Below, piece after piece: positions 1 to 64,000 of a DNA stretch of 64,000 nt; positions within the stretch are counted from its first letter, which is position 1, and each line of letters begins with the position of its first letter. Position numbers and translations under genes: made by a program. This stretch comes from Halovivax ruber XH-70. Its GTDB lineage: Archaea > Halobacteriota > Halobacteria > Halobacteriales > Natrialbaceae. Below the pieces are notes generated by a model. That model saw only the letters and a list, made by a program, of their open reading frames with translations, ran no database searches and had not been told where the DNA came from. Location of the stretch: the NCBI RefSeq assembly GCF_000328525.1, contig NC_019964.1, forward strand, positions 372,001 through 436,000. The letters run 5' to 3'.

Positions 1-257
1 TCGGTGCCTTCCACAATCTCGCCGCCGGCAAACTCGCCGACCTCTCGACCGAGTTCGACCTCGACACGCTCGTCGTCGCCGACGACGCGGACGCGAAGGG
101 AACGGTGCGCCAGCTCGCCGAGGAGATCGAGGGACTGCGCGCGTTAGACGCCGGCCCGCTCGCGAACGCGGCGGAGGTCGAGAGCGTCACCCCGCTGGTC
201 ATCAACGTCGCCAAACACAACGACGGCATGCACGACGTCGGCGTGAAGTGGATCTAG
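1..257 (+). CDS. npdG: F420-dependent NADP reductase, C-terminal part (5' end outside window)
   Basis: The window opens inside this gene, in the frame starting at base 3, so only about the last 84 residues are visible. They include AFHNL near the start, a VVADDADAK stretch, LRALDAGPLANA, and the ending ESVTPLVINVAKHNDGMHDVGVKWI cut short here. These match the C-terminal part of NADPH:F420 oxidoreductase, which exchanges hydride between F420H2 and NADP+ in the cytoplasm. The N-terminal NADP-binding Rossmann domain would lie upstream. Identification is from the characteristic AGPLANAAEVE segment. Confidence 0.85.
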   Translation, partial: GAFHNLAAGKLADLSTEFDLDTLVVADDADAKGTVRQLAEEIEGLRALDAGPLANAAEVESVTPLVINVAKHNDGMHDVGVKWI

Positions 258-409
258 GTCCGGCGACGATCCTCGATCACGACTTCGAGAACGACGACGG
301 CATCGCCGCGGCCGCGAAACTGGTTTCACAGCCGCCTCGCTCGCTTCGAGATACCTCCGTCGCTCGTCGCTAGCGCAGAAACCGAAAATCGATCGTCAGG
401 TCGGTCAGT

Positions 410-679
410 CTACGCGCCGGCGGATTCCAGCGCGTCCTCGATGTCCTCACGCTGGGTGACGCCGACGAAGCGCTCGACGATGCCGTCGTCGTTCTCGATC
501 ACGAGCGTCGGGAGCGAGCGCACCTGATACTCGTTCGCGACGTCCTGGGCCTCGTCGACGTTTACCTTCTCGACTTCGAATCCGCCGTCCCAGTCGTCTT
601 CGATCTCCTCTAAGATCGGGTCCTGGGTCTTGCAGGGGCCACACCAGTCCGCGTAGAAGTCCTTGAGCGTGACGGTCAT
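410..679 (-). CDS. Thioredoxin-family protein (89 aa)
   Basis: A minimal thioredoxin fold. The active-site motif WCGPC is at residues 12-16 and the cis-proline loop SLPTL is near residue 57. The protein reads as a cytoplasmic dithiol-disulfide oxidoreductase. The ATG at 679 was chosen because it starts MTVTLKDFYADWCGPC, placing the first strand directly before the active site. An upstream in-frame extension exists but shows no homology. At 89 aa it is shorter than typical thioredoxin (about 105 aa) and lacks the usual N-terminal beta-alpha unit, as many archaeal small thioredoxins do. The physiological substrate cannot be told from the sequence. Confidence 0.85.
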   Translation of the reverse strand: MTVTLKDFYADWCGPCKTQDPILEEIEDDWDGGFEVEKVNVDEAQDVANEYQVRSLPTLVIENDDGIVERFVGVTQREDIEDALESAGA

Positions 680-823
680 AGCGTACCTCGGGGTTCCCGC
701 GCGTCGCGCATAAGGGTTTCCCAGTGCGGTACGTTTGCCGGCAGATGGGCTGCAGAACGGGTGCCAGCAGCGACAGCGCAGGCCCATTGCTGGCCCGTGG
801 CCGGGGGCTTCTCCGTCCCGACG

Positions 824-1162
824 CTACATTCGCACCGACTGGGCGTGGACGGTCGCGCCCACGTCCAGCACGTTCGCCTCGTCGACGATCCCGACCTCGA
901 TGGCCAGCTCGACGGCCTCGTGTCCGACGATGTTGGCCACGTCTGCCCGGACGAGCGCGTCGCGGGCGGCCGCCGGCTCCACCGGCTCCGTCCCGTAGAA
1001 GTCTTCGGTGACGGTGAGCGAGACGGCGCCGTCTTCGAACGTCTCGCCGAGGATATCCGCGTCGCAGACGGCCACCAGCGTCCCCTCGGGCGTCTCGCGT
1101 TTGGTGCAGACGACGGGCGTGTCGGCGCCGTCCTCGCTCGTTGCCCCGTTCTCGCCCGTCAT
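824..1162 (-). CDS. DUF424 family protein (112 aa)
   Basis: A small archaeal conserved protein recognised by its central block, ALVRADVANIVGHEAVE, with hydrophobic strands on both sides (TLVAVCDADILGETF and VSLTV). The biochemical function of the family is not established. The start ATG (1160-1162) overlaps the TGA of the upstream TPR gene in an ATGA arrangement, so the two are very probably co-transcribed and translationally coupled. The family is common across Euryarchaeota, suggesting a housekeeping role, but nothing in the sequence gives an enzymatic activity. Confidence 0.75.
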   Translation of the reverse strand: MTGENGATSEDGADTPVVCTKRETPEGTLVAVCDADILGETFEDGAVSLTVTEDFYGTEPVEPAAARDALVRADVANIVGHEAVELAIEVGIVDEANVLDVGATVHAQSVRM

Positions 1163-1968
1163 TCGTCGAGGCGGGTCTCCTGCTGGTCGTCTATCAGCTG
1201 CTGTTCGGCTTCCTCCCGACGCTCTTCGGCCTCGTCGGCGACCCGTTCGGCCTCCTCGTGCTCGCCGAGGTCTTCGAGGATTCGCGCCTTCTCCTCTAGC
1301 ACCTGCGAGCTGCGCATGCCGAGGCGGATGGCGTTGTCGATGCACCGAAGCGCCTCATCCGAGAGGCCACGCTCTTGCAGGAAGAACGCGCGGTTGTACC
1401 ACCCTTCACCGAAGCGAGGGTCACGCTCGACGGCGCGCTCGGCGTGTTCGAGTGCCTGTGCCGTCTCACCGTACTCCCAGAGGGCGAACGCGAGGTTGCT
1501 CTCGGCGGTGGCGGCGTGTTCACTCGCCGACCGGGTGTTCGACGTCTCGTCCTCGGTCGTCTCGATCTCGGTTTGCTCGACGATGTTCAACGCCTCGCGG
1601 TAGGCGCCGATGGCCTCGTCCCACTCCTCTAACTCGGCGTGGGCAACGCCCTTGTTCGTCCAGGCCTCCTGGGCGAGCCGGTCGTCCTCGGTGAAGCGAG
1701 CCGCGCGTTCGAACGTCTCGGTCGCCTGCTCGAACCGGTTGATCTGCATATAGTTGAGGCCGACGTCGAGGACCTCCTCGGCCTCGATGTCCTCGTTCGT
1801 CAGCTGGCGCTCGTCGAGCAGGTCCGCGATCGCTCGCGAGTCGACGGGGTCGACCTTCCCCGGATCGACGTCGAGCTCCGGCGGGTCGAGGTCGAACTCG
1901 TCGTAGGGATCGTCGAAGCCGGCGCCCTCGGAGAAGCGGTGCCGGTCGTCGCCCGCGTCGTCTGTCAT
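1159..1968 (-). CDS. Tetratricopeptide-repeat protein (269 aa)
   Basis: It has an acidic N-terminal tail (residues 1-60) followed by helical TPR units. Recognisable repeat cores include LNYMQINRFEQATETFERAA, AWTNKGVAHAELEEWDEA, and a C-terminal pair around WYNRAFFLQERGLSDEALRC. A Glu-rich coiled-coil tail (EEAERVADEAEERREEAEQQ) follows. TPR arrays bind peptide segments of partners, so this is likely a scaffold. The partner is unknown. The ATG at 1968 (MTDDAGDD) is preceded by a TATA-like CTTAA about 27 nt upstream on this strand, favouring a leaderless transcript. It overlaps the downstream DUF424 gene by 4 bp. Confidence 0.82.
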   Translation of the reverse strand: MTDDAGDDRHRFSEGAGFDDPYDEFDLDPPELDVDPGKVDPVDSRAIADLLDERQLTNEDIEAEEVLDVGLNYMQINRFEQATETFERAARFTEDDRLAQEAWTNKGVAHAELEEWDEAIGAYREALNIVEQTEIETTEDETSNTRSASEHAATAESNLAFALWEYGETAQALEHAERAVERDPRFGEGWYNRAFFLQERGLSDEALRCIDNAIRLGMRSSQVLEEKARILEDLGEHEEAERVADEAEERREEAEQQLIDDQQETRLDE

Positions 1969-2009
1969 GGCAAAACGTAGTCGCCCGGACGGGTTAAGAC
2001 CTGCGCACT

Positions 2010-2055
2010 TCCCTTTGTCCACTTCTGGAACGTCCCTTTGTCCACTCCTGGACCG
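2010..2055. repeat. Two tandem copies of a 23-bp unit
   Basis: Copies at 2010-2032 and 2033-2055 differ at two positions only. The shared core is CCCTTTGTCCACTYCTGGA. The repeat lies in the divergent region between the TPR gene and thpR, upstream of both promoters. It could be a tandem regulatory site or a neutral slippage duplication. Confidence 0.85.
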
Positions 2056-2105
2056 TCACTCCCGTCCGCGCACGATTCAAGGACACGCGCCTCGAATCCT
2101 GGTAT

Positions 2106-2711
2106 ATGCGACTGTTCGTCAGCGTCGACCTCCCCGACGCGCTCGCCCCGGCGGTCGCCGACGTGCAGGGCGCCTTCGCCGACGCGTCGGGCCTGTCGTT
2201 CACCGACCCCGAACAGGCCCACATCACGCTGAAGTTCCTCGGCGAGGTCGATTCGGACCGCGTTCCCGAGCTCGAAGCGGCGCTCGAGACCGCCGTCGAC
2301 GAGTCGGGCGTCACGCCGTTTCCGGTCACCTACGGCGGACTCGGCGTCTTTCCGGACCTGTCGTACATCTCCGTGCTCTGGCTGGGTGTGATCGAGGGCG
2401 GCGAGGAACTCACGCACCTCCACGAAGCGATCGAGACGCGGACGACCGCCCTCGGATTCGACCCCGAATCACACGACTTCACCCCGCACGTCACCCTCGC
2501 CCGGATGGAACACGCCGGCGGGAAGGAACTCGTCCAAGACCTGGTCACCGACTGGGAGCCGATCGAATCAGACGCTCTGGCAGCACAGTACCCGGGCGAG
2601 CGTGGCCCCGTGGTCGGCGAGACGACGATCGAGGCGGTTCGTCTCACGGAGAGTACGCTCGGTCCCGACGGGCCAGTGTACGAGACCGTTACGACGATAT
2701 CACTCGGATAG
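2106..2711 (+). CDS. thpR: RNA 2',3'-cyclic phosphodiesterase ThpR (2H family)
   Basis: This 201-aa protein carries both catalytic histidine motifs of the 2H phosphoesterase superfamily: HITLKFLG with His39, and HVTLAR with His128. Family members hydrolyse 2',3'-cyclic phosphodiester ends to 2'-phosphates and historically were called 2'-5' RNA ligases. The spacing and the N-terminal RLFVSVDLP strand are typical for archaeal ThpR. It is transcribed away from the TPR-DUF424 operon. A second, more divergent 2H protein lies at 47693-48193. Confidence 0.9.
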   Translation: MRLFVSVDLPDALAPAVADVQGAFADASGLSFTDPEQAHITLKFLGEVDSDRVPELEAALETAVDESGVTPFPVTYGGLGVFPDLSYISVLWLGVIEGGEELTHLHEAIETRTTALGFDPESHDFTPHVTLARMEHAGGKELVQDLVTDWEPIESDALAAQYPGERGPVVGETTIEAVRLTESTLGPDGPVYETVTTISLG

Positions 2712-2930
2712 CTGTCCGACCGGGTGGCCGAACTCGATCGCACTGGTGCCAGCCGAACCGGCGTTTCGTCCGTCGACCGAGTTCGAACCGGTCACGTAAT
2801 CCGACGGTAGTGGCCCCGATTACAGGGAAGCGCAGGCGTACAGCCGGGAGGATAATGCGACTCGCCGGCGTGAAGCGGTGCGCATGGCGATCTCGACACC
2901 GGCCCGGCGCCGTCGACCGGGTGGGTCGCG

Positions 2931-3980
2931 GTGAGTCTCGAATCGGACGACGACGGCGATCCAGCGGCTGGTCGGATTGCCGACGCTGAGCGAGCTCCCC
3001 CAGCGGCGGATACTGCAGGGCGGACGCGGGTGTGTTCACGGCGGGCCGTCCTCGGTGCAGCGCTGGCCACGACCGGGGTGTGTGCGCCCGTCGCTGGTTC
3101 CATCACGACCGCCGGTAGCGATGCCACACTGCAGGTGATCGTCTCTCCGGGTCCGACGCCACTGTACGCCCGCCTTCGAGACGGCCTGGATGCCGTTCGA
3201 ACCGACTGGACGAGCATCCACGAGGCGGCGGTGGCGGCCGTCGCGGACGCCCTCGGACAGATCGAGACGTACGCGCACGAGACGGGTCGCGACTGGCTCG
3301 ACGTCGCCGTCGACCGCGGGCAGTCGCTCGGTTCTCCGTTCGCAACAGCGTCGCCGCTCGACACCGCAACGGCCGTCGAGCGGGTCTACGACGGCTTCCG
3401 GGAGGTGATCGGCGTGGGGCTGGACGAACTGCAATGTCACCTGCTGTGCTGGTGGGGGCCGTTCGACTATCGGATCGGCTACGGGCGGACGGTGCCCGGC
3501 GACGGCCGTGTGGGTCGCGGCGACCACTCCGCCGGGCTGGCGATCGCGAACGTCGGCGCGACAGAAGGCTGGGACGGCCGTGCAGTGACGCGGAACGTGG
3601 CGATCCACGAGGTCCTCCACACCTACCTCTCGCCGGCCGACGCCGCGGCGGTGGGCGACAGTCGGTGTGACCACGACCTCGGGACCATCCGCGAGCCGGA
3701 ACCAGCCGTTCGTGAAATCTCACCGATGGCGACCACCTACGCCGGCGGTGGGGCGGACGACCGTGGACCGATTCATCTGCTCGCCGATGGCCTGCTGGGC
3801 TCGAACGGCGCCACGCGCTGGGCCGGTCGCGGTTGCGTCAATCAGGACGCGCTTCCAGAACGCGGGCCGGAAGCGGGGGATGGACCGGCGGATGCCGACG
3901 TCACCTGGCGTCACTCGACGCGACTCACCGCGGAGACGATGGAGGCCGTCTGTCGGTACGTGGAGCGGACACTGCGGTGA
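2931..3980 (+). CDS. Putative exported zinc metalloprotease-like protein (349 aa)
   Basis: Unrecognised family. The N-terminus has a Tat-like signal: a polar stretch, SRR at about residue 36, then a hydrophobic segment VLGAALATTGVCAP. The mature part contains an HEVLHTYL sequence matching the HExxH zinc signature of metzincin/gluzincin peptidases, within NVAIHEVLHTYLS. Cysteine pairs in ELQCHLLCWWG and SRCDHD may form disulfides outside the cell. The GTG start at 2931 is the best available. It is a single gene with no operon partner. Protease activity is inferred from one motif only, and the third zinc ligand was not identified with certainty. Confidence 0.6.
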   Translation: MSLESDDDGDPAAGRIADAERAPPAADTAGRTRVCSRRAVLGAALATTGVCAPVAGSITTAGSDATLQVIVSPGPTPLYARLRDGLDAVRTDWTSIHEAAVAAVADALGQIETYAHETGRDWLDVAVDRGQSLGSPFATASPLDTATAVERVYDGFREVIGVGLDELQCHLLCWWGPFDYRIGYGRTVPGDGRVGRGDHSAGLAIANVGATEGWDGRAVTRNVAIHEVLHTYLSPADAAAVGDSRCDHDLGTIREPEPAVREISPMATTYAGGGADDRGPIHLLADGLLGSNGATRWAGRGCVNQDALPERGPEAGDGPADADVTWRHSTRLTAETMEAVCRYVERTLR

Positions 3981-4100
3981 CGTGGTCCGGGGCTCACTGA
4001 CTCGGCCGGGACTCTCGGGCCTGTGCTCGAAACCGAGCGCCCAATTCACCGTAGCACGCGTTCAGGGCCGCGAATTCCGCCCGCACGCGGGATGGACAAG

Positions 4101-4108
4101 CCTTTAAG
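4101..4108 (+). promoter_or_regulatory. TATA box of the rpl39e-rpl31e-aif6 transcript
   Basis: CCTTTAAG lies 26-33 nt before the rpl39e ATG, which predicts a nearly leaderless mRNA. The same T/C-TTTAA form recurs before srp54 (9687) and the micro-ORF at 49913. Confidence 0.65.
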
Positions 4109-4133
4109 CGAGGCTGGGTAAGAGACGGGCACT

Positions 4134-4286
4134 ATGGGTAAGAAGTCCAAGGGCAAGAAAAAGCGCCTGGCGAAACTCGAAAAGCAGAACAGCCGCGTCC
4201 CTGCGTGGGTCATGCTCAAGACCGACATGGACGTCCAGCGAAACCCCAAGCGCCGAAACTGGCGGCGTAACGACACCGACGAATAA
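4134..4286 (+). CDS. rpl39e: 50S ribosomal protein L39e (50 aa)
   Basis: A 50-residue, very basic protein. It starts [18 protein letters not shown], contains [10 protein letters not shown], and ends [14 protein letters not shown], the standard L39e pattern with its RRNWRR tail. L39e lines the peptide exit tunnel of archaeal and eukaryotic large ribosomal subunits. Its TAA overlaps the ATG of rpl31e by one base (TAATG), so translation of the two is coupled. Being Lys/Arg-rich, it stands out from the acidic proteins around it. Confidence 0.97.
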
Positions 4287-4564
4287 TGAGTGCCAGTGAT
4301 TTCGAGGAGCGCGTCGTCACCGTCCCGCTCCGCGACGTGAAGGCCGCACCGAACCACGAGGCAGCCGACCGGGCGATGAAGATCGTCCGCGAGCACCTGG
4401 CGAAGCACTTCGCAGTCGAGACCGACGCCGTCCGCCTCGACCCCTCGATCAACGAGGCTATCTGGGCCGACGGCCGGTCGAACCCGCCGCGGAAGCTTCG
4501 CGTCCGCGCCGCACGCTTCGACGAGGAGGGCGAACCGGTTGTCGAAGCCGAGTTCGCCGAGTAA
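4286..4564 (+). CDS. rpl31e: 50S ribosomal protein L31e (92 aa)
   Basis: Contains the L31e core: [22 protein letters not shown], here split by only a few halophilic substitutions, then [12 protein letters not shown] and a conserved end resembling [16 protein letters not shown]. It is a structural protein of the large subunit near the tunnel exit, close to the SRP docking site, which fits its clustering with SRP genes. Translation starts at the ATG sharing a base with the rpl39e stop. The aif6 start lies two bases past its stop. Confidence 0.96.
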
Positions 4565-4565
4565 C

Positions 4566-5231
4566 TTGCTCCGCGCCTCCTTCGCCGGCTCCGCGTACGT
4601 CGGCGTCTTCGCGTGTGCGACGGACAGCCTCCTGCTCGTCCGACCGGACGCCGACGACGACACCGTCGTGGCCATCGCCGACGAACTCGGCGTGACGGCC
4701 GTCCCGACGACCGTCAGCGGCTCCGGCACCGTCGGTGTGCTCGCCACCGGCAACGAGAACGGGCTGCTCGTCAGCAACCGCGTTCTCGAGTACGAACGCG
4801 AGCGCCTGGCCGAGGCGACCGACGTCCCGATCGGGACGCTGCCGGGCGAGATCAACGCCGCGGGGACGGTCGTCCTCGCGAACGATCACGGGGCCTACGT
4901 CCACCCGGACCTCTCCCGGGAGGCCGTCCAGGCCGTCGAGGACACCCTCGACGTGCCCGTCGAGCGCGGCGACCTCGCCGGTGTCCGAACTGTCGGCACC
5001 GCCGCCGTCGCGACGAACGAGGGCGTCCTCTGTCACCCGAAGTCGACCGACGAAGAACTCGACCGGCTGGAGGACGTCCTCGACGTGCGCGCCGACGTCG
5101 GGACGATCAACTACGGCGCCCCGCTCGTCGGCTCCGGCCTACTCGCCACCGACGCCGGCTACGTCGTCGGCGAGGACACGACCGGCCCCGAACTCGGCCG
5201 CATCGAGGACGCCCTGGGCTACCTGCAGTGA
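4566..5231 (+). CDS. eif6: Translation initiation factor aIF6 (anti-association factor)
   Basis: aIF6 binds the 50S subunit and prevents premature joining to 30S. The protein consists of five quasi-repeats of about 45 residues. Visible repeat cores include [52 protein letters not shown] and [19 protein letters not shown] place the start at the TTG at 4566 ([16 protein letters not shown]), since haloarchaeal aIF6 normally begins MLRASF. An in-frame ATG 27 nt upstream lies inside rpl31e and would add nine unrelated residues. Length is 221 aa, normal for the family. Confidence 0.93.
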
Positions 5232-5406
5232 GGTCGGTCGCGACACGGCACAGTGACCCAGTCGATCGTTTTCCCGCGATACACCACAACTAGCCGTCTA
5301 CCGGCCGGTATCGCTCGGCTCGACGATCCCGTTCCCGCTCCGTCGGTCCCCAGCAGTCGATAGCCGGAAGGGAACATTCTTCCGCCTGCCTGCCGGAACG
5401 CAGTAC
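5232..5406. other. Gap where rpl18Ae would normally sit; no L18Ae coding sequence seen
   Basis: In haloarchaea the gene order aif6-rpl18Ae(LX)-pfdA-ftsY is usual, and rpl18Ae encodes about 58 aa ending near GSRHGLKRTQI. None of the three forward frames here contains that motif or an open frame of that length. An imperfect inverted sequence around GGAAGGGAACATTCTTCC occurs before the small ORF at 5407. Confidence 0.55.
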
Positions 5407-5484
5407 ATGAACGAAACTGCGGCGCGTACGTTCGCGACGAAACTGTCCAGCCCAGTCACAGCGAGTGAGGTGACTCGCCGATGA
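5407..5484 (+). CDS. 25-aa ORF translationally coupled to pfdA
   Basis: ATG at 5407 opens 25 codons (MNETAARTFATKL, ending ASEVTRR). Its TGA overlaps the pfdA ATG in an ATGA arrangement, the junction style used by real operon neighbours in this window. It occupies the slot of the missing rpl18Ae. The ARTFATKLSS and SEV segments have a weak resemblance to the end of L18Ae, so it might be a remnant, but that is speculative. A short leader peptide coupling translation of pfdA is the alternative. Confidence 0.35.
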   Translation: MNETAARTFATKLSSPVTASEVTRR

Positions 5485-5936
5485 GTTCCAGCCAGCAGGA
5501 GCTACAGGCCCTCTCGCAGGAACTCCAGCAGATCGAAGAGCAGATCGAGGCGCTACAGGGGAGCGTCGAAGAGATCCGCAACGAGCAGACTGCCGTCGAC
5601 GAGGCGATCGACGCCGTCGAGTCCCTCGAATCGGGCTCGATCGTGCAGGTCCCCCTCGGTGGCGGGGCGTACGTCCGCGCAGAGGTCCAGGACATCGACG
5701 AGGTCATCGTCGAGCTCGGCGGCGACTACGCGGCCGAATTCGAACAGGACGACGCGGTCGACACGCTCGATTCCAAGGCCGACCGCCTCGACGATCGCAT
5801 CGACGAGGTAACCGAAGAGATCTCCGAACTCGAAGCCGAGAGCACCCAGCTCGAACAGCAGGCCCAGCAACTCCAGCAGCAGGCGATGCAACAGCAGATG
5901 GGCGCCCTGGGCGGGCAGGGAGAGCCGGACGAGTAG
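5481..5936 (+). CDS. pfdA: Prefoldin alpha subunit (151 aa)
   Basis: Two long coiled-coil helices (residues about 5-45 and 95-145, rich in Gln and Glu, e.g. LSQELQQIEEQIEALQGS and LEQQAQQLQQQAMQQQ) flank a central beta-hairpin region, SIVQVPLGGGAYVRAEVQD. This is the alpha-class prefoldin architecture. Prefoldin captures unfolded chains and passes them to the thermosome. The C-terminal Gly-rich acidic tail is typical of haloarchaea. It lies four bases upstream of ftsY, so these are co-transcribed. Confidence 0.95.
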   Translation: MSSSQQELQALSQELQQIEEQIEALQGSVEEIRNEQTAVDEAIDAVESLESGSIVQVPLGGGAYVRAEVQDIDEVIVELGGDYAAEFEQDDAVDTLDSKADRLDDRIDEVTEEISELEAESTQLEQQAQQLQQQAMQQQMGALGGQGEPDE

Positions 5937-5940
5937 GGCC

Positions 5941-7176
5941 ATGTTCGACAACCTGAAGGAGAAACTCGGGAGCTTCCGATCGGAGGCCGAAGACGTCGCC
6001 GACGAGAAGGCGGAGGAGCTAGACGAGGAGGACGCGCCCGAGGAGGCGGCGGTTGCGGCCGACGCGAGCGCAGCCGAACCGACCGGCGAGGCCGACGATC
6101 GTTCGGATCCGTCGGCTGGCGAACGGACGGCAACTACCGAGCGGGCGTCCGCTGATACCACCGAAGGGATGGCTGTCGACGCCGAGCGGGAGCCGACTGA
6201 CGCCTCTGCAGGGTCGTCCGCCGACGGCGAGTCGGGCGGCTATCGCGGGGGCGTCGCCGCTGATACTGACGAGTCCGACTCGGACGGCCCCGGATTCGGG
6301 CGCAAAGCGGCCTCGCTTGCCCGCGGAAAGTTCGTCATCGAGGAGGCGGACCTGAAGGGGCCGCTCGACCAGCTCGAACTCGCCTTGCTCTCCTCCGACG
6401 TCGAGGTGAGCGTCGTCGACGAGATCGTCGGCACGATGCGCGACGAACTGGTCGGGGAGACGCGAACCTTCACCACCTCGACCGGCGAGGTCGTCGAGGA
6501 CGCGCTGCGGACGGCGATCAAAGACGTGATCAGCGTCGGTCAGTTCGACGTCGAGGAACGGGTGGCCGAGGCCGAGAAACCGCTCGTCATCGTCTTCACC
6601 GGCGTCAACGGCGTCGGGAAGACGACCTCGATCGCCAAACTCGACCGCTGGCTCGACGCCCGGGGCTACTCGACCGTGATGGCCAACGGCGACACCTACC
6701 GGGCCGGCGCGAACGAGCAGATCAAGGAGCACGCCGAGGCCCGCGGGACGAAGCTCATCACCCACGAGCAGGGCGGCGACCCCGCCGCGGTGCTCTACGA
6801 CGCCGTAGAGTACGCCGAGGCGAACGACGTCGACGTCGTCCTCGGCGACACGGCTGGCCGACTCCACACCGACGAGGGCCTGATGGACCAGCTCGAGAAG
6901 ATCGGTCGCGTCGTCGACCCAGACATGACGCTGTTCGTCGACGAAGCTGTCGCGGGTCAGGACGCGGTCAAACGTGCCCGCGAGTTCAACGAGGCCGTCG
7001 AGATGGACGGCGCGATCCTGACGAAGGCCGACGCCGACTCCAACGGCGGCGCCGCCATCTCCATCGCCCAGGTGACCGGCAAGCCGATCATCTTCCTCGG
7101 GGTCGGCCAGGGCTACGACGATCTGGAGCGATTCGACCCCGACGAACTCGCGAATCGATTGCTCGCCGAGGAGTGA
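5941..7176 (+). CDS. ftsY: Signal recognition particle receptor FtsY (411 aa)
   Basis: SRP receptor GTPase that docks SRP-ribosome complexes at the membrane. The N-terminal A region (residues 1-130) is highly acidic and low complexity. The four-helix N domain follows, then the G domain with GVNGVGKTTS (about 221), GDTAGR (about 302) and TKADAD (about 361) as guanine-nucleotide motifs, and the closing GVGQGYDDLERFDP. It is the interaction partner of Srp54, encoded 2.5 kb downstream. Start ATG at 5941, four nt after the pfdA stop. Confidence 0.96.
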   Translation: MFDNLKEKLGSFRSEAEDVADEKAEELDEEDAPEEAAVAADASAAEPTGEADDRSDPSAGERTATTERASADTTEGMAVDAEREPTDASAGSSADGESGGYRGGVAADTDESDSDGPGFGRKAASLARGKFVIEEADLKGPLDQLELALLSSDVEVSVVDEIVGTMRDELVGETRTFTTSTGEVVEDALRTAIKDVISVGQFDVEERVAEAEKPLVIVFTGVNGVGKTTSIAKLDRWLDARGYSTVMANGDTYRAGANEQIKEHAEARGTKLITHEQGGDPAAVLYDAVEYAEANDVDVVLGDTAGRLHTDEGLMDQLEKIGRVVDPDMTLFVDEAVAGQDAVKRAREFNEAVEMDGAILTKADADSNGGAAISIAQVTGKPIIFLGVGQGYDDLERFDPDELANRLLAEE

Positions 7177-7469
7177 GGCCGCTCGGTCGTCCTGTTCGGT
7201 GGGGGCCGTGGCGCCGGATCTGGATCGCGTGGGCGCTCACGACCCTCGGACTAATGCTCGTCATCCTCCTGGCGACGGCAGCGTCGATTGCGCTATCTGT
7301 CGGCAGTGGGGAAGCCGTCGGCTTTTCTGGGCTAGAAGTCGGTGACTTTGGACTGAATTCGCCCGTCGTCGATGGTCGCAGGTTCCTCCGACTGACTGGC
7401 GGCGTAGCGGGTCAGTTCGTCGGGCGTGATCTCCTCGCTTGCCTGCGCCACAGCGAGTTCGGGGAGTGA
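7173..7469 (+). CDS. Possible small membrane protein overlapping the ftsY stop (uncertain)
   Basis: A GTG at 7173 overlaps the ftsY TGA (GTGA) and opens a frame whose first 60 residues form one credible transmembrane helix, WIAWALTTLGLMLVILLATA, preceded by positive charges. Only this part lies in free space. From 7332 onward the frame runs antisense through the convincing gene on the minus strand, so the last 45 codons are doubtful. Either a real short membrane protein overlaps its neighbour, or this is chance. Confidence 0.25.
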   Translation: MRPLGRPVRWGPWRRIWIAWALTTLGLMLVILLATAASIALSVGSGEAVGFSGLEVGDFGLNSPVVDGRRFLRLTGGVAGQFVGRDLLACLRHSEFGE

Positions 7470-7889
7470 GAGGGCGTCTCCTCGACGGAGTTTCTCGCGG
7501 AGCTGTTCGACGGTGAGCGTCTGAAGGGCGACGTCGAGATCGACGACGGCCGCTCGGTCCCGCTTCGCCTCGGCGAGATTGATTCCCTCCGAGAGAACGC
7601 GCTCGAAGGAGAGGCCAGTCTCGTCGACCCCTTCGTAGAGGAAGGCGAACGCCGAGACGAGCGCGTCGAACGTCTCGATTCCGTCGTCGCCTTCGAAGAG
7701 GAGCCGCCGGTCTCGTTCCGAGAGGTGTTCGATCAGGAGTTCGAAGTCTCGGAGTGATTCAGTGATCCGGCCTCGGATCCTGGCTCTCGTGTTTCGTTCG
7801 GACTGTTCGCTCGCAAGCGTCGTCTCGCCGCGAAGGTACGCTCGGTCAGCCGGGCTGAGGATTCCGCGGTCGCGTGTTTCACCGGACAT
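7332..7889 (-). CDS. Conserved haloarchaeal protein with RGILSPADRAYLRG motif (185 aa)
   Basis: I recognise the N-terminal signature RGILSPADRAYLRGE and the following Arg-rich segment ARIRGRITESLRDFELLIEHL as a frequent haloarchaeal family, but know of no assigned function. The protein is mostly alpha-helical and acidic, with no membrane segment and no cysteines. It is divergently transcribed from the clamp gene at 7996, and the 106-bp AT-richer intergenic region must carry both promoters. A DNA-associated or regulatory role is possible but unsupported. Confidence 0.7.
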   Translation of the reverse strand: MSGETRDRGILSPADRAYLRGETTLASEQSERNTRARIRGRITESLRDFELLIEHLSERDRRLLFEGDDGIETFDALVSAFAFLYEGVDETGLSFERVLSEGINLAEAKRDRAAVVDLDVALQTLTVEQLREKLRRGDALSLPELAVAQASEEITPDELTRYAASQSEEPATIDDGRIQSKVTDF

Positions 7890-7969
7890 ACTCTATTTCG
7901 GGTTATACAATTCGAATAGGGATATATGTATACTCCGATACGGGTTATGTATTCGAAAACGGTCGAAAT

Positions 7970-7976
7970 CCTTAAC
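7970..7976 (+). promoter_or_regulatory. TATA-like element of the clamp gene
   Basis: CCTTAAC lies 20-26 nt before the ATG at 7996, preceded by an AT-rich stretch (7900-7965) with several TATA-like runs that probably also serve the divergent gene at 7889. Confidence 0.5.
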
Positions 7977-7995
7977 CGATGTCGACCGGGTGTAG

Positions 7996-8823
7996 ATGAC
8001 ACGCATGACGAACGCGAACGACGCCGGGAGTGCGGTGAGTGGGGCCGGATCGAACGGGGGCCGAAACCTTTCCGACGCTGCCATCGTGGCGCGCGTCGAT
8101 GCCGGGACGCTCTCGACGGTGATCGACGCGCTCTCCGCGCTGGTCACCGAGTGTCGCCTCGAATTCGACGACGATGGGCTGTCGGTCATCGCGACCGACC
8201 CGGCCGTCGTCGCCTCGGTCAGCGTGGACCTCGCTGCCGGTGCGTTCGAGACCTACGACGGCGCGAACGGCACGTTCGGCCTCGACGTCGAACGGCTCGG
8301 AACGATCGTCGGACTGGCCGATCGCGACCGGCCGGTGACCCTCGCCGTGGACGCGGGGACGCGTCACCTCCACGTCGGTATCGGCGAGCTTCGATACGAG
8401 ATGGGGTTGCTCGACCCCGAGACGATCCGCTCGCCGCCGGATCCGACGGAACTGCGTTTCGAGTACGGTGGCGGGGCCGTCCTGCCAAGCGCGACCGTCG
8501 ACCGGTTCGTCGGGGCGACCGATCTGGTGGCGAACCACCTCTCGATCGCCCTGGCTGACGAGGCGCTTCGAATCGAGGCCGACGGGGACGTCGACGCCGT
8601 CTCACTGGAATTCGAGGCGACCGACCTCCAGGCGTTCACCCCGGGTGAGGCCCGTTCGCTGTACTCCCTCGAGTACCTCCGCGACATGAGCCGGGCCATC
8701 CCCGGTGACGCGGCCGTCGATCTCAGGATCGGGACGGAGACGCCGATTTCGCTCGGGTTCGAGATCGCCGACGGCGACGGCTCTGTGGAGTACGTACTGT
8801 CCCCGCGAATCGCGCGGGAGTGA
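7996..8823 (+). CDS. PCNA-like DNA sliding clamp, divergent, with N-terminal extension (275 aa)
   Basis: Sliding clamps encircle DNA and tether polymerase, ligase and Fen1. This protein aligns along its length with archaeal PCNA: LSTVIDALSALVTECRLEFD near the start, GLSVIATDPAVVASVSV, LGTIVGLADRDRPVTLAVD, the domain-2 segment DRFVGATDLVANHLSIALAD, SLYSLEYLRDMSRAIP, and a terminal beta strand ending YVLSPRIARE. It differs from typical haloarchaeal PCNA (about 247 aa) by about 25 extra Gly/Ser/Asn-rich residues before the first strand and by many substitutions. It may be the main clamp or a paralogue; the window cannot decide. A second in-frame ATG at 8005 is equally possible as start. Confidence 0.82.
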   Translation: MTRMTNANDAGSAVSGAGSNGGRNLSDAAIVARVDAGTLSTVIDALSALVTECRLEFDDDGLSVIATDPAVVASVSVDLAAGAFETYDGANGTFGLDVERLGTIVGLADRDRPVTLAVDAGTRHLHVGIGELRYEMGLLDPETIRSPPDPTELRFEYGGGAVLPSATVDRFVGATDLVANHLSIALADEALRIEADGDVDAVSLEFEATDLQAFTPGEARSLYSLEYLRDMSRAIPGDAAVDLRIGTETPISLGFEIADGDGSVEYVLSPRIARE

Positions 8824-8847
8824 TCTGTTTCGATTCCGGATTGCCCC

Positions 8848-9258
8848 TCAGCTATTCGACCGAATTCGCGCTGCGAGCGTTTCGGCCTGCTCCCCCTCCA
8901 GCGAGTCGCGCTCGAGCGAGAGGGAGACCCCGTCGTCGCCACTGCGGGGCAGGATGTGGACGTGGGCGTGGTCGATCCTGCCGACGAGCGGGCCGGAGGT
9001 GTGGAATACGCTGAAGCCGTCGGGATCGAGTGCCTGTTCGAGGGCAGCCGAAACGTGTCCGACGGCGTCGAAGACGGCCTGGCGCGTCGGCTCCGAGGCG
9101 ATTGAAATCTCCTCGCAGTGACTCGTCGGGATCACCAGCGTGTGACCGTCGACGGCCGGGTTGGCGTCGAGAAATGCCACGGCGTCGTCGGTTCGATGGA
9201 CTTCGGCGGCGTCGCCTTCCCCGGCGGCGATCTCGCAGAACGGACAGTCGGCTTCCAT
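8848..9258 (-). CDS. HIT-family nucleotide hydrolase/transferase (136 aa)
   Basis: Histidine-triad protein. The signature HAHVHILP near residue 100 supplies the nucleophilic histidine, and the N-terminal CPFCEIAAGE is the usual zinc-site start of Hint-type proteins. GHTLVIPTSHC is the conserved central block. Family members hydrolyse AMP from lysine or other N-P linked substrates. The exact substrate is unknown. The ATG at 9258 gives a standard Hint-length protein. It lies downstream of, and in the same direction as, the HicB-like gene. Confidence 0.9.
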   Translation of the reverse strand: MEADCPFCEIAAGEGDAAEVHRTDDAVAFLDANPAVDGHTLVIPTSHCEEISIASEPTRQAVFDAVGHVSAALEQALDPDGFSVFHTSGPLVGRIDHAHVHILPRSGDDGVSLSLERDSLEGEQAETLAARIRSNS

Positions 9259-9296
9259 GTCAACAGGTTTGGGCGGACTGACAAAACGTTGTGGCC

Positions 9297-9533
9297 TCAG
9301 AGCCAGTCCTCGTCGTCGGCTTCGTCGCCCTCCTCGACGGTTTCGAGCGTCGCCGCGAGATTCCGCAGGGCGTCGAACTTGGTGGGTCCCTGACTGGAGA
9401 TGCCGGTCTCGTCGTCCGCGGCGATCCAGAGACCGTCTTCGACGGTGATCCTGACGGTCGTTACGGCTCCGGACCCATTCGTCGGCTCCTCCTTGGCCTC
9501 CCGTCCGTCGTCGGCTGTCGTGTCGTCGCTCAT
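9297..9533 (-). CDS. HicB-like small protein without HicA partner (78 aa)
   Basis: The segment TVRITVEDGLWIAADDETGI followed by SSQGPTKFDALRNLAATLE is the partial RNase-H fold of HicB antitoxins, in which a short beta sheet precedes a helix. The flanks are low-complexity acidic tails. No HicA toxin gene (a 60-80 aa double-stranded RNA-binding protein) is seen on either side, only HIT and srp54. It is therefore probably a domesticated solo HicB rather than a toxin-antitoxin pair. Confidence 0.65.
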   Translation of the reverse strand: MSDDTTADDGREAKEEPTNGSGAVTTVRITVEDGLWIAADDETGISSQGPTKFDALRNLAATLETVEEGDEADDEDWL

Positions 9534-9686
9534 ACTCGGCGTTCGGCGGGTTCCGTGGAAAGCGTTGCTGGTTCACTCGGAGACTGGTTGCCTGTCCTAG
9601 CTGCTGGCGTGTCCGGTCGCGTCGACGTCGGCTGGCCCAGTCACGGCCGCCGATCGGGCCGACGCGATCGCCCGCGCGAGAAAAGC

Positions 9687-9692
9687 CTTTAA
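9687..9692 (+). promoter_or_regulatory. TATA box of srp54
   Basis: CTTTAA, preceded by an AAAAGC context, lies 26 nt before the srp54 ATG at 9718, consistent with a leaderless transcript. Confidence 0.6.
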
Positions 9693-9717
9693 CGAGCGCG
9701 CCGCGTAGGCTCGGCAA

Positions 9718-11115
9718 ATGGTACTCGACGATCTCGGCAGTTCGCTGCGGGGGACCTTAGACGACCTCCGGGGCAAATCTCGTATCAGCGAGGCCGACGT
9801 CGAGTCGGTCGTCACGGAGATCCAGCGCTCGCTGCTGTCGGCCGACGTCGACGTCTCGCTCGTGATGGAGCTCTCGGAGAACATCGAGACGCGTGCGTTA
9901 GAAGAGGAGCCGCCCGCGGGGACGCCGGCGCGCGACTTCGTCCTGCGCATCGTCTACGAGGAACTCGTCGACCTCATCGGCGAGTCGACGGAGCTCCCGC
10001 TCGAAGATCAGACGATCCTGCTGGCCGGGCTGCAGGGGTCGGGGAAGACGACCTCCGCGGCCAAGATGGCCTGGTGGTTCTCGACGAAGGGGCTCAAACC
10101 GGCGGTCATCCAGACCGACACCTTCCGGCCGGGCGCCTACGATCAGGCCGAGCAGATGACCGAGCGCGCGGAGGTCGACTTCTACGGCGATCCCGACGCG
10201 GAGGATCCCGTCGAGATCGCGCGCACCGGTCTCGAGGAGACGGCCAACGCCGACGTCCACATCGTCGACACCGCCGGTCGGCACGCGTTAGAAGCCGACC
10301 TGATCGACGAAATCGAGGAGATCGAGCGCGTCGTGGATCCGGACACCTCCTTGCTCGTCCTCGACGCGGCGATCGGTCAGGGTGCGAAGGACCAGGCCCG
10401 TGAGTTCCACGACTCCATCGGCATCGACGGTGTCGTCATCACGAAGCTGGACGGGACGGCGAAAGGTGGCGGTGCGCTGGCGGCGGTCGACCAGACCGAC
10501 TCCTCGATCGCCTTCCTCGGGACCGGTGAGGAGGTCGACGACATCGAGCGCTTCGAGCCCGAAGGGTTCATCTCCCGACTACTCGGAATGGGCGATCTGG
10601 CCCAGCTCGCCGAACGCGTCGAGCGTGCGATGGACCAGACGGACATCGAGGAGGACGACTGGGACCCCGAGGAGATGCTGCAGGGCAATTTCACCCTGAA
10701 CGACATGCAGAAGCAACTCGAGGCGATGAACAACATGGGCCCGCTCTCGCAGGTGCTCGACATGATCCCCGGCATGGGTGGCGGCATCAAGGATCAACTG
10801 CCCGACGACGCGATGGACGTCACCGAAGAGCGCATGCACACCTTCCGGGTCGTCATGGACTCGATGACCGACGCCGAGAAGGAGTACCCGCGTGCGATCG
10901 GCGCCAGCCAGATCGAGCGCATCGCCCGTGGCTCCGGCACCAGCGAGGAATCCGTCCGCGAACTCTTAGAGCAGTTCAAGCTGATGGAACGGACCATGAA
11001 GCAGTTCCAGGGGATGGGCTCGGAGAAGGAGATGCAGCGCATGATGCAGCAGATGGGAGGCGGCGGAGGCGGTGGTATGGGCGGGATGGGTGGCGGTGGC
11101 GGCCCGTTCGGATAA
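9718..11115 (+). CDS. srp54: Signal recognition particle protein Srp54 (465 aa)
   Basis: GTPase and signal-peptide-binding subunit of SRP. The N-terminal four-helix N domain (1-90) is followed by the G domain with [13 protein letters not shown] (104-116), VDTAGR (about 183) and [10 protein letters not shown] (from 242), then the M domain with [15 protein letters not shown] and the RNA-binding helix [15 protein letters not shown]. The tail is Met/Gly-rich ([16 protein letters not shown]). It partners 7S RNA, Srp19 and FtsY. The last two RNA/protein partners other than FtsY are not in this window. Confidence 0.97.
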
Positions 11116-11157
11116 TTTGACGGTGTAGCGACCGCTGGCTCGCTCAGTTTTGTGACT

Positions 11158-11259
11158 CCGAACCCGGTGACCCGTGGGATCCGATGACCCTCCGAACCCG
11201 GCGACCCGTGGGATCCGACGGCCTTCCGGACCCGACGACTCTCGGGACCCGACGGGCGC
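11158..11259. repeat. Three tandem copies of a 34-bp unit
   Basis: Units at 11158-11191, 11192-11225 and 11226-11259. The first two are nearly identical (CCGAACCCGGYGACCCGTGG start, then GATCCGAYGRCC), the third more diverged. They follow the srp54 stop by about 40 bp in a 245-bp intergenic space without genes. Confidence 0.85.
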
Positions 11260-11360
11260 ACCGAGCGGTGACTCCACGGGACTGTGACTACGCTCCGCTC
11301 CACTCGTCACCATCCACTCGCCGACCCTCGTTCGGCCGACTGTCGATCGATCGCCGGAGA

Positions 11361-11672
11361 TCACTCCAGCCGTTCGTCGACGGCGTCGAGCACCGCACAC
11401 AGGGTCTCGACTCGCGGCGTCGGCTCGATCCGGTCCCGTTCCGGATCGTACTCGAGGACGTCGGCGTCGGCCAGTTTCGGGACGTCGACGTGTCTGAGTG
11501 CGAGCCTGACCTGTTCGTCGTCGCCGTCACAGTACTCGGTGATCGCCCGCGAGAGGTCGGCCGTCGTCGTCTCTCCCGTGTCGTCCAGGTGTCGGAGCAC
11601 GTGGTGGCGGCGTGGTTCGCCGAGGAGGCGCCAGACTGTGCTTCCGTCCCCGTCGACCACCGTTTCGGGCAT
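11361..11672 (-). CDS. Haloarchaeal winged-helix protein (103 aa)
   Basis: A short winged-helix domain protein: STVWRLLGEPRRHHVLRHLD is the first helix pair, TTTADLSRAITEYC the second, and VRLALRHVDVPKLADADVLE the recognition helix and wing, with LEYDPERDRIEPT as the wing strand. This arrangement matches the very common haloarchaeal family of small putative transcription regulators. Target genes are unknown. It stands alone and converges with srp54. Confidence 0.75.
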   Translation of the reverse strand: MPETVVDGDGSTVWRLLGEPRRHHVLRHLDDTGETTTADLSRAITEYCDGDDEQVRLALRHVDVPKLADADVLEYDPERDRIEPTPRVETLCAVLDAVDERLE

Positions 11673-11740
11673 CAGGATTGGTTACACCACTATCGAATAA
11701 ATAGCCTTCCCGTACGCCTCTACTGTTGAATAGTCAATCG

Positions 11741-12757
11741 TTACGACGTATCGCCCGTCGTCGCTGCTGGCTCGGCGGCGGGAATCCGCTCGACGGACCT
11801 GACGCACAGGTCGTCATCCAGCTCGGCGACGAGTTGCTCCTCGTCGATCTGGAGGCAGATCCGGAACACGGTCGGCGCACGTTCGACGACGTCGACACTG
11901 ACGGTCCGTTCGATCTGTGCGCGCTCCCACGTCAGCTTGCGCAGGGGGACCGGATCGTCGACGCCGTGATCGTAGTAGAACGCGACGACACCCGGGTGTG
12001 TCAAGATCGAAAACCAGAGGACCGACCGTCTGGTGTATCGGCACCGCTCACACTGGAGGATCGCCCAGGCTTCGGTGCGCGAGTCGCAGTTCGAACAGAG
12101 CTCGTCGGTCGGTGTATCCTCGTCACTGATCGGTTCGTTGTCGTCAGCGATCGGTTCGTGGTCCTCACAGACCTCGACGCGTGTCTCGATCTGGCCCGCA
12201 CAGATCGGGCAGATTCCCCGCATCATCGGGATGATCTTCGCGTCGTAGTAGGTGTGGGCCGCATCGACGATCTCCTCCGGCGATCGGCCGGAGAGCCCGC
12301 CGGGAGGAAACTCGTAGTGCATGAACGTTCCCCGCGGAAGGTCACCGCCGACGAGTCCCGCACACGCCGTACACTGGACGGTGATCGTCTCGTCGTCGTA
12401 GCGGAGTTCGACCGGCGCGCCGCAGAAGACACACTCGCTGTCGACCGCTCGTGACGATAGTTCCGGATTCGCCGTGATCGTTCCCGCGATGATCGCTCGG
12501 ACGACTTGCTCACCCGCCAGCCGGAGTTCGTACCCCACATCCGATTTTTTGATGAAGTGGCCGGCGAGCTTGTCGAGGTGGTATCCGAAGTTTCCCCGGT
12601 CGTCGGGGGCGACCGTTCGGCGCAACGCCTCGTAGCGCATCGGTCCGTCGGCTGCCCAGAGCGCGCCCAGAACGTCGAGACGCGTCTCGTGTCCGAGTGT
12701 CGCGAACGCTTCGGACGGGTTGGCGTCCCACGTCGCACCGTCCGCTGTCGGCAACAT
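11741..12757 (-). CDS. ArsR-type winged-helix regulator with zinc-ribbon region (338 aa)
   Basis: Residues about 15-90 form a winged helix: AFATLGHETRLDVLGALWAA, then YEALRRTVAPDDRGNFGYHLDKLAGHFI. The remainder contains four CxxC pairs (CVFC, CTAC, CPIC, CSNC and CERC are all visible) with intervening segments, so probably two zinc-binding modules. A DNA-binding regulator with a metal-stabilised C-terminal domain fits. The ligand is unknown. Related haloarchaeal proteins share this architecture. No operon partner. Confidence 0.8.
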   Translation of the reverse strand: MLPTADGATWDANPSEAFATLGHETRLDVLGALWAADGPMRYEALRRTVAPDDRGNFGYHLDKLAGHFIKKSDVGYELRLAGEQVVRAIIAGTITANPELSSRAVDSECVFCGAPVELRYDDETITVQCTACAGLVGGDLPRGTFMHYEFPPGGLSGRSPEEIVDAAHTYYDAKIIPMMRGICPICAGQIETRVEVCEDHEPIADDNEPISDEDTPTDELCSNCDSRTEAWAILQCERCRYTRRSVLWFSILTHPGVVAFYYDHGVDDPVPLRKLTWERAQIERTVSVDVVERAPTVFRICLQIDEEQLVAELDDDLCVRSVERIPAAEPAATTGDTS

Positions 12758-12931
12758 ATACCGGTACTGTCTGTGTGGACATTTACAAGTTCTGGCAGAT
12801 CGCGCCTGCTTGGGCGTACTGCGCCTGATTCGAACGTACCAGTTCGGGTTAATGCAGTGCTAGCTGTTCGGTAACAGGAAGTAACGATAGATCTGTGCCA
12901 GACGCACGATTCGTTCGCCCGGTGCGGTGTG

Positions 12932-13369
12932 TCAGGACTCGACCGGCTTGCCGTCCTCGGTTGGCGGCGCGACGTGGTCGACGTAGTCTTCGAGCGATGG
13001 TTCGTCGACTGTCACGCGGATGTCTATCTCCCCGAGTTCGTCCGGTTCGCCGACCGCGAAGGTCGCCCGCTCTTCCAACGCCGGCTGCTTTTTGAGCGCA
13101 AACGTGAAGCTGTTACCGTCGCGGTTGGTGAAGAACTCACTTCTGGCGGTATCGAGAATCTCGTGGCGGTGGAGCAGCTCCGAGAGGTGCTCGAGCGAGT
13201 GGGCCCGACCGTAGATCTCGCCGTGGCGCTCCTCGAGGTCGGCTTCCGGCACGATGTTCGCGACCGCATCGCGAACTCGATCCGTCACTTCCGTATCGAA
13301 GACGGGTGCCGTGATCTCGACGTCGACGCGATAGATCGCCTCGCCGGGCTCGCTGGTGTCTTCGCTCAT
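12932..13369 (-). CDS. UPF0201-like RNA-binding-domain protein (145 aa)
   Basis: It resembles the archaeal UPF0201/COG1931 family: a beta strand YRVDVEITAPVFDTEV, then helices VRDAVANIVPEADLEE, a centre around SLEHLSELLHRHEILDTARSEFF, and the strand SFTFALKKQ. The family has an RNA-binding-like ferredoxin fold but no established function. Its ATG overlaps the TGA of the upstream kinase-like gene by 4 bp, the usual pairing of UPF0200 with UPF0201 in archaea. Confidence 0.78.
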   Translation of the reverse strand: MSEDTSEPGEAIYRVDVEITAPVFDTEVTDRVRDAVANIVPEADLEERHGEIYGRAHSLEHLSELLHRHEILDTARSEFFTNRDGNSFTFALKKQPALEERATFAVGEPDELGEIDIRVTVDEPSLEDYVDHVAPPTEDGKPVES

Positions 13370-13932
13370 TGGTCGACCTGTAGATCGGCGTCGGTGGTGA
13401 TGATCTCGCGGACGCGCTCGTGGAACGCCGCCAGCGTGTCCGTGTTTTCGACGACGACGTCGGCGTCGGCCATCGCCTCGCCCATCCCCCAGCCGAGTTC
13501 GCGTTCGTCGCGTTCTTCGAGCGATTCGCCGCCGTCGGCCGCGCCCGCGTCGCGTCCCCTGTCGTCGAGACGCTCTCGGCGGATCTCGGCCGGCGCTTCG
13601 ATACTCACGAGCGTGAAGTCGTCACCGAAGGCGTCCTCGAAGATGTCGACCTCGTCGTCCGAACGGATCCCGTCGACGAGGACCGCGTCGTGGTTCTCGA
13701 GGCGATCCTCGATCATCGGCAGCGACCGCTGGGCGATCGCCGTCGGGCCGTCCTCGTCACGCAGCGCCTGCGCGACCGCCCCGTGATCCGTCGCCGGATC
13801 CAGGCCACGGTCGGCGGTCTCCTGGCGCACCACGTCGCCCATCGTCACGACGGGGATCCCCGCCTCGCGGGCGACAGTCGCCGCCTCTCCCTTGCCGCTG
13901 CCCGGTAACCCGACGGTTCCGATGACGTGCAT
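13366..13932 (-). CDS. UPF0200 family nucleoside-kinase-like protein (188 aa)
   Basis: The P-loop GLPGSGKGEAA at residues 8-18 and the adenylate-kinase/dephospho-CoA-kinase-like layout (VTMGDVVRQETADRG as the NMP-binding segment, VLVDGIRSDDEVDIF as Walker B) identify the UPF0200 (COG0237-like) family. The true substrate is not known. It heads a two-gene operon with the UPF0201-like gene. The ATG at 13932 directly precedes the beta strand MHVIGTVGLPGSGK, so the start is secure. Confidence 0.85.
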   Translation of the reverse strand: MHVIGTVGLPGSGKGEAATVAREAGIPVVTMGDVVRQETADRGLDPATDHGAVAQALRDEDGPTAIAQRSLPMIEDRLENHDAVLVDGIRSDDEVDIFEDAFGDDFTLVSIEAPAEIRRERLDDRGRDAGAADGGESLEERDERELGWGMGEAMADADVVVENTDTLAAFHERVREIITTDADLQVDQ

Positions 13933-14044
13933 TGGCTCTCGATACTGGCGAGACGAGCATAAGGGCTGTGGGTTCGGGTCCAGGCGGTGAGGATCAGGTT
14001 TCAGCCGGGAGATCAGCTTTCGGCTGCGGGAATCTCCGCGGGCG

Positions 14045-14284
14045 CTACATTCGGCTGAGGTGGATCTCGTCGTCTGTGACCGACTCGACGTGGTCCTCGT
14101 CTAATGCGTAGGTTCCCTCGTCGGCGTCACCCCACCCGAGTGTCGCCTTGATCGAGTCCGTCATCCCTGGGTCAGGATCGACGTGAAGTTGGCCGTCTCT
14201 TACCGCTTTGACCATGCCGATCTCGTCGCCGTCGCTGGTTACCACGCGCTTTCCCTCCTCGTCGTCGGTGTAGTGTGCGCACAT
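14045..14284 (-). CDS. PRC-barrel-like small protein (79 aa)
   Basis: A compact acidic protein with a predicted small beta barrel: KRVVTSDGDEIGMVKAVRDG, then QLHVDPDPGMTDSIKATLGW, and a closing DEIHLSRM strand. This is the pattern of haloarchaeal PRC-barrel proteins, small domains found in RNA metabolism and photosynthetic proteins. The ATG at 14284 (MCAHYTDDEEGK) is preferred over a long upstream in-frame extension, which overlaps the next gene region and is Arg/Ser-rich noise. Confidence 0.72.
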   Translation of the reverse strand: MCAHYTDDEEGKRVVTSDGDEIGMVKAVRDGQLHVDPDPGMTDSIKATLGWGDADEGTYALDEDHVESVTDDEIHLSRM

Positions 14285-14435
14285 TGCACCGCAACCGACA
14301 GCCAGGAGACGGGTGAATGTGTCAGGGGCAGGCGCAGGCCGTTTACGTACCATCGCCTGACTCGACCGCCCCGAGCGTCGCCGTTTCCGTCGTCGTCGGA
14401 GTGTCTGGGCCTCGCATACGACTCGCCGCGTGCTC

Positions 14436-15197
14436 TCAGACGTATTCGGCGGGGAGCAGGTCGTCTTTCGGCCGGTCGACGAGCCAGTCGGCGAGCTCGA
14501 CGAGCTGGTCGGTGGCGGCCTCGAAGAGCTGTGCGCCCTTTTCGGCGGAGGCGTCCCGCGGGTCGCCGAAGGACCCGTTCGCCGAGTTCTCGATCGAATC
14601 GTGGAAGACACGTGCGCCGTTGCGCGTGAACGTCTCGCGATCGACGGGAACCATCCCGCCCTCGTAGGCCGCTTCGAGCTCGTCCTCGCGGACGAGGTCC
14701 TCGAGGTAGGCGACCATCGACGTCTCCTTCGGGCCTGCGTGGGGGCCGTTGGTCTCGAAGAGTTCGTCGACGAGTTCCGGGATGGACTCGTCCCACATCC
14801 ACTCGATGGCGTAGGCGGTCCCGTCTTTGTGGAGTCGCTTCGAGACCTCCTGGAGGTGCTGGACGTTGCCGCCGTGGGCGTTGACGTAGATGACGCGGTC
14901 GATTCCGTGGGCAGTCAGGTTCCGCGTGAGACTCTCGACGTAGTCGCGAAAGACCGGCGGTTCGACCCACATCGTCCCGGAGAACTGCCGGTGGTGGTCG
15001 CTCACGCCGACCGTGATGGTCGGCGTACAGAGGTAGCCAGTCCGCTCGGCGGCCTCGCGAGACAGCCCGCGGGCGATCATGTGGTCCGTCCCTTCGGGAA
15101 GGTGCGGACCGTGTTGCTCCGTCGAGCCCAGCGGCACCAGTGCGATCGATTCGTCGTACGCCGCCACCTCGGGCCAGGTGACATCCGGCAGGTGCAT
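14436..15197 (-). CDS. Creatininase-family amidohydrolase (253 aa)
   Basis: It has the creatininase-family metal site: PLGSTEQHGPHLPEGTD near residue 22, VSDHHRQFSGT, and the HGGN motif in YVNAHGGNVQHL. In archaea one family member, ArfB, deformylates a riboflavin/F420 precursor, while others are uncharacterised, so a specific reaction cannot be assigned. I start at the ATG at 15197 (MHLPDVTWPEVAAYD) because family members begin near this sequence. A TATA-like CATAAG around 15276 would initiate transcription between it and the alternative ATG at 15263. Divergent from the tRNA. Confidence 0.8.
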   Translation of the reverse strand: MHLPDVTWPEVAAYDESIALVPLGSTEQHGPHLPEGTDHMIARGLSREAAERTGYLCTPTITVGVSDHHRQFSGTMWVEPPVFRDYVESLTRNLTAHGIDRVIYVNAHGGNVQHLQEVSKRLHKDGTAYAIEWMWDESIPELVDELFETNGPHAGPKETSMVAYLEDLVREDELEAAYEGGMVPVDRETFTRNGARVFHDSIENSANGSFGDPRDASAEKGAQLFEAATDQLVELADWLVDRPKDDLLPAEYV

Positions 15198-15299
15198 GGA
15201 TGACTGCAGGGCCTCGGTCACCAACGGTCTTCCGGCTTCGGCGGGATTGAGGGCCAAATCCATACCGCTTATGCCACCCGCGACGGAACCAGTTTGTAG

Positions 15300-15374
15300 G
15301 GGCATGTAGCTCAGTCCGGATAGAGCGTCGGACTTCTAATCCGACGGTCGTGGGTTCGAATCCCATCATGCCCG
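15300..15374 (+). tRNA. tRNA-Arg, anticodon UCU
   Basis: The cloverleaf can be folded by eye. The acceptor stem is GGGCATG (15300-15306) with CATGCCC (15367-15373) and discriminator G. The D stem is GCTC/GAGC. The anticodon stem is TCGGA/TCCGA with loop CTTCTAA, so the anticodon is TCT at 15335-15337, reading AGA (and AGG). The T arm is around GGGTTCGAATCCC. No intron is needed and CCA is not encoded. Its 3' part is repeated downstream at 15454-15477. Confidence 0.95.
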
Positions 15375-15453
15375 CTAATTCTGTTGCGAGCGACAGCGAG
15401 CAACGAATCGAGGATCGTGTGGGATTCGAATCAGGGAGGAGCTTTGCTCCGAC

Positions 15454-15477
15454 CGTGGTTCGAATCCCATCGTGCCT
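15454..15477 (+). repeat. Partial duplicate of the tRNA-Arg 3' end (putative att site)
   Basis: The sequence CGTGG-TTCGAATCCCATC then GTGCCTG repeats the tRNA T-arm and acceptor 3' strand (15350-15374) with three or four differences. Direct repetition of a tRNA 3' end is what tyrosine-recombinase integration leaves behind. The 80 bp between the copies hold an invertible GGAGC-TTT-GCTCC hairpin and the GCGAGC-rich sequence often seen next to haloarchaeal tRNA genes. Confidence 0.6.
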
Positions 15478-16175
15478 GTGCGAAAACTATTGGTTTAGCG
15501 TTTCTACCTGTAGCTAATAGCCAATCCCTCAGACGACTGAATTCGGTCGATTGCCGATCAAAATCCTTCCCTCTCGATTGGGTGCCCGTTCAACTGCGTA
15601 ACGCGCCCCTTCGCAGTCCCCTGGTTTTTGGTGTTGGATTGTGAGGGACGTGGAGGTGGTCGGCGTGACGTTCTCCGACGCGGAGATTCGACGTCTCCTG
15701 GAGAACGAGTCGATCAATCCTGAGCCGGGAAAGAGTCGCGAATTCCGCTGTTCGGAGTGCCGTGCACGGTGTACCGTCCTCCTCGACGGACACTCTGAGG
15801 CCGGTCATGCGCGCTCGTGTTCCCGTCGACTCGAGCGGACGGGCTCGTATCGAACGTGTCCATCGGCATCCTGTGAAGTTGGGACGCAGCAATGACGAGG
15901 TTCGTTCCGGCTTCGACGCTTTACCATGTCGAGTCACGGACGTCCGTCCCGCACCCTGCAATCACGAACTCGGAGACAGCAGTACACGATTCGCTGGTCG
16001 AATATCGGGGGTGATCCGGGGTGAGCCGTGTCGTAGAGCGAGACTGCCTCCCGGTGTGGGAGTCCGTCTCTGCATCCTGCCCACTGTGTCCAGAGTGTTC
16101 TCGAGAGATCAACCGCGTCCGAGGATATCGCGACTCTGAAAAATCGGTTTAAGCGGGCTCGGCTATTCTGTCGCC
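15478..16175. other. About 700 bp without a convincing gene, after the tRNA scar
   Basis: Only short frames are present. The best is a GTG-initiated 84-codon frame at 15641-15895 (+) with FSDAEIRRLLENE and a Cys cluster CSECRARC, whose second half degenerates into Ser/Arg-rich sequence. I regard this as possible remnant coding DNA, not a secure gene. No transposase or integrase motif was found. Confidence 0.45.
15641..15895 (+). CDS. Doubtful 84-aa ORF with CxxC motif
   Basis: GTG start. The first 45 codons look protein-like: a beta strand VEVVGVTFSDAEIRRLLENE, then SREFRCSECRARCTV, suggestive of a small zinc-binding fold. The rest (HSEAGHARSCSRRLERTG) looks like random high-GC translation. 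It could be the 5' remnant of a decayed accessory gene next to the tRNA att repeat, or chance. Confidence 0.22.
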   Translation: MRDVEVVGVTFSDAEIRRLLENESINPEPGKSREFRCSECRARCTVLLDGHSEAGHARSCSRRLERTGSYRTCPSASCEVGTQQ

Positions 16176-16610
16176 TTACCAGTTGTTAGGGATAGTGAAG
16201 GACCCAGCATTCTCCTCCCGTTCACCATCGATAGCGATAATATTCACTTCGTCTCCTGAACTGAGGCCAGCACTGCTAAGATTAACGGTGGCAGACTCTC
16301 CAGTGGATGCATCATCAAGGCTACTCACATCAATATTACTATTGACTGCGCCTCTAAGTTCGTACTCAGATGCATCGCCAGGTTTCATGACAGTGAGAGT
16401 TACGTTCTGATTCGATGAATCAACGTCTGACTGTACCTGCGCGTTAATCGGACTATCAGTACTGTCACCGAAGTCCATCACGAGCGTCGCGATGACAGCC
16501 GCCAGAATAACCGTAATAGCAACCATCAGGATAACGCCGATCACAGGGGATACGGCGCGTTCGTCTTCCGATCCGACTAGTTTGTTGCGGAGTGTTTTTC
16601 CGTCCATCAT
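16176..16610 (-). CDS. Archaeal type IV pilin (144 aa), A/T-richer than neighbours
   Basis: The N-terminus, RAVSPVIGVILMVAITVILA preceded by DE, is the class III signal and assembly helix of archaeal pilins (DUF1628 type), processed by PibD after about residue 18. The exported domain is Asn/Ser-rich (SDVDSSNQNVTLTV, SSAGLSSGDEVNIIAI), suiting an adhesion filament. Codons often end in A or T (AAT, ACT, CCT, ATA), unlike the flanking genes, suggesting horizontal acquisition. The start is one of two adjacent ATGs (16610, 16607). A TATA-like GATATAC lies about 35 nt upstream. Confidence 0.88.
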   Translation of the reverse strand: MMDGKTLRNKLVGSEDERAVSPVIGVILMVAITVILAAVIATLVMDFGDSTDSPINAQVQSDVDSSNQNVTLTVMKPGDASEYELRGAVNSNIDVSSLDDASTGESATVNLSSAGLSSGDEVNIIAIDGEREENAGSFTIPNNW

Positions 16611-16662
16611 TGTTGTCCGTCCTCGGCTGAACGAACAGAAAACGTATATCGGAGGGGGGTGA

Positions 16663-16679
16663 CCACCCGCCACGGGTGG
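16663..16679. promoter_or_regulatory. Perfect 7-bp inverted repeat upstream of the pilin promoter
   Basis: CCACCCG-CCA-CGGGTGG, just upstream of the pilin TATA region (about 16644-16650 on the minus strand). It may be an operator or a terminator-like hairpin of another transcript. Confidence 0.4.
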
Positions 16680-16689
16680 CGGACACATG

Positions 16690-17250
16690 GTCTGCTCCCC
16701 CTACACCATCGTTCTCTGTCCAGTGCCGGGTACGACGAAGTGACGGAACGGATATCGTATAAATCTATCTGCTAATCAGGAACTCGTGACTGTCACTGAA
16801 ACCTGAGTAGGTGTGCTTGTAGACTCTCGACGTGGGCTGCAGCTTTGCAAGCACGTCTTGAACGGGCTGAGGGGCCCGATATCGAGAGAGTTAGCGAATT
16901 TCCCGAGGTCCTATAATGGTTTTGGTCAACTCATCGATTGACCCAGCGGGTTGGGTCTGCCCCGATTGTCGACGCCACGCAACTCGCGCGCACCGCCGAT
17001 GGTGGCCGGTCCGTCGATGCCTGGGAATGGGTCCAGGAACATCGCGAGGCGGTGCGGTATCGGAGCACGCACCCGAACAGGGATTGGGGGCGATGGCGAG
17101 CGCGCTCGTTGCAACCCAGTTCTCAGCCGGTTCGATCACCGAGAACAGCTACTGGCCGGCGTTCGTGTTCGACGACGATCGACGCGGCCGGTGTCGATGC
17201 TGCGAGCGATAGCGAGGGGGAGCCCGGTGGTGGTTCGAGTCACCAACGTC
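16690..17250. other. 560 bp without a convincing gene
   Basis: Frames on both strands are short and mutually overlapping. A forward frame from 16938 has a plausible helical piece, VDAWEWVQEHREAVRYRS, that then decays, and another forward frame carries ALVATQFSAGSITENSYWPA. These may be pieces of a broken gene, but I cannot assign a family. Confidence 0.4.
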
Positions 17251-18639
17251 TCAGTGGTGATCGTGGTTCCCCGAGATCGCTGGATCGACCGTGGCGTACC
17301 TGTCAGGCTGTTTCTCGAACGATCGCTTGCACGCCGTCGAACAGAAGTGATAGGTCTCGCCGGCGTGTGATACGCTCGGTCCGTCGTCGTCGGTGCGCAT
17401 CCCACACACCGGGTCCCGATACTGCCCGGGTGCGCCGAGTCCCCGCCGGTAGACGTAGAAGAGAAAGCCAGAGAGCGCGAACGCGATCAGGTTGAGATAG
17501 AACGTGTAGTTCAGTTCGAAATAGGTCTGCTCACTCGCCGTCATGCCGCCAGCGAGATCGGGGACGATTCCCAGGACGTCGAACAGCTGCTCCATGAGAA
17601 AGCCCGTGAACGCCATCGTCACGAAGAACACGCCGAGGATGTAGGCCATCACCTTCCAGCCGTAGTACTTCCGGTAGACGTTGAGCACGGGGATCGTGAT
17701 GAGGTCGGCGTAGACGAACGCGATGACGCCGGCGAAGCTCACACCGCCGCCCCAGAGCGCGACGGCGAAGGGGACGTTCCCCATGCTCCCGACGAAGCTG
17801 ATGACCGCGATGGCCACCCCCATGACCGCGTTCTCGGCGCTGACCAGCAGCCCGTCGCCCTGGAGAAAGAGCGTGTTCCAGACCCACTGGGGCACGAACA
17901 CGATGACGAATCCCGAGATCAGAAAGCCCGCGATCACGTCTTTGTACAGCATCGACCACTCCTTTCGATACTGGTTGCCGACTTTGTACCACCCGCCCCA
18001 CGACCGCAGTTCGTCCCGCCAGCCACCACTGCTCGCCGCCTCCTGTCGGTAGGTCTCCATGCACCCCGCAGAGCAGAATTTCAGGGTTTCTCCACCGTCG
18101 GTCACGAGCGTATGCTCGTCTTTTCCTTCCATTCCGCAGGTCGGGTCCTCGGAGACCCCGTGGTCGCGATCTTGCTGGTTCAGTTCGGCGCGGACGTCCT
18201 CGAATAGGTTCTCCGGGAGCGTCAGGTGGACGACGACCGCCATCACTGCGATGAGGATCACGCCGCCGAGCAACTCGGCGACGAGGAACTCCCAGCCGAG
18301 CAGGATCAGGATCATCAGCCCGAGCTCGACGATGAGGTTCGTCGAGGCGAACATGAACGCGAGGAAGGTCACGACGTGGGCGCCCTTCTTGAACAGCCCC
18401 TTCCCGATGGCGACGGCGCCGAAGCTGCAGCCACTGCTGGCCGCACCGAACACCGTCGCTTTCGTGATGCCGGCGATATCGCCGTCCCCGAGCATCGCTG
18501 CCATTCGCTCTTTCGAGACGTAGACCTGGACGAGACTGGTGATCACCAGTCCCATGATGATCGCCCACGCTGCCGTCCAGAGGAAGCCGATCCCGATCCG
18601 GAGCGCCTCGCCTACCGCTGTGCCAAGCGTCGCCACCAT
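17251..18639 (-). CDS. DUF318/ArsP-type permease with two YHS metal-binding domains (462 aa)
   Basis: About ten hydrophobic segments arranged as two halves. The signature GAASSGCSFGAVAIGKGLF (65-83) and the matching MGNVPFAVALWGGGVSFAG in the second half are typical of the permease_DUF318 superfamily (relatives export organoarsenicals or other metal(loid)s). Two YHS domains are inserted: 164-198 (DPTCGM, FCSAGC) between the halves and 407-448 (DPVCGM, FCSTAC) at the end, then a HDHH tail. YHS modules bind transition metals, so this is probably a metal-linked transporter. It lies 10 bp from, and co-directional with, the SHOCT gene, in a Cu-resistance-like group. Confidence 0.85.
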   Translation of the reverse strand: MVATLGTAVGEALRIGIGFLWTAAWAIIMGLVITSLVQVYVSKERMAAMLGDGDIAGITKATVFGAASSGCSFGAVAIGKGLFKKGAHVVTFLAFMFASTNLIVELGLMILILLGWEFLVAELLGGVILIAVMAVVVHLTLPENLFEDVRAELNQQDRDHGVSEDPTCGMEGKDEHTLVTDGGETLKFCSAGCMETYRQEAASSGGWRDELRSWGGWYKVGNQYRKEWSMLYKDVIAGFLISGFVIVFVPQWVWNTLFLQGDGLLVSAENAVMGVAIAVISFVGSMGNVPFAVALWGGGVSFAGVIAFVYADLITIPVLNVYRKYYGWKVMAYILGVFFVTMAFTGFLMEQLFDVLGIVPDLAGGMTASEQTYFELNYTFYLNLIAFALSGFLFYVYRRGLGAPGQYRDPVCGMRTDDDGPSVSHAGETYHFCSTACKRSFEKQPDRYATVDPAISGNHDHH

Positions 18640-18649
18640 CGTCTCGGTG

Positions 18650-19018
18650 TTACGATTCGCTTTCGAGTCGTTCCAGGCGGCGTTCGTACTCTTCGTCGCT
18701 CAGGTCGCCTCGTGCGTAGGCGGACCGAAGCTCGTCGAGCGCGGGATCGGTCGATTCTTCCTGCCCGGGTAGCGCCTGGTAGCCGAGGTACAGGGCTCCG
18801 ATGACCAGGGCGAGGAAGAGTAACTGCATACCGATGCCGATGATGAACATCCAGGCGGATGGACCTGTGCCCCACATGTGGTCACCCCACACCCCATCCA
18901 TCATCGGACCGGACCCCATCATGCCACCCCACATGCCGAACGTGGGAAGGACGATGAGCGCACCGACGAGTAGCAGGACGAGCCAGACTAATCGGCGAGT
19001 GGTTGTATCGGTGGTCAT
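18650..19018 (-). CDS. Met-rich membrane protein with SHOCT domain (122 aa)
   Basis: Two transmembrane helices (LVWLVLLLVGALIVLPTF and WMFIIGIGMQLLFLALVIGA) flank a loop very rich in Met, Trp and His (MWGGMMGSGPMMDGVWGDHM), a composition expected for Cu(I) or Ag(I) coordination. The C-terminus is a SHOCT module, LDELRSAYARGDLSDEEYERR, a short oligomerisation domain. It precedes the YHS permease in the same operon, 10 bp apart. Function unknown; metal binding is an inference from composition and neighbours. Confidence 0.75.
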   Translation of the reverse strand: MTTDTTTRRLVWLVLLLVGALIVLPTFGMWGGMMGSGPMMDGVWGDHMWGTGPSAWMFIIGIGMQLLFLALVIGALYLGYQALPGQEESTDPALDELRSAYARGDLSDEEYERRLERLESES

Positions 19019-19300
19019 AATTTTGGATCGTGTGTCGCGTCGAGACGCGACCCCTATCTAGAGAGACGGGTGCAGCGTTTACTTCTCTTGCCCTTATGAC
19101 ATCGAGGCAGTCGGGAGCTAAATCCTTGGAATGCAATTTTCCCGGAGCCGAGTGGGAACGGTTCGTCTAATCAGGGCCGTTCTCCGGAGGGCTCCGTCGG
19201 TCGTCGATCGGCGCTCCCATCCAACGGCGTCATCGCCGACACCTGTACACACCAGTTCAAACACCCATGCCGACGACATCCCGTCCGTGAACGATCGTTG
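19019..19300. other. 282-bp intergenic region between the CopB-type ATPase gene and the SHOCT gene
   Basis: No gene is supported on either strand. It should contain the promoter of the SHOCT-permease pair, but I see no clear TATA box. Confidence 0.4.
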
Positions 19301-21538
19301 TCAATCAGCAGGCTGGGGCCGCTCTAGTACGGACCCGTCGGGAAGCCCCGGGACCGAAAGGTCCACCCGACGAAGCAGCTGTGCGTTGACTGCGACGATC
19401 ACCGTGCTGAGGGACATCAACAGTGCACCAACGGCCGGTGAGAGGAGGAACCCGATCGGTGCCAGTATTCCTGCGGCCAGCGGAATTGCAACGACGTTGT
19501 AGCCGGCCGCCCAGACGATGTTCTCTTGCATCTTCCGGTAGCTCGCCTTGCTCAGCGTCACGAGTCGAGCGACGTCCACGGGATTGTTCTGGACGAGGAT
19601 CACGTCGGCCGACTGGACGGCCACGTCGGTCCCGCTGCCGATGGCAATGCCGACGTCCGCTCGGGTGAGCGCCGGCGCATCGTTGACGCCGTCGCCAACC
19701 ATCCCGACCAGTTTCCCCTGGTCCTGGAGTTCCTGGACCGTCACGTCCTTGTCTTCTGGCAGGACCTCGGCGAACACCGTATCGATGCCCAGTTCCGTCG
19801 CAACTGCGTTCGCCACGTCCTGTGAGTCTCCGGTGAGCATCGCGACCTCGACCTCGAGGTCGTGGAGCGCGTCGACGACCTGGTAACTCTCCCCACGGAT
19901 CACGTCGGCCATGGCGAAAGCCGCGATCGGTTCACCCGCTCGGACGAGATAGACGACGGTCTGTGCGTTCTCCCCGGCTTCTTCGGCGAAGGTCTGCAGG
20001 TCCGAAGGGACCGCGCTGTCGAGGTGGGTCAGGAGGTTCGGGCCGCCGACGAACACCTCGTTACCGTCGACGACTGCCCTGACCCCACGACCCTTCATCG
20101 CCTCGAAACCGTCCGAAGCAGGCGTCTCGACGCCTCGATCGTCGGCGGCTTCGCGAATGGCACGGGCGATCATGTGCTCGGAATCTCCCTCCACGGCCGC
20201 GGCCAGCGCCAGCGCCTCGTTCTCGTCGACGCCGCCGACGGTTACCGACGCGACGACCCCGTGCTCGCCCTCCGTGAGCGTTCCAGTCTTGTCGAAGATG
20301 ATCGTGTCGAGGTTTCGCGCTCGTTCCATCGCGATGCGATCGCGGACCAGCATCCCGTTTCGGGCTGCGAGCGACGTGTTGATCGCGACGACGAGTGGGA
20401 TGGCCAGCCCGAGCGCGTGCGGGCACGCGATCACCAGCACAGTGACGACCCGCTCGATGACGGCAGCATCGAACGTCGTTGCCAGCGTCCAGGCTACCGC
20501 CGTGACGAGCGCCGCCAACACCGCGACGTAGAACAGCCAGCCAGCGGCTCGGTCGGCGAGTACCTGCGTCCGCGACGTGCTGCGCTGGGCCTCCTCGACC
20601 AACCGCATGATTCCGGCCAGCGTGGTTTCCTCACCGGTGGCGTCGATTCGCGCGCGGAGGCTTCCGTCGCCATTGACTGTCCCTCCGATGACTTCGTCGC
20701 CGGGTTCTTTCGACACCGGCCGCGACTCGCCCGTGATCATCGCCTCGTTCACGTCCGACTCGCCCTCCTCGACGACCGCGTCGGCCGGCACGCTCGCACC
20801 CGGGCGGACGAGGACGCGGTCGCCCTCCGAGAGCGCACTCACCGGTACCTCCTCGGTCTCGTCATCCTCGGTGAGTCGTTCGGCGGTGTCGGGCAGCAAC
20901 TCCGCCAGTTCGTCGATGGCGCTCGACGCCCGCCGAACCGACCGCATCTCGATCCAGTGGCCCAGTAGCATGATGTCGATCAGGGTCACCAACTCCCAGA
21001 AGAACGCCGTCTCGGCCAGGCCGAAGACGCTCGCGAGGCTGTAGACGAATGCGACGGTGATCGCCATCGAGATGAGCGTCATCATCCCCGGCGCCCGATC
21101 CGTCACTTCCGGAACTGCCATCCGAAGGAACGGAACGCCCCCGTACGCGAAGACGATCACCGAGAAGACGGGGGTGATCCACTCGCTGCCAGCAAACGAC
21201 GGAACGGTGAAGCCGAGCCACTCCTGAAGCGTCTCACTGTAGAGGAGCACCGGGATCGAGAGCAGTGTCGAGACGAAAAAGCGCCGACGGAACAGCTGTT
21301 CGTGCCCGGCGTGCATCCCTCCGTGGTCGTCGGGATCGTCAGATCCGTGTTCGTGGTGCGACGCTTCGGCAGGGTGCCGACTTCCAGCAGTGTCTGTGGC
21401 TTCCGATTCACGCACCGACTCCTCGACGTGTGATTCGTCGGTTCCCATCCGCCCCTCGCTGTCGCTTCCGGTACTGTGGCTGTGGGGATCGTGCTCCCTC
21501 GGCGACTCGTCTCCTGGTTGATCGGTGTGCTCGTCCAT
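19301..21538 (-). CDS. copB: CopB-type heavy-metal P1B ATPase, copper export (745 aa)
   Basis: ATP-driven metal pump. The N-terminal 90 residues are rich in His and Asp/Glu ([21 protein letters not shown]) and replace the CxxC HMA domain. The transmembrane metal site is CPH (C372-P-H374 in [10 protein letters not shown]), the P1B-3 subtype reported for Cu2+/Cu+ pumps of the CopB group. DKTGTLT with Asp416 is the phosphorylation site, and TGES, HMIARAI (the HP-like site as HM), MLTGDS and [10 protein letters not shown] follow. Note that HMIA replaces the usual HPLA. No metal regulator gene is adjacent. It heads the group with the SHOCT and YHS permease genes. Confidence 0.92.
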
Positions 21539-21704
21539 TGGTATCGTATTACGTGCCTGTAGGGTAGCTGGGGTAATGGATGTACGGAGCCGCTCGTTGA
21601 AACGGGGGATTTCGTACTGGAGGCCAGTGTACTGTCACGGCCGTTCATCACGACGAAAAACCGGCCTCGTTCGCTCTCCGCTCGACCGATGGCGTCGCTC
21701 CGCT

Positions 21705-22544
21705 TCACCCGCTTTCGGATACACGGCGGTCTGCGGTGAGCCACTCGAAGATACCGCGTTGCTGGTCGAGGAGGACACCGAGATGGTCGGTTTCGGATTC
21801 GACCACGTCGGCTCCGACCTCGTCAGCGAGGGTTCTGACGGGTTCGATCGCAGCGTTCGTATCTGCCGTCCCGTGCCACCAGCGGAGGGGGCCGTCGACG
21901 CCGTCCACGTCGAGTGACTCTCTCGCGAACCGGCGACACTCCCTGGCAACCGCGTTTGTTCCCTGACGGAGGGCTTCGTGGAAGTCAGCGCCGACGGCCT
22001 GAGTCACTGGCTCGGGAACCGCACGATCGGTGTACTGCGCGACGATGCGATCGGGGCCGCTGACCGAAGCGAGAGCGCTCGAGAGGCGAAAGAGTGCGCG
22101 GAGGCCGTAGGGAATCTTCGAGACCGTCGCGAGACCGTTCTCGGCAGGAGGAACGACTGTGCTGACGAGTGCGATCCGCGTCGTCCAGTCGGCGGCTGCC
22201 GCTGCGATCGCGAAGGGGCCGCCCCCCGAAAAGCCCATGTGGGCGGCGCGATCGATCGATTCCGCGCGTCGGACGGCATCGAGGTCGGCAGGCCAGTCGC
22301 TCCACGTCCATCCATCCGGCGGTGGTGACGAGCAACCGTACCCTGGCCGATCGGGGATGACCAGCCGACAACCTGCCGCCTTCGCGGAATCGGTAACGAG
22401 CGAACCGAACAACCGCGAGCCAGGGGTACCGTGGTGGACAATGACGGGCAGTCCGTCGGGATCTCCACTCGTGGTATAGGCGACCGTGCGGCCGTCGGAA
22501 AGTGTACACTCACCCGTCCGAGAGTCGGACGCGCTATCGGCCAT
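21705..22544 (-). CDS. Alpha/beta hydrolase (279 aa)
   Basis: Nucleophile elbow MGFSGGGPF (GxSxG), oxyanion-region HHGTPGS near the first strands, an acid in the late strand WWHGTADTNA, and His in SETDHLGVL, which together give the Ser-Asp-His triad of alpha/beta-fold hydrolases. LVIPDRPGYGCS is also typical. Substrate unknown; related enzymes are esterases or haloalkane-type hydrolases. The ATG at 22544 (MADSASDSRTGE) is preferred over an upstream GTG at 22580. Monocistronic. Confidence 0.87.
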   Translation of the reverse strand: MADSASDSRTGECTLSDGRTVAYTTSGDPDGLPVIVHHGTPGSRLFGSLVTDSAKAAGCRLVIPDRPGYGCSSPPPDGWTWSDWPADLDAVRRAESIDRAAHMGFSGGGPFAIAAAAADWTTRIALVSTVVPPAENGLATVSKIPYGLRALFRLSSALASVSGPDRIVAQYTDRAVPEPVTQAVGADFHEALRQGTNAVARECRRFARESLDVDGVDGPLRWWHGTADTNAAIEPVRTLADEVGADVVESETDHLGVLLDQQRGIFEWLTADRRVSESG

Positions 22545-22707
22545 CAGTTCGTCCGCGCCATGGGATGGGGCTGCGAGCACGATCGAGCCTTTCTCTCTGC
22601 CAGATAATTGGTTTGTGATTTGGATATTACTACCGTGGTGACAAACGCCCTCGTGCGCGACGTACGCTGCTCAGCATCAAGCGGCAGTGGTCCCCAGAAA
22701 CTCGTCG

Positions 22708-23064
22708 TCAGTCCAGCCAGACGTCGTAGGTGTACTGCCCGCCGGAAAGCGAATCGGCGACCGGGATGTCGATCCCGATCTCGAAGGTGTTGGTTCGGTT
22801 CGCGCCGACCGTGATCGCCTTCTGTTCGGTGAACGTGTCCCCGCCTTCGAGGTCGACCTGTCCGACGAGCGTTCCCGATTTCGAATCTGAGGCACCGTTT
22901 TCGACCTGGGCGGTGAGCTCGATGTTGCCGAACGTGGTCGTCCGGGCGTTCATTCCGGTGACTTCTAGCCCACCGGTGACCTCGCTCACCGCGTCGGAGC
23001 AGCCCGCGAGCAGGGGGATCGTCGCGGCAGCGCCGGCGACTTTCGTAAATTCTCTCCGGTCCAT
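22708..23064 (-). CDS. Tat lipoprotein with immunoglobulin-like/FxLYD-type domain (118 aa)
   Basis: MDRREFTKVAGAAATIPLLAGCSD is a Tat signal (RREF) plus lipobox LAGC, so the protein is exported folded and lipid-anchored. The rest is a single beta-sandwich-like domain: LEVTGMNARTTTFGNIELTAQVENG, then GTLVGQVDLEGG and TNTFEIGIDIP. That resembles FxLYD domains of extracellular proteins. Function unknown. The ATG at 23064 starts directly at MDRREF. Confidence 0.8.
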   Translation of the reverse strand: MDRREFTKVAGAAATIPLLAGCSDAVSEVTGGLEVTGMNARTTTFGNIELTAQVENGASDSKSGTLVGQVDLEGGDTFTEQKAITVGANRTNTFEIGIDIPVADSLSGGQYTYDVWLD

Positions 23065-23229
23065 GGCGCGTCCTCTAAAGCCCAATTATAAATCCCTTCT
23101 CAATTTATGCTGGCTGCGCCACCGCTCCAGTTGGGGGGACGCCATCGTCTCTGTCACCCACTCGCCCTCGCGGAGACCGCGGTGCCCGCGTGTCGACATC
23201 TTATTACTTCGTGTCTCGGTAGTCGCTGT

Positions 23230-23412
23230 ATGGAACTCGTCGGACAAACGCTCCGTGACCGCCTCGTCCAGGCACTCGTCGTCTTCGCCGTGCTTCTCGT
23301 GCTCGGCTACGTCCGGAACGATATCGACTGGGTGTTCCTGGGCGGCACCACCGCGCTCTTCTTCGTGATCTCGCTCGGCCTCGACGCACTCTGGGCTCGA
23401 TACAAGGAGTGA
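23230..23412 (+). CDS. Small two-helix membrane protein (60 aa)
   Basis: MELVGQTLRDRLVQALVVFA starts a first membrane helix (ALVVFAVLLVLGYV), then a short loop RNDIDWVFLGG and a second helix (TALFFVISLGLDALWA), ending RYKE. I believe similar proteins recur in haloarchaea but know no function. A TATTAC-like TATA element near 23201 lies about 27 nt upstream. It is monocistronic. Confidence 0.7.
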   Translation: MELVGQTLRDRLVQALVVFAVLLVLGYVRNDIDWVFLGGTTALFFVISLGLDALWARYKE

Positions 23413-23598
23413 GCGGACGACGATGAGACGGCCGGCGAACGAACGATGGGTGAACGTGGCTAACTCCGAAGCTTCCACACTGTACACGCGCCGTCGAGGG
23501 CTGGGTTCGCCGACCACCCACATCTAGCCGCCGACGTGCGAGTAGGACCGATCCGGCACAGACACAGGGCACTGCATAGCCACGTCGTGACGACTCTC

Positions 23599-23871
23599 TC
23601 AGTCCACGATCCAGCGATATCCGTCCCGAAGGCCTACCCCGATACCGACCAGTATCGCGACGACGGCCCCCGCGGTGACGATCGGTTCCAGGCCAGCCAT
23701 CGAGGGGAGCGGGGTATACGTGTCGAGGGCGAACCCGATCACTGCGATGGCCCAGAGGAAACACGCCGCGGCGAGTCCAAGGGAGAGCGAACGGCGAGTG
23801 TTCACGCCGCCTCCTTCCCGGCCGCGCCAGGTAGTCATTTCGACGTCGCCCGACCTTCCATGGTCGACCAT
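23599..23871 (-). CDS. Small membrane protein (up to 90 aa)
   Basis: Two hydrophobic helices, LGLAAACFLWAIAVIGFALD and VTAGAVVAILVGIGVGL, end in RDGYRWIVD. The N-terminal 20 residues (VDHGRSGDVEMTTWRGREGG) look non-coding, so the true start may be the GTG 23 codons in (VNTRRSLSLG) or the Met at residue 12. No function can be assigned. It lies 23 bp past the CHRD gene on the same strand. Confidence 0.55.
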   Translation of the reverse strand: MVDHGRSGDVEMTTWRGREGGGVNTRRSLSLGLAAACFLWAIAVIGFALDTYTPLPSMAGLEPIVTAGAVVAILVGIGVGLRDGYRWIVD

Positions 23872-23894
23872 ATCTTGCTCTTCGAGCCGCGCCT

Positions 23895-24683
23895 TCAGCC
23901 GCCGTATCCGTCGTCACCACTGCTTTCGTTCCCGCTGGACTCGTTGCCGGCGTCGTCACCGACGCTCTCGTTGTCGGTCGCGTCGTCTCCCGAAGCGTCA
24001 TCGTCCGTGACGTCATCACCCTGCTCGTCGTCCGTATCGGTATCGTCCTGCCCGGTATCGTCGTCCGTATCGTCATCGGTGACTGCGTCGGCCACGTCCG
24101 TGGCTGAGAGGAGCTGGCCCCTGATCTCGCCGGCAGGGTTGGCCTCCGTGTGGACGTTCACGTAGGTATCGCCGCTCGCGATCTGCGCGAAGAGCGCGTC
24201 CATGGTCTGGCCGTCGACCTCTTCCGTGAGGTGCTCCTCGGTGATCGTTCCGGTGGCGAGGATGCCGTCGAACCGGCCCTCCTCCAGCCCGGGCTCGGTG
24301 GCGTCGGGGCCGGGATAGAGCCAGACTGCGACCGGCCCATCCTCGCCCGCGGGGCCCAGGTGGATGTGGGCCTGCGTGACGTCTTCGATCGCGTGGACGA
24401 GCACGGCGTACTCGAGTTCGCTCCGCTCCTCGTTCGCGCTGACCACCGCGCCACCCGTCGCCTCGGTGTCGATCTCTTCGGTCTGTTGGGCGCCGGTTAG
24501 CGCGGCGATAGAGAGACCGGGATAGTCGCCGGTGTCGTCCTGCGCGGCGGTGGCGCCGGCCGACAGCCCCAGACTGGCTCCGAGTGCCGTCGCCGCCCCG
24601 GCTGCCAGGATGCCCCGCCGGTGTATCCCGCTTGATCCGTCTCGCTGCAATGGTGCCGTCTCCGCCGGTGTGTCGTTACTCAT
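23895..24683 (-). CDS. Exported CHRD-domain protein with Asp/Asn-rich tail (262 aa)
   Basis: A Tat signal (HRRGILAAGAATALGASLG) is followed by a CHRD domain: LSIAALTGAQQTEEIDTEAT, ALVHAIEDVTQAHIHLGPAG, PVAVWLYPGPD, TYVNVHTEANPAGEIRGQL. These motifs (HIHLG, VHT..NP.GEIRGQ) are diagnostic for CHRD. The C-terminal 70 residues are a low-complexity D/T/S/G/N array (DDDTDDDTGQDDTDTDDE and GNESSGNESSG repeats), likely a flexible glycosylatable or cation-binding stalk. The cellular role of CHRD domains in archaea is unknown. Confidence 0.88.
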   Translation of the reverse strand: MSNDTPAETAPLQRDGSSGIHRRGILAAGAATALGASLGLSAGATAAQDDTGDYPGLSIAALTGAQQTEEIDTEATGGAVVSANEERSELEYAVLVHAIEDVTQAHIHLGPAGEDGPVAVWLYPGPDATEPGLEEGRFDGILATGTITEEHLTEEVDGQTMDALFAQIASGDTYVNVHTEANPAGEIRGQLLSATDVADAVTDDDTDDDTGQDDTDTDDEQGDDVTDDDASGDDATDNESVGDDAGNESSGNESSGDDGYGG

Positions 24684-25241
24684 GGTTTCTGTCTGCAGTT
24701 TTCGATCGTTCTCGTTCGGTCTCGACTCGCGGTCGAGCCGGTCGGCGAGTCGCCGCGGGCACCCCTCGAGAACGAGGAGAACCCGACGAACACGATCACG
24801 GGCCGGTCAAAGAGGGCCGCGGACCGTTACACGGGAAACGGCGGACTGACAATGGGTCGCGATCGCGCCGTCCGTCGTCCAGGCATGGTCGGCACGGGAA
24901 TACCGACGATTACGCCGCCGACACGGGTGATTACGGGACGTCAATAGCTCGCTACCGATCGGGCGCGCCGGATCGCCGTCTGGCGATCGCTTCGCGCCGC
25001 CGAGTGCGGTCACGGTACGTGACGGGCGCCGTCGTGCTCGCCATCGCCGCACACGTGTGAGTACAGCCGTTTTGCTGAAGTCGCCCCATCGAGAAGCGCG
25101 GTCGACTCCGCCGGGAACTCGTCACAAAATTATGTGTTCGATGGACAATTCCGGTTCATTGTTTATGTCTGTCTACTCTCTCCGATATATCTGGAATTGA
25201 ACAGAAGTTTTATCGTATCCTGTTGACGACCTTTCGAGGAA
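24684..25241. other. 558-bp divergent intergenic region, promoters for CHRD gene and livJ
   Basis: No gene is supported. The livJ-proximal 120 bp are AT-richer. A TATA box TTTTATCG at 25208-25215 lies 27-34 nt before the livJ ATG, giving a nearly leaderless mRNA. Confidence 0.55.
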
Positions 25242-26561
25242 ATGTGTTGTGAGAGAATATCACGCAACGATGGTGTCAGTACTGACCGACGAGCGGTCCT
25301 TCGTGCGACCGGTGTCGCAGCCGCAGGTGCGGTCGGACTCGCCGGATGTCTCGGGACTGAGGGCGGCGACGGCTCGGGGGAGGTCGGGGATAGCGTTCTC
25401 GTCGGACAACCGGCGTCTCTGACGGGGACGTGGGACTACTTGCAGCCGGCCGCGTCGGCAGCGACGGACCTGGCGGTGCAGCAGATCAACGACGCGGGCG
25501 GCGCGCTGGACGTTACCTTCGAGGTCGAACGGCAGGACACCGCTGTCGAAACGCAACAGGCCCGCGAGGTCGTCAGTCAGTTCGTCAACAACGACGACGT
25601 CGTGGCGATCAACGGGCTGTTTTCGAGCGAACTCGAGCCCCTGTGGGACTTCCTCCAGGAGCAGGAGGTTCCGATCATCACGCCGTGGCCGGGGTCGACC
25701 TACCTCGATACGCGAGGCGGTGACAAGGGGACCGACGACGTGAGCGACGACGAATGGCTCTGGCGGACCGTCATCGGCGATACGGTTCACACCGCTGGCG
25801 CGGCCCAGGCCATGATCGAGGAGGCCGGCATCGAGCGGATGGGCATCCTCAGTGCGACGAGCGCCGGCGAGGAGGGGTGGACCAGGCAGTTCACCAACTG
25901 GTACGAACAACTCGGCGGCGAGATCGTCGAGGTCATCTCCGCGCAGGGCGGGCAGGCGTCCTACCAGAGCCAGCTCAACCAGCTCTTCGAGAGCGACTTC
26001 GACGCGTGGGCGCTTTCGTTCGGCCTCGAAGATGCGATCACGATCATCCAGAACTGGCAGGACGGCGGCTACGGCAGGCAGCTCCTCATGGAGGACGGCC
26101 TGCGCGATGGCGCGCTCATCGACGAGGTCGGTGCGGAGGCCGAAGGAGCCTGGATCGCCGCCGGCAGCTCGGAGGGCCCGAACTACGACCAGTTCCTGGA
26201 GGGCTTCCAGGAGGTAAGCGACGAGGAGCTCCACCCGTGGGGCGTCGCGGCGTACGACGCGACGAACGTCATCGCGCTCGCGGTCCACCACGCGGGCGGC
26301 GTCTCGCCCGAGGACGTCCAGCGGAGCATCGGCGCCGTCTCTCGCCCGGGCGGGACGACCGTCACGACGTTCGGCGAGGGAAAGGAGGCGCTCGACGCGG
26401 GCGAGGAGATCAACTACGAGGGGGCCGTGACGAACGTCGACTTCACCGACCACGGCAACGTCTGGGGGGACGTCGTCGTCGAGCGGATCACGCCCGGCGG
26501 CTTCGAGACGGAGTTTACGGTCGAAGCGGACCAGCTTCAGTCGCAGATCGACGAGTACTGA
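25242..26561 (+). CDS. livJ: Branched-chain amino-acid-type ABC transporter substrate-binding lipoprotein (439 aa)
   Basis: Tat lipoprotein: RRAVLRATGVAAAGAVGLAGC with lipobox Cys, then the periplasmic-binding-protein type I fold: VLVGQPASLTGTWDYLQPAA, VVAINGLFSSELEPLW, IITPWPGSTYLDTRG, MGILSATSAGEEGWTRQF, and the C-terminal PWGVAAYDATNVIALAVHHAGG. It captures an amino acid (branched chain or other) and delivers it to LivHM. First gene of livJHMGF. Ligand unknown; downstream catabolic genes suggest proline-, ornithine- or related amino acids rather than only Leu/Ile/Val. Confidence 0.9.
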   Translation: MCCERISRNDGVSTDRRAVLRATGVAAAGAVGLAGCLGTEGGDGSGEVGDSVLVGQPASLTGTWDYLQPAASAATDLAVQQINDAGGALDVTFEVERQDTAVETQQAREVVSQFVNNDDVVAINGLFSSELEPLWDFLQEQEVPIITPWPGSTYLDTRGGDKGTDDVSDDEWLWRTVIGDTVHTAGAAQAMIEEAGIERMGILSATSAGEEGWTRQFTNWYEQLGGEIVEVISAQGGQASYQSQLNQLFESDFDAWALSFGLEDAITIIQNWQDGGYGRQLLMEDGLRDGALIDEVGAEAEGAWIAAGSSEGPNYDQFLEGFQEVSDEELHPWGVAAYDATNVIALAVHHAGGVSPEDVQRSIGAVSRPGGTTVTTFGEGKEALDAGEEINYEGAVTNVDFTDHGNVWGDVVVERITPGGFETEFTVEADQLQSQIDEY

Positions 26562-26577
26562 CGAGTCTACCCAATCC

Positions 26578-27462
26578 ATGGATATTCCACTCCTTCAGGA
26601 AGTTATCTTCGGCCTCGTCATCGGCTCGTACATCGCGCTCGGCGCGATCGGATTCACGCTGGTCTACGGGCTCGTGAACATGATCAACTTCGCCCACGGC
26701 GAATTCATCACGATCGGCGCGTTCGTTGGCTACCTGACGATCGTGGTCGCGGGCCTGCCCCTCCCGGTAGGGATCGTCGCCACCCTGGCGATCACCGCCG
26801 TCGTCGGCTGGGCCATCGCCCGCGTCACGTTCGAACCCATGAACGACGCCGGTGCTGTCCCGCTGCTTCTCATGTCGATCGGCCTCGGCTTCGTGCTGCG
26901 AAACGGCATGCGCGTGGTTGCAGGACCGGACCGACGGTCTGTCCGCCTGGACGTCACGACCTACCGGTTCGACGACTGGGGATTCTTCATTACGAGTCAG
27001 CAACTGCTCATCATCGGCCTCGCGCTCGTCGCCGTCGTCGCGCTGCACGTGTTTCTCAGCCGGACGATGCTCGGCATCGCGATGCGCGCGACGTCCGACA
27101 ACGAGGATCTCGCGCTCGTCTCGGGGATCGACACGCGACGGATCCGGAACACGGTCTGGCTCGCTGCCTCCGCGCTCGCGGGGGTCGCCGGACTCATGCT
27201 TGCGATCTCGCAGGCGGCGAATCCCACGGTCGGCTACGGCCAGTTGTTACTGCTCATCACCGCCGCGATCCTCGGCGGCGCCGGGAGTCCGTACGGCGCC
27301 ATCGTCGGTTCGTACCTGCTCGGCATCGGGATCACCGTCTCCGTAGCGGTGCTCCCGTCCAACCTGACCGAACTCAACGCGACGATGGCCTTCGTGGTCC
27401 TCATCGTCGTCCTGTTGATTCGCCCCGGCGGCATCGTCGACACGGAGGTGCGTGCGTCGTGA
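26578..27462 (+). CDS. livH: ABC transporter permease LivH (294 aa)
   Basis: Eight or so hydrophobic helices. The family signature LVYGLVNMINFAHGEFITIG (residues about 30-50) and LGIAMRATSDNEDLALVSGID (cytoplasmic loop contacting the ATPase) are both present. It starts 16 bp after livJ and overlaps livM by 4 bp (its TGA, GTGA). Inner-membrane translocation subunit, forming a heterodimer with LivM. Confidence 0.92.
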   Translation: MDIPLLQEVIFGLVIGSYIALGAIGFTLVYGLVNMINFAHGEFITIGAFVGYLTIVVAGLPLPVGIVATLAITAVVGWAIARVTFEPMNDAGAVPLLLMSIGLGFVLRNGMRVVAGPDRRSVRLDVTTYRFDDWGFFITSQQLLIIGLALVAVVALHVFLSRTMLGIAMRATSDNEDLALVSGIDTRRIRNTVWLAASALAGVAGLMLAISQAANPTVGYGQLLLLITAAILGGAGSPYGAIVGSYLLGIGITVSVAVLPSNLTELNATMAFVVLIVVLLIRPGGIVDTEVRAS

Positions 27463-28508
27463 GCGCAGCGACCGACCGGCTCGCGGACCTGCCGATCGAC
27501 GCGACGCAGGCAGGACTCGGACTGCTGGGGCTCGCCCTCGTCTTCCTCGCGAGCCCGCTGTTCTTCCAGCCGCCGCCGGGCGCCTTCGTCCTCCTCGAAG
27601 TCGGCGTCCTCTTCGTGCTCTACGCGATGATCCTCGTCGGGCTGAACCTCCAGTTCGGTCACACCGGACTGGTGAACTTCGGCCCCGTCGCGTTCTTCGC
27701 CGTCGGCGGCTACACCGCCGCGATCTTGACGGCAGACCAGCCCTACCAGGCCGTCGGACTCGGCCTCCCGTGGCCGATCGGTGTGGCCGGCGCCGTCCTC
27801 GCCGCAGCGGCACTGGGCGTACTGCTCGGGATCTCGACGCTCAGGCTACGCGGGGACTTCCTCGCCATCGTCACGCTCGCGGTCGCGGAGATCGTCCACG
27901 GCCTGATTATCTCGTTCCGGGACGTCACCGGCGGCTCGACCGGGCTCTTCAACGTTCCGCAGCCGGTCGCCGATGCCACCGGCGCGGGCGGCGGCGCCGA
28001 CATCGTCTCGACGCTGCTCGTCTTTGGCGCGCTCGCACTGGTGTTCTACGGGCTCTTCCGCCGGCTGTCCGCGGCCCCGTACGGCCGGGTTCTCCGCGCG
28101 ATTCGCGCCGACGAGCAGGTGACCGAGACCCTCGGCAAGCGCGTGTTCCGGTACAAGCTCGTGGTGTTCGTCTACGGTGCGGCGATCGCCGGCCTCGCCG
28201 GCGCGCTGTTGGTCTTGTACAACGGTTCCGCGTCGGCCACCTTCTTCACGATCGACGTCACGGTGATCGTCTGGGTCGGCATGCTCATCGGCGGTGCGGG
28301 CAACGACCGCGGCGTCATCGGCGGCCTCGCCATCATCATGGGCTTCCAGCTAGTCACGCGGTTCATGAACGACGCCGTCCCGTACGTCACGCAGGACCAG
28401 TTCGCGTCGATTCGATTGATGCTCATCGGCCTCTTGCTGATGGCCATCGTCAGATATCGCCCACAGGGCCTCTGGGGCGACGCCGACAGGCTGGGGGTGG
28501 ATTCGTGA
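27459..28508 (+). CDS. livM: ABC transporter permease LivM (349 aa)
   Basis: LivM family motifs: LNLQFGHTGLVNFGPVAFFA (FGHTGLVNFG is the LivM counterpart of the LivH signature), LRLRGDFLAIVTLAVAEI, and SFRDVTGGSTGLFNVPQP. The loop GRVLRAIRADEQVTETLGK contacts the ATPase. GTG start at 27459 overlaps the livH stop. Its TGA overlaps the livG GTG. Second permease of the transporter. Confidence 0.92.
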   Translation: MSAATDRLADLPIDATQAGLGLLGLALVFLASPLFFQPPPGAFVLLEVGVLFVLYAMILVGLNLQFGHTGLVNFGPVAFFAVGGYTAAILTADQPYQAVGLGLPWPIGVAGAVLAAAALGVLLGISTLRLRGDFLAIVTLAVAEIVHGLIISFRDVTGGSTGLFNVPQPVADATGAGGGADIVSTLLVFGALALVFYGLFRRLSAAPYGRVLRAIRADEQVTETLGKRVFRYKLVVFVYGAAIAGLAGALLVLYNGSASATFFTIDVTVIVWVGMLIGGAGNDRGVIGGLAIIMGFQLVTRFMNDAVPYVTQDQFASIRLMLIGLLLMAIVRYRPQGLWGDADRLGVDS

Positions 28509-29260
28509 CGCTCCTCACCGTCGACGGGGTTCGACGCACCTTCGGGAGCCTCGTCGCCGTCGACGACGTCTCGTTCGCGGTCGAACCCGGCGAGATCGTC
28601 GGCCTCATCGGGCCGAACGGCGCCGGGAAGACGACCACGTTCAACTGCATCTCGAGCGTCATCGGGACGGACGCGGGGACCGTCAGATTCGACGGGGCGG
28701 ACGTCACTGGCCTTCCCCCGCACGCCCTGGCCCGGCGCGGCCTCGTCAGAACCTTCCAGCGGACGCGAGAGCTGGAGACGCTGACCGTCGAGGAGAACAT
28801 GCTCCTGGCGGCGCCCGACCAGCCGGGCGAGCGGGCCTGGCACGCGGTCGGCCGAACCGACCGGAGCGAACGCCGCGAACAGGCGGCTCGCGAGCGTGCG
28901 ATGGAACTCCTCTCCGTCTTCGAACTCGAGTCGATGGTCGACGAGTACGCCGCCACCCTGTCGGGCGGCCAGCGAAAGTTACTCGAACTCGCGCGGTCGT
29001 TGATGCTCGACCCGGCCATGCTCATGCTCGACGAGCCGTTTGCCGGCGTCAACCCGTCGTTGACGACCGAACTCGTGGCGCACATCGAGGCGCTCAACGC
29101 AGCGGGATTGACCCTGCTCGTCATCGAGCACGAACTGGAGACGCTGACCGAACTGGTCGACCGGCTGGTCGTCCTCGCGGACGGCCGCGTCCTCGCGGCC
29201 GGAACGCCGACTGAAATCATGAACAACGATGAGGTTATCGATGCATATCTGGGCGGGTGA
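28505..29260 (+). CDS. livG: ABC transporter ATP-binding protein LivG (251 aa)
   Basis: Walker A GPNGAGKTT at 36-44, signature LSGGQRKLLELARSL, Walker B MLMLDEPFAGVNP, and the D/H-loop LVIEHELETL. The LivG subtype is indicated by FNCISSVI after Walker A and the long segment after LVRTFQRTRELETLTVEENM. GTG start at 28505, overlapping livM. A frame upstream in the same register runs back to 27452 but reads livM out of frame and is not coding. Confidence 0.93.
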   Translation: MTLLTVDGVRRTFGSLVAVDDVSFAVEPGEIVGLIGPNGAGKTTTFNCISSVIGTDAGTVRFDGADVTGLPPHALARRGLVRTFQRTRELETLTVEENMLLAAPDQPGERAWHAVGRTDRSERREQAARERAMELLSVFELESMVDEYAATLSGGQRKLLELARSLMLDPAMLMLDEPFAGVNPSLTTELVAHIEALNAAGLTLLVIEHELETLTELVDRLVVLADGRVLAAGTPTEIMNNDEVIDAYLGG

Positions 29261-29338
29261 ATCGACCGACGAGGAGACGGTGAACGTGACGCGGCCAACG
29301 CGCTGGCTCGCCGACGGATCGAACCGGAGGGGTCGCCG

Positions 29339-30043
29339 ATGAGCCTGCTCGACGTCGCCGACCTCGACGCGGGGTACGGCGACCTGCAGGTGTTACACGG
29401 AGTCGACCTCGCCGTCGGAGACGGCGAGTACGTCGCCATCGTCGGCCCGAACGGCGCGGGCAAGTCGACCGCCATGAAAGCCGTCGTCGGCTTAGCGACG
29501 CACATGGGCGGTGCGGTGCAGTTCGACGGCGAGTCGATCGCCGGACTGGCCCCGCAGTCCGTGATCGAACGCGGAATCGGCTACGTTCCACAGACGGAGA
29601 ACGTCTTCCCCACGCTCACGGTCGAGGAGAACCTGCAGATCGGCGCCTATCGGCTCGGCGGCCTGCCCGACGACCGGCAGGCGGCCGTCCTCGATCAGTT
29701 CCCGATCCTCGCGGACCGCCTCGAGCAGCGCGCCGGCAACCTCTCGGGCGGCCAGCAGCAGGTGCTCGCGATGGCTCGCGCGTTGATCCCCGACCCACCG
29801 CTGCTGTTGCTCGACGAGCCGTCGGCCGGGCTGGCGCCGGACCTCGTCGACGAGATGTTCGATCACATCGACGCGATCAACGATCGCGGCGTGTCCGTCC
29901 TCATCGTCGAACAGAACGCGAAAACCGCGCTCGAACGCTGCGATCGCGGCTGCGTCCTCGCACAGGGCGAGAATCGCTACGTCGACGACGGGGCGGCGTT
30001 GCTCGACGATCCGGCTGTCAGACGGCAGTTCCTGGGCGGCTGA
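29339..30043 (+). CDS. livF: ABC transporter ATP-binding protein LivF (234 aa)
   Basis: Walker A GPNGAGKST at 36-44, the LivF-type sequence IERGIGYVPQTENVFPTLTV, signature LSGGQQQVLAMARALI, Walker B LLLLDEPSAGLAP, and IVEQNAKTAL. Partner of LivG. 78 bp separate it from livG. Shorter than livG, as is usual. Last gene of the transporter operon, ending 11 bp before the convergent cyclodeaminase gene. Confidence 0.93.
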   Translation: MSLLDVADLDAGYGDLQVLHGVDLAVGDGEYVAIVGPNGAGKSTAMKAVVGLATHMGGAVQFDGESIAGLAPQSVIERGIGYVPQTENVFPTLTVEENLQIGAYRLGGLPDDRQAAVLDQFPILADRLEQRAGNLSGGQQQVLAMARALIPDPPLLLLDEPSAGLAPDLVDEMFDHIDAINDRGVSVLIVEQNAKTALERCDRGCVLAQGENRYVDDGAALLDDPAVRRQFLGG

Positions 30044-30054
30044 TCGCCGCCGCC

Positions 30055-31077
30055 TCACAGGGAAAATGCGGTTCCGATTTCGCGGTCCGTCGCCCGCTGG
30101 TAGACGGTGATCGCCGTGGCGGCGTCTAGCACGGCCGAGCCGACGCTATCGACCACGACGGGGGTGTCGCGCGCATCGACGGTGGTTCGCCAATGCTCGG
30201 CCTGACCCTGCGCGTCCCCGTCCGATGCCCGCGCTTGCTCGTCCCTGGCCAACTCACCGAGCGGGACGAGATCGTCGGCGCCGAGTGTACTCTCGCGGAT
30301 GTCACCGGTGTCGGCGACCTCGGTCGGGACGTCGGCGAAGACCGTCCCGGCAGCGTCGAGCACGGCGGGGGCGAGTTCCTGCATCTCGGGGGTGAACGCG
30401 CCGACGGCGACGACGAGCGCGCCGGGTGCGAGCGCGTCGGCGGGGAACACCGGCTCGGTCGCGGTCGTCGCGGTTACGACGACGTCGGCCCCGTCGACCG
30501 CTGCCGCGGCATCGTCGACCGCCCGGGCCGGGATCCCCTCGTCGGCCAGGTCCGCCGCGCAGGACAGTCGGGACTCGCTCGGCGAGTAGATCCGGACGTC
30601 GTCGAGCGCGGTGACCGTGTCGATTGCGCGGGTCTGCCAGCGCGCTTGCGCGCCAGCGCCGACGACCCCGAGCGTTCGCGCGCCCGGCGCAAGTTCGCGA
30701 ACCGCGAACCCGCCGATGCAGCCCGTCCGGGCGTTCGTGACGGTCGTCCCGCCCACGAACGCCGTCGGGACGCCGGTTCTGGCGTCCGTGAGGACGATCT
30801 GCGCGTGGACCGTCGGCAGCCCGCGGTCGGCGTTACCCTCGTGGACGCCGACGAGCTTCGTCGCGTACAGGTCGTCGCCGTGGACGTACGCGGGCATCGC
30901 GATGGCCGTTCCAGTCGGATCGTCGCCCGCCAGACCGGTGCCGACCGGAAAGTGCGGACGATCGGGGCGCTCTACCTCCCCGGCGGCTTGCTTTCCCAGG
31001 GCGTCCCCGACGACGTCGACGAGGGTCGACAGATCGAGGCACGACTCGACCTCCGCTTCGGTGAGTACGAGTACCAT
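30055..31077 (-). CDS. Ornithine cyclodeaminase / mu-crystallin family protein (340 aa)
   Basis: NAD(P)-dependent family including ornithine cyclodeaminase, alanine dehydrogenase (archaeal) and ketimine reductases. The Rossmann motif is GVVGAGAQARWQTRAID (about 135-150), preceded by GGTTVTNARTGCIGGFAV. The substrate loop RPDRPHFPV also fits. The reaction could be conversion of ornithine to proline, or a reversible ketimine reduction, and cannot be decided here. It converges on livF (11 bp apart) and diverges from the FAD oxidase, hinting at shared substrate use. ATG at 31077. Confidence 0.82.
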   Translation of the reverse strand: MVLVLTEAEVESCLDLSTLVDVVGDALGKQAAGEVERPDRPHFPVGTGLAGDDPTGTAIAMPAYVHGDDLYATKLVGVHEGNADRGLPTVHAQIVLTDARTGVPTAFVGGTTVTNARTGCIGGFAVRELAPGARTLGVVGAGAQARWQTRAIDTVTALDDVRIYSPSESRLSCAADLADEGIPARAVDDAAAAVDGADVVVTATTATEPVFPADALAPGALVVAVGAFTPEMQELAPAVLDAAGTVFADVPTEVADTGDIRESTLGADDLVPLGELARDEQARASDGDAQGQAEHWRTTVDARDTPVVVDSVGSAVLDAATAITVYQRATDREIGTAFSL

Positions 31078-31277
31078 GCACGACCCTCGCACCGTTTCAC
31101 CATAGAGGTTGGTCCCAGCGGGCGGCTTGCACCCCGGACGTTCGCGTCCGCCCGGAGCGCCCCGTCGGTCCGATCACCGTCTGTCGGACCGCCGCCAGTC
31201 CGATCACCGCCTGACCGACCGGTCTGGGAACCGACATGCGCCTGAATCCTTACGGTCTCTGGGTGCAATTGGGTGGC

Positions 31278-32429
31278 ATGGATGTCTGTATCGTGGGTGG
31301 CGGGATCGTTGGCCTCTCGGCGGCGCACTCTCTCGCCGAGCGTGGCGCGGCCGTGACCCTCTACGAGCAGGGTGCGCTCGGGACCGGCAGCACGGCCCGG
31401 GCTGCGGGTGGAATCCGATCGCAGTTCTCGACGCCGGTCAACGTCTCGCTCTCACTGGCCAGCAAGCAGGTGTGGAACGACTTCGAAGCCCGCTTCGGCG
31501 TCGACATCGAGTACCGAAAGCACGGGTACCTGTTTCTCGCCAGATCCGAGTCGACCGCCGCGGACTTCCGCGAGACCGTCCGGATGCAGCGGGAACTGGG
31601 TGCGGAAAGCGAATACGTAGAGCCGTCCGAGGCGACGACGTACTGTCCCGGACTGGACCCGGAGCCGTTCGTCGGCGCGACGTACAACCCCGACGACGGA
31701 ATCGCGGATCCGAACCTCGCCGTGCAGGGGTACGCGACGGCGGCCCGCGAGGCCGGCGTCGAGATCCGCACGGGGACGACCGTCACGGACGTCCGCCGCG
31801 ACGGCGACCGCGTGATCGGCGTCGAGATCGACGGAACCGAGCGCCGGGAGGTCGACTACGTGGTCAACGCCGCGGGCGCGTGGGCCGGTCGCCTCGCCGA
31901 GCTGGCCGGGGTGGACCTCCCGATCGCGCCGCGCCGGCGCCAGATCGCCGTCGTGGAGCCGACGATGCCGGTCCCCGAGACCGTCCCGCTGACGATCGAC
32001 CTCGAGACGGGGTCGTACTTCCGGCCGGAGCGCGAGGGCATCGCCCTCGTCGGCGGCCACTTCGACGGCCCCGATCCGGACGCCGATCCCGACCGGTTCG
32101 ACGAGGGGATGGACATCGAGTGGGCGGCCACCGCCGTCGAGCGCGCGGCCGACTACACCGAGTACTTCGGCCCGGAGACGCGCATCCGGCGGGGCTGGGC
32201 GGGGCTCTACGCCGTCACCCCGGACCACCACCCCATCGTCGAGGAGTCGCTCCCGGGCCTCGTGACAGCAGCCGGCTTTTCGGGCCACGGCTTTCAGCAC
32301 GCGCCCGCTACGGGTCAACTCGTGGCCGAACTCGTCCTCGACGGCGAGGCGTCGCTCGTCGATATTGCCGCCCTCGACGGCGACCGCTTCGATCGCGGCG
32401 AATCGCTCGCGGAGCACCACGTCGCGTGA
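31278..32429 (+). CDS. FAD-dependent amine/amino-acid oxidoreductase, DadA/sarcosine oxidase type (383 aa)
   Basis: The N-terminal MDVCIVGGGIVGLSAAHSLA is the dinucleotide-binding beta-alpha-beta unit with the GxGxxG FAD motif. GSTARAAGGIRSQFSTPVN is the covalent/near-isoalloxazine region of the family, and the C-terminal TAAGFSGHGFQHAPATGQLV is the conserved second FAD contact of DAO-type oxidases. Substrates of relatives include D-amino acids, sarcosine, glycine or proline. It sits beside the amino-acid transporter and the cyclodeaminase, divergently from the latter. ATG 31278 chosen as immediately preceding the FAD motif. Confidence 0.87.
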   Translation: MDVCIVGGGIVGLSAAHSLAERGAAVTLYEQGALGTGSTARAAGGIRSQFSTPVNVSLSLASKQVWNDFEARFGVDIEYRKHGYLFLARSESTAADFRETVRMQRELGAESEYVEPSEATTYCPGLDPEPFVGATYNPDDGIADPNLAVQGYATAAREAGVEIRTGTTVTDVRRDGDRVIGVEIDGTERREVDYVVNAAGAWAGRLAELAGVDLPIAPRRRQIAVVEPTMPVPETVPLTIDLETGSYFRPEREGIALVGGHFDGPDPDADPDRFDEGMDIEWAATAVERAADYTEYFGPETRIRRGWAGLYAVTPDHHPIVEESLPGLVTAAGFSGHGFQHAPATGQLVAELVLDGEASLVDIAALDGDRFDRGESLAEHHVA

Positions 32430-32485
32430 CCGTGATCGGCTCTCCCCGCCCGTACTTCTATATCCTCGGCCCGTAACCCTCCGGT

Positions 32486-32914
32486 ATGGTGTCGCGCATT
32501 CTCGTGCCGTACGACGCGAGCGGTCCGTCCGGGGCCGCGCTGCGATTCGCCTTCGAACACTTCCCGGACGCGTCGATCGAGGTCCTCCACGTCGTCGAAC
32601 CGTTCGCCGATCACACCGACGCGGGGAGCGATCACGGCCGGCATCAGTGGCGCGAACGCGCGACCGAACTGGCAGCGGAACACTTCGACGAGGCGCGGGC
32701 GATCGCCGCCGAGTACGACGCCTCGATCGAGACGGACTGGCGGTACGGCCGGCCGGGCCACGAGGTCGTCGCCCACGCCACCGCCGGCGACTTCGACCAC
32801 GTCGTGATGGGCAGTCACGGCCGCAGTGGCATCGAGCGACTCATGCTCGGGAGCGTCGCCGAGACGACGATCCGGCGGGCGGGCGTCCCGGTAACGGTCA
32901 TCCCGGAGACCTAA
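32486..32914 (+). CDS. Universal stress protein UspA family (142 aa)
   Basis: MVSRILVPYDASGPSGAALR starts the UspA fold, and the C-terminal MGSHGRSGIERLMLGSVAET contains the ATP-binding GxxGx9G(S/T) signature. Single domain, cytoplasmic. A TATA-like TTCTATATCC at 32457-32466 lies about 25 nt upstream, so it is leaderless. It follows the oxidase gene by 57 bp, but has its own promoter. Confidence 0.9.
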   Translation: MVSRILVPYDASGPSGAALRFAFEHFPDASIEVLHVVEPFADHTDAGSDHGRHQWRERATELAAEHFDEARAIAAEYDASIETDWRYGRPGHEVVAHATAGDFDHVVMGSHGRSGIERLMLGSVAETTIRRAGVPVTVIPET

Positions 32915-33037
32915 CCGGCCGACTCGGGTCGCGACCCACCACGGTCGGACTCCGTCGCCTCCTCGACAGTCGCCCCGATACGAGACCTGCGCTGGCGACC
33001 CAAGGCTATTAGTGACGACACCCTGCATCGGGAGGAC

Positions 33038-33232
33038 ATGAGCAACGGGGCAACGTTCGAGGTGTATCGCGACCGTGCGGACGAGTGGCGCTGGCGACTC
33101 GTCGCGAGAAACGGGCGGATCATCGCCGATAGCGGCGAGGGGTACACGTCGAAACAGGGAGCCGAGCGCGGCATCGAGAGCGTGAAACGGAGTGCGGCCG
33201 ACGCAGCCGTCGAGTACCTCCCCGAGGACTGA
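33038..33232 (+). CDS. HVO_2922/YegP-type DUF1508 small protein (64 aa)
   Basis: One short repeat of the DUF1508 fold: FEVYRDRADEWRWRLVARNG, then RIIADSGEGYTSKQGAERGIESVK. The W-RWRL and GY-sK-ga..gI pattern is diagnostic. Two copies dimerise in related structures; the function is unknown. A purine-rich GGGAGGAC lies 7 nt before the ATG, one of few genes here with an apparent ribosome-binding site. Confidence 0.85.
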   Translation: MSNGATFEVYRDRADEWRWRLVARNGRIIADSGEGYTSKQGAERGIESVKRSAADAAVEYLPED

Positions 33233-33379
33233 CCGCCCCGAATCTCACCCTGTATCGGCTGATATTGGCTTGGTGAGTACTACTCTGGCGACTTCTCGGG
33301 GATAGCCGGCAACTGTGGCGTTCGTGTGTCAGACCCGCTGCGGACGCTATCTGTGGCGACCGACCGCATATCTTGTGGA

Positions 33380-33388
33380 TTATATATC
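33380..33388 (+). promoter_or_regulatory. TATA box of the CaCA exchanger gene
   Basis: TTATATATC lies 26-34 nt upstream of the ATG at 33414. This is one of the clearest TATA elements in the window and predicts a leaderless mRNA. Confidence 0.7.
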
Positions 33389-33413
33389 GGGGGTGTCCAG
33401 TCACCACTGATCA

Positions 33414-34730
33414 ATGTCACGCCGGTTGCGCCATCCGCTCGTCGCGGTCGCCGTTACGTTTCTGTTGACCGTTCCCTGGCTCGGAACGTTCTTCTCGTAC
33501 GGCGGCTACGGCACCGTTCATCCCGGTGATAACATCGGACCGGGGATCGCCGTCCTCGTCGCTGGCGCGTCGATTCTGGGCGCGTCGTTCATGCTGGCGT
33601 GGGCCGCGGAGACGGCCGAGAAGGACGTCCCACGGGCGTTCGCCATCGCCGTTCTGGCCGTGCTGGCGGTCGCCCCGGAGTACGCGGTCGACGCACTCTA
33701 CGCCTGGCAGGCCGGCGCCGGCGATAGGGAGGCGGCGAACCTCGCCGTCGCGAACATGACCGGCGCGAACCGGATCCTCATCGGTCTCGGCTGGTCCGGG
33801 ATCGCCCTCTACAGCATATATCGCGCCAGGGGCGCGGCTGATCCCGCTGTCGAACACCGAGGTGGCTTTCTCACCGATGTCGTCACGCTAGACCGGGACC
33901 TCTCCCTCGAGATCGTCTTCTTGCTCGCGGCGACGGCGGTCGCCTTCTTCGTCCCGCTCGCCGGTGGCATCGGCATCGTCGACACGGTCGTCCTCGTCGG
34001 CCTCTACGTGACCTATCTCGTCGTGATCGTTCGCGGCGACGTCGAGGAATTGGAGGAACACGGCGGCGTCCCCGCGTACTTCCAGCGGTATCCGCAACTC
34101 GGCCGCGCTGCGGTCGTCCTCGGCGGCTTCGCCTTCTCCGGGGCGATCATCTTCACCGCGGTCCACCCGTTCGCGGAGGGGTTAGAGCAGGTCGGTGTCC
34201 AGAACGGCATCCCCGAGTTCTTCATGATCCAGTGGCTGGCGCCGCTGGCCTCCGAGAGCCCGGAGCTGATCGTCGTCGCCTATCTGGTGAACAAGGCGCG
34301 GACGACCGCGGGCTTCAACGCACTCATCTCGTCGAAGTTGAATCAGTGGACGCTTCTCATCGGGACGCTCGCCATCGTCTACTCCATCTCCGCGGGCGCG
34401 GTCGAGGCGCTCCCGTTCGACTCGAAACAGGCCGCTGAGATCTGGATCACGGCCGCCCAGAGCTTCTTCGCCATCGCGATCCTGACCAACTTCGAGATCA
34501 GTACCCGTGAGGCGGTCGGCCTGCTGGGCCTGTTCCTCTCACAGGTGCTCGTCGAGTTCCTCATCATCCAGACGTACGCCGAATCGACGGCCAACGACCT
34601 CAGTATGCTGGTCCTCTACGCCTACACGGCCGTCTACGTCGTCCTCGGGATTTCGCTCTTCGTCGCCCGACGTGAGAGCGTCGGGGCGTTGTTCGCCCGG
34701 TCGGCCCGGACGGTTCGCGACGCGATTTGA
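33414..34730 (+). CDS. CaCA-family cation/Ca2+ (or Na+/Ca2+) exchanger (438 aa)
   Basis: About eleven hydrophobic helices. Two alpha-repeats of the CaCA superfamily are visible: VAPEYAVDALYAWQAG with ANMTGANRILIGLG in the first half, and ASESPELIVVAYLVNKARTT followed by ALISSKLNQWTLLIG in the second. The E in PEY and PEL and the N/S residues are the expected cation ligands. The ion pair moved is unknown. Transcribed alone from its own promoter. Confidence 0.88.
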   Translation: MSRRLRHPLVAVAVTFLLTVPWLGTFFSYGGYGTVHPGDNIGPGIAVLVAGASILGASFMLAWAAETAEKDVPRAFAIAVLAVLAVAPEYAVDALYAWQAGAGDREAANLAVANMTGANRILIGLGWSGIALYSIYRARGAADPAVEHRGGFLTDVVTLDRDLSLEIVFLLAATAVAFFVPLAGGIGIVDTVVLVGLYVTYLVVIVRGDVEELEEHGGVPAYFQRYPQLGRAAVVLGGFAFSGAIIFTAVHPFAEGLEQVGVQNGIPEFFMIQWLAPLASESPELIVVAYLVNKARTTAGFNALISSKLNQWTLLIGTLAIVYSISAGAVEALPFDSKQAAEIWITAAQSFFAIAILTNFEISTREAVGLLGLFLSQVLVEFLIIQTYAESTANDLSMLVLYAYTAVYVVLGISLFVARRESVGALFARSARTVRDAI

Positions 34731-34844
34731 GGGCTTCGGTGGCCCGATCGATCACCGTACCCGGCACGTCGGCCCACCGAATCGACTCGTCGACGCGTTC
34801 TGTCGAGGGAACACTGATAGGCCTGTCCGTGCAACCACCGCGAC

Positions 34845-36206
34845 ATGGAGACGACAAACCCGGCGACGAACGAACGAATCGACACCTACGAGGCCGATTC
34901 GGCGGACGACGTCGATGCGGCGCTCGACCGTGCGACCGACGCGTACGCAGACTGGCGCGAGGTCCCGATGCGCGAACGCCAGGAACTGCTCGTCAACGCG
35001 GCAGCGATCCTTCGCGATCGCAAGCGAGAGTTTGCCGAACTGATGACCCGGGAGATGGGCAAACCGATCTCGCAGGCCGAGAGCGAGGTCGAGAAGTGTG
35101 CGTGGGGTTGTGAACACTACGCCGAGTACGCAGAAGCCTACCTCGCCGACGAGTACTACCCGAGCCCGCCGGGGACGACGGCCAAGACGCAGTACGATCC
35201 GATCGGCCCCGTGCTGGCGGTCATGCCGTGGAACTACCCCTTCTGGCAGGTGTTTCGCTTCGCCGCGCCCTCGCTCGCCGCGGGCAACGTCGGCCTGCTG
35301 AAACACGCCTCGAACGTCCCAGGCTGTGCGCTCGCGATCGAGGAGATCTTCCGCGAGGCGGGCTTCCCCGAGGGCGTCTTCCAGTCGCTGCTCATCCCGT
35401 CCGATCTGGTCGACGACATCGTCGAGGACGATCGCGTCCGCGCGGCGACGCTCACCGGAAGCGGCCCGGCGGGTCGTGCCGTGGCGTCGACCGCTGGTGA
35501 CCAGTTGAAACCGACCGTCCTCGAACTTGGCGGGAGCGACCCGTTCATCGTCTTCGACGACGCCGACCTCGACGCGGCCGCCGAGACCGGCGCGCTGGCG
35601 CGAAACCTGAACGGCGGCCAGTCCTGTATCGCCGCCAAGCGCTTCATCGTCCACGAGTCCGTCGCCGAGGCGTTCACCGAGAAACTCGTCGACGAGGTCG
35701 AAGCGCTCACCGTCGGCGACCCGATGGACGAGGACACCGACGTGGGGCCACAGTCCAGCGAGGGGGCGATGGAACACCTCCACGAACAGGTCGAGGCGAG
35801 CGTCGAGGCTGGCGCGACCGTTCTCGCGGGTGGCGAACCGATGGATCGAGAGGGCGCGTACTACCCGCCGACGGTCCTGACCGATATCCCGGCCAACTGC
35901 CCGGCCGACAGCGAGGAACTCTTCGGGCCCGTCGCCTCGGTCTTCACGGTCGGGGACGAAGCCCAAGCCATCGAGAAGGCCAACGACACGCGCTTCGGGC
36001 TCGGCGCGTCCATCTGGACCGAAGACCGCGACCGTGGCGAGCGCGTTGCCGGCCGGATCGACGCCGGTTGTACCTTCATCAACCAGCTCACGAAGTCCGA
36101 TCCGCGCGTCCCCTTCGGCGGTGTCAAGGACTCCGGCTACGGCCGTGAACTCTCGAAAGAAGGCATTCACGAGTTCGTCAACCGCAAGACCGTCTGGATC
36201 GAGTAA
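34845..36206 (+). CDS. Aldehyde dehydrogenase, succinate-semialdehyde dehydrogenase (Sad/GabD) type (453 aa)
   Basis: NAD(P)-dependent aldehyde oxidation. Catalytic Cys261 in GGQSCIAAKR, general base Glu227 in VLELGGSDPFIV, cofactor pocket VMPWNYPFWQ and LTGSGPAGRAVA, and the ending FGGVKDSGYGRELSKEGI. The combination NYPFWQVFR and the 453-aa length resemble the E. coli Sad (YneI) subgroup, which oxidises succinate semialdehyde. The natural substrate is inferred by similarity only. Monocistronic. Confidence 0.87.
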   Translation: METTNPATNERIDTYEADSADDVDAALDRATDAYADWREVPMRERQELLVNAAAILRDRKREFAELMTREMGKPISQAESEVEKCAWGCEHYAEYAEAYLADEYYPSPPGTTAKTQYDPIGPVLAVMPWNYPFWQVFRFAAPSLAAGNVGLLKHASNVPGCALAIEEIFREAGFPEGVFQSLLIPSDLVDDIVEDDRVRAATLTGSGPAGRAVASTAGDQLKPTVLELGGSDPFIVFDDADLDAAAETGALARNLNGGQSCIAAKRFIVHESVAEAFTEKLVDEVEALTVGDPMDEDTDVGPQSSEGAMEHLHEQVEASVEAGATVLAGGEPMDREGAYYPPTVLTDIPANCPADSEELFGPVASVFTVGDEAQAIEKANDTRFGLGASIWTEDRDRGERVAGRIDAGCTFINQLTKSDPRVPFGGVKDSGYGRELSKEGIHEFVNRKTVWIE

Positions 36207-36307
36207 CGACGCGGGGTCGCCGATTGCTACCCGACCACCACGCTGGAGGGGTTGCTAAATAGAGGGGTAAAATTTGTTAATGATGGCTAGATGGGGCCGG
36301 GTATATG

Positions 36308-36326
36308 GTAGCTACATTAATAAAAA
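36308..36326 (+). promoter_or_regulatory. Promoter of the Zn/Cd ATPase gene: GTAGCTAC palindrome plus TATA
   Basis: The palindrome GTAGCTAC (36308-36315) directly abuts an A/T-rich TATA element ATTAATAAAAA (36316-36326), 22-32 nt before the leaderless ATG at 36348. The surrounding 140 bp (36210-36347) are the most AT-rich intergenic stretch nearby. The palindrome is well placed for a metal-responsive repressor. Confidence 0.55.
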
Positions 36327-36347
36327 TCTGGCACCTAGGCAGATTCA

Positions 36348-38828
36348 ATGACTTCGACGGACGAGCAGCCGCCCGATTCGGACCCGGCTGTCGCCGAGTT
36401 CTCGGTCCCCGAGATGGACTGTCCCTCCTGTGCGGGGAAGGTCGAGAACGCGCTGGGGGGTGTCGAGGGCATCTCCGAGGCCGACCTGCGGCCGACGACC
36501 GGCTCGGTGTCGGTCGCGTACGACGCCGAGAATACCACTGATGCGGAGATTGCCGGTGCCATCGAGGGTGCCGGGTACGCGGTGACCGATTCGACCGACG
36601 AGCGTGCGCCGGCCGCTGAAGCCGGAGCGGGTGCAGATACGACCGGTGCGAACGACGCGGCAGGCGACGAGTCGCCGGCCATCTGGACGAGTTCGCGGGG
36701 GATCAAGACCTGGATCAGCGGCGTCTTCGTCGCACTCGGTCTCCTGTTCGAATTCTTCTTCCACGGAGCCAACGCCCAGGTCGGGACGCTCGTCGGGACC
36801 GACCTCTTTCTCGCCGACGTGCTCTTTCTCGTCGCCGTCGCCGTGGGTGGGCAAGAGATCCTTCGCGGCGGCTACTACTCGGCGAAACTCCGCAACCTCG
36901 ACATCGACTTCCTGATGTCCGCCGCGATCGTCGGCGCCCTGGTCGCGAGTCTCGCGTTCGGCGAGGCGCTGTACTTCGAGGCCGCGACGCTCGCGTTCCT
37001 CTTCAGCGTCGCCGAACTCCTGGAGACGGCCTCGATGGACCGGGCGCGCAACTCCCTGCGGGAGCTGATGGACCTCTCGCCGGACGAGGCGACCGTGCGG
37101 CGCGACGGCGAGGAAGTGACGGTTCCCGTCGAGGCGGTCGACGTGGGCGACGTCGTCCTCGTCAAGCCCGGCGAGAAGATCCCGACCGACGGCACCGTCG
37201 TCAACGGCGAGCGCAGCGAGGGATCGGAGCCCGCTCGAGCGAACGGGAACTCCGTGAGCGCCGTCAATCAGGCGCCGATCACGGGCGAGAGCGTCCCCGT
37301 CGACAAGACCGAGGGTGACGAGGTCTACGCCGGGACGATCAACGAGAGTGGCTACCTCGAAGTGTCGGTCACCGCAGCGGCCGGCGACGACACGCTCTCG
37401 CGGATCGTCTCCATGGTCGAGGACGCCCAGGCGAACAAGACAGACCGTGAGCAGTTCGTCGAGCGCTTCGCGGACTACTACACGCCCGTCGTCGTCGCCT
37501 TCGCGATCGTCATCACGCTCGCCAGTCCCGCCGTCCTCGGGACCACGTGGCCGACGGCCGTCGTCTACGGCCTGACGCTGCTGGTGCTCGCCTGCCCCTG
37601 CGCGTTCGTCATCTCGACGCCCGTCTCCGTCGTCTCCGGCATCACGAGCGCCGCGAAGAACGGCGTCCTCGTCAAGGGTGGAAATCACTTGGAGGCGATG
37701 GGCGCAGTCGACGTCGTCGCACTCGACAAGACGGGCACCCTGACGAAGGGTGAACTCACCGTCACCGATGTCGTTCCGCTGTCCGACAACACCGAGGCCG
37801 ACGTCCTCCGCTGTGCGCGCGGGCTCGAACGTCGCAGCGAACACCCGATCGGCGAGGCCATCGTCGACGCGGCCGACGAGGTCGGCGTCGCCGAGCGCGA
37901 CGTCGCCGACTTCGAGAGCCTCACGGGAAAGGGCGTCCGCGCCGAACTGGACGGGACGACCCACTTCGCCGGCAAGCCCGGCCTCTTCGAAGACTTCGGC
38001 TTTGATCTCTCGCACGTCCACGCCGCGACCGACGGGGGTGTGGTCACGCAGACGGCGCGCGACCTGTGCGACCGGAACAACTGCCTCGACCTGCTGGAGG
38101 AGACCGTCCCCGAACTGCAGGCCGAGGGCAAGACGGTCGTCCTCGTCGGCACCGAGGACGAACTCGAGGGCGTGATCGCCGTCGCGGACGAGATTCGCCC
38201 CGACGCGAAACGGACCATCCAGCGCTTGCGCGATCTCGGCGTCGAGCGGACCGTCATGCTCACCGGGGACAACGCGCGGACGGCCGCCACCATCGCCGAG
38301 CGGGTGGGCGTCGACGACTACCGGGCGGAACTCCTCCCCGAGGAGAAGGTGGCCGCCATCGAGGAATTGATGGACGGCCACGACGATGGCGACGAGCACC
38401 GGTCGGTCGCTACCGGGACTACCGGCGGCGTGGCGATGGTCGGCGACGGCATCAACGACGCGCCTGCGCTGGCGACCGCTACCGTCGGCGTCGCGATGGG
38501 CGCCGCGGGGACCGACACGGCGCTCGAAACCGCCGATATCGCCCTCATGGGCGACGATATCGCGAAACTTCCCTACCTCTACGAACTCGCCCACGACGCC
38601 AACGGCGTCATCCGGCAGAACATCTGGGCCAGCCTCGGGATCAAGGCCGCGCTCGCGGTCGGCGTCCCCTTCGGGCTCGTCCCCATCTGGCTGGCCGTCC
38701 TCGCAGGCGACGCCGGGATGACCGTCGGCGTCACCGGCAACGCGATGCGCCTCTCGCGGATCGAGCCGGAGTCGGTCGAACCGAGCACGGTCGATCGGGA
38801 GTCGGGGCGAATTGATACCGTCCAGTGA
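36348..38828 (+). CDS. zntA: Zn/Cd/Pb-type P1B ATPase with HMA domain (826 aa)
   Basis: The N-terminal HMA domain starts PEMDCPSCAGKVENAL with metal-binding Cys25 and Cys28 (preceded by Asp24, as in Zn/Cd/Pb pumps). The transmembrane site is CPC (416-418, LACPCAFVIS), the phosphorylation Asp is 460 (LDKTGTLTKG), and SEHPIGEAI, TGDNARTAA and GDGINDAPAL follow. The last helix has AGDAGMTVGVTGNAMRL, with the Asp of the P1B-2 (Zn/Cd/Pb) subgroup. It exports divalent metals. It stands alone with its own promoter and palindrome, distinct from the CopB-type pump at 19301. Confidence 0.93.
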   Translation: MTSTDEQPPDSDPAVAEFSVPEMDCPSCAGKVENALGGVEGISEADLRPTTGSVSVAYDAENTTDAEIAGAIEGAGYAVTDSTDERAPAAEAGAGADTTGANDAAGDESPAIWTSSRGIKTWISGVFVALGLLFEFFFHGANAQVGTLVGTDLFLADVLFLVAVAVGGQEILRGGYYSAKLRNLDIDFLMSAAIVGALVASLAFGEALYFEAATLAFLFSVAELLETASMDRARNSLRELMDLSPDEATVRRDGEEVTVPVEAVDVGDVVLVKPGEKIPTDGTVVNGERSEGSEPARANGNSVSAVNQAPITGESVPVDKTEGDEVYAGTINESGYLEVSVTAAAGDDTLSRIVSMVEDAQANKTDREQFVERFADYYTPVVVAFAIVITLASPAVLGTTWPTAVVYGLTLLVLACPCAFVISTPVSVVSGITSAAKNGVLVKGGNHLEAMGAVDVVALDKTGTLTKGELTVTDVVPLSDNTEADVLRCARGLERRSEHPIGEAIVDAADEVGVAERDVADFESLTGKGVRAELDGTTHFAGKPGLFEDFGFDLSHVHAATDGGVVTQTARDLCDRNNCLDLLEETVPELQAEGKTVVLVGTEDELEGVIAVADEIRPDAKRTIQRLRDLGVERTVMLTGDNARTAATIAERVGVDDYRAELLPEEKVAAIEELMDGHDDGDEHRSVATGTTGGVAMVGDGINDAPALATATVGVAMGAAGTDTALETADIALMGDDIAKLPYLYELAHDANGVIRQNIWASLGIKAALAVGVPFGLVPIWLAVLAGDAGMTVGVTGNAMRLSRIEPESVEPSTVDRESGRIDTVQ

Positions 38829-38924
38829 GCACGGACCGTGTGCACCGTTCCGAAATCGCGCACTTAGCTGGTGGCCACGTACAGGGAACGATGTAGGGGC
38901 CAGGCCAGCGATGCCCCGATAGGA

Positions 38925-39266
38925 ATGGCCACTGTCGAGACCGTCCTGTCGTCGATCTTCAGCACGATTCCCGAACTCCACGCCGGTCAGCTCGGACTGC
39001 TCGCCGGGATCATCGTCGGACTCCTCTACTGGCACGGCTTCCAACGGGAGTCGCTGGGTCTCCTCACCGGGTTCTACCTCCTCGCGCTTGGTATCGTCCC
39101 CGCATCGACGACGGGTCTGGCCGTCGTTCAGGTCAAACCGTGGTACTTCTGCACGCTCCTCGTCGGAGCCACGCTCGCGGCGATCTGTGTTCGGTCGCTG
39201 TGGTGCTGGCTTCCCCTGCCCGCTCGCTCGCGGTCGTCCTCACCCGTCGGTCAGCGGGAATTCTGA
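38925..39266 (+). CDS. Membrane protein with about three helices (113 aa)
   Basis: LGLLAGIIVGLLYWHGF, SLGLLTGFYLLALGIVP and WYFCTLLVGATLAAICVRSLW form three probable transmembrane helices. The tail (ARSRSSSPVGQREF) looks less conserved. I know no family function. ATG at 38925 (MATVETVLSS). Confidence 0.65.
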   Translation: MATVETVLSSIFSTIPELHAGQLGLLAGIIVGLLYWHGFQRESLGLLTGFYLLALGIVPASTTGLAVVQVKPWYFCTLLVGATLAAICVRSLWCWLPLPARSRSSSPVGQREF

Positions 39267-39366
39267 CGGGGCAGGGTTGTCGCCACCGCTTCGAGAAACC
39301 GGTCGCGGTCGTCGAATCTGGTGGCCCTGAAATACACTGGGACCCTCGCTTGCCGCGTCCTTCGGG

Positions 39367-39594
39367 TTAGAAATCCACAGCGACGCGACACCCGCATGGA
39401 TCGAGGACCTGTGTCGTCGGGCCGTTCATCGTGATCTGGAAGACGGGCCAGTGACACCGCGGACACCGTCTGTCGGTCGGCAGCGCCTCGTCGGGGACCT
39501 CGCTCATGTCGACACCCGCCAACTCCCGCGGATCGAGCCTCGTCCAGTCGTCGATCGCTGCCAACCCGTTTGGTGACTCGTCGCCGTCACTCAT
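39367..39594 (-). CDS. Small zinc-ribbon-like protein (75 aa)
   Basis: Acidic N-terminal half, then a four-cysteine arrangement: RRCPRCHWPVFQIT and QVLDPCGCRVAVDF (CxxC and CxC), probably one zinc site. No function known. Haloarchaeal genomes encode many such small zinc-finger proteins. The ATG at 39594 is followed directly by a D/E-rich segment. Confidence 0.68.
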   Translation of the reverse strand: MSDGDESPNGLAAIDDWTRLDPRELAGVDMSEVPDEALPTDRRCPRCHWPVFQITMNGPTTQVLDPCGCRVAVDF

Positions 39595-39976
39595 CTGCCC
39601 CTCCCGTCTCGAGGCGTCCGTTCGGCGGCCATTCTACACAATTATTTACGCTCGATAGGCATATATCTATTGACTGTGGCTGATCGAAATACTTCCGCGG
39701 AACAGCCGACCTGGACGAAAATTTTCGCCTCCGGTAGGCTAATATTCCTGTAGCGAACACGTGGGACGTGTCGGCATCCCTGCGAGGCATCACACTGGGG
39801 ACGGATCGGCCTTCCATCCGATCCACTGCCGACAGTTTTGCGTCACCAACCTCGCCTTCGTCCTGTCGAACGGATCGCGCCCTCGATCGAACGTTCCCCG
39901 CATCCCCGTCGCCGACCGCTCGCGGAAACCGGGGCCTACAAATACGACGAGTCGAATGGTTCGAATAGAGACTCAC
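39595..39976. other. 382-bp divergent intergenic region with a 12-bp palindrome
   Basis: The first 120 bp are AT-rich and include CATATATCTATTG. The perfect palindrome CGAAAATTTTCG lies at 39716-39727. A TATA-like CCTACAAATAC at about 39936-39946 serves the gene at 39977. No gene supported. Confidence 0.5.
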
Positions 39977-40228
39977 ATGTCGAGTATCGTAGTTCCGACC
40001 GGCGTCGCGCTCCTCGGCGGCGCCGATCTGACGTTCCTGGTGACGATCGCCGCGTCGGGCTTTCTGGCCCTGTCGGTGGTGTTCTTCACCGCCATCGCGG
40101 TCGGCCCGCACGTGAAACCATCGGCCCTCTCGGAGGACCAGAAAACCGCTGTCATCGGTCTCGGGGCCGCACTCGCCGGTACGACCTGGATGGTCGCCCT
40201 CCTGCTCGCCGCGAGTAGACTGAGCTGA
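39977..40228 (+). CDS. Small membrane protein with two helices (83 aa)
   Basis: ADLTFLVTIAASGFLALSVVFFTAIAVG and TAVIGLGAALAGTTWMVALLLAA are two hydrophobic helices separated by PHVKPSALSEDQK. Function unknown. ATG 39977 is preferred (TATA about 35 nt upstream). An in-frame ATG at 39956 is possible. Confidence 0.6.
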   Translation: MSSIVVPTGVALLGGADLTFLVTIAASGFLALSVVFFTAIAVGPHVKPSALSEDQKTAVIGLGAALAGTTWMVALLLAASRLS

Positions 40229-40609
40229 ACGCGACGACTGCCGAACCCCGTCGACGATCTGTCGTCCGACCCGCTCTCCCGTCAGTTTCTCACTTCTCCC
40301 CTCGTTCGATAGCCACTGCCGACTGTCGCGTTCGCGGTTTCGCGATTCTCACCCGAATCGCGCTACTCGCGGCTCGTTCCGTTCACCGCTCGTATTTTCG
40401 GCCTGACGGCCTCAAACCGCGCTACTCGTGGCTTCGCCGCTCGTTGTTCCGAGACCTTCGCTCACGATGTTCGCTCAGCCCTCGCTGCTCACGCCTTCGG
40501 CGTTCGCATAACCGCGGTTCTCACTTCGTTCGAACCGCGCGCCTCACGGGTCGTTCCTCCCCGTTCGTCTGTCCGAGATTCTCACTCGCTTCGCTCGTTC
40601 CGAATCCCG
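40229..40609. repeat. Hairpin-rich intergenic region, three related hairpins with TTCTCAC loops
   Basis: Hairpin A: CGCGATTC (40341-40348) with GAATCGCG (40355-40362). Hairpin B: CGCGGTTC (40513-40520) with GAACCGCG (40532-40539). A third at about 40572-40605 has GATTC...GAATC. All have TCAC at the loop start and are followed by GCTACTC- or GCCTCAC-like sequence. A further copy of CGCGCTACTCG lies at 40418-40428. No gene. Confidence 0.75.
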
Positions 40610-41689
40610 CTACTCAAACACAAACGTCCCGTTTTCCTGAATCGTCTCGCCGTCCACCTCGATGAACGAGTCCTCGCTCATGTCGACGATCATGTCGACG
40701 TGGACCGACGAGTCGTTGGCCTCGTTCTCGTCGCCGACGGTCTCGTCGTAGGCGCGGCCGACGGCCATGTGGACGGTGTCGCCCATCTTCTCGTCGAAGA
40801 GCATGTTGTAGGTGAAGACGTCGATGTCGCGGTTCATGCCGATCCCGAGTTCGCCGAGGCGACGGGCGCCGTCGTCCGTCTCGAGGACCTCGGTGAGGAC
40901 CGCCTCGTTCTTTTCGGCCTCGTGGGAGACGACCTCGCCGTTCTCGAACTCGAGGAAGGCGTCGGTGACCTCGCGTCCCTGGTGGTACAGCGGCATGTCG
41001 AAGCGGACCGTTCCTTCGACGGAGTCGACGACGGGGGCGGTGAAGACCTCGCCGCCGGGGAGGTTGAACTTGCCGTGGTCGTTGATGGCCGCGTTGCCCG
41101 CGATGGACATCGTCACGTCGGTCTCCTCGCCGCTCACGATGTGCACCTCGTCGGCGGGATTCAGGAGGTCGACGAGCTGTTCCTGGTGCTCGCGCTGGTC
41201 GTCCCAGTCCTTGTTGACGGCGTCCCAGACGAAGTTCTCGTAGCCTTCCGTACTCATCTCGGCGAGCTGTGCGTTGCCGGGCGAGGGGTACTGGGTGAGA
41301 CACCAGCGCTTGCCCAGTCGCTCCTCCATGATCGGTCGGTACGCCTGCTGGTAGGCGGTGTTCGTCGCGGGCGGGACGTCGCTCGTCTCGGTGGCGTTCG
41401 GCCCCGCGCGGACGGCGATGTAGACGTCGGTCTCCTCGATGAGGGCGAGTTCGTGCTCCGGCGTCTCGAAGTCCTCGCCGGCGGCTTTGAGGTGTGCGCG
41501 GCTGGTTCGCTTGCCGGCTCGTTTGACCGTCCAGAGTGGCTTCGCCCCGGCGTCGCCGATCTCCTCGAAAAGGGCGACGACGAGGTCCTCGGCGACCGGG
41601 TGCGCGTCGACGACGACGGTGTCTCCTTCCTGCAGATCGACCGAGTGGTTCGCGATGACGGCTGCGTGTTCGCGGATACGCGGATCCAT
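40610..41689 (-). CDS. M29-family aminopeptidase (359 aa)
   Basis: Metal-dependent exoaminopeptidase of the thermophilic (AmpS/PepS) family. Recognised by LQEGDTVVVDAHPVAEDLVVALFEE near the start, the central LNPADEVHIVSGEETDVTMS, the catalytic region GKFNLPGGEVFTAPVVDSVEGTV, and the end NRDIDVFTYNMLFDEKMGDT with HMAVGRAYDE. The ATG at 41689 (MDPRIREHAAVIANHS) is typical. An in-frame ATG at 41716 would add nine residues. Cuts N-terminal residues from peptides in the cytoplasm. Confidence 0.87.
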   Translation of the reverse strand: MDPRIREHAAVIANHSVDLQEGDTVVVDAHPVAEDLVVALFEEIGDAGAKPLWTVKRAGKRTSRAHLKAAGEDFETPEHELALIEETDVYIAVRAGPNATETSDVPPATNTAYQQAYRPIMEERLGKRWCLTQYPSPGNAQLAEMSTEGYENFVWDAVNKDWDDQREHQEQLVDLLNPADEVHIVSGEETDVTMSIAGNAAINDHGKFNLPGGEVFTAPVVDSVEGTVRFDMPLYHQGREVTDAFLEFENGEVVSHEAEKNEAVLTEVLETDDGARRLGELGIGMNRDIDVFTYNMLFDEKMGDTVHMAVGRAYDETVGDENEANDSSVHVDMIVDMSEDSFIEVDGETIQENGTFVFE

Positions 41690-41894
41690 GGGCGTCGGTT
41701 GCGCCAGCGGTCGCATACCCCTTTCGTTTCGATGGACCGGCTGCCGGCGTAACCACCGTCCAGGTATCCGGCCCTGCTGGCGCCGCCCGACGGGTGTCGA
41801 GCGGCTACAGAGACGATCAGTCGGGCGGTTCGCGTCACTCGGCGAACGCGGCCGGGAACGGCCCTTTTTTCTCCGGTCGGTGGGTAGGGAGGTC

Positions 41895-42911
41895 ATGATC
41901 GACTGTCGCTCCGACACCGTCACCACACCCGACGAGCACATGCGCGAGACGGCCGCGTCGGCCGACGTGGGCGACGACGTCTACGGCGAAGACCCGACCG
42001 TGAACGAACTCGAACGGCGCGCCGCCGAGCGCGTCGGGATGGACGCCGCGCTGTTCGTCCCGACGGGGACGATGGGTAACCAGATCGCCGTCCGGGTCCA
42101 CACCGAACGCGGCCAGGAGGTCCTGACGGATCGCAAGAGCCACGTCGTAAAGTACGAACTCGGCGGACTGGCCCAGCACGCCGGGTTGCAGGTGCGAATG
42201 CTCGATACCGAACGCGGCGTCCCCACACCGGAGCAGGTGGCCGCTGGTTACGTCGACGAAGACCTCCACCGACCGGGGACCGGCCTGCTCACACTCGAAA
42301 ACACGCACAACGCTCGCGGTGGCCTCGCCATCGATCCCGACGCCATCGCCGCGGCGGCCGAGGCGGCCCACGAGCGCGACGTCCCCGTCCACTTGGACGG
42401 CGCACGCGTCTTCAACGCCACGACGGCGCTGGACGTGCCGGTCACCGATATCACCGATCACGCCGACTCGGTCATGTTCTGCCTGTCGAAGGGCCTCGGC
42501 GCGCCCGTCGGTTCCATGCTGGCCGGCGACGCGGACTTCATCGAGCGCGCCCGGCGCACCCGAAAACTCTTCGGCGGCGGGATGCGCCAGATCGGTATCG
42601 TCGCCGGTCCCGGCCTCGATGCGCTCGAGAACGTCTCCGATCTCGCGGCCGATCACGACCGTGCCGACCGGCTCGCAGCAGGCCTCGCCGACGTCGACGG
42701 GTTCGACGTGTCCGATCCGGAGACGAACATCGTCCTCGCCGACGTCGCTGGCACCGGCCTCGACGCGGAGAGCGTCCTCGAGCGACTGGAGTCTGCCGGC
42801 GTCCTCGCCACGCAGTTCGGGCCGACGACCATCCGATTCTGTACCCACCGCGATCTCGACGACGCCGACATCGAAGCGGTGATCGACCGGGTGACGACCG
42901 CGTTCGAGTAA
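41895..42911 (+). CDS. ltaE: Threonine aldolase (338 aa)
   Basis: PLP-dependent cleavage of threonine to glycine and acetaldehyde. MIDCRSDTVTTPDEHMR is the diagnostic N-terminus, DVGDDVYGEDPTVNELE follows, LFVPTGTMGNQIA holds the cofactor site, LLTLENTHNARGG and the PLP lysine segment MFCLSKGLGAPVGSMLAG are present. The protein ends shortly after the C-terminal domain. Divergent from the aminopeptidase gene. Confidence 0.92.
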   Translation: MIDCRSDTVTTPDEHMRETAASADVGDDVYGEDPTVNELERRAAERVGMDAALFVPTGTMGNQIAVRVHTERGQEVLTDRKSHVVKYELGGLAQHAGLQVRMLDTERGVPTPEQVAAGYVDEDLHRPGTGLLTLENTHNARGGLAIDPDAIAAAAEAAHERDVPVHLDGARVFNATTALDVPVTDITDHADSVMFCLSKGLGAPVGSMLAGDADFIERARRTRKLFGGGMRQIGIVAGPGLDALENVSDLAADHDRADRLAAGLADVDGFDVSDPETNIVLADVAGTGLDAESVLERLESAGVLATQFGPTTIRFCTHRDLDDADIEAVIDRVTTAFE

Positions 42912-42997
42912 CGACGCTGGTGCTGTTCAGCCGGTGATTTCTGCGTTCGATGGTTCTCCTCGGCCGGTCGGGGTGTCACTCGATCGGATTGCGACGA

Positions 42998-43126
42998 TTA
43001 CTTTTCCAGCCCGTCGCGGAACTCGAGGACGGTCCGTCGGAGGAGCAAGTAGGTAAAGAAGATCAGGGTGAGCAGGATGACGACGATCGCGATGATCACC
43101 GGATCTTCGGTTATCGAACCCAACAT
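42998..43126 (-). CDS. 42-aa single-helix membrane protein
   Basis: MLGSITEDPVIIAIVVILLT opens a helix (VIIAIVVILLTLIFFTYLLL) followed by RRTVLEFRDGLEK, a positively charged cytoplasmic end. Codon use is normal for the genome. No function known. Similar mini-proteins appear at 48298 and 59772. Confidence 0.6.
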   Translation of the reverse strand: MLGSITEDPVIIAIVVILLTLIFFTYLLLRRTVLEFRDGLEK

Positions 43127-43197
43127 ACTGGCCTGTACAGTCGGGGGTGGGAAAGCTGTTTCGAAGCCACCAGTCGTGGACCAAACCCGCCGTCTCG

Positions 43198-43273
43198 CCC
43201 ACAACCGGCTTCCGGCGGAGCACCGCCGTGGCTCACCCACAACCGGTTCCCGGTCGAGCAGCGCCATGGCTAA
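43198..43273. repeat. Two tandem copies of a 38-bp unit
   Basis: Units 43198-43235 and 43236-43273 share CCCACAACCGG, CCGG, GAGCA and GCC.TGGCT with about eight differences. Confidence 0.8.
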
Positions 43274-43590
43274 AAATCGCGTTTTACCTTGGCGGAGTTA
43301 TATCTCTCGGGAGGGTGTAGCGATCGTATGCCCTGGTCGGCCCTCGCCGGTGAGCTCGATCGGGGCGTCCCGTGTCCGGGGGTCTACCTGACATCCACTG
43401 GTTCCCGTCGGCGTCTCCCGGCCGGACCCGTCACACCGTGTCGAGTCCGGTAGCGGCCGACGGCGAACTGTCCCACCGTTCACCGGCTGTGTGACACGGC
43501 TCGCCCGGGCCGTGTCACTGCGACGACGCGTCGGCCCACCTCGCCTGCCCAGCCCTCTCCGGTGGGCCGTCGTCCGACGAAGTCCCCGCT

Positions 43591-43689
43591 GACGCCTGCT
43601 ACCGTCGTGTCCTCCCCGACGCCTGTTGTCGCCGAGTCCTCGCCGACACCTGCTATCGTCGAGTCCTCACAGACACCTCTTGTCGCCCG
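43591..43689. repeat. 27-bp tandem repeat, three full copies and a partial fourth
   Basis: Units at 43591-43617, 43618-43644, 43645-43671 and a partial from 43672. Consensus pieces GACRCCTG, TCGYCGAGTCCTC. The 27-bp period keeps reading frame (9 codons), and on the minus strand it would encode GVxEDSxxx repeats. Confidence 0.8.
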
Positions 43690-43755
43690 ATGCAAGACAC
43701 ACGTCTCTGTATCCGATCACTACCGCGACGAGAAACCGCTTGTACCCAATCGGCG

Positions 43756-44277
43756 TTATCGATCGTCGGCGACGGCGCTCGAACACTCCTCGATCAGTGT
43801 GCTGTCCGGCTCGCGAACGCTCACCTGCAACTCGTCGTCTTCGCGTGAGACCGTCGCGAAGCCGGGGCGGTTCCCACGCGGCTGGGCGTGACTGCCGGGA
43901 TTACACAGGACGACGTCGTCCGTTTCGACGAGCGTCGGCTGGTGTGAGTGCCCGAACACGACGACGTCGGCGTCGTGTTCCCGGCCGAACAGGGCGAGGG
44001 CGGTTTCGCCGCCGTTGGGTCTGTGGCGTACCGCGAGGCGGATTCCATCCGCTTTGACGATCCGGTCCGTCGGGAGTCGATCCGTGATGGCCGGTTCGTC
44101 GACGTTGCCCGAGACGGCGAAAAGTGGAGCCGAGAACGCCTGGAACGCGTCGAGTACCGACTCAGTCTTGAAGTCGCCGGCGTGGACGATGGCGTCGGCC
44201 TCGCGCGCCGCGACCAGGGCGTCGCCTTCGAGCCCGTGTCCTTCGGTCCGATGCGTATCGGAGAAGACGGCGATCAT
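43756..44277 (-). CDS. Metallophosphoesterase of the YfcE/MJ0936 type (173 aa)
   Basis: The binuclear-metal motifs are all visible: SDTH at residue 6, GDF, GNVDEPA (GNxD), and GHSHQPT near the C-terminus, with NPGSHAQPRG as the conserved family end. Such proteins cleave phosphodiesters (in vitro) or nucleoside phosphates. The physiological substrate is unknown. The first strand MIAVFSDTH begins at the ATG, so the start is secure. Divergent from the CDF exporter. Confidence 0.88.
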   Translation of the reverse strand: MIAVFSDTHRTEGHGLEGDALVAAREADAIVHAGDFKTESVLDAFQAFSAPLFAVSGNVDEPAITDRLPTDRIVKADGIRLAVRHRPNGGETALALFGREHDADVVVFGHSHQPTLVETDDVVLCNPGSHAQPRGNRPGFATVSREDDELQVSVREPDSTLIEECSSAVADDR

Positions 44278-44445
44278 GGGGAGTGTTCACTGGCCGACCA
44301 GAGGGATCTTTCGGTTTGCAGCGATCGTTCGATTCGTCCCCTACGACGGCGAGTGTCGGTCGACGCTCGATTCGCCGTTTTCGGCACATACCGGCGCGCT
44401 TCGAGACGCCCACGTTTTTATCACCGCCCTTCGTACGAAACCGCG

Positions 44446-45393
44446 ATGGCCAATAGCAGATCCGTTGTGATCGCCGCGCTGATCGCCAACGGGATGATTG
44501 CCGTGATGAAGTTCATCGGCTACCTCCTGACGATGAGTCCGGCGATGCTCTCGGAGACCTACCACTCCATCTCCGACACCGGCAATCAGGTATTCTTGCT
44601 GATCGGGTTGCGCTACGGGGCCCAGGAGGCCGACAGGCAACACCCGTTCGGCTACGGCAAGGCCCAGTTCTTCTACAGCTTTCTCGTCAGCGTCATCCTC
44701 TTCGGCGTCGCGGGCCTCGAAAGCGCCAGACACGGCTACAACGCGCTGATGCACGGCTCGCACGCCACGATGGGCCAGACCCCGCCGCTTCCCGTCGTCG
44801 GCGCCGTCGACGGTATCTACGTCAATTACGCCGTCCTCCTCGGGGCAATCGTCTTCGAGACCTGGGCACTGAAGAAGGCGTACGCGGGGATCTCCGCCCA
44901 GATGGACGAGCACGGCTGGGAGACGCTCCGCGAGGCCTTCAGGAAGACCAGCGACGTGACGACGCTGACGGCGCTCACCGAGGACGCCGTCGCACTCGCG
45001 GGCGCAGGGATCGCGCTCTTCGGCGTCTACCTCTCCCGGACGACGGGGGACGAAGTCTACGACGCGGGTGCTGCGCTCATCATCGGCTTCCTGCTCATGG
45101 GCTTTGCTGTCGCACTCGCCTGGCAGAACAAGCGCCTGCTGCTCGGCGAGAGCCTCTCGCCCCAGGCCGAGGGGGAACTCCGTGAGATCGTCGCTACCGC
45201 CGACATCGTCCGCGAGGTCGTCGACTTCCGGACCGTCTTCTTCGGCGCCGAGGAGTTGCTCGTGACGGCAGACGTCGCGTTCGAATCCGACGTCGACGCA
45301 CTCGACGAGCGAATCGCCGAGATCGAACGCGACCTCAAGGCCCACGACGATCAGGTCAAGCGCGTCTACCTCGAACCCGATACCGGGGCGTGA
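44446..45393 (+). CDS. Cation diffusion facilitator (CDF) family exporter (315 aa)
   Basis: Six-helix CDF exporter. Helix 2 has the metal-site sequence LSETYHSISDTGNQVFLL, with HxxxD, and the family QHPFGYGKAQFFYSF precedes helix 3. The second half of the site lies at LTEDAVALAGAGIALFG (the usual HxxxD is replaced by E..D). The C-terminal cytoplasmic domain is about 90 residues. Exchanges Zn2+, Mn2+ or Fe2+ for protons. The exact metal is uncertain, and the unusual TED pair suggests Mn/Fe or a variant. TATA TTTTTATC at 44415-44422 lies 25 nt before the ATG. Confidence 0.88.
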   Translation: MANSRSVVIAALIANGMIAVMKFIGYLLTMSPAMLSETYHSISDTGNQVFLLIGLRYGAQEADRQHPFGYGKAQFFYSFLVSVILFGVAGLESARHGYNALMHGSHATMGQTPPLPVVGAVDGIYVNYAVLLGAIVFETWALKKAYAGISAQMDEHGWETLREAFRKTSDVTTLTALTEDAVALAGAGIALFGVYLSRTTGDEVYDAGAALIIGFLLMGFAVALAWQNKRLLLGESLSPQAEGELREIVATADIVREVVDFRTVFFGAEELLVTADVAFESDVDALDERIAEIERDLKAHDDQVKRVYLEPDTGA

Positions 45394-45430
45394 ACGGGGC
45401 TGTCACGTTGGGAGTCACCCTCGGACGAAC

Positions 45431-45439
45431 GCTTTTATC
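45431..45439 (+). promoter_or_regulatory. TATA box fixing the helicase start at GTG 45463
   Basis: GCTTTTATC lies 24-32 nt before the GTG at 45463 but only about 3 nt before an in-frame ATG at 45442. The spacing favours the GTG as a leaderless start. Confidence 0.6.
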
Positions 45440-45462
45440 GCATGCGGCACCTATCACCGTCC

Positions 45463-47640
45463 GTGTCAGACTCGGCCGACTACCTGCGCTTTTTCCCGTA
45501 CGACGAGCCCTACGAGAATCAGCGGGAGGCGATGGACCGGATCCACAACTCGCTGGTCCGGGGCCAGGACGTGCTCTTCGAGGGCGCCTGCGGGACGGGC
45601 AAGACGCTCTCGGCGCTCGTTCCAGCGCTGTCGGTCGCGCGCGAGCAGGACAAGACGGTCGTCATCACGACGAACGTCCACCAGCAGATGCGCCAGTTCG
45701 TCGCCGACGCTCGCGCGATCGTCGAGACAGAAGATGTCCGCGCGGTCGTCTTCAAGGGCAAGGGCGCGATGTGTCACATCGACGTCGGTTACGAGGAGTG
45801 CCAGACGCTCCGAGACGCCACTCACGACCTCGTCGAGACCGAAGCGGAGTACGCCGAGCTCGAACGCCGCCAGGAGGAACTCTTAGAGCGGAGCCAGGAT
45901 GGCGACGGAGCAGCCGCCGAAGCGCGTGCGGCCGTGATGGACGAACTCGACGCGCTCGAGGGTGAACTCGCGGACCTGGACGATCGCAACGTCTGTTCGT
46001 ACTACCACAACAACCTCACCGACCCGGACGTCGAGGCCCGATTTCGCTCCTGGCTGTTCGACGACGTCCGTTCGCCGGAGCAGATCTACGAGTACGCCGA
46101 GCAACGCGAACTCTGTGGCTACGAACTCCTGAAGGACACCGTCGAGGGAGTGGACCTCGTGGTCTGTAACTACCACCACCTACTCGATCCCGGGATCCGC
46201 GAGGCATTCTTCAGCTGGCTGGGTCGCGATCCCGAGGACGTCATCGCCGTCTTCGACGAGGCGCACAACCTGGAGAACGCCGCCCGCGAACACGCGAGCC
46301 GCGAGTGTTCGGAGCGAACGTTCACGTCCGCGATCGAGGAACTCGACGACAGCGACGATCCGAGGGCGGCACCCGCCCGAAACGTTCTCGAAACGTTCCG
46401 CGACACACTGTGCGAAATGTACGAGGGCTCCTTCGAGTTCGGAGCCCGAGAGCAGGTGGGCGACAACTGGCGTGACGTCGCCATCGCGAACGACGACCGC
46501 CGTGACGACCTCACCCTCTCGTTCCTCCAGTCGTACGCCGGCGAGGGTATCGACGACGATCTGGAGGCGGCCGCCTCCCTCGGTCGGGACCTGGACGAGG
46601 AGTACGAGGAGGCCTACCGCAACGGCGAGCGCGAGACGCGCACCGAGTGCCAGACGCTGCAGGCGGCTCGTTTCGTCCGCGCCTGGATGGACGAGGGTGG
46701 TGCCGCCGGCGTCTACCCCGTCCTCGCCGTCCGTCGAGACGAGGGGACCGACGAGATCTACGGCCGTGCCGAACTCTACAGCTGCTTGCCGACAGGCGTG
46801 ACCGGCGCGCTCTTCGACGACCTCTCGGCGGCGGTCCTCATGAGTGCGACCCTCCAGCCGTTCGACGTCACCGAAGCCGTTCTGGGCATGGACGATCCGG
46901 TCACGATGGCCTACGGACTGGACTTCCCCGCGGCAAACCGTCGAACCTACGCCGTCGAGACGCCGGCGCTGTTCGCGAGCGAGCGCGACGATTCCGACGT
47001 GCAGGACACCGTCGCGACGACGATCGCGAACGCCGTCCGGATGACGCCCGGCAACACGCTCGCCTTCTTCCCCAACTACGGCGAAGCAGACCGCTACGCC
47101 GACCGAGTGGCGCCGCTCGTCGACGCGACCGTCTATCGCGACGAGCCCGGGGTGGCCGTCGAGGACATCCGGCAGGAGTTCGTCGCCGACGACGACGGCC
47201 TGCTCTGTACCTCGCTGTGGGGCACCCTCGCGGAGGGCGTCAGCTTCGACGGCGACGACGCACTCTCCGTCCTCGTGATCGGCGTCGCGTATCCGCACTT
47301 AGACGAACGCGCCGAGGCGGTCCAGGAGGCCTACGACGCCGCCTTCGACGGGACGGACACCGGCTGGCGCTACGCCGTCGAGATCCCGACCGTCCGGAAG
47401 ACCCGCCAGGCGCTCGGTCGCGTCCTCCGATCGCCGGACGACGTCGGCGTGCGTGCCCTCCTCGATCGGCGCTACTCGCGTCGGGCCAAGAGCGATCTGG
47501 GCACCTACAGCGTCAACGGTACGTTCCCGATGGAGACGCGCGAGGAACTGCTCGACATCGAACCGCAGAAACTCACCTTCGCGATGCGCAACTTCTACGC
47601 GGACCACGACGCCTACGACGGCGACCCGCCCGCACCGTGA
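45463..47640 (+). CDS. XPD/Rad3-type Fe-S DNA helicase (725 aa)
   Basis: Superfamily 2 helicase. Walker A GACGTGKT (41-48), DEAH box at 265-268 (VFDEAHNL), motif III-like LMSATLQPF, and C-terminal motif VI VRKTRQALGRVLRSPDD. Four Cys at 104, 113, 178 and 218 (MCHID, YEEC, NVCSYYH, ELCGYE) are placed to bind the XPD 4Fe-4S cluster. The long Glu-rich helix between 113 and 178 is an acidic insertion. It unwinds DNA 5' to 3', probably in repair. Translation is expected from GTG 45463 because of the TATA spacing. Confidence 0.92.
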   Translation: MSDSADYLRFFPYDEPYENQREAMDRIHNSLVRGQDVLFEGACGTGKTLSALVPALSVAREQDKTVVITTNVHQQMRQFVADARAIVETEDVRAVVFKGKGAMCHIDVGYEECQTLRDATHDLVETEAEYAELERRQEELLERSQDGDGAAAEARAAVMDELDALEGELADLDDRNVCSYYHNNLTDPDVEARFRSWLFDDVRSPEQIYEYAEQRELCGYELLKDTVEGVDLVVCNYHHLLDPGIREAFFSWLGRDPEDVIAVFDEAHNLENAAREHASRECSERTFTSAIEELDDSDDPRAAPARNVLETFRDTLCEMYEGSFEFGAREQVGDNWRDVAIANDDRRDDLTLSFLQSYAGEGIDDDLEAAASLGRDLDEEYEEAYRNGERETRTECQTLQAARFVRAWMDEGGAAGVYPVLAVRRDEGTDEIYGRAELYSCLPTGVTGALFDDLSAAVLMSATLQPFDVTEAVLGMDDPVTMAYGLDFPAANRRTYAVETPALFASERDDSDVQDTVATTIANAVRMTPGNTLAFFPNYGEADRYADRVAPLVDATVYRDEPGVAVEDIRQEFVADDDGLLCTSLWGTLAEGVSFDGDDALSVLVIGVAYPHLDERAEAVQEAYDAAFDGTDTGWRYAVEIPTVRKTRQALGRVLRSPDDVGVRALLDRRYSRRAKSDLGTYSVNGTFPMETREELLDIEPQKLTFAMRNFYADHDAYDGDPPAP

Positions 47641-47692
47641 ACTGGCGGTGCGTGGGGTAGTTGGGTCACGAGCGGACCGATCGCCGCCTTTC

Positions 47693-48193
47693 TCAGGCCG
47701 GCAGCGAGACCCGACTCACCGGGAGTCGGCGCTGTCCGTCGAAGAACTCGAGTTCCGATATGGTAAACCGGATCGGGTCGATCTCGCGCTCGGCCAGTCG
47801 TCGTGCCGCCTCCTCGTCGCCACCGCGCGCCAGCGTAATGTGCGGGACGTAGTCCTCGCCTTCGAGTTCGGCCACAGGATCGAAGACGTCGGACAGGTCG
47901 GCGTGGATCCGTTCGAGGCCGGGGCTCTCGATGGCGAAGTAGACGACGGGCGCGGAGCCGACGGGTGGGTCCGCGAAGTACTCGACGCCCGTCACGGCGG
48001 CTTCGACGGCCGGGGCACCCGCCAGTGCGCGGTGGGTGCGCCGCTGCAGGGCGTTCACGTCGGGGGCGTCGCCGAGGCGCTTGACGAGCAGCGAGTGCGT
48101 CTCGCGGACGCGGTCGAACCCGTGGAGGTCGGGATAGAGCCGACTCGCGAGCTGGCGCACCCGGCCCGGGACGGGAGCGTTGACGCTGTACAC
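47693..48193 (-). CDS. 2'-5' RNA ligase-like (2H family) protein with degenerate first His motif (166 aa)
   Basis: The C-terminal HITLARGGDEEA matches one catalytic HxT of the 2H superfamily. The N-terminal counterpart is unclear: ETHSLLVKRLG keeps the His and spacing but reads HSL instead of HxT/S. The fold is supported by FDRVRETHSLLVKRLG and YVPHITLARGG. The protein might be catalytically impaired or have altered specificity. Compare the intact ThpR at 2106. Convergent with the helicase, 53 bp away. Confidence 0.7.
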   Translation of the reverse strand: MYSVNAPVPGRVRQLASRLYPDLHGFDRVRETHSLLVKRLGDAPDVNALQRRTHRALAGAPAVEAAVTGVEYFADPPVGSAPVVYFAIESPGLERIHADLSDVFDPVAELEGEDYVPHITLARGGDEEAARRLAEREIDPIRFTISELEFFDGQRRLPVSRVSLPA

Positions 48194-48297
48194 ACCGGAG
48201 ATGGTCGTCCTCGATCAAAGAGCGTGGCGGTTCGCGGGCGGGCGAGGGACTGTTGACAGTAGTCCGGGACTGCCGGTCGCGCCGGCAGTGGTCGATC

Positions 48298-48483
48298 CTA
48301 TATTCGGTCGAGCAGCCAGAGCACGATCACCAGTGCGATAGCGAGCACAACGACGGTACTGACGAGATCGGCGATGAATCCGACGACTGGACCGACGATC
48401 TCGAGGACGAGATACACTGCGATCAGCAGGAGGACGAGCTTCAGCAGTGTCTCGACATCGAGTGACGCGCGTGTTCCGTTCAT
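48298..48483 (-). CDS. 61-aa two-helix membrane protein
   Basis: MNGTRASLDVETLLKLVLLL starts two hydrophobic helices, LLLIAVYLVLEIVGPVVGFI and VSTVVVLAIALVIVLWLLD, ending in RI. It resembles a common haloarchaeal mini-membrane protein family with the LDVETLLKLVLLLI start. Function unknown. Monocistronic. Confidence 0.68.
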   Translation of the reverse strand: MNGTRASLDVETLLKLVLLLIAVYLVLEIVGPVVGFIADLVSTVVVLAIALVIVLWLLDRI

Positions 48484-48615
48484 GCGCCGTTCCTTTCGAG
48501 GGGGTGGTCAAAAAACCACCGTCGATCTGGTTGGGCCACCGAAATGACTGTCCCTGTCAACGCGTGGCAATCGATTACAAAACAATCTAATGGGCGGGGG
48601 TGTCACCTCTGTGTG

Positions 48616-49833
48616 ATGGCCGGTTGGCCGGTTCGTGGTGTGCAGGTGCTGTGCGGTGGTGTGCTGCTCGCGGCGCTCGTGGTGGGCGCACTCAGCCTCG
48701 GCTCCGTCTCGGCCCTCGCAGGCGCCGCCCCGACCGCGACTGATGGCGCTGTCGTCCCGGCGGACGACTCGCTCGGAACAGGTGCCAAGTGGCAGCCCCA
48801 GGCCCAGTCCAACGAGACGGAGCCGACGCTGGTAACGGGGTTCGATCGAGTCGAGACGCGAATCGAACTCCTCGAGAACAGTTCGGCGTCGGTGACGGTC
48901 ACGTACCGATACCTCCGTTCCGATAACGCCTCGGCGGCCGAGTGGGAGAATATTCGATCCAACGTTTCCGCGTCGCCGAGGAGCTACCTCGCCGGTGAGC
49001 GCGCTCGGTGGAACGACACGGTCGCGGCCGGACAGAACGCGACCGGTCGCGAGATGGACGTCTCGGATTTCGCAATTCGGACCGAGGAGGGAATGACGCC
49101 GCAAGCGTACGGCGACGTGATCGTCACGTTCCGCTGGGCCTCGTTCGCCCAGGTCGAACCGAAGTGGATCGGCGCTGGCGACGCACTGTCCCGGTTCGCT
49201 CTGGAGGACCGTGCCACGCTCCGGATCCAGTGGCCCGACGGCTACGTCCTGCAGGACGCGAGCCCCGACCCCGACGACACCGATCGGCGAACGGTCGTCG
49301 GCTGGCACGGCGAGGAGACGGATTTCCTCGAGGACGAACCCTGGATCGAAGTGATCCACGAGGGAGCGCCACCCGAGACGGCCGGCGCTGGGCCCGACTC
49401 GTCCCGATCGATCCTTCCGTTCGTCATCGTCGGACTCACCATCGCTCTTCTGGGCGTCGCCGTCGCGTGGTGGTTCCGGCGCTCTGACGCCGATCGCGGC
49501 ACGGACCCGGCGGTGGACCCACCGGTGGCGCCGGCAGACGAGCCGTCGGTGGCCCCACCGCCCGATCTCATGAGCAACGAAGAGCGGGTTCTCTCGCTCT
49601 TGCGGTCGAACGGTGGCCGGATGAAACAACAGACGGTCGTCGCCGAACTCGACTGGACCGAGGCGAAGACGAGCCAGGTCGTCGGCGACCTGCGCGACGG
49701 CGGGGCGGTCGAAGTGTTCCGGCTCGGTCGGGAGAACGTCCTGGCGGTGCCGGATCACGAGCCGGGTTCGGCGGTCGACGCCGAGACGGACGCCGGTGAG
49801 CCGGCTGCTGACGACGGAGAAGACGCGGAGTGA
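48616..49833 (+). CDS. Membrane-anchored winged-helix protein with extracellular domain (405 aa)
   Basis: Layout: signal or anchor helix (VQVLCGGVLLAALVVGALSLG), an exported beta-rich domain with many N-glycosylation sites (NES, NAS, NVS and NDT types; residues about 60-275), one transmembrane helix (ILPFVIVGLTIALLGVAVAWWF), then a cytoplasmic winged helix (NEERVLSLLRSNGGRMKQQTVVAELDWTEAKTSQVVGDL). This is a haloarchaeal one-component membrane regulator design (DUF7345/DUF7343-like). The signal sensed is unknown. ATG 48616 (MAGWPVRGVQ) preferred over 48544. Confidence 0.75.
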   Translation: MAGWPVRGVQVLCGGVLLAALVVGALSLGSVSALAGAAPTATDGAVVPADDSLGTGAKWQPQAQSNETEPTLVTGFDRVETRIELLENSSASVTVTYRYLRSDNASAAEWENIRSNVSASPRSYLAGERARWNDTVAAGQNATGREMDVSDFAIRTEEGMTPQAYGDVIVTFRWASFAQVEPKWIGAGDALSRFALEDRATLRIQWPDGYVLQDASPDPDDTDRRTVVGWHGEETDFLEDEPWIEVIHEGAPPETAGAGPDSSRSILPFVIVGLTIALLGVAVAWWFRRSDADRGTDPAVDPPVAPADEPSVAPPPDLMSNEERVLSLLRSNGGRMKQQTVVAELDWTEAKTSQVVGDLRDGGAVEVFRLGRENVLAVPDHEPGSAVDAETDAGEPAADDGEDAE

Positions 49834-49881
49834 TTCGCCGGTTGCTCGCCTGTACGGCGTCCGATTGCTGGAACCGAGTCC

Positions 49882-49887
49882 TTTAAG
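49882..49887 (+). promoter_or_regulatory. TATA box of the 27-codon ORF
   Basis: TTTAAG lies 26-31 nt before the ATG at 49913, as in other leaderless genes in the window. Confidence 0.5.
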
Positions 49888-49912
49888 CCGGTCTGGCGTG
49901 TGGACTATTCCA

Positions 49913-49996
49913 ATGTCCCTCGCGTCTCGCTCCGGGTTCGATCCCCAGGGGAGCGACGCGACTCGGCGACCGCGAGCGTTCCGACCGGGCCGTTAG
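49913..49996 (+). CDS. 27-aa leaderless micro-ORF or structured RNA upstream of argG
   Basis: An ATG at the TATA-predicted transcription start opens 27 codons with normal G/C third positions (MSLASRSGFDPQGSDATRRP, ending RPGR). The same bases form a long hairpin (CGCGTC-TCGCTCC pairing with GGAGCGACGCG) enclosing GGGTTCGATCCCC, which mimics a tRNA T arm, and a second hairpin GGGCC-GTTA-GGCCC at the stop codon. Either a small peptide, a small RNA, or an attenuator-like leader is possible. It is 160 bp upstream of argG. Confidence 0.3.
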   Translation: MSLASRSGFDPQGSDATRRPRAFRPGR

Positions 49997-50115
49997 GCCC
50001 ACCTCTTACTCACTCCCTCGATACCGGTGTTGCAAATTCTCTAGCGTTGGATGCGTCTTCATCCACGAATCGTCGATAGTGTGCACTCTGCGATTTAATT
50101 ACGAAAATTACAACA

Positions 50116-50132
50116 ACGAATTTATGTTGGTG
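50116..50132 (+). promoter_or_regulatory. argG promoter element shared with lysW
   Basis: ACGAATTTATGTTGGTG includes the TATA-like TTTATG, 35 nt before the argG ATG. 16 of 17 bases match the lysW promoter element at 53086. Position and repetition suggest a common core promoter with a built-in operator. Confidence 0.6.
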
Positions 50133-50155
50133 GGGGTGCTTCACTCGGATACCAC

Positions 50156-51433
50156 ATGACACGCGTTGCACTCGCGTTCTCGGGCGGGCTGGACACGACG
50201 GTCTGTGTCCCGCTGCTCGCGGAGGAGTACGGATACGACGAGGTGCTCGGCGTCACGGTCGACGTCGGGCAACCCGAATCGGAGTTCGAGGAGGCCGCGG
50301 CAACGGCTGACGCGCTCGATCTGGAGCACGTCGTGGTCGACGCGAAATCGGCGTTCGCCGACCTCTGTCTCGAGGGCGTTCGCGCGAACGCGACCTATCA
50401 GGGCTACCCGCTGGGGACGGCGCTCGCGCGGCCGGTCATCGCCGAGGCCATCCTCGAGGTCGCCGAAGACCACGGCTGCACCGGCCTGGCTCACGGCTGT
50501 ACCGGCAAGGGCAACGATCAGCTGCGATTCGAGGCCATCTGGCGCGACTCGGACATGGAGGTCATCGCGCCCGTGCGCGAACTCGGGCTCACGCGCGAGT
50601 GGGAACAGGCGTACGCGGCCGAGAAGGACCTGCCCGTCGAGGGTGGCAACGAGGGCGACTGGTCGATCGACACGAACCTCTGGAGTCGCTCCGTCGAGGG
50701 CAAGGAACTCGAGGATCCGAGCTACGTCCCCGGCGAGGAGATCTACGAGTGGACCGACGCGCCGTCGGGCGAGACGGCCGAGCTCGAGATCGAATTCGAG
50801 GATGGCTATCCGGTCGCCGTCGATGGCGAGGCGATGGAACCCGTCGCGCTGATCGAGCACCTGAACGAGGTTGCCGGCGCCTACGGTGTCGGTCGCACCG
50901 ACACGATGGAAGACCGCATGCTCGGCCTGAAGGTCCGTGAGAACTACGAGCACCCGGCCGCGACGACGCTGCTCGCGGCCCACGAGGCGCTCGAAGCGCT
51001 CGTCCTCACCCAGGAGGAGCGCCAGTTCAAGGACACGATCGACGCGAAGTGGGCCGAGAAGGCCTACGAGGGCCTGATCGACGCGCCGCTCGTCGGCGCG
51101 CTCGACGCCTTCGTCGCCGAGACGCAACAGCGCGTGACGGGCACGGTCACCATCCGCTTCGAGGGTGGCCAGGCCCGCGCCGTCGGGCGCGACAGCGCGT
51201 ACGCCGCGTACTCGGCCGACCACGCCTCCTTCGACACGGAGGCCGTCGGGAAGATCGAGCAGGCGGACGCCACCGGCGTCGCGAAGTACCACGGCTTCCA
51301 GCGCCGTCTCGCGAACGAGTCGATTGCGGCCATCGACGGAGCGGACGACGCCTCGTCGACGGACTCGCCCACACTCGCGACCGACGGCGGTAGCACCGAC
51401 GAGTCCGCGACGACCGACGACTCCACGGAGTGA
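50156..51433 (+). CDS. argG: Argininosuccinate synthase ArgG (425 aa)
   Basis: Condenses citrulline and aspartate with ATP. SGGLDTT P-loop at residues 9-15, GKGNDQLRFEA, LWSRSVEGKELEDP, and VGRTDTMEDRMLGLKVRENYEHPA are classic. About 30 residues of acidic Ser/Thr/Asp-rich sequence are added at the C-terminus (TDSPTLATDGGSTDES). First gene of the arginine cluster, overlapping argH by 4 bp. Confidence 0.97.
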   Translation: MTRVALAFSGGLDTTVCVPLLAEEYGYDEVLGVTVDVGQPESEFEEAAATADALDLEHVVVDAKSAFADLCLEGVRANATYQGYPLGTALARPVIAEAILEVAEDHGCTGLAHGCTGKGNDQLRFEAIWRDSDMEVIAPVRELGLTREWEQAYAAEKDLPVEGGNEGDWSIDTNLWSRSVEGKELEDPSYVPGEEIYEWTDAPSGETAELEIEFEDGYPVAVDGEAMEPVALIEHLNEVAGAYGVGRTDTMEDRMLGLKVRENYEHPAATTLLAAHEALEALVLTQEERQFKDTIDAKWAEKAYEGLIDAPLVGALDAFVAETQQRVTGTVTIRFEGGQARAVGRDSAYAAYSADHASFDTEAVGKIEQADATGVAKYHGFQRRLANESIAAIDGADDASSTDSPTLATDGGSTDESATTDDSTE

Positions 51434-52902
51434 CGATGAACGATTCCGACGCCGAGGGCGTGGTTCGCCGCGACCGCTTCAGCGGCGGCCCCGCACGGGA
51501 TTTCCTGTCCTCGCTCGCGGCGGACGAGCGGATCTTCGGGGCCGACCTCGCGGTCGACCGCGCCCACGTCGTGATGCTCGCCGAGTGCGACATCGTCGAC
51601 GACGAGACGGCGGGGGCGATCCTCGGTGCGCTGGACGAGATCGAGGCCGCGGGCCACGACGCGCTTCCAGAGGGGGAGGACGTCCACGAGGCGATCGAGA
51701 CGGCAGTCATCGACCGCGTCGGCCCAGACGGCGGGCGGATGCACACTGCGCGCTCGCGCAACGACGAGGTCGCGACCTGCATTCGCTACCGCCTTCGTGA
51801 GGACGTCCTCGGCGCCGTCGAGGCGACGCTCGCGCTGCGCGAGGCGCTCGCCGAAATCGCCGACGTTCACACGGAGACGATCATGCCGGGCTACACGCAC
51901 TTACAGCCCGCCCAGCCGACGACCGTCGCCCAGTGGGCGCTCTCTTACGAGTCGGCGGTCGCACGCGACACGGCGCGGCTCTTCGACGCCTTCGACCGGC
52001 TCGACGCCTCGCCGCTCGGCGCTGCGGCGTTCGCCGGCACGCCGTTCGAGATCGATCGTGAACGCACCGCCGAGTTGCTCGGCTTCTCTTCGGTCCTGTC
52101 GAACGCGACGGACGCCGTCGCGGGTCGCGACGTCCTCCTCGAGACGACCCAGGCACTCTCGACGCTGGCGACGACGCTCTCGGGGCTCGCCGAGGACCTG
52201 ATCGTCTTCGCGAATCGCGGGTTCGTCGACCTCGCCGACGACTACTCGTCGACCTCGTCGATCATGCCGCAGAAGGTGAATCCGGACACGCTCGAACTCG
52301 TCCGCGCGGTCGCGGGTGACGCGGCGGCCGGCGTCCAGGGTCTCACGACGACGCTCAAGGGACTCCCGCGCGCGTACAACCGCGATCTGCAGCGTGCGAC
52401 GCCGCACGTCTGGGAGACCGTCGATGCCGTGACCGAGGCGACCGAGGTGGCCGCCGGGGCGGCCGCGACGGCCGACTGGAACGCGGAATCGCTCTCCGCG
52501 GCGGCCGGCGAGGGGTTCTCGACGGCCACGGGCGTCGCCGATCTCCTCGCAGCGAAGGGCGTCCCCTTCCGCACGGCGCACGAAATCGTCGCGGAGGCGG
52601 CGGCCGCAGCCGAGGAGCCCGGCGTGTCGATCCGCGAGGCGCTCGCGGACGCCGCCGTGGCGCATCTCGACGCGCCGCTCGACGAGTTCGTCGCCTCCGG
52701 CGCGCTCGCCGACGCACTCGATCCGGAATCGAGCGTCGTCAGTCGCGATTCGACGGGTGGGCCCGCGCCGGAGGCAGTCGCCGACCAGCTCGCGGCGGTC
52801 TCGTCGTCGATCGAGGCCGATCGCGAACTGCACGCGAACACCGCGTGCGTCCTCGGGACCGCTAACGAGCGCCGCCTGGAGGTGGTGTCGACCTATGTCT
52901 GA
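51430..52902 (+). CDS. argH: Argininosuccinate lyase ArgH (490 aa)
   Basis: Last step of arginine synthesis. Fumarase/aspartase superfamily signature SSIMPQKVNPD, with HTARSRNDEVAT and YTHLQPAQPTTVAQWALSY as active-site segments. GTG start at 51430 in the argG overlap. ATG two codons later (51436) is an alternative. Residues 450-490 are an Ala/acidic tail. Confidence 0.96.
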   Translation: MTMNDSDAEGVVRRDRFSGGPARDFLSSLAADERIFGADLAVDRAHVVMLAECDIVDDETAGAILGALDEIEAAGHDALPEGEDVHEAIETAVIDRVGPDGGRMHTARSRNDEVATCIRYRLREDVLGAVEATLALREALAEIADVHTETIMPGYTHLQPAQPTTVAQWALSYESAVARDTARLFDAFDRLDASPLGAAAFAGTPFEIDRERTAELLGFSSVLSNATDAVAGRDVLLETTQALSTLATTLSGLAEDLIVFANRGFVDLADDYSSTSSIMPQKVNPDTLELVRAVAGDAAAGVQGLTTTLKGLPRAYNRDLQRATPHVWETVDAVTEATEVAAGAAATADWNAESLSAAAGEGFSTATGVADLLAAKGVPFRTAHEIVAEAAAAAEEPGVSIREALADAAVAHLDAPLDEFVASGALADALDPESSVVSRDSTGGPAPEAVADQLAAVSSSIEADRELHANTACVLGTANERRLEVVSTYV

Positions 52903-53123
52903 CCGCGAACTCGTCGGTCCGGTCGCGCCACGTTCACCAGTCAGTCGACCGCGACGGGGACGGCCGCGGTCCCCGCCAGGGGACACTATTCTATCGAAAT
53001 GACATACGACACGAAATCGCGGTGCAAGGCTTCTGCAAACAGTGTTAGCGTGCAGTGCAATCATATAATTTTATAAACAAATTCGACGAATTTATGTGGG
53101 TGCACCCCGGAGTTGGGGGTACA
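52903..53123 (+). promoter_or_regulatory. lysW promoter region with the 17-bp element
   Basis: AT-rich (TATAATTTTATAAAC near 53063-53078) in an otherwise GC-rich area. ACGAATTTATGTGGGTG at 53086-53102 matches the argG element, with the TATA-like TTTATG 33 nt before the lysW ATG, so argGH and lysW-argXCBDEF are separately transcribed but co-regulated. Confidence 0.65.
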
Positions 53124-53288
53124 ATGACGACGTGCACAGCGTGCGGGGCCGACGTGTCCCTGCACGACGACCTGGAGGCGGGAGAGATCGTCGACTGTAC
53201 GACCTGCGGCGTCGAACTCGAAGTGATCGAGACCGCGCCACCAGTCCTCGACCGGGCCCCCGAGCTCGAAGAGGACTGGGGTGAGTGA
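53124..53288 (+). CDS. lysW: LysW amino-group carrier protein (54 aa)
   Basis: Protects the alpha-amino group of glutamate (or alpha-aminoadipate) by isopeptide attachment to its C-terminal Glu. CTAC (4-7) and CTTC (25-28) bind one zinc. The end EDWGE with Glu54 is the modification site, the canonical feature of LysW. The start MTTCTACGADVS is at 53124. An in-frame ATG at 53094 lies in the promoter. GTGA overlap with argX. Confidence 0.95.
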   Translation: MTTCTACGADVSLHDDLEAGEIVDCTTCGVELEVIETAPPVLDRAPELEEDWGE

Positions 53289-54169
53289 GTGTGCAGATCG
53301 GGATCTGCTACTCGCGCATCCGCGCGGACGAGAAGCTCCTGCTGTCGGAACTACGCGAGCGCGGCCACGACGTCGTGAAGATCGACGTCCGCGAGCTGGA
53401 GCTGGCGATCGGCGAAGCGCCCGAGATCCTCGCGGACCTCGACCTCGTCGTCGATCGGTGTCTCGCGACGAGTCGCAGCGTCTACGTCACGCAGTTCCTG
53501 TCGGCCTACGGCGTCCCAGTCGTGAACGCGCCGGAGACGGCGACGGTCTGTGCCGACAAGGTGCGTACGAGCCTCGCGCTCGACGGCGCGGGTGTCCCCA
53601 CGCCCGCGACGACGGTGGCGTTCACCACCGATAGCGCGCTCAGCGCCATCGAATCGTTCGGCTATCCGTGCGTACTCAAGCCGGTCGTCGGTTCCTGGGG
53701 GCGGCTGATGGCGAAGATCGACTCGCGAAGCGCCGCCGAGGCCATCCTGGAGCACAAATCGACGCTCGGGCACTACGAGCACAAGGTGTTCTACGTCCAG
53801 GAGTTCGTCGACAAGCCCGGCCGCGACCTGCGCGTCCTCGCCGTCGACGGCGAGCCGATCGCGGGGATGGTCCGCTCGTCGGACCACTGGATCACGAACG
53901 CGGCCGCGGGTGCCGAGACGACCGCCCTCGAGATCGACGACGAGATCGCGGCCGTGGTCGCCGCGGCGAGCGACGCCGTCGGCGGCGGGCTTCTTGGCAT
54001 CGACCTAATGGAAATCGACGACGGATACACCGTCCACGAGGTCAACCACACCGTCGAGTTCAAGGCGCTGAACGAGGCCGTCGACGTCGACGTGCCCGCG
54101 GCGGTCGTCGACTGGCTCGAGGAGACGGCCGATTCAGCGGCTAATACGCAGTTGGAGGTGACCGCCTGA
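53285..54169 (+). CDS. argX: Glutamate--LysW ligase ArgX (294 aa)
   Basis: ATP-grasp enzyme that attaches glutamate to the C-terminal Glu of LysW. MSVQIGICYSRIRADEKLLL starts the N domain. VLKPVVGSWGRLMAKIDSR is the ATP-grasp P-loop region, YVQEFVDKPGRDLRVLAVDG and GIDLMEIDDGYTVHEVNHTVEF hold the Mg2+ and substrate residues. GTG start in the lysW overlap. Whether it also uses aminoadipate (LysX activity) cannot be read from the sequence, but the neighbours are all arginine genes. Confidence 0.93.
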   Translation: MSVQIGICYSRIRADEKLLLSELRERGHDVVKIDVRELELAIGEAPEILADLDLVVDRCLATSRSVYVTQFLSAYGVPVVNAPETATVCADKVRTSLALDGAGVPTPATTVAFTTDSALSAIESFGYPCVLKPVVGSWGRLMAKIDSRSAAEAILEHKSTLGHYEHKVFYVQEFVDKPGRDLRVLAVDGEPIAGMVRSSDHWITNAAAGAETTALEIDDEIAAVVAAASDAVGGGLLGIDLMEIDDGYTVHEVNHTVEFKALNEAVDVDVPAAVVDWLEETADSAANTQLEVTA

Positions 54170-55326
54170 TGGCGGGCGGTGCGTCTACTGCGGCGACGAC
54201 CGATGCCGACGACACGACCGCCGTTACCGAGACTGCGGCAGCGGAGACGGTGACTGCGAGCGTCATCGGTGCCAGCGGCTTCGCCGGCGGCGAACTCCTG
54301 CGTTTGCTGGCTGGCCATCCGAACTTCGACCTCCAGCAGGCGACGAGTCGCCAGCGCGCCGGCAAGAGTATCGGCTCGACGCACCCGCCGCTTCGCGGGA
54401 CCGAGCTGCGCTACACCGAGCCGACGGAGCTGGAATCGGTGGACGTGCTCTTCGCCGCGACGCCTCACGGCGTCTCGATGGGCCACATCGACGCGTTCTT
54501 CGACGCGGCGGACACCGTGGTCGACCTCTCGGCGGACTTCCGTCTGGACACCGCGGCACAGTACGACGAGTGGTACGACGGCCACGACGCGCCCGCGTAC
54601 CTCGACCGGGCCGAGTACGCCCTGCCCGAACTCAACCGCGAGAACCTGCCGGGTGCGGATCTGATCGCGAGCGGGGGCTGTAACGCCACCGCGACGATCC
54701 TCGGGCTCTATCCGCTGTTCGAGCACGGGATTCTCGGCGGGGAGACCGGCGCGACCGACGGGGATGGCGCGGGCGAACCCGGCGGCGACGAACAGATCGT
54801 CGTCGACGTCAAGGTCGGCTCCTCTGAGGGTGGCGCCGGCGGTGGCGCGGCTTCGAGCCACGCCGAGCGCTCGGGCGTCGTCCGCCCGTACGCGCCGACC
54901 GGTCACCGCCACGAGGCGGAGATCGAGCAGTTCCTCGGCACCTCGGTCGCCTTCACCTGCCACGCGGTGGACATGGTTCGCGGCGCGAGCGCGACGAGCC
55001 ATGTATTCCCCGATGCCCCCGTCTCGAAGGGCGACCTGTGGACGGCCTACCGCGAGTGCTACGAGGACGAACCGTTCGTCCGCCTCGCAGCGGGCGGCTC
55101 TGGCGTCTATCGCTATCCCGAGCCGAAGGCCGTCGCGGGGACGAACGTCGCGGAGGTCGGTTTCGAACTCGACCCGTCGAACGGGCGCGTCGTCGTCTTT
55201 TCGGCGATCGACAACGTGATGAAGGGCTCGGCAGGCCAGGCCGTCCACGCGGCCAACATCGCGCTCGGCTTCGCGGAGACGGCCGGCCTCGACTTTGCGG
55301 GACTCCACCCGGTGGGATCGCCATGA
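54169..55326 (+). CDS. argC: [LysW]-glutamyl phosphate reductase ArgC (385 aa)
   Basis: Makes the semialdehyde. The catalytic Cys171 lies in IASGGCNATATILGLYP. VIGASGFAGGELLRLLAGHP is the NADPH-binding unit, FAATPHGVSMGHID and NRENLPGADLI follow. N-terminal 30 residues and a Gly/Asp/Glu-rich insert at about residues 190-215 (DGDGAGEPGGDEQ) are halophilic extras. Starts one base before the argX stop and overlaps argB by 4 bp. Confidence 0.95.
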   Translation: MAGGASTAATTDADDTTAVTETAAAETVTASVIGASGFAGGELLRLLAGHPNFDLQQATSRQRAGKSIGSTHPPLRGTELRYTEPTELESVDVLFAATPHGVSMGHIDAFFDAADTVVDLSADFRLDTAAQYDEWYDGHDAPAYLDRAEYALPELNRENLPGADLIASGGCNATATILGLYPLFEHGILGGETGATDGDGAGEPGGDEQIVVDVKVGSSEGGAGGGAASSHAERSGVVRPYAPTGHRHEAEIEQFLGTSVAFTCHAVDMVRGASATSHVFPDAPVSKGDLWTAYRECYEDEPFVRLAAGGSGVYRYPEPKAVAGTNVAEVGFELDPSNGRVVVFSAIDNVMKGSAGQAVHAANIALGFAETAGLDFAGLHPVGSP

Positions 55327-56234
55327 CCGACGACGAGACGCCGGTCGTGATCAAGATCGGCGGCGCGAACGCGGTCGATCCTGCGGGCGCGCTCGCCGAC
55401 GTGGCCCACCTGTCGGCCAACGGCCGCTCGGTCGCGGTCGTCCACGGCGGCTCGACCGCCGTCGACGAGACGCTCGAAGCCCTCGGCGAGGAACCGACCT
55501 ACGTCGAGACACCCGGCGGCGTCGTCGGTCGATTCACCGACGAGACGGCGATGGAGGCGTTCACGATGGCGATGGCCGGGACGGTCAACACGGACCTCGT
55601 CTGCGCGCTACAGAACGAGGGCGTCGACGCGATCGGCCTCTCTGGCCTCGACGGTAAGCTGCTCGCCGGCACGCGCAAATCCGCCGTCAGGGTGCTCGAG
55701 GACGGCACGAAGAAGATTTTGCGCGGCGACCACTCCGGCACGCTCGAGTCGGTCAACGCCGACCTGCTGGAAACGCTCCAGGCAGGCGGGTACGTCCCCG
55801 TCGTAGGTGGCCCAATCCTCGGCACCGAGTCCGACGGTGGGTACACCGCCGTCAACGTCGATGCCGACCGTGCGGCCGCGGCCGTGGCGGGCGCGCTCGG
55901 GGCCGATCTCGTCGTGCTGACTGACGTCGCTGGCGTCTACGCGGACCCCGACGACGAGTCGACGCTGATCGAGTCGGCGACGACGGAAGCCGACTTCGAG
56001 GTCCTTGAGCACGCCGCGGCTGGCTTTATGACGAAGAAGGTGATGGCGGCGGCGGAAGCCCTCGAGACGGGGGCGTCGTCGGTCGTCGTCGCCGATGCGA
56101 ACGCGAACAGCCCGGTGCTCACCGCGCTCGACGGGGCGGGGACGACGATCACGCCCGGGGCAGTCGGAACGGCAACAGGCGCCGACGGGCCCAGTGCTGC
56201 CGTCGGCGACGAACGCGGGGTGAGCGAGTCGTGA
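55323..56234 (+). CDS. argB: [LysW]-glutamate kinase ArgB (303 aa)
   Basis: Amino-acid kinase fold that phosphorylates LysW-attached glutamate. VVIKIGGANAVDP (nucleotide site), VHGGSTAVDETLE, NTDLVCALQNEGVDAIGLSG and ADLVVLTDVAGVYADP are diagnostic. The C-terminal 35 residues are low complexity. ATG 55323 (MTDDETPVV) overlaps the argC stop. Confidence 0.94.
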   Translation: MTDDETPVVIKIGGANAVDPAGALADVAHLSANGRSVAVVHGGSTAVDETLEALGEEPTYVETPGGVVGRFTDETAMEAFTMAMAGTVNTDLVCALQNEGVDAIGLSGLDGKLLAGTRKSAVRVLEDGTKKILRGDHSGTLESVNADLLETLQAGGYVPVVGGPILGTESDGGYTAVNVDADRAAAAVAGALGADLVVLTDVAGVYADPDDESTLIESATTEADFEVLEHAAAGFMTKKVMAAAEALETGASSVVVADANANSPVLTALDGAGTTITPGAVGTATGADGPSAAVGDERGVSES

Positions 56235-57388
56235 GCGGCTTCGTCTACTCCCAGAAGCCGATCACGATCGAATCGGGCGAGGATGTCACACTGACGGGCG
56301 ACGACGGCACCGAGTACATCGACTTCGGCGCCAGCTACGCCTGCACACCTGCCGGCCACTGCCACCCGGACGTGGTCGGCGCGATCCAGAAGCAAGCGAG
56401 CGACCTCCTCTTCGTGCAGGGGTCGTACCCGGTCGAGGCGCGCTCGACCCTGACGTCGCAGCTCGCCGCCCTGGCACCGGGCGATATCGAGAACGTCTGG
56501 CTCTGTAACTCGGGCACCGAGGCCAACGAGGCGGCCCTGAAGTTCGCCCGTAGCGCGACTGGCAACACGAAGTTCGTCGCCGCCCGCGGGGCGTTCCACG
56601 GCCGCACCGCCGGGAGTCTCTCGACGACCTGGAAGCCGAAGTACAAGGCGTCGTACGAACCCCTGCTCGAAGACCACGTCGAGTTCGTCCCCTACGGCGA
56701 CGCGGCGGCGCTCGAAGCGGCCGTCGACGACGAGACGGCCGCGGTCATCCTCGAACCCATCCAGGGCGAAGGCGGCATCAACGCTGCACCCGCAGGCTAC
56801 CTCCAGGCCGCTCGCGAGGTGACTCACGAGACCGGATCGGCGCTAATCTTCGACGAGATACAGACCGGCCTCGGGCGTACCGGATCGATCTGGGCCTGTG
56901 AGAACGACGCGCTCGTCGACTCTCCAGTCGTCCCTGACGTCCTCACGACCGCGAAGGGTCTCGCGAGCGGCCTCCCGATGGGTGCAACGCTCTGTGCGGA
57001 CTGGATCGCCGAGGGCGCCGCATCCCACGGCTCGACGTTTGCCGGGAACCCGCTCGTCGCCGCGGCGGCGACCGCGACGCTCGACGTTATCGTCGACGAG
57101 GAACTCCCGGCCAACGCGGCGACCGTCGGCGCGACGCTCGTCGACGAACTCTCGCGGGCCGACCTGCCGATCGACGAGGTGCGCGGATTGGGCCTCATGC
57201 GCGGGCTCGAGGTAGGACGCGGCGCGAACCGCATCCTGCGCGACCTCGCGATGGAACACGGTATCCTCGCGCTGCCCGCCGGGCGATCGGTGGTTCGCCT
57301 GCTCCCGCCGCTCACGCTCACCGAATCGCACGTCCACGCGCTCGTCGAGGCGCTCGAAGACACGCTGGAGGCCACGACAGACGCATGA
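56231..57388 (+). CDS. argD: [LysW]-acetylornithine-type aminotransferase ArgD (385 aa)
   Basis: PLP-dependent aminotransferase making LysW-ornithine. PLP lysine K242 in TTAKGLASGLPMGATL, GTEANEAALKFAR, ALIFDEIQTGLGRTG and GLMRGLEV are typical class III motifs. The transfer of glutamate nitrogen to the LysW-bound semialdehyde is inferred from the cluster. GTG start overlapping argB. Confidence 0.95.
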   Translation: MSGFVYSQKPITIESGEDVTLTGDDGTEYIDFGASYACTPAGHCHPDVVGAIQKQASDLLFVQGSYPVEARSTLTSQLAALAPGDIENVWLCNSGTEANEAALKFARSATGNTKFVAARGAFHGRTAGSLSTTWKPKYKASYEPLLEDHVEFVPYGDAAALEAAVDDETAAVILEPIQGEGGINAAPAGYLQAAREVTHETGSALIFDEIQTGLGRTGSIWACENDALVDSPVVPDVLTTAKGLASGLPMGATLCADWIAEGAASHGSTFAGNPLVAAAATATLDVIVDEELPANAATVGATLVDELSRADLPIDEVRGLGLMRGLEVGRGANRILRDLAMEHGILALPAGRSVVRLLPPLTLTESHVHALVEALEDTLEATTDA

Positions 57389-58647
57389 TTCCTCCCAAAA
57401 CCGCGACGGGGACCGACGTCTCGACCGAGACCGCCCGCGGGTTGCTGGTCGACATGGTCTCGACGCCCTCGGTCTCGGGCGACGAGGAGGCGGCCGCCGA
57501 GCGACTGGCTGCCTTCTTCGACGCCCACGACCGCGAGGTGTGGCTCGACGACGTCGGTAACGTTCGCGCACCGGCCGACGACGCCGTCCTCTTTACCTCG
57601 CACGTCGACACCGTTCCGGGCGACGTTCCCGTTCGCCTCACGGCGAACGGCGAGGCGGCTGAAGGCGACGCGGTGGCCGGGAACGATTCGGTGGCCGCTC
57701 CCGACGAGGAACTCCACCTTGACGACGCGGCGACCGTCCAAGACGCAGTCCTCTGGGGTCGCGGGAGCGTCGATGCGACTGGACCCCTATGCGCGATGGC
57801 CGTCGCGGCGGTCAGGACGGGCTGTTCGTTCGCCGGCGTCGTCGGCGAGGAGACCGATTCGCGCGGGGCGCGCCACCTCGTCGAGACGCGCGAGCCGCCC
57901 GCGGCACTCGTCAACGGCGAACCGTCGGGCGTCGACGGCATCACGCTCGGCTATCGCGGCCTCGTCGCCGGCACGTACGCCGCGACGACGGAGTCGACGC
58001 ACGCCTCGCGGCCGGAACCCACCGCCGTTCAGGACGCGATGGCCTGGTGGGCGGCCGTCGAGTCGACCTGTGACGCGCTGCCCTCGCCCGAAGACGCCTC
58101 GGGCGTGGACGACCCGACCCCGTCGGAGCAGTCAACGTTCGAGTCGGTGACGACCAAGCCGGTCGCCGTCGAGGGCGGGCCGGCCGACGACGGCCTGGCC
58201 GTCGAGGCGCGCGTCGACTTTCAGGTTCGTGTTCCGCCGGGACTGTCGGTCGAGACGGTCGAGTCGACGCTCGCATCCGTCACCGCCGACTTCGCCGGTG
58301 GGCTCGAACTGACGGACGCGATCCCTCCGGTAATGACGAGTCCGCGCACGTCCGTCGCCCGCGCGTTTCGCGTCGCCATCCGCGCGGCGGACAGCGACCC
58401 GCGCCTCCTCCGCAAGACCGGGACGAGCGACATGAACGTCTTCGCCGCGGCGTGGGACCGTCCGATGGTGACCTACGGGCCCGGCGACTCATCGCTCGAC
58501 CACGCGCCCGACGAGCACCTCTCGCTTGCGGCGTACGACCGCTCGATCGCCGTCCTCGACGCCGTCGGCCGGCGCCTCGTCGACGCTGGGCAGTCGAACC
58601 GTCCGCCGATCACCGACCCCTCCCCGACAGATTCCGATCCCCAATGA
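57385..58647 (+). CDS. argE: [LysW]-ornithine hydrolase ArgE/LysK type (420 aa)
   Basis: M20-family metallopeptidase that frees ornithine from LysW. The metal ligands lie in FTSHVDTVPG (His, Asp) and the GEETDSRGA segment with the catalytic Glu. It ends with KTGTSDMNVFAAAWDRPMVTYGPGDSSLDHAPDEHLS. A roughly 40-residue insert (about 95-135) enlarges it compared with ordinary LysK (about 350 aa). Overlaps argD and argF by 4 bp each. Confidence 0.92.
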   Translation: MIPPKTATGTDVSTETARGLLVDMVSTPSVSGDEEAAAERLAAFFDAHDREVWLDDVGNVRAPADDAVLFTSHVDTVPGDVPVRLTANGEAAEGDAVAGNDSVAAPDEELHLDDAATVQDAVLWGRGSVDATGPLCAMAVAAVRTGCSFAGVVGEETDSRGARHLVETREPPAALVNGEPSGVDGITLGYRGLVAGTYAATTESTHASRPEPTAVQDAMAWWAAVESTCDALPSPEDASGVDDPTPSEQSTFESVTTKPVAVEGGPADDGLAVEARVDFQVRVPPGLSVETVESTLASVTADFAGGLELTDAIPPVMTSPRTSVARAFRVAIRAADSDPRLLRKTGTSDMNVFAAAWDRPMVTYGPGDSSLDHAPDEHLSLAAYDRSIAVLDAVGRRLVDAGQSNRPPITDPSPTDSDPQ

Positions 58648-59618
58648 GCTACCAGCCGAACACCGACCCGACCGCACCGACCGACGACCCGACTGGCCCG
58701 AACGCGACCGACGTGACCCACGTCACCGACGTGGACGACCTCTCGCGGGCCGACCTCGCGGCCGTCCTCGACCTCGCTGCCGAGTACAAGGCGGCACAGC
58801 GGCGGGGCTGGACCCACGCCGACCTGTCGGGCCAGACGCTGGGGATGCTCTTCGAGAAACCGAGCACGCGAACGCGCGTCTCCTTCGAGACGGGGATGAC
58901 CCAGCTCGGCGGCCACGCTATCTTCCTCGGCGAGGACGACATTCAGCTGGGAAACGGCGAACCGATCCGCGACACTGCCCGCGCACTCTCTCGCTACGTC
59001 GACGTCGTGATGGCCCGGCTGTTCGACCACGCGGATCTCGAGGAGCTCGCCCGCTTCTCGGACGTGCCGGTGATCAACGGGCTCACCGACGACGCACACC
59101 CCTGTCAGACGCTGGCCGACCTCCTCACCATCCGGGAGGCCGTCGGGCCGTTCGACGACGTGCGCGCGACCTGGGTCGGTGACGGAAACAACGTCGCCCA
59201 GTCGTTCGCCCTCGGCTGTGCGCTCACGGGGATCGACTGCACGATCGCGACGCCCGCAGGCTACGGCGTCGACGACGCAGTCCTCGACCGGGCCGGCGAG
59301 ATCAGCACGGCGCCGACGGTCACGACCGACCCCGAGGCGGCGGTCGCGGGTGCGGACGTCGTCTACACCGACGTCTGGGTGAGTATGGGTCAGGAAGCCC
59401 AGCGTGCGGAGCGTCTCGACGCGCTCGGGCCGTACCAGGTGAACGATTCGCTCCTCGCGGCGGCCCCCGACGACGTGTCAGTTATGCACTGCCTGCCGGC
59501 CCACCGCGGCGAGGAGATCACCGGACAGGTTCTCGAGGGCGACCGGTCGATCGTCTGGCAGCAGGCGGAGAACCGGCTCCACGCTCAGAAGGGACTGCTC
59601 GGCTGGCTCCAGCCCTGA
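58644..59618 (+). CDS. argF: Ornithine carbamoyltransferase ArgF (324 aa)
   Basis: Forms citrulline from ornithine and carbamoyl phosphate. KPSTRTRVSFE (carbamoyl phosphate site), LTDDAHPCQTLAD, WVGDGNNVAQS, and VMHCLPAHRGEEIT are diagnostic. The ATG at 58644 (MSYQPNTDPTAPTDD) is in ATGA overlap with argE. The N-terminal Pro/Thr/Asp stretch is an extra 20 residues. Last gene of the operon, leaving citrulline for ArgG upstream. Confidence 0.97.
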   Translation: MSYQPNTDPTAPTDDPTGPNATDVTHVTDVDDLSRADLAAVLDLAAEYKAAQRRGWTHADLSGQTLGMLFEKPSTRTRVSFETGMTQLGGHAIFLGEDDIQLGNGEPIRDTARALSRYVDVVMARLFDHADLEELARFSDVPVINGLTDDAHPCQTLADLLTIREAVGPFDDVRATWVGDGNNVAQSFALGCALTGIDCTIATPAGYGVDDAVLDRAGEISTAPTVTTDPEAAVAGADVVYTDVWVSMGQEAQRAERLDALGPYQVNDSLLAAAPDDVSVMHCLPAHRGEEITGQVLEGDRSIVWQQAENRLHAQKGLLGWLQP

Positions 59619-59748
59619 CGGGATCGACCCGTCGACTTGATCGGAAACGGAGAGACCGCTGACCCCGTCACATCGGGCGAGTAACGCCTCGTTACTGCCG
59701 CTCGGTATCGTCGCTCACGCTGAAGAATCCGCATACATTATATATCTG

Positions 59749-59764
59749 GTGGCCATTTGGCCAC
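59749..59764 (+). promoter_or_regulatory. Inverted repeat GTGGCCA-TT-TGGCCAC between TATA and micro-ORF
   Basis: The 7-bp arms are perfect with a 2-bp spacer. It directly follows TATA TTATATATC (59738-59746) and ends 7 nt before the ATG at 59772, so it lies at or over the transcription start, a position for repressor binding or a 5' structure. Confidence 0.6.
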
Positions 59765-59771
59765 AACGTAT

Positions 59772-59849
59772 ATGCAACTCCGATTGATCGTCGCGACGCT
59801 CCTGCTGATCGGGGGCCCAGCACTGTTGCTGGCGTTCTTCGCCGTCTGA
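59772..59849 (+). CDS. 25-aa leaderless single-helix membrane peptide
   Basis: ATG 59772 opens MQLRLIVATLLLIGGPALLL then AFFAV, almost entirely one hydrophobic helix, with a basic residue only at position 4. The TATA at 59738-59746 lies about 30 nt upstream, as expected for a leaderless gene, supporting expression. Too short for homology-free assignment. Such peptides can modulate transporters or respiratory complexes, but nothing here shows that. Confidence 0.5.
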   Translation: MQLRLIVATLLLIGGPALLLAFFAV

Positions 59850-60054
59850 CCACCAGCCCGGTCGCCGAATCGGTCCACCGGCTGGTCTCGTGAGTCCGTA
59901 TCGCGCGTCGACCGAGTCGCTCCGCCGGGACCGGTCGCGACAGTTTCCCGCTTCGTTCCTCGCTGCGACTGCCCGTCGCGGTGTGCCTCGGTGGCCGAGT
60001 CGAACCCTGCCACCATCGGCCGACTTTTGGTGCGGGGTGACGTCGAATCGGTCG

Positions 60055-61320
60055 ATGGATCTCTCGCTGACTGCCGACCCGCCCTCGGCCCCGACGGCCG
60101 CTCGCGAGGGCGTCTGGCTCGCCTGCATCGAGTGCGGTGAAGCGTCACCGCCGTTCGACGCGATTCGATACACCTGCGACGACTGTGGTGGCCTCCTCGA
60201 GGTGCGGTACGCCGAGCCGGTCGGGTTCGACGCGTTCGCGGGCGAGGGCGTCTGGCGCTACGCGGATGCCCTCCCGCTCGACAGCGGCGTGACGATTCAG
60301 GAGGGCGGGACCCCGTTGTACCGCGTTCCGGAGCTGACGGACGACGTCGGCGTCGAGACGCTGCGAATCAAACACGAGGGGATGAACCCGACTGGATCGT
60401 TCAAAGATCGGGGGATGACCGTCGGCGTCGCGGTCGCGCGCGAACTCGGCGTCGAGCGGCTTGCCTGCGCCTCGACGGGCAACACGAGCGCCGCCCTCTC
60501 GGCGTACGGCTCCCGGGCCGGGATGGAGACGCTCGTCCTGCTCCCGGCTGGCAAGGTCGCGGCGGGAAAGGTCGCGCAGGCGAGCCTCCACGGGGCGCGT
60601 ATCCTCGAAGTCGACGGCAACTTCGACGCCTGTCTCGACCTCGTCCAGGAACTTGCCGCTCGCGGCGAGGCCTACCTGCTCAACTCACTCAACCCGTTCC
60701 GCCTCGAGGGCCAGAAGACGATCGGGCTCGAAATCCTCGAACGGTTCCGCGCCGACCACGGCACGGTTCCCGACCGAATCGTTTTGCCCGTCGGCAACGC
60801 CGGCAACACCGCCGCGCTGTACAAAGCGTTCCGCGAACTCGTGCAGGCGGGCGACCTCGCCGTCGACGACGTGCCGAAACTCACCGGCGTGCAGGCCGCG
60901 GGCGCCGCCCCGATGGTCGAGGCGATCGAAGCCGGCGCCGACGCGGTGCGTCGCTGGGACGACGTCGAGACGCGCGCCACGGCGATCCGGATCGGCAACC
61001 CCGTCAACGCGCCGAAGGCCCTGCCAGGGATCCGCGAGACGGGTGGGACTGCGGTCGCCGTCTCGGACGCCGCGATCACCGACGCCCAGCGCGCCCTCGC
61101 TGGAGCGGGAATCGGCGTCGAACCCGCCTCGGCCGCCTCGCTCGCCGGCCTGCGGAAACTCCGCGAAGACGGCGTCGTCGGGAGCGAGGAGGACGTGGTC
61201 TGTCTCACCACCGGCCATCTCCTCAAGGACCCCGACGCTGCGGCCGCAGCAGGGACCGAACCGGAACCCGTTCCCGACGATCTCGACGGCGTGCTCTCGC
61301 ACCTCGACGACAGAACGTAG
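60055..61320 (+). CDS. thrC: Threonine synthase ThrC (421 aa)
   Basis: PLP enzyme converting O-phosphohomoserine to threonine. The N-terminal zinc ribbon (CIEC near residue 24, CDDC near 43) is typical of archaeal ThrC. PLP Lys117 is in PTGSFKDRGM, STGNTSAALSAYGSRAGM binds the phosphate, and VLPVGNAGNTAALYKAF follows. It lies 0.4 kb past argF and has its own promoter-like CTTTTG about 28 nt upstream. ATG 60055 (MDLSLTADPP). A longer upstream in-frame extension lacks homology. Confidence 0.95.
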   Translation: MDLSLTADPPSAPTAAREGVWLACIECGEASPPFDAIRYTCDDCGGLLEVRYAEPVGFDAFAGEGVWRYADALPLDSGVTIQEGGTPLYRVPELTDDVGVETLRIKHEGMNPTGSFKDRGMTVGVAVARELGVERLACASTGNTSAALSAYGSRAGMETLVLLPAGKVAAGKVAQASLHGARILEVDGNFDACLDLVQELAARGEAYLLNSLNPFRLEGQKTIGLEILERFRADHGTVPDRIVLPVGNAGNTAALYKAFRELVQAGDLAVDDVPKLTGVQAAGAAPMVEAIEAGADAVRRWDDVETRATAIRIGNPVNAPKALPGIRETGGTAVAVSDAAITDAQRALAGAGIGVEPASAASLAGLRKLREDGVVGSEEDVVCLTTGHLLKDPDAAAAAGTEPEPVPDDLDGVLSHLDDRT

Positions 61321-61423
61321 CGCCACCCGTCCGCCGTGCCGTTACAACCGCCGACAACCGCCATCATTTCCCTTTATACGTATTGGAAAGTATTATGGTT
61401 TCTCCTCGGTTAGGTGTGGTTAT

Positions 61424-62548
61424 ATGCCCATTCCCCGCTCCCGCCGTGCGTTTCTCGCGACGGCATCGCTCGCCGCCCTCGCTGGCTGTCTCGACGACGG
61501 CATGCTCGATTCGACCGAAAACGACGAGACGGCTCCAGCGCGACCACCGGGCGTCTCCGACGAGACCCTCGACGATCCAGAAGCGCTGTTTTCGGCCCAC
61601 GAGGACCGGCTGCGTTCGGGTGGGTTCGAAGTCGAGATTCACGTGCAGGAATCAAGGAGTGAGGACGGACGGTCCGCCACTGACTACGACATCACCGCCG
61701 AATGCGCTCCGGAAGACCACTCGCTTCGGTTGTCGGGAACACTCGAACGGGGCGAGACCGCCGAGACGTGGGACGTCTGGCACACCGAATCGCAGGCCAT
61801 CACCAGGCTCGACCGTGGTGACGGTCCGCGATACCAGGTGATGGACAGGGGACTCGATTCGGCTGGCGACTTCATCAACCCCGGCTTCCTATCCGGCTCC
61901 TTCGACGCGGACATGTTTACTGTCGACGGCATCGACGAACGGGCGGACGTAACGCTCACGACCCTCGTTGCAGCGGACTTGAGCGAGGCCGGTGACGCCG
62001 CAGATGATGTTACGGAGGCGACGTTGGTCGTCGACGAACACGGCGTGATTCACCAGGCGTCAGCAACGGTGACCGAACCGGCTGGTTCGTTCGAGTACGA
62101 CCTCGTCGCCGTCGGCGGCGTCGATCCGACGGAACCCGCGTGGGTGGAGTCGGTCCCCGACAGCGCCTTCGACGACGTGGACGTGGAACCCGATCCGACG
62201 AGCGACGGTGAGGCTCTCGAACTCGAGAGCTCCGGAGACGACCCAGTTCCTGCGGGGACGACAGTGACGGTCGACGATGCCGAGGAGACCTACCGCGGGA
62301 CGATCGACACCCAACTCGCCTCGGGCGAACGGGTCTCCCTCTCGATTCAGGATGGAGCGCTGGAAGCCACCAGTGCTCGGCCGGCCTCGGTCGACGAACC
62401 CTTCGAGTCGCCCATCTCGGTCAGAGTTGTCACTCCTGGCGGCGTGAGTCTCGCGAACATCTCGATGGGCTGGGGGTCGGACGAGGCAGCGGCTGGTACC
62501 GATGACAGCGGTGCCAGCAGTGACAGTCGTCCCGGCGACGAGTCGTGA
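61424..62548 (+). CDS. Exported Tat lipoprotein, unknown function (374 aa)
   Basis: SRRAFLATASLAALAGCLDD is a Tat signal with lipobox Cys22. The mature protein is acidic and beta-rich: HVQESRSEDGRSATDYDITAE, TWDVWHTESQAITRLDRGDG, then a C-terminal beta-domain around TTVTVDDAEETYRGTIDTQL and a Ser/Asp-rich tail (ASSDSRPGDES). It resembles haloarchaeal lipoproteins of unknown role in the cell envelope. ATG 61424 is the start at MPIPRSRR. A TATA-like TTATAC is 48 nt upstream. Confidence 0.75.
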   Translation: MPIPRSRRAFLATASLAALAGCLDDGMLDSTENDETAPARPPGVSDETLDDPEALFSAHEDRLRSGGFEVEIHVQESRSEDGRSATDYDITAECAPEDHSLRLSGTLERGETAETWDVWHTESQAITRLDRGDGPRYQVMDRGLDSAGDFINPGFLSGSFDADMFTVDGIDERADVTLTTLVAADLSEAGDAADDVTEATLVVDEHGVIHQASATVTEPAGSFEYDLVAVGGVDPTEPAWVESVPDSAFDDVDVEPDPTSDGEALELESSGDDPVPAGTTVTVDDAEETYRGTIDTQLASGERVSLSIQDGALEATSARPASVDEPFESPISVRVVTPGGVSLANISMGWGSDEAAAGTDDSGASSDSRPGDES

Positions 62549-62640
62549 CGCCCGTCGATCCGGGATTCGACTGCCAGTGGTTCGTCTGACGGTCGGCTGA
62601 CTGAATCTTTTGAGCGACCCCGTCGTAGGAAGGTGTCCCG

Positions 62641-63015
62641 ATGGCAGCCCAGCACCATCCCACCCCACGACCACGCGAGGAAGCGGCGTGTGACTCGGAC
62701 CCCGACGGTGACCCGACCGCCACCGACGGTGAGGCGACCGCGGACGACGCGACAGTGACGGTGACGCCCGTCGAGTCCAACTCCCACGACTCGACCGACG
62801 TCGCCGCGGCGATCGAACGCGAGCGGTTGCGCGCTCGGATCCGGGCGCTGGAGCGCGAACTCGTCGCCAGTGAGCGCCACCGGCAGGCGCTCGTCGAGCG
62901 GTACGAGTGGGTGTTAGCGGAGCGGGAATCGGACGGTTCGGATCGATCCGGAACGACGACACAGCCGTTCGGGACCGTTCGCGCTCGACTGCGCAGTCTG
63001 TTTCCTGGGAGATAA
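62641..63015 (+). CDS. Coiled-coil protein (124 aa)
   Basis: Disordered, Asp/Thr-rich N-terminal half (residues 1-55), then an amphipathic helix with heptads, AAAIERERLRARIRALEREL followed by VASERHRQALVERYEWVLAER. The tail is basic (RARLRSLFPGR). No enzymatic motif. A TATA-like CTTTTGAG lies 34 nt upstream. Unknown function. Confidence 0.6.
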   Translation: MAAQHHPTPRPREEAACDSDPDGDPTATDGEATADDATVTVTPVESNSHDSTDVAAAIERERLRARIRALERELVASERHRQALVERYEWVLAERESDGSDRSGTTTQPFGTVRARLRSLFPGR

Positions 63016-63063
63016 GGTGGCGTCCTCGCGACCATCACGCCCGTTTCGCCAGTCGCTCCGGTT

Positions 63064-64000
63064 CTAGTCGAGGGTCAACTGCCGGACGTCGATGATGCGT
63101 TCGTCCGCTTCGAGTTCAGCGCGCGCCTCGTCGGGCACCTCGCCGTCGACGTTGTAGACGGTGAGTGCCTCGCCGCCGATGGCCTCGCGGGCGTTGAACA
63201 GGCCGGCGATGTTGACGTCGTACTCGCCCATGACGCTCCCGATGAGACCGATGACGCCCGGTTCGTCGGTGTTGCGGGTGACGACCATCTTGCCGTGGGG
63301 GATCGCGTCGACCCGGTAGTCGTCGACGCGGACGATCCGCGGATCCTCGCCGGCGAAGAGCGTCCCCTCGACGGCGATGGCCGTCTCGCCGTTCGAGACG
63401 GTGACAGAGAGGAGACTCTGGAAGTCCTCGGTCTGGCGTGTCTTCGATTCCGTGACCTCGACGCCCCGGTCTTCGGCGATCTGGGGTGCGTTGACGGCGT
63501 TGACCTGCCACTCGAGTGGGGAGAAGACGCCCTCCAGCGCGCTGGCGGTGACGAACTCGACGTCCTCGTCGGCGAGTTCACCCTCGTAGGTCACTTCGAC
63601 GCCCTCGATGCGACCGTCCAGCAGCTGCGTGGCGATACGTCCCGCGGTTCCGGCGAGTTCGACGTAGGGCTTCAGGCGGGCGAACGCGGTTTCGTCGATC
63701 GAGGGGGCGTTCAGCGCGTTCGCGACGGGCTCACCGGAGAGGGCGGCGACTACCTGTTCGGCCGTCGAAGTCGCGACGTTCTGCTGGGCGGCCGCCGTCG
63801 ACGCGCCCAGGTGTGGTGTGAGGACGACGTCGTCGACGTCGAGCAGCGACGAGTCCTCGGGAAGCGGCTCTTCGGCGAAGACGTCGAGGGCGGCGCCCGC
63901 GAGCGTGCCCGCCTCGACGGCCGCGGCGAGGGCGTCCTCGTCGACGATGCCACCGCGTCCCACGTTGATCAGGTAGCCGCCGTCGAGCGACTCGAGTTCG
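63064..64000 (-). CDS. serA: D-3-phosphoglycerate dehydrogenase SerA, C-terminal part (5' end outside window)
   Basis: First step of serine synthesis from 3-phosphoglycerate. The visible part covers the end of the NAD domain (NVGRGGIVDEDALAAAVEAG, DVFAEEPLPEDSSLL, LTPHLGASTAAAQ), the intervening ASB domain, and the C-terminal ACT domain (RNTDEPGVIGLIGSVMGEYD then VNIAGLFNAREAIGGEAL). The ACT domain implies serine feedback. The gene is cut at 64000. The N-terminal part and start lie outside the window. Confidence 0.95.
   Translation of the reverse strand, partial: ELESLDGGYLINVGRGGIVDEDALAAAVEAGTLAGAALDVFAEEPLPEDSSLLDVDDVVLTPHLGASTAAAQQNVATSTAEQVVAALSGEPVANALNAPSIDETAFARLKPYVELAGTAGRIATQLLDGRIEGVEVTYEGELADEDVEFVTASALEGVFSPLEWQVNAVNAPQIAEDRGVEVTESKTRQTEDFQSLLSVTVSNGETAIAVEGTLFAGEDPRIVRVDDYRVDAIPHGKMVVTRNTDEPGVIGLIGSVMGEYDVNIAGLFNAREAIGGEALTVYNVDGEVPDEARAELEADERIIDVRQLTLD

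Follow-up and report, generated by a model that had tools for sequence, protein, structure and literature searches.

At the tyrT locus of Escherichia coli, a single bacterial locus, the rtT repeats lie behind a tRNA gene and each carries the tRNA 3' end. REP and BIME sequences are short repeats that combine a tetranucleotide with an imperfect hairpin and are accompanied by a RAYT, a Y1 transposase of the IS200/IS605 type, and integrons have a core site of the form G/TTRRRY. In archaea, tyrosine recombinases use att sites in tRNA genes, the 3' end of which is repeated in direct orientation further downstream (PMC8371274), and the casposase of A. boonei has the tRNA-Pro 3' end as its target and requires TCAAATC upstream of the site that is duplicated (PMC6614799). 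In Methanopyrus kandleri, about half of the tRNA genes are followed at a distance of about 10 bp by a palindrome that was reported to be specific to that organism (PMC5217627), and partial tRNAs of Hqr. walsbyi have been reported as prophage-associated (PMC3119063).

The window analysed here, a 64,000-nt stretch of the Halovivax ruber XH-70 genome, holds a single tRNA gene, tRNA-Arg(UCU), behind which lies a unit with the layout tRNA tail (A), hairpin (H1), inverted T-arm (B), hairpin (C) and tail copy (A'). As at archaeal att sites, a direct copy of the tRNA 3' end lies downstream of the gene, but there is no element or integrase, and what is found behind about half of the tRNAs is instead a unit of ~100 nt with hairpins of its own. 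The M. kandleri palindrome likewise stands behind about half of the tRNAs; however, it is short and lacks copies of the tRNA tail. In contrast to rtT, the units are class-wide and occur behind many tRNAs, each cognate to its own, and they possess an inverted arm and common modules. Some C modules start with GTAG or GGAG and so recall REP sequences, but the units of H. ruber are strictly found at tRNA tails, and no Y1 transposase was found in three unit-rich genomes (G010, G027 and G037).

The unit behind tRNA-Arg(UCU)

Both ARAGORN (15300-15374) and the Rfam family RF00005 (end at 15374/5, 74.1 bits) called tRNA-Arg(UCU), and apart from the tRNA nothing in Rfam exceeded its gathering score at this locus. 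The original prediction held that the 3' end of this tRNA recurs downstream in the same orientation with a hairpin in between, and a repeat search bore this out: 15353-15372 and 15457-15476 are identical at 19 of 20 positions, at a spacing of 104. In an in-register alignment the tail TTCGAATCCCATCATGCCCG is repeated as TTCGAATCCCATCGTGCC from 15459, and the two tail copies are ~84 nt apart. What had been overlooked in this anatomy is an inverted copy of the T-arm, B. The features are as follows:

15300-15374, + strand: tRNA-Arg(UCU), called by ARAGORN and by RF00005 (74.1 bits)
15355-15374, + strand: tail A, T54 to the discriminator, TTCGAATCCCATCATGCCCG, the 3' part of tRNA-Arg(UCU)
15375-15420, + strand: H1 segment, consisting of a T-rich start, the hairpin GTTGCgagcgacagcgaGCAAC (15383-15404) and a linker, read from the sequence
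15421-15430, + strand: B, the 10-nt inverted T-arm copy GGGATTCGAA, left arm of hairpin H2, from the repeat search and the 10-bp pairing extent in 183 distinct units
15431-15458, + strand: C module in its short form, TCAGGGAGGAGC TTT GCTCCGACCGTGG, inner hairpin of H2, from sequence and fold
15459-15477, + strand: A', the direct tail copy, right arm of H2, from sequence and repeat search
15641-15895, + strand: small CxxC zinc-finger-like ORF of 84 aa, directly beyond the unit, with a homologous frame in congener G003

The stem of H1 is GTTGC..GCAAC (15383-15404). B pairs with A', so that B-C-A' forms one long hairpin, H2, and a 201-nt stretch of the locus folds 6.1 sd below shuffles. A near-identical H1 lies behind tRNA-Arg(UCU) in the congeners G002 (in its second unit) and G004, and the nearest relative of the C module is in the first unit behind the same tRNA in G002. 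With its short C form, the unit is absent from the matches of our covariance model R1; we assign it to the family described below because of its position, its B and A', and the ends TCAGGGAG..GACCGTGG, which it has in common with longer forms such as that of tRNA-Ser(CGA).

Within the genus, tRNA-Arg(UCU) is followed by one unit in H. ruber (G000), one with a different C in G001, two in G002, H1 and a broken remainder in G004, and no unit in G003. Since a homologue of the zinc-finger-like ORF directly follows the tRNA tail in G003, this genome represents an empty site, a relative of the kind that the original prediction had called for. For the same reason the flank past the tail copy is ancestral, and the following 9 kb, which had been suspected of being an element bounded by the repeat, are therefore not delimited by it. 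A third copy of the repeat, proposed to lie further downstream, was absent from the next 1.5 kb. Nor did the suggested neighbouring integrase gene appear: the genome encodes three PF00589 proteins (integrases), none of them next to the tRNA-Arg(UCU) array, no integrase was found among the ten proteins at 13.4-26.6 kb of the window, and the ~84 nt between the two tail copies hold neither an integrase nor an element.

Distribution of the units

DNA searches of four congeners showed that tRNA-Arg(UCU) and other tRNAs are followed there by units of the same anatomy, and when all tRNA loci of the H. ruber genome were checked, more than half proved to have their own tail repeated one to three times downstream. 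Under one fixed rule, H. ruber has 34 units behind 23 of its 40 tRNAs and G001 has 32 units behind 21 of 38. A simpler test of shorter reach, applied to two congeneric genomes, showed that 43 of 81 tRNAs have a tail copy 40-190 nt downstream and that none of the 81 has one in the 150 nt upstream, which excludes chance repeats. Every tail copy fitted its own tRNA best (34/34 in H. ruber and 32/32 in G001), with an identity of.97 versus.62-.63 to other tRNAs. B also best matched its own tRNA for 29/34 units in H. ruber and 24/32 in G001, which exceeds all 2000 permutations.

The covariance model R1 matched 28 distinct sites in H. ruber at E values up to 1, 27 of which are at tRNA 3' ends; the remaining site follows a tRNA-like gene that the tools overlooked. 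A C-core pattern scan, judged by eye, revealed no tRNA-independent C module of the GCGAGC type in this genome. At about 2792121-2792211 of its contig C1 (L295 1378-1468) there is a type II tRNA-like gene that both ARAGORN and RF00005 overlooked and that is followed by a unit with a cognate tail; its acceptor stem is intact (GGAAGGG/CCCTTCC), and its anticodon loop is unusual, with ~12 nt. In a sample from many genera that was enriched for matches, 188 tRNAs carried a total of 206 units, in arrays of 0 to 5 units per tRNA. The units are short (about 60-250 nt), built of hairpins and without room for a gene, and a T-rich start stands behind most tails.

R1 had matches in 286 of 292 Halobacteria genomes, representing 74 of 77 genera, in a search that scored no more than 16 candidates in each genome; units were not detected in G018, G057, G130, G196, G218 and G277. 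All 22 positive genomes in a phylum-wide draw of 148 belong to the Halobacteria, with no match outside the class and two Halobacteria also without one. One 28-nt C core recurs unchanged at 56 sites, spread over about 50 haloarchaeal records, and the 50 sites that could be assigned belong to tRNAs of 21 anticodons and nearly always precede the matching tail, where tails behind CTTCGG, which the C-core table mis-registers, were read by eye. One contig labelled Bacteroidetes QS_9_68_14 (L359, PXTT01000074.1) contains a haloarchaeal-type tRNA-Val with a unit and is probably a mis-binned contig of a hypersaline MAG.

Among plasmid records there were seven matches. Of the six examined, units accompany a tRNA or tRNA-like gene in two, and in the other four a C hairpin lies outside a tRNA context. 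The former are L404, with a plasmid tRNA-Gly(UCC) and a unit, and L403 (2400-2580, a Natrinema thermotolerans plasmid), where a degenerate tRNA-Glu-like sequence, ARAGORN-negative, is followed by a cognate unit. The latter are the haloarchaeal plasmids L401, L402, L405 and L406, with the C hairpin GAAGTCGCAGCCCGC..GGACCGTCTTC around 2400-2600; in three of these four it lies in the variable central part of a different repeat, CAGAAAGGGCGAGGCC..GAGGGCTTTC, which has matches in 121 plasmid records and none in Rfam.

Hairpin structure and array polarity

Across 183 distinct units, the outer helix of B-C-A' spans 10 bp, from T54 to C63, beyond which pairing is near background. The inner stem has the form NNNAG-T-CG / CG-T-CTNNN and varies with compensation, as in CCAG/CTGG, CGAG/CTCG, GAAG/CTTC, ATCAG/CTGAT and ATTAG/CTAAT. 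Covariation was evaluated in 23 units, in which 38 cells had changed on both sides versus 15.1 in shuffles (0/500), and structures obtained by sliding the hairpin had far weaker pairing. Each unit thus ends in two pairs of inverted boxes whose structure is better conserved than their sequence, and the boundaries are very regular, with tail copies running from T54 to the discriminator and a B of 10 nt.

At drifted tail copies, the sequence to which B is complementary is that of the tRNA 18 times and that of the copy 7 times. B was thus set against the tRNA when the unit was born and, since B ignores changes of the tail copy, the outer pairing is not maintained afterwards; the idea of selection on the outer pairing of H2 was weakened accordingly. 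A strand test compared A>G changes giving G.U (61/593) with T>C changes giving A.C (12/486; p=1.5e-7, tRNA strand), where about half of the G-U excess comes from the first helix pair, at which one module type has a fixed G.U. This result says that the tRNA-sense single strand matters, as RNA or as single-stranded DNA, with the first pair giving half of the signal. A tail variant with one extra C, TTCACAATC, is present in 16 units of several tRNA types, including the Lys, Thr, Phe and Pro arrays of H. ruber, G001 and other genomes; the extra C is an extrahelical base in the hairpin, and the variant is apparently carried along with the C module.

When H. ruber was compared with G001, whole units had been gained or lost at tail boundaries in the Glu, Cys, Ala(CGC), Tyr, Gln and Met arrays, and the order of units was swapped at Val(CAC), Lys(UUU) and Ser(UGA) and, for H1, at Ile, although such differences in order can also be explained by loss from longer ancestral arrays. 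The last tail copy was worse than the first in 22 arrays and the reverse held in 2 (p=7e-5), with 0.20 mismatches in the nearly perfect first copies and 1.07 in the decayed last copies; homogenisation of inner copies could account for part of this polarity. C modules are common to unrelated tRNA genes, and for 32 of 66 units the nearest C relative lies behind a different tRNA. Exact or near-exact tandem duplicates of units occur at Arg(CCU) in G002 and at Met in G001.

Origin of the units

The arrays are like integron cassettes in standing behind a fixed primary site, in their changes of order and in their polarity from that site, and the imperfect end hairpin, with its outer and inner arm pairs, a tip that varies and a structure conserved above sequence, is attC-like. 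The unit junction G/TTCRA also resembles the integron core site G/TTRRRY. In contrast to integrons, however, the primary site would be the tRNA T-loop, arrays stand behind many tRNAs of one genome and match in each case the tRNA in front of them, the units hold no ORF, and IntI was not found beside the array of tRNA-Arg(UCU). With no IntI and no cargo genes, the arrays are not integrons.

We tentatively read the 178-bp feature at tRNA-Arg(UCU) as a single unit of class-wide tRNA-tail cassettes that enter at the tRNA T-loop, have an integron-like layout and polarity and are driven by a recombinase, a joint reading that we consider credible but short of probable. A new unit would enter the T-loop of the tRNA itself, at the junction G/TTCRA, the incoming tail copy would restore the tRNA, and the old tail would be pushed outward, much as a cassette is captured at integron attI or a spacer at a CRISPR leader. 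B-C-A', whose outer arms are T-loop boxes and whose inner arms are AGTCG/CGTCT, may act in single-stranded or cruciform form as the substrate of a recombinase, with a tyrosine recombinase of the Xer type as the likeliest candidate. Since simple movement of cassettes between tRNAs would bring non-cognate tails, and none was present among the 34 units of H. ruber and the 32 of G001, this reading needs an extra exchange step: exchange at T-loop boxes of roughly 8 nt, common to most tRNAs, would swap C modules and leave the tRNA-specific outer parts cognate. Repeated entry could then build up the polar arrays at roughly half of the tRNA genes, and intact first and decayed last tail copies (22 arrays to 2) fit a newest unit next to the tRNA. 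In character the units appear to be passengers, selfish or neutral. Held more tentatively again is the wider proposal of a class-wide haloarchaeal cassette system, an archaeal counterpart of the integron, in which the tRNA gene would serve as attachment site and leader for a recombinase of T-loop hairpins.

As to enzymes, Cas1 is absent from H. ruber and present in only 19 of 59 Halobacteria genomes, among them G018 and G057, which have no detected units. Reverse transcriptase (PF00078) was found in none of the 59 genomes, and Y1 transposase in 38 of them, though not in the unit-rich G009, G010, G027, G032 and G037. The presence of these three families does not track the units, and a requirement for any of them was not supported. 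Tyrosine recombinases are the remaining plausible class, with three in H. ruber and none tied to arrays. A PF00589 integrase lies about 2.7 kb downstream of a tRNA-Ala(GGC) with one unit in H. ruber (G000:C1:867049-870374), and an integrative element beside this array is possible.

The main rival to cassettes entering at the T-loop is enzyme-free exchange and template switching, in which template switching, slippage and homologous recombination act at T-loop palindromes common to all tRNA genes, with hairpins and inverted repeats arising by fold-back synthesis and direct copies by tandem duplication. The tandem duplicates in G002 and G001 point to such an origin, as does the failure of any tested enzyme family to track the arrays, and common T-loop boxes on both sides of C would favour ectopic exchange. 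The very regular boundaries, the consistent polarity of decay, the restriction to Halobacteria of units at T-loops that are universal, and a covarying inner stem (AGTCG/CGTCT), which implies that C is recognised, nevertheless make this origin rather unlikely. If the units were instead functional RNA, as structured 3' trailers of tRNAs that serve in termination or processing or yield small RNAs through tRNase Z cleavage at both tails, the T-rich start behind most tails, the strong fold and the G-U excess on the tRNA strand (with about half of it from the first pair) would be accommodated. However, even congeners differ in whether a given tRNA has a unit, roughly half of all tRNAs are without one, B fails to track changes in the tail copy, and Rfam holds no family here beyond tRNA, all of which render a functional RNA improbable.

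The original prediction had seen at tRNA-Arg(UCU) an integration scar, left by an excised element or by one of several nested events; an integrative element would have had its attB in the 3' end of the tRNA and have since been lost by excision. The direct repeat and the empty site of G003 fit this account, but it does not survive the finding of the same anatomy behind about half of the genome's tRNAs and across the class, with a conserved hairpin and a cognate inverted arm inside the unit, no integrase near and an ancestral flank past the copy. In addition, a blastn search of 50,697 phage records with one unit returned no match, and a stricter C-core pattern gave 33 matches in viral contigs, all by chance and none with the inverted arm. 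We consider a scar very improbable and largely refuted. Hardly credible at all is a CRISPR- or casposon-like origin, in which the tRNA tail would be the target site that a Cas1-type integrase duplicates whenever a unit is inserted. The layout of repeat (tail), unit and repeat, the putatively newest end next to the tRNA and the degenerate terminal repeat are all as in CRISPR arrays and tRNA-targeting casposons, and the A. boonei casposase does target a tRNA-Pro 3' end with a need for TCAAATC (PMC6614799). Against this, the units consist of an inverted target copy and a conserved hairpin family rather than foreign spacers, B is left unexplained by Cas1 insertion, and Cas1, with the distribution given above, has no association with the units.

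No description of units at tRNA tails turned up in a search of open-access papers, and an older account in a subscription journal is possible; the hairpin unit family behind haloarchaeal tRNAs appears to be undescribed. None of the known kinds compared here accommodates the units. They constitute a repeat family that accompanies roughly half of the tRNA genes in an archaeal class with a long history of study, and they point to precise, repeated insertion that leaves essential genes working, with a CRISPR- or integron-like polarity without the enzymes of either system. Many short att-like tRNA copies in haloarchaea, which might be misread as borders of prophages or islands, can be accounted for by such units. 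The question that they raise is which enzyme or replication process places cognate hairpins at tRNA T-loops. If the reading as a cassette system is true, haloarchaea would possess an archaeal integron counterpart built on tRNA genes.
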